Source: Bryobacteraceae bacterium (lineage in GTDB: Bacteria > Acidobacteriota > Terriglobia > Bryobacterales > Bryobacteraceae). Taken from it: a stretch of 5,542 nt of DNA. Within the stretch, counting starts at the first letter, position 1; every line of letters starts with the position of its first letter. A program made the position numbers and the translations under genes. The notes under the pieces were generated by a model. The model made no database searches, was not told the DNA's origin, and was given only the letters and a program-made list of their open reading frames with translations. The stretch is taken from assembly GCA_025350445.1 (NCBI GenBank), contig JANXXV010000559.1, positions 1 to 5,542 on the forward strand. The letters run 5' to 3'. Below, piece by piece: positions 1-5,542 of the stretch.

Positions 1-756
1 GTCGCAGGTGTTGCGGGTAACCGTTTCGAACGTTCGAATGCCGCGCTCGCAGAGAATCACGTTGGGGTTGCCGTGAGCGGTTACGTACTCGGCCGACATC
101 AGCAGTTCCTTCACGGTGGAGCTCATCCCGCGCTTTAGCAGAACGGGCCGGCCGCACTTGCCCAGAGTCTTCAAGAGGGAGAAGTTCTGCATGTTGCGCG
201 CGCCGATCTGCAGAATGTCGGCATAATCGGCGACCAGTTCCACATCGCGGTCGCTCATTACTTCAGTAATGATAGCCAGGCCTGTAGCTTCCTTCGCCTT
301 GCGCAGCAGTTTCAGACCTTCGAGTTCCATTCCTTGAAAATCATACGGTGAAGTGCGGGGTTTGAACGCACCGCCACGAAGAATCTGAGCGCCGGCCTTG
401 GCGACCGCTTCGGCGGTCTCCATGATCTGCTTCTCACTCTCCACCGAGCACGGACCGGCCATCATGATGAATTCATCGCCGCCAATGTCCAGCCCGTTCA
501 CCCGGATCAGAGATTTCTCGGGCTTGAACTCTTTGCTGACGAACTTATACGGGGCCGAAATGCGAACCGCCTTCTCCACTCCCGGCATCGCCTCCACCGA
601 TTCCAGACAGGCGGTGACGTCGCCCGTGCCGACGATTCCGATTACAACGCGCTCCTCGCCCACTATGGAATGTACCCGGTATCCGAAGTCTTGAACTCGT
701 TCACAGACTCCATCAATCTCCGGGCGCGTCGCGTGTAACCTCATTGAAATAACCAT
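1..756 (-). CDS. aroF: DAHP synthase (3-deoxy-7-phosphoheptulonate synthase), N-terminal 252 residues, cut by the window edge
   Basis: Condenses phosphoenolpyruvate and erythrose 4-phosphate to DAHP, the committed step to Phe, Tyr and Trp, in the cytoplasm. Residues 1-70 look like the small ferredoxin-like N-terminal domain seen in the Thermotoga/Bacillus-type (I-beta) enzymes, where it carries feedback control. The barrel follows with GPCSVES at 101-107 (Cys103 is the expected metal ligand), [16 protein letters not shown] at 127-142, TEVMSDRD at 164-171, IGARNMQNF at 184-192 and LLKRGMSST at 206-214, then [10 protein letters not shown] at 236-245. The usual length is near 340 residues, so about 85 C-terminal residues, including the last metal ligands, lie outside. 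The ATG at 756 follows a purine-rich GGGGAAG (768-762) at a good distance. The reading frame stays open to the edge. The gene sits behind a leader with an attenuator (798-928). Family assignment is very secure; the symbol (aroF, aroA or aroG in different species) is a convention. Confidence 0.96.
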
Positions 757-797
757 AGTGTCTTCCCCGTTCAGAATGTAGGACTAAATTCCGCCGC

Positions 798-834
798 AAA
801 ACAAAACGACCCACTCGATCGAGCGGGTCGTTTT
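798..834 (-). terminator. Intrinsic terminator in the aroF leader (attenuator)
   Basis: On the minus-strand RNA, AAAACGACCCGCUC (834-821) pairs with GAGUGGGUCGUUUU (816-803) as a continuous 14-bp stem closed by a GAUC loop. The 3' arm runs directly into UUUUGUUUU (806-798). One pair (824 with 813) is G-U on this strand but would be A-C on the plus strand, so the structure is better for minus-strand transcription. It lies between the leader peptide stop and the aroF start, about 40 bases before the ATG, where a terminator would only make sense as an attenuator. Confidence 0.9.
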
Positions 835-866
835 GGGTTCCGAAAATACTTACACCAACGCCGCTC
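821..866 (-). promoter_or_regulatory. Candidate antiterminator of the aroF attenuator
   Basis: GAGCGG (866-861) can pair with CCGCUC (826-821), and after a two-base bulge CGUU (860-857) pairs with AACG (832-829); GG (856-855) may add pairs with CC (836-835). The 3' side is the 5' arm of the terminator, so the two structures exclude each other. A further UCGA (873-870) with UCGA (818-815) could extend it and would compete with the leader-codon hairpin. The pairing was found by eye, with no folding energy calculated. Confidence 0.6.
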
Positions 867-869
867 CGG

Positions 870-896
870 TCGATTTAGGTAAAATACCAAAATCGA
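870..896 (-). promoter_or_regulatory. Hairpin over the Phe-Trp-Tyr-Phe codons of the leader (pause or '1:2' hairpin)
   Basis: UCGAUUU (896-890) pairs perfectly with AAAUCGA (876-870). Inside it, after one U-U mismatch, GGUA (888-885) pairs with UACC (881-878) around a UUU loop. The stem is built from leader codons 11-17, so the aromatic codons and the stop codon lie inside it. A ribosome on these codons would melt it. This is the position of the 1:2 hairpin in trp-type attenuators. Confidence 0.75.
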
Positions 897-928
897 AGTG
901 TAAAAGAGCTGCGGTAGGCAGTAAGCAT
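875..928 (-). CDS. Aromatic-amino-acid leader peptide of the aroF attenuator, 17 residues
   Basis: Reads MLTAYRSSFTLRFWYFT and stop. Six of 17 residues are aromatic (Tyr5, Phe9, Phe13, Trp14, Tyr15, Phe16), with all three aromatic amino acids in the run 13-16 just before the stop codon. Its role would be to sense charged tRNA for Phe, Trp and Tyr: slow translation of these codons would change which downstream hairpin forms and let RNA polymerase pass the terminator at 798-834 into the DAHP synthase gene. The start ATG lies 8 bases beyond a strong extended -10 box, and there is no Shine-Dalgarno sequence, so translation may begin on a leaderless transcript. The same frame is open further upstream, but that part precedes the promoter and I do not include it. 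The case rests on composition, position and the flanking hairpins; it is not a homology call. Confidence 0.85.
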   Translation of the reverse strand: MLTAYRSSFTLRFWYFT

Positions 929-936
929 CAAACCGC

Positions 937-964
937 AGTATACCAGACAACGGCGCAAACGCAA
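937..964 (-). promoter_or_regulatory. Promoter of the aroF leader, extended -10 type
   Basis: On the minus strand TATACT (942-937) is preceded by TG plus one base, giving TGGTATACT, an extended -10 box. TTGCGT (964-959) is a fair -35 box at a 16-base spacing. The predicted transcript start falls at about 930-928, at or just before the A of the leader peptide ATG. No other good promoter is seen between here and the aroF start. Confidence 0.72.
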
Positions 965-1315
965 GATAATTTTCACTCTCCCGGCATCGATTGACACCAG
1001 ATGCAGGTGGGTCTGTCCTTGGCGGGTAATCCGATCTCGATTCAGGTGATTGGCGGTAGCCGCAAAATGCCAAAACGAAGAGGACAGCTTGCGCTTGCGC
1101 TGTTTTCCTTCAATGCTTTGAGTGCCGTACACGACCCGGAAGCCGAGTCCGCCGCCGCGCCCGCCGCCGGACTTGCCACTGCGTGACTGAAGCCCGTTCC
1201 GGAGATTAAACCCTATGGCAAGGTGAATACCAGCGATGCCGCGTCCTACCCCAGCATTTTTCACCCTCCATCCGGTCAAGACTAAGGTATTTTATGCGAA
1301 CCCGACAGGCGAAAC

Positions 1316-1342
1316 GGGGCACGGATTTTTTGTGGGTGCCTC
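1316..1342. repeat. Inverted repeat, 7-bp hairpin
   Basis: GGGGCAC (1316-1322) pairs with GTGCCTC (1336-1342), with one G-U pair on the plus-strand RNA and a T-rich 13-base loop. It directly precedes the larger hairpin at 1346-1394. Chance is possible for a stem this short. Confidence 0.35.
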
Positions 1343-1345
1343 AGA

Positions 1346-1394
1346 TTGCCAAGACTACCGCCAGGGTTGGCTCCGGCGGCTAGACCCTTGGCAA
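1346..1394. repeat. Imperfect inverted repeat, about 19 paired bases
   Basis: TTGCCAAG (1346-1353) is the exact inverse of CTTGGCAA (1387-1394). Inside it, CTA (1355-1357) faces TAG (1381-1383), CCGCC (1358-1362) faces GGCGG (1375-1379), and GGG/CTC (1364-1366, 1371-1373) closes on a TTGG loop. There are small bulges between the blocks. No T-run follows on either strand, so it does not read as an intrinsic terminator. It could be a palindromic repeat element, the end of a lost mobile element, or part of a structured RNA. Confidence 0.55.
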
Positions 1395-1714
1395 CCGTGT
1401 GGTGCGCCGGCAGTAGTCGTCTGGAACGTCCTTTCTGATTTCAGGATTGCCAGAGATTGTATCCTCGCAGCGCATCAGTCCGTAGATGTAGGGTTTCAAC
1501 GCTGTAGCAACTGGATCCTGCGTGTAATTGCGTCCGCGATTGCCTTGGCCTCCGGGCGCCTAATCGTCAAAACGGGCGCGCGAGCTATGGAACCCTAGGC
1601 TCCCCGGGCAGAATTCCGTTCCTCTATCCATGCTTGGAGGGATCCTCCGGCAGTTCGCAGGCATTGCCGCAGGTGCGGGATTTAGGTTGCCGGCGCGATT
1701 ACGATATGGAATGG

Positions 1715-2116
1715 TTACTGGCGGAACAGCCCTAAATATTTCTCGGGCAACTTTAGCGGCCGCATGTCCCGGCCACAGAAAATGTGGGCGGTTTCGCCCG
1801 TCGCTAGTTTGCGTCCGCTCTCGGCTTCCGACATTTCATACACGAATCGGACCATGCGTAAGCCGGACTGCTTCACGCGTGTCCTCACGACAATTTCTTC
1901 GTCGTATCTGGCCGGAAACAGATAGCGGCAAGTGGCCTCGGCCACAGCGAGAAGGACGCCGTCGTTCCGCTCCATGTCCTTGTAGCGGATGCCGGCCGCG
2001 CGGCAGTATTCCACCCGCCCGAGTTCCATCCAGACCAGGTAATTGGCGTAGTAGACGACCCCCATCTGGTCGGTTTCGGCATAGCGGACGCGGAAGCGTG
2101 TTTCATTCTCAAGCAT
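1715..2116 (-). CDS. ybgC: YbgC/FadM-like acyl-CoA thioesterase (4HBT hotdog fold), 133 residues
   Basis: A single hotdog-domain thioesterase that hydrolyses acyl-CoA substrates in the cytoplasm. The N-terminal block RVRYAETDQMGVVYYANY (9-26) carries the family's catalytic Asp16 and the conserved Gly-Val-Val-Tyr; LVWMELGRVEYCRAAG (27-42) forms the start of the central helix. The full length of about 130 residues is normal for the family. Classical ybgC lies in the tol-pal operon; no tol or pal gene is visible here, so this is a stand-alone copy and the substrate is unknown. The ATG at 2116 has no Shine-Dalgarno sequence but follows a perfect TATAAT by 10 bases, which suggests a nearly leaderless mRNA. 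It is divergent from the molybdopterin synthase gene, with about 60 bases between the starts. The family is secure; the symbol is by similarity only. Confidence 0.9.
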   Translation of the reverse strand: MLENETRFRVRYAETDQMGVVYYANYLVWMELGRVEYCRAAGIRYKDMERNDGVLLAVAEATCRYLFPARYDEEIVVRTRVKQSGLRMVRFVYEMSEAESGRKLATGETAHIFCGRDMRPLKLPEKYLGLFRQ

Positions 2117-2126
2117 GCGAGCCTAG

Positions 2127-2155
2127 ATTATAGCGGAACGGGATTGCGATTCTAA
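2127..2155 (-). promoter_or_regulatory. Promoter of the thioesterase gene
   Basis: On the minus strand a perfect TATAAT (2132-2127) lies 10 bases before the ATG at 2116. A weak -35 box TTAGAA (2155-2150) stands 17 bases upstream. The start of transcription should fall only a few bases before the ATG, leaving no room for a ribosome binding site. Confidence 0.6.
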
Positions 2156-2175
2156 CCGTCTGATACCATTTGAAC

Positions 2176-2895
2176 GTGCGAATTAAAGTGCTGTTTTTCG
2201 GACAGTTGAAGGAGATTGTGGGGCGGCCGGAGGAGTCTTTAGAATTTGCCGAGGGCAGCGTGCTGCAAACGGTCTTCGATCACTATTCGAACCGTTTTCC
2301 ACGGATCGGCGAACTGGCAAAAAGCATAGTAATGGCCCGTAATCAGCAATTTTCCGCGGCAGCCACTCCCGTTTCCGACGGAGATGAGATCGCGTTCCTT
2401 CCCCCGGTAAGCGGCGGCGCCGGCCCCTACACGCATTTGATTTCGGACGCGGCGGCCGGGCATTTTTTCGCGCTGACGCGCGAGCCGATAGATGCGGCCG
2501 GAATCAAGAGGCGGCTGCTGCGGCCGGAGGACGGCGCGATCGTCGATTTCGAAGGCGTGGTGCGGAACAATACGAAAGGCCGGAAGACGAAGTATCTCGA
2601 CTACGAGTGCTACGAGGAGATGGCCGTGAAGATGATGGCGCAGATTGGCACGGAGATCGCCGCCACCCATTCGATTGGACGCATTGCCATGGTACACCGG
2701 CTGGGGCGAATGGAGATTGGCGAGGCCAGCGTGGTGATTGTGGTGACGTCGCCGCATCGTAAACCGGCATTCGAGGCGGCACTGGAAGGAATCAACCGGC
2801 TGAAAAAACTTGTGCCGATCTGGAAGAAGGAACATTTCGTGGACGGCGAAGTTTGGGTGGAAGGCGAGTGGGACGATTCCGTAATAGCCCGCTAG
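2176..2895 (+). CDS. moaDE: MoaD-MoaE fusion: both subunits of molybdopterin synthase in one chain, 239 residues
   Basis: Molybdopterin synthase converts cyclic pyranopterin monophosphate to molybdopterin for the molybdenum cofactor. Residues 1-81 are a MoaD (ubiquitin-like sulfur carrier) domain opening RIKVLFFGQLKEIVG and ending PPVSGG, with the terminal Gly-Gly at 80-81. Residues from about 85 are a complete MoaE domain: DFEGVVRNNTKGRK (124-137), LDYECYEEMA (141-150), SPHRKPAFEA (192-201) and RLKKLVPIWKKE (208-219), with Lys210 and Lys217 matching the two active-site lysines of E. coli MoaE. Fused forms are known, for example MoaX of Mycobacterium tuberculosis. In separate MoaD the C-terminal glycine is free and becomes a thiocarboxylate; here it is internal. 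I chose the GTG at 2176 because MoaD proteins start right at this point; a TTG at 2170 would add two residues. No clear ribosome binding site. It is first in a tight cluster, and its 3' end overlaps the next gene by 28 bases. Confidence 0.94.
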   Translation: MRIKVLFFGQLKEIVGRPEESLEFAEGSVLQTVFDHYSNRFPRIGELAKSIVMARNQQFSAAATPVSDGDEIAFLPPVSGGAGPYTHLISDAAAGHFFALTREPIDAAGIKRRLLRPEDGAIVDFEGVVRNNTKGRKTKYLDYECYEEMAVKMMAQIGTEIAATHSIGRIAMVHRLGRMEIGEASVVIVVTSPHRKPAFEAALEGINRLKKLVPIWKKEHFVDGEVWVEGEWDDSVIAR

Positions 2896-3785
2896 CCACA
2901 TGGCTCGGGGCAATTGCGCTGGCCGGCGTTGCGTTCTCGCAGACCAGTGTATTCAAGGTCGACGTGCAATTGGTACGCGTGCTTGCCACCGTGAAGGACT
3001 TAAACGGCAGGCTGATCGCCAATCTGGATAAGCCGGATTTCCAAATCAACGATAACGGGGTGCCGCAGCAAATTGCCGTGTTTGAACATCACTCGGAAAC
3101 GCCGCTCTCGGTCGCGTTCATGGTGGATACCAGCGGCTCCACGGCGAAAGATCTGAAGTATGAAGTAAATTCTTCCGGCCGGTTTATGCGCTCGCTTTTT
3201 AGAGAGGGCAACACAGACGACCGCCTCTCGTTGTACAGCTTCAACTGGGAGGTGGTTGAGCAGCAGCGCTATACGCGCAACATGCCAAGCCTGGAAAAAG
3301 CGATGAAAAACTTCAAGGCGGAAGCGGGCACCTCGATGTACGATGCCATCCGCTTCGGCGCGCGGAGCCTGGAAGAACGGGATGGCCGGCATGTAATGGT
3401 GATGGTGACCGATGGCGGCGACACCGTCAGTTCCACCACGTACCCCCAGGCGCTGGCGGACCTGCACCGCGCCGATGCCGTATTCTACGCAATCCTAGTG
3501 ATGCCGATTACGAACGACGCCGGCCGGAACATCGGGGGCGAAAATGCGTTGACCACGCTGGCCGAATCTACCGGTGGGAAGGTCTTTGTTCCGGCTGTTG
3601 GTCCGGCTCTCGATGCCGCCTTCGACGATATTCTTCGGGAACTGCGGACGCAGTACCTGATTGGCTACTATCCCAAGAACATTCCGTTAACTAAGAATCG
3701 TTTTCACACCCTTCAAGTGAGCACCAGGCAAAAGAATTTGCGGGTGGTGACGCGGAATGGATATTATGGAGAGTCGATCCACTAA
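2868..3785 (+). CDS. Secreted von Willebrand factor A protein of the acidobacterial VWFA-related family, 305 residues
   Basis: Function unknown; probably a metal-dependent adhesion or protein-binding module outside the cytoplasm. The N-terminus has basic residues (Arg3, Arg5), a hydrophobic stretch at 9-23 and a likely signal peptidase site near SQ (24-25). A short beta-rich region with LVRVLATVKDLNGRL follows (about 36-50), as is typical of this family. The vWA domain then shows the full metal site (MIDAS): DTSGS at 87-91, Thr155 in AGTSMYDA and Asp182 in VTDGGD. The C-terminal part RTQYLIGYYP is also characteristic. The GTG at 2868 is preceded by GGAAGG and gives a clean signal peptide; a TTG at 2853 is also in frame but lengthens the N-terminus. 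The start lies 28 bases inside moaDE, which suggests translational coupling. The stop TAA shares one base with the ATG of the Hfq-like gene. There is no sortase or membrane anchor at the C-terminus. Confidence 0.9.
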   Translation: MGRFRNSPLATWLGAIALAGVAFSQTSVFKVDVQLVRVLATVKDLNGRLIANLDKPDFQINDNGVPQQIAVFEHHSETPLSVAFMVDTSGSTAKDLKYEVNSSGRFMRSLFREGNTDDRLSLYSFNWEVVEQQRYTRNMPSLEKAMKNFKAEAGTSMYDAIRFGARSLEERDGRHVMVMVTDGGDTVSSTTYPQALADLHRADAVFYAILVMPITNDAGRNIGGENALTTLAESTGGKVFVPAVGPALDAAFDDILRELRTQYLIGYYPKNIPLTKNRFHTLQVSTRQKNLRVVTRNGYYGESIH

Positions 3786-4024
3786 TGAGTTCCACTGGCG
3801 GTAAATCCAAAACACGTGCTCCGGAACAGACCTTCGAAGAGGTGAAGTATTTGAAGTACCTCGCCGACAATCTGATCCCGGTCCGGGTTCGTCTTAGCAA
3901 CGACGAAGAGATCGACGGCGTTGTCGAATTCTACGACGACAGCTTCATCCGGATTACGCGCAAAGACGCGCCTAATATGTTCCTGTTCAAACACGACATC
4001 AAGTATCTGTGGGAGATCCAGTAA
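3785..4024 (+). CDS. hfq: Hfq-like Sm-fold RNA-binding protein, 79 residues
   Basis: Probably an RNA chaperone forming a ring-shaped oligomer that binds small RNAs and mRNAs. An Hfq-like helix (about 18-29, EEVKYLKYLADN) is followed by the Sm1 region (31-58) with PVRVRLSNDEEIDGVVEFYD, matching the Hfq pattern of a strand, a turn, Gly45, and Tyr/Phe-Asp at 50-51. The Sm2 region contains FKHDIKYL (68-75), equivalent to YKHAIST of E. coli Hfq, keeping Lys69 and His70. It differs from proteobacterial Hfq: the N-terminal Q-x-x-F-L-N motif is replaced by EVKYLKYLADN, and the Sm2 end by DIKYL. About 16 residues precede the fold, rich in Ser, Thr and Lys, and there is almost no C-terminal tail. The ATG overlaps the vWA stop (TAATG), and GGAGAG lies 12 bases upstream. 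A bacterial Sm-like protein of other function is the alternative. Confidence 0.82.
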   Translation: MSSTGGKSKTRAPEQTFEEVKYLKYLADNLIPVRVRLSNDEEIDGVVEFYDDSFIRITRKDAPNMFLFKHDIKYLWEIQ

Positions 4025-4032
4025 GCCTCGGC

Positions 4033-4851
4033 ATGCCTTCTTACCTTGAAACCGCAGTGGACATTGCCCGCGAGTCCGGTGCGCTGCTGTCCCATTATTT
4101 GGAACGGAAAGTCGGTTTTGAATTGAAGGGCGAACACGATTTGGTGACCGAAGCCGACCGTGCCTCCGAGCGATTGATTGTGGAGCGGCTGCGCGCGCAC
4201 TTTCCATCCCACGGAATTGTGGCTGAAGAGGGCGGCGGGCACGAAAGCCCTTCCGAATTCCGCTGGTATGTGGACCCGCTGGATGGCACCACAAACTTCG
4301 CTCACGGTTTTCCGGTATTCAACGTCACGCTGGCGCTGGAGCAGGCGGGCGAAATCGTGGCCGGTGTAATTTTCGACCCCACCCGGCAGGAACTGTTCAC
4401 CGCCGAGAAAGGGGGCGGGGCGTATTTGAATAACCGGCGCATTCAGGTTTCAAAAGCGCGGACCCTGGAAGATAGCCTGGTGGCCACGGGGTTTCCCAGC
4501 CGCCGGCGGCACCTGAACGTCAACATCCATTTCTACTACCAGCTTGCCATGATCACGCACGGCGTGCGCCGCGCAGGCGCTGCCGCCATCGATCTTGCTT
4601 ACGTGGCATGCGGAAGGTTGGACGCCTTCTGGGAATTCGGTTTGAACCCTTGGGATATGGCGGCCGGTCTGCTATTGATTGAAGAAGCCGGCGGCCGCAC
4701 GTCGGATATGCGGGGTGCGCGGGCGAGCGTGCAAGGGCCGCACCTGCTAGCCGATAACGGGGCGTTGCACGAGGAGATGGTGCAACTTTTCGGCGAGATC
4801 TTCAGCGGAAATTACAGGTATCCGATACCTGAGATTCTTCCGCAACGTTAG
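4033..4851 (+). CDS. suhB: Inositol monophosphatase family protein (SuhB type), 272 residues
   Basis: A magnesium-dependent, lithium-sensitive-type sugar phosphatase of the cytoplasm, typically acting on inositol 1-phosphate or similar substrates. The signature residues are all present: TEAD (39-42), AEEGG (64-68) with the metal-binding Glu, WYVDPLDGTTNF (78-89) with Asp81 and Asp84, and NPWDMAAG (205-212) with Asp208. The block AIDLAYVACGRLDAFWEF is typical of SuhB. The length is normal. The ATG at 4033 is 8 bases after the Hfq-like stop; an in-frame GTG at 4009 inside that gene would add eight poorly conserved residues, so I prefer the ATG. Last gene of the cluster, with no clear intrinsic terminator after it. 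E. coli SuhB also takes part in rRNA antitermination, but that cannot be inferred here. Other members of the family act on histidinol phosphate or PAP, so the substrate is uncertain. Confidence 0.92.
   Translation: MPSYLETAVDIARESGALLSHYLERKVGFELKGEHDLVTEADRASERLIVERLRAHFPSHGIVAEEGGGHESPSEFRWYVDPLDGTTNFAHGFPVFNVTLALEQAGEIVAGVIFDPTRQELFTAEKGGGAYLNNRRIQVSKARTLEDSLVATGFPSRRRHLNVNIHFYYQLAMITHGVRRAGAAAIDLAYVACGRLDAFWEFGLNPWDMAAGLLLIEEAGGRTSDMRGARASVQGPHLLADNGALHEEMVQLFGEIFSGNYRYPIPEILPQR
4815..4831. repeat. Perfect 8-bp palindrome at the end of suhB
   Basis: CAGGTATC (4815-4822) and GATACCTG (4824-4831) are exact inverses around one central C. It lies within the codons for the last residues of suhB, about 20 bases before the stop. 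It has the size of an operator or the stem of a short hairpin, but no T-run follows. The coding role alone may explain it. Confidence 0.4.
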
Positions 4852-4866
4852 CCGGAATCTGAGCCA

Positions 4867-4901
4867 ATTTCAGGACTACGGGCGGTTGGGCCTCTTGAAA
4901 T
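4867..4901. repeat. Hairpin-forming inverted repeat after suhB
   Basis: ATTTCAGGA (4867-4875) pairs with TCTTGAAAT (4893-4901), 9 bp with one G-U pair on the plus-strand RNA and a 17-base loop. It lies 16 bases after the suhB stop. There is no U-run behind it, so it is at most a weak or factor-assisted 3' end of the cluster. The rest of the 127-base gap (4852-4978) holds a CACGTG at 4915-4920 and the AT-rich promoter candidate. Confidence 0.35.
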
Positions 4902-4949
4902 CGCCGGTACGGGACACGTGCGTCCGCTCTACATTCCTTTACTTTCAAC

Positions 4950-4959
4950 TATATATAGT
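4950..4959 (+). promoter_or_regulatory. Possible -10 region for the phosphorylase gene
   Basis: TATATATAGT is the only strongly AT-rich stretch in the gap and offers TATATA (4950-4955) or TATAGT (4954-4959) about 20 bases before the ATG at 4979. I see no convincing -35 box at the right distance, so this is tentative. Confidence 0.35.
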
Positions 4960-4978
4960 GTAGGCTAAGAAACTTATA

Positions 4979-5542
4979 ATGCGTACTGTAGACCTAGTTC
5001 ACCGCAAACGAGACGGCGAAGAGTTAAGCGCCGAAGAAATCGCATTCCTAATCGATGGATACACGCGCGGGGAAATTCCAGACTATCAAATGTCGGCGTT
5101 TTTGATGGCTGTTTTCTTCTCGGGAATGTCGGACCGCGAAGTCAGTTCGCTCACTGAATCGATGATGCGCTCGGGCGAAGTGCTCGATCTGTCTTCGATC
5201 CCGGGAATGAAGGTGGATAAACACTCCACCGGTGGCGTGGGCGATAAGACCAGCCTGATTGCGGCGCCTTTAGCCGCCGCGGCCGGCGTGGTGGTTCCCA
5301 TGATTTCCGGCCGTGCGCTCGGTCATACCGGCGGCACATTGGACAAGCTGGAATCCATTCCGGGTTTCCGTACGAATCTCAGCATTGAAGAGTTTATCGC
5401 GCAGTTGCGTCAGCATAAGCTGGCGTTTGTTGGCCAGTCTCCGGAATTGGTTCCGGCCGACGGAAAACTCTATTCGCTGCGCGATGCCACGGCAACCGTT
5501 GAATCGATCCCGCTGATCGCTTCTTCCATCATGTCGAAAAAG
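4979..5542 (+). CDS. deoA: Thymidine/pyrimidine-nucleoside phosphorylase, N-terminal 188 residues, cut by the window edge
   Basis: Cleaves thymidine (and in some members uridine) with phosphate to the free base and (deoxy)ribose 1-phosphate, in nucleoside salvage. The start [13 protein letters not shown] and the alpha domain (1-65) match the family. The phosphate site is [15 protein letters not shown] (78-92; Lys81, Ser83), and the family signature [16 protein letters not shown] is at 110-125 with Thr120. The base-binding residues Arg168 (LRDATATV), Ser183 and Lys187 (SSIMSKK) are all present; the window ends one residue later. The full protein should be about 430 residues. Residue 108 is Met, as in E. 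coli thymidine phosphorylase (VPMISGR), where the Bacillus enzymes that also use uridine have Lys, so thymidine preference is my guess. The frame is open to the edge. The ATG has only a weak AAG-type ribosome binding site. It is separated from suhB by 127 bases and is probably its own transcription unit. Confidence 0.94.

Follow-up and report, generated by a model that had tools for sequence, protein, structure and literature searches.

How might a soil bacterium match the first step of aromatic amino acid synthesis to the supply of phenylalanine, tryptophan and tyrosine at the same time? The question is raised by one end of the window (the whole 5542-nt stretch of DNA analysed here), where the minus strand carries, in front of an aroF gene, what appears to be an RNA switch that would let the cell monitor the three amino acids together through the speed of a ribosome on a tiny peptide. 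The gene occupies positions 1-756, with its ATG at 756-754, and is truncated by the window end; profile matches above cut-off (PRK08673, 358.9 bits; TIGR01361, 284.8 bits) identify its product as a DAHP synthase of the Bacillus subtilis type. Re-reading the minus strand, we recovered every part named in the original prediction, which had been made from the letters of this DNA alone. The promoter (937-964) consists of a -35-like TTGCGT (964-959) and a TG-extended -10, TATACT (942-937). It is followed by a leader peptide ORF of 17 codons, MLTAYRSSFTLRFWYFT (875-928; codons from 928 to 875, ATG CTT ACT GCC TAC CGC AGC TCT TTT ACA CTT CGA TTT TGG TAT TTT ACC TAA), by a hairpin over the Arg-Phe-Trp-Tyr-Phe-Thr-stop codons (870-896) and by the 5' side of an antiterminator (strand 2, GAGCGGCGTTGG, 855-866), which pairs with 821-830. 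An intrinsic terminator (798-835; stem 835-821/816-802, U-rich tail 806-798) then lies between leader and gene, with the Shine-Dalgarno-like GGGGAAG of aroF at 762-768. Between the end of the -10 and the leader ATG there are 8 nt, a distance on which the original prediction had not remarked. The promoter was absent from the output of a consensus promoter scan because its -35 is weak; that scan returned one site elsewhere in the window vs 0.7 expected. We did not adopt the consensus promoter and terminator scan as a guide, since it picked up the terminator in part and the promoter not at all.

The same arrangement occurs in genome G188, whose AroF is 100% identical with that of the window over 252 residues and whose leader peptide and terminator are identical. 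G188 holds two AroF genes (L101 and L137), 100% and 81% identical with the window's, each with its own F/W/Y leader; the pair represents either paralogues or a mixed assembly.

Folding bore out the expectation of a structured leader region. RNA 930-757 had a free energy of -65.5 kcal/mol vs a shuffle mean of -44.91 kcal/mol (z -5.28), a value reached by 0/200 shuffles. In the MFE structure the terminator stem comprises 15 pairs, so that the GC-rich terminator with its U-run stands and the length of 14 bp first given to it does not. The segment GAGCGG-C-GTTG (866-856), part of the full form of strand 2 (GAGCGG-C-GTTGG, 866-855), is complementary to CGACCCGCTC (830-821). The latter, strand 3, is common to the antiterminator and the 5' arm of the terminator, and the two structures are mutually exclusive. 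In the window MFE, the antiterminator strand (867-859) is bound by leader codons 6-8 (strand 1, 913-905), a pairing that would form without a ribosome, and the Phe-Trp-Tyr-Phe hairpin (896-870), found in both the MFE and the centroid structure, is stacked atop this 913-905/867-859 helix. The competing strand is thus codons 6-8 (905-913) according to the MFE, and not the Phe-Trp-Tyr-Phe hairpin that the original prediction called the 1:2 hairpin and whose author, seeing no overlap between that hairpin and the antiterminator, had therefore favoured masking by the ribosome. Hairpins like 870-896 were present in relatives as judged by eye only. The window MFE also pairs 929-917 with 856-845, which in this model would hide the leader start.

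To place the element among relatives, we compared 101 aroF upstream regions, comprising the window, 11 loci from a genome scan, and 29 loci and 60 places from one order; the remaining 69 loci of the initial genome scan received a simple ORF scan only. Twelve named rows (the window, L001-L010 and L025) were retained after their upstream regions had been read and are therefore biased towards the element. The other 89 were picked by AroF rank, leaving out places close to the start of a contig and those already included, and represent the better-matching genes of the order and not a random draw. Under a fixed rule (an ORF of 10-45 codons with at least three F/W/Y, then an intrinsic terminator within 110 nt), a leader plus terminator was called in 80/101 upstream regions, and in 69/89 of the AroF-ranked rows, vs 10/505 dinucleotide shuffles; at a score of at least 15 the calls were 80/101 vs 1/505. 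We then read the 21 regions missed by the scan. L139 and L176 have a leader with a bulged terminator, and a covariance model (see below) matches both genomes; L117 is cut short by the end of a contig; in L010, aromatic codons and a terminator are present and a clear start is missing; and in L108 and L142 the terminator is kept and the aromatic leader absent. Neither leader nor terminator was found on reading the remaining 15/101 upstream regions. Relatives that keep aroF and lack both aromatic codons and terminator, which the original prediction had named as telling against it, thus exist in these 15 regions, alongside the larger number with the element. In the more distant acidobacterial aroF loci L011, L042, L054, L064 and L065, no element was seen by eye.

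Three of the 80 calls were removed: L101, which repeats the window, L173, where the wrong terminator had been picked, and L143, an exact duplicate. This left 77 leaders for analysis. The covariance model, built from 53 aligned leaders and giving rough E-values because of its short calibration, matched 182/257 genomes of the order at E <=0.01, and matched L173 despite the wrong terminator call. Across the phylum, it matched 26/297 genomes at E <=0.001; three of these belong to the order and had been seen there, and most of the other matches are weak. By eye, several matches outside the order are trpE or DAHP synthase leaders and others lack an aromatic leader. Genome G244 gave six weak matches, of which L228, L238 and L247 were viewed and none was convincing.

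The leader ORFs are short and rich in codons for the products of the pathway. Among the 76 unique leader peptides, Phe is present in 76, Tyr in 72, Trp in 68 and all three in 64, in keeping with the proposal that the peptide covers all three aromatics; the 12 incomplete peptides lack either Trp (eight) or Tyr (four). F, Y and W make up 18.3, 9.7 and 6.8% of the leader residues respectively, and the aromatic share of the AroF protein is 5.3% (41 rows). This content belongs to one frame: over the 77 leaders, aromatic codons account for 34.9% of frame 0, 9.2% of frame +1 and 6.8% of frame +2, and stops number none inside frame 0, one in +1 and 51 in +2. F, W and Y furthermore interchange at single codon places among leaders. 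Such patterns indicate selection on the leader as a peptide carrying aromatic codons.

Next, we examined covariation of the pairings in a structure alignment of 53/77 leaders; the 24 omitted were by eye more divergent or nearly repeated, and the alignment is therefore favoured to look clean. For the antiterminator (2:3), 95.7% of 583 cells were paired, dropping to 30.7-46.1% when the helix was slid by 1-3 columns; six of its 11 pairs showed changes on both sides, in 16 cells, and 0/500 shuffles reached 16 such cells. For the terminator (3:4), 99.0% of 477 cells were paired, with both-sided changes in four of nine pairs and 23 cells; the number of cells was matched by 0/500 shuffles and the number of pairs by 33/500. 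As examples, antiterminator pair 83-134 changes from UA to CG in five sequences, window included, and terminator pair 134-149 from AU to GC or GU, in three sequences each. The alignment therefore shows both helices changing in step, and comparison indicates that antiterminator and terminator co-vary through their common strand 3 (821-830 in the window).

The 1:2 helix behaved less clearly. It was paired in 82.9% of 467 cells, with six both-sided cells; sliding it by three columns left 58-60% paired, and sliding it by -2 gave 14 both-sided cells vs six for the helix itself, and its number of both-sided pairs was reached by 177/500 shuffles. At least four 1:2 pairs were present in a leader's own MFE fold in 65/76 cases, and RNAalifold on the 53-leader alignment predicted the terminator only, with no 1:2 helix. 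We also compared each leader's own strands with partners taken from other genomes (76 leaders; L188 was left out because its strand 1 is empty). Own partners were favoured for 2:3 (z -8.9), 3:4 (z -8.9) and 1:2 (z -5.7), each with 0/5000 permutations, and the control pairings gave z values of 0.3 (1:3), 1.0 (2:4) and -1.0 (1:4). The swap and shuffle tests ignore relatedness, which the null pairings share. Thus, of what had been expected from a comparison of aroF upstream regions, most relatives had the F/W/Y leader, terminator and antiterminator, and antiterminator and terminator showed compensating changes, whereas covariation of the 1:2 helix was weak.

We also measured the distances between codons and strand 2. 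In 64/76 leaders, 15-20 nt separate the start of the last aromatic codon from strand 2, most commonly 17 nt (28/76), which is also the distance of Phe-16 in the window. Per codon bin, aromatic codons make up 41-82% in bins 6-13, which lie about 18-39 nt upstream of strand 2; their share is 14% at bin 5 and <=4% nearer strand 2, with a further peak of 44% at bin 17. In 48/77 leaders the start of the stop codon is either 2 or 11 nt short of strand 2 (11 nt in the window); in 10/77 it lies past the start of strand 2. The front edge of a ribosome lies approximately 12-15 nt beyond its A site. With this footprint, which is general background and not a result of the comparison, the control-codon and stop-codon spacing fits an arrangement in which a ribosome stalled at the last aromatic codon would just free strand 2 and one at the stop codon would cover it. 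The spacing in 76 leaders thus fits the freeing and masking of 855-866 that had been proposed for the window.

The leader mRNA probably begins close to the peptide itself. In 65/77 leaders, the best -10-like hexamer (ties resolved towards 8 nt) has its end 8-11 nt upstream of the leader start, and hexamers with five or six matches to TATAAT were found in 58/77 vs 6.7 expected from shuffles. A match of at least 4/6 to AGGAGG was present at 5/77 leader starts and at 77/77 aroF starts. In Streptomyces lividans, an average of 6.3 nt from -10 to transcription start is given in PMC8079986. If approximately 6 nt is assumed here too, a -10 at 8-11 nt from the ATG would place the mRNA start at, or a few nucleotides from, the leader ATG, suggesting that the leader mRNAs are probably near-leaderless. 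Leaderless leader peptides are already described, as in PMC8079986 and PMC7298713.

Taken together, we put at roughly 0.9 the probability that the element is a ribosome-mediated transcription attenuator that controls the first enzyme of aromatic synthesis by sensing pooled charged tRNA-Phe, tRNA-Trp and tRNA-Tyr. Comparison among relatives establishes the peptide, its amino acid bias, the terminator, the antiterminator and their spacing; ribosome stalling, the part played by the 1:2 helix, a start close to leaderless and a response to each amino acid singly (OR-type) are inferred. Without a ribosome, codons 6-8 would pair with the sequence after the leader, the antiterminator strand would be occupied and the terminator would form. 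With all three amino acids ample, a ribosome at the stop codon would cover the antiterminator strand and the terminator would again form. With any one scarce, the ribosome would stall at the Phe/Trp/Tyr cluster, its front edge just short of strand 2, and the freed strand 2 would pair with the 5' arm of the terminator, so that transcription continues into aroF. We regard as fairly likely the wider proposal of a pan-aromatic sensor, in which the near-leaderless leader reports a shortage of any one of Phe, Trp and Tyr, forms the pathway's principal leader-type control in these acidobacteria and was probably lost more than once. The observation from which the analysis started holds, and its interpretation largely holds.

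An attenuator of the same kind could in effect read one amino acid, most likely Phe, with the Trp and Tyr codons carrying little weight. Phe is indeed the commonest aromatic residue and present in 76/76 unique peptides, and the Phe-Tyr-Phe leader of Corynebacterium glutamicum is described as responding to Phe and not to Tyr (PMC11802643). However, the zone 15-42 nt before strand 2 contains Trp in 66/76 leaders, Tyr in 61/76 and all three amino acids in 54/76, Trp reaches 6.8% of all leader residues, and at codon bin 8 it outnumbers every other residue (32/77); a Phe-only response therefore seems to us unlikely.

A protein- or metabolite-binding RNA switch, with the reading frame a by-product of the recurring hairpin, would explain why a hairpin recurs over the last codons (in the window MFE, and by eye in relatives). 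It would leave unexplained that aromatic content is specific to a frame free of stops in 77 leaders and that F, Y and W replace one another at the same codon place, and no Rfam family reached its gathering score in the window or in 20 related loci; we hold such a switch to be very improbable. Hardly credible is a constitutive terminator behind a chance short ORF, with no regulation at all, given the 80/101 vs 10/505 of the shuffle control, the covariation of the antiterminator and the spacing of codons to strand 2. We therefore retain the attenuator that reads the three aromatics together.

The mechanism is known, whereas the pooled reading of aromatics, the family and the host group appear new. 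To our knowledge, most attenuators of the leader type are tuned to the amino acid of a single branch, the Ile/Val/Leu leaders being the pooled exception. The leader of Escherichia coli ilvGMEDA gives a pooled reading of the branched-chain amino acids. Leaders of the ilv type resemble the present element in that a single leader reads several end products, and differ in reading Ile/Val/Leu instead of aromatics. Among them, S. lividans ilvL is described as a pooled leaderless Ile/Val/Leu leader (PMC8079986), and E. coli ilvGMEDA is named in PMC1183508. If our reading is true, the element would be a second pooled leader case, covering three aromatics at the common entry step in a large, mostly uncultured phylum. 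The 76 different natural leaders also form a data set on the permitted distance between control codons and antiterminator.

Rfam returned three weak matches in the window, Leu_leader (22.7 bits), GcvB (17.8 bits) and, at another place in it, M23 (19 bits), all rejected as below gathering. Leu_leader (RF00512) was the sole leader family scoring in the window and, at 22.7 vs a gathering score of 50 bits, the element is not a member. By description, the closest known system is the Corynebacterium aroR-aroF attenuator, reportedly described for C. glutamicum by Neshat in 2014. As in our case, a leader with aromatic codons precedes a DAHP synthase gene under ribosome-mediated attenuation; the published description, however, gives a Phe-Tyr-Phe leader responding to Phe, not Tyr, with no Trp mentioned, in another phylum (PMC11802643 and PMC4046766). 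The uORFC-13-1 motif before aroF is likewise a predicted uORF with Phe codons and an adjoining terminator upstream of DAHP synthase, but it comes from Acholeplasma and unassigned environmental sequences (24 representatives) and involves Phe only as described (PMC8632094). The same source mentions an earlier hypothesis of attenuation at E. coli aroF (Camakaris 1980; PMC8632094), and a Tyr attenuator is predicted for Shewanella aroF (PMC2659441). These two proposals share attenuation at a DAHP synthase gene with our element and differ, as summarized there, in Tyr-type control and in phylum. In Sinorhizobium meliloti trpLE(G), whose transcript begins at the leader ATG, leader peptide and terminator are alike, but the leader is described as reading Trp only, upstream of trpE (PMC7298713). 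Our search of largely open literature, some of it seen as extracts, for leader-peptide attenuation in acidobacteria or Solibacter and for DAHP synthase leaders found no such case; according to PMC2965389, almost no predicted acidobacterial attenuator had an associated function in 2010.

In an AroF tree of 41 rows, those without the element are interspersed among those having it. With L010 and L117 labelled as element present and L108 (terminator only) as absent, the labels require four changes, two of them forced by well-supported branches; 18/37 inner branches are poorly supported. Repeated loss of the element in relatives is thus probable from the tree. In eight of the 15 element-less upstream regions (L106, L114, L122, L128, L135, L149, L151 and L167), a -10-like element ends 6-7 nt before the aroF ATG, and aroF would therefore be near-leaderless in those loci. 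Several of these eight also have, by eye, an upstream ACACC...GGTGGT repeat, which might be a repressor site.

We then scanned other genes of the pathway, trpE and pheA in as many as 15 genomes from the order and a second DAHP synthase in six genomes. By the same scan, a leader plus terminator was found before 0/10 trpE, 0/14 pheA and 0/7 second DAHP synthase genes. For trpE, starts were uncertain in L268 and L278 and the upstream sequence was just 238 nt (L274) and 42 nt (L275); pheA and second DAHP synthase starts were set from match coordinates; and L269 and L279 (trpE), L293 and L295 (pheA, partial) and L097 (DAHP synthase) were omitted. Among the genes scanned, the common first step is the sole place where leader-type control was seen, and reading all three aromatics there is therefore sensible. 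An operon with aroF was also considered and set aside, as no aromatic gene was recognised by eye after aroF in seven loci.

Several side observations concern related genes. In L270-L274, L276 and L277, the anthranilate synthase match lies inside an open frame of approximately 700 residues with no visible attenuator, which may be a fused trpE(G). Trp-rich leaders with terminators, for instance SYWWWPS and YNYAWRWYSSTRW, precede trpE-like genes in genomes across the phylum (L252, L253, L257, L261 and L262; genes named by eye). Other aromatic leaders, such as NWFWWSWRF and SYRFWYWY, stand before DAHP-synthase-like genes, again named by eye, of more distant genomes (L251, L254, L255, L223, L227, L229, L230 and L231). 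In a Lentisphaerae and a Ruminococcaceae genome (L063 and L068), Phe/Tyr-rich leader ORFs without Trp, FNFTGFYFSYRSFAYGY and FAYAYYFYYYYF, precede DAHP synthase and are followed by terminator-like hairpins, as seen by eye.

Elsewhere in the window, the stretch 965-1700, between the aroF promoter and a thioesterase-like gene (1715-2116), holds short ORFs only in the mechanical list. On the plus strand, a 79-residue protein (3785-4024) has a sub-cutoff match to Hfq (20.5 vs 61.7 bits). A single ORF at 2185-2895, also on the plus strand, gives matches under the curated cut-offs, to MoaD over its first part and to MoaE over its second, and is likely to encode a MoaD-MoaE fusion of molybdopterin synthase.
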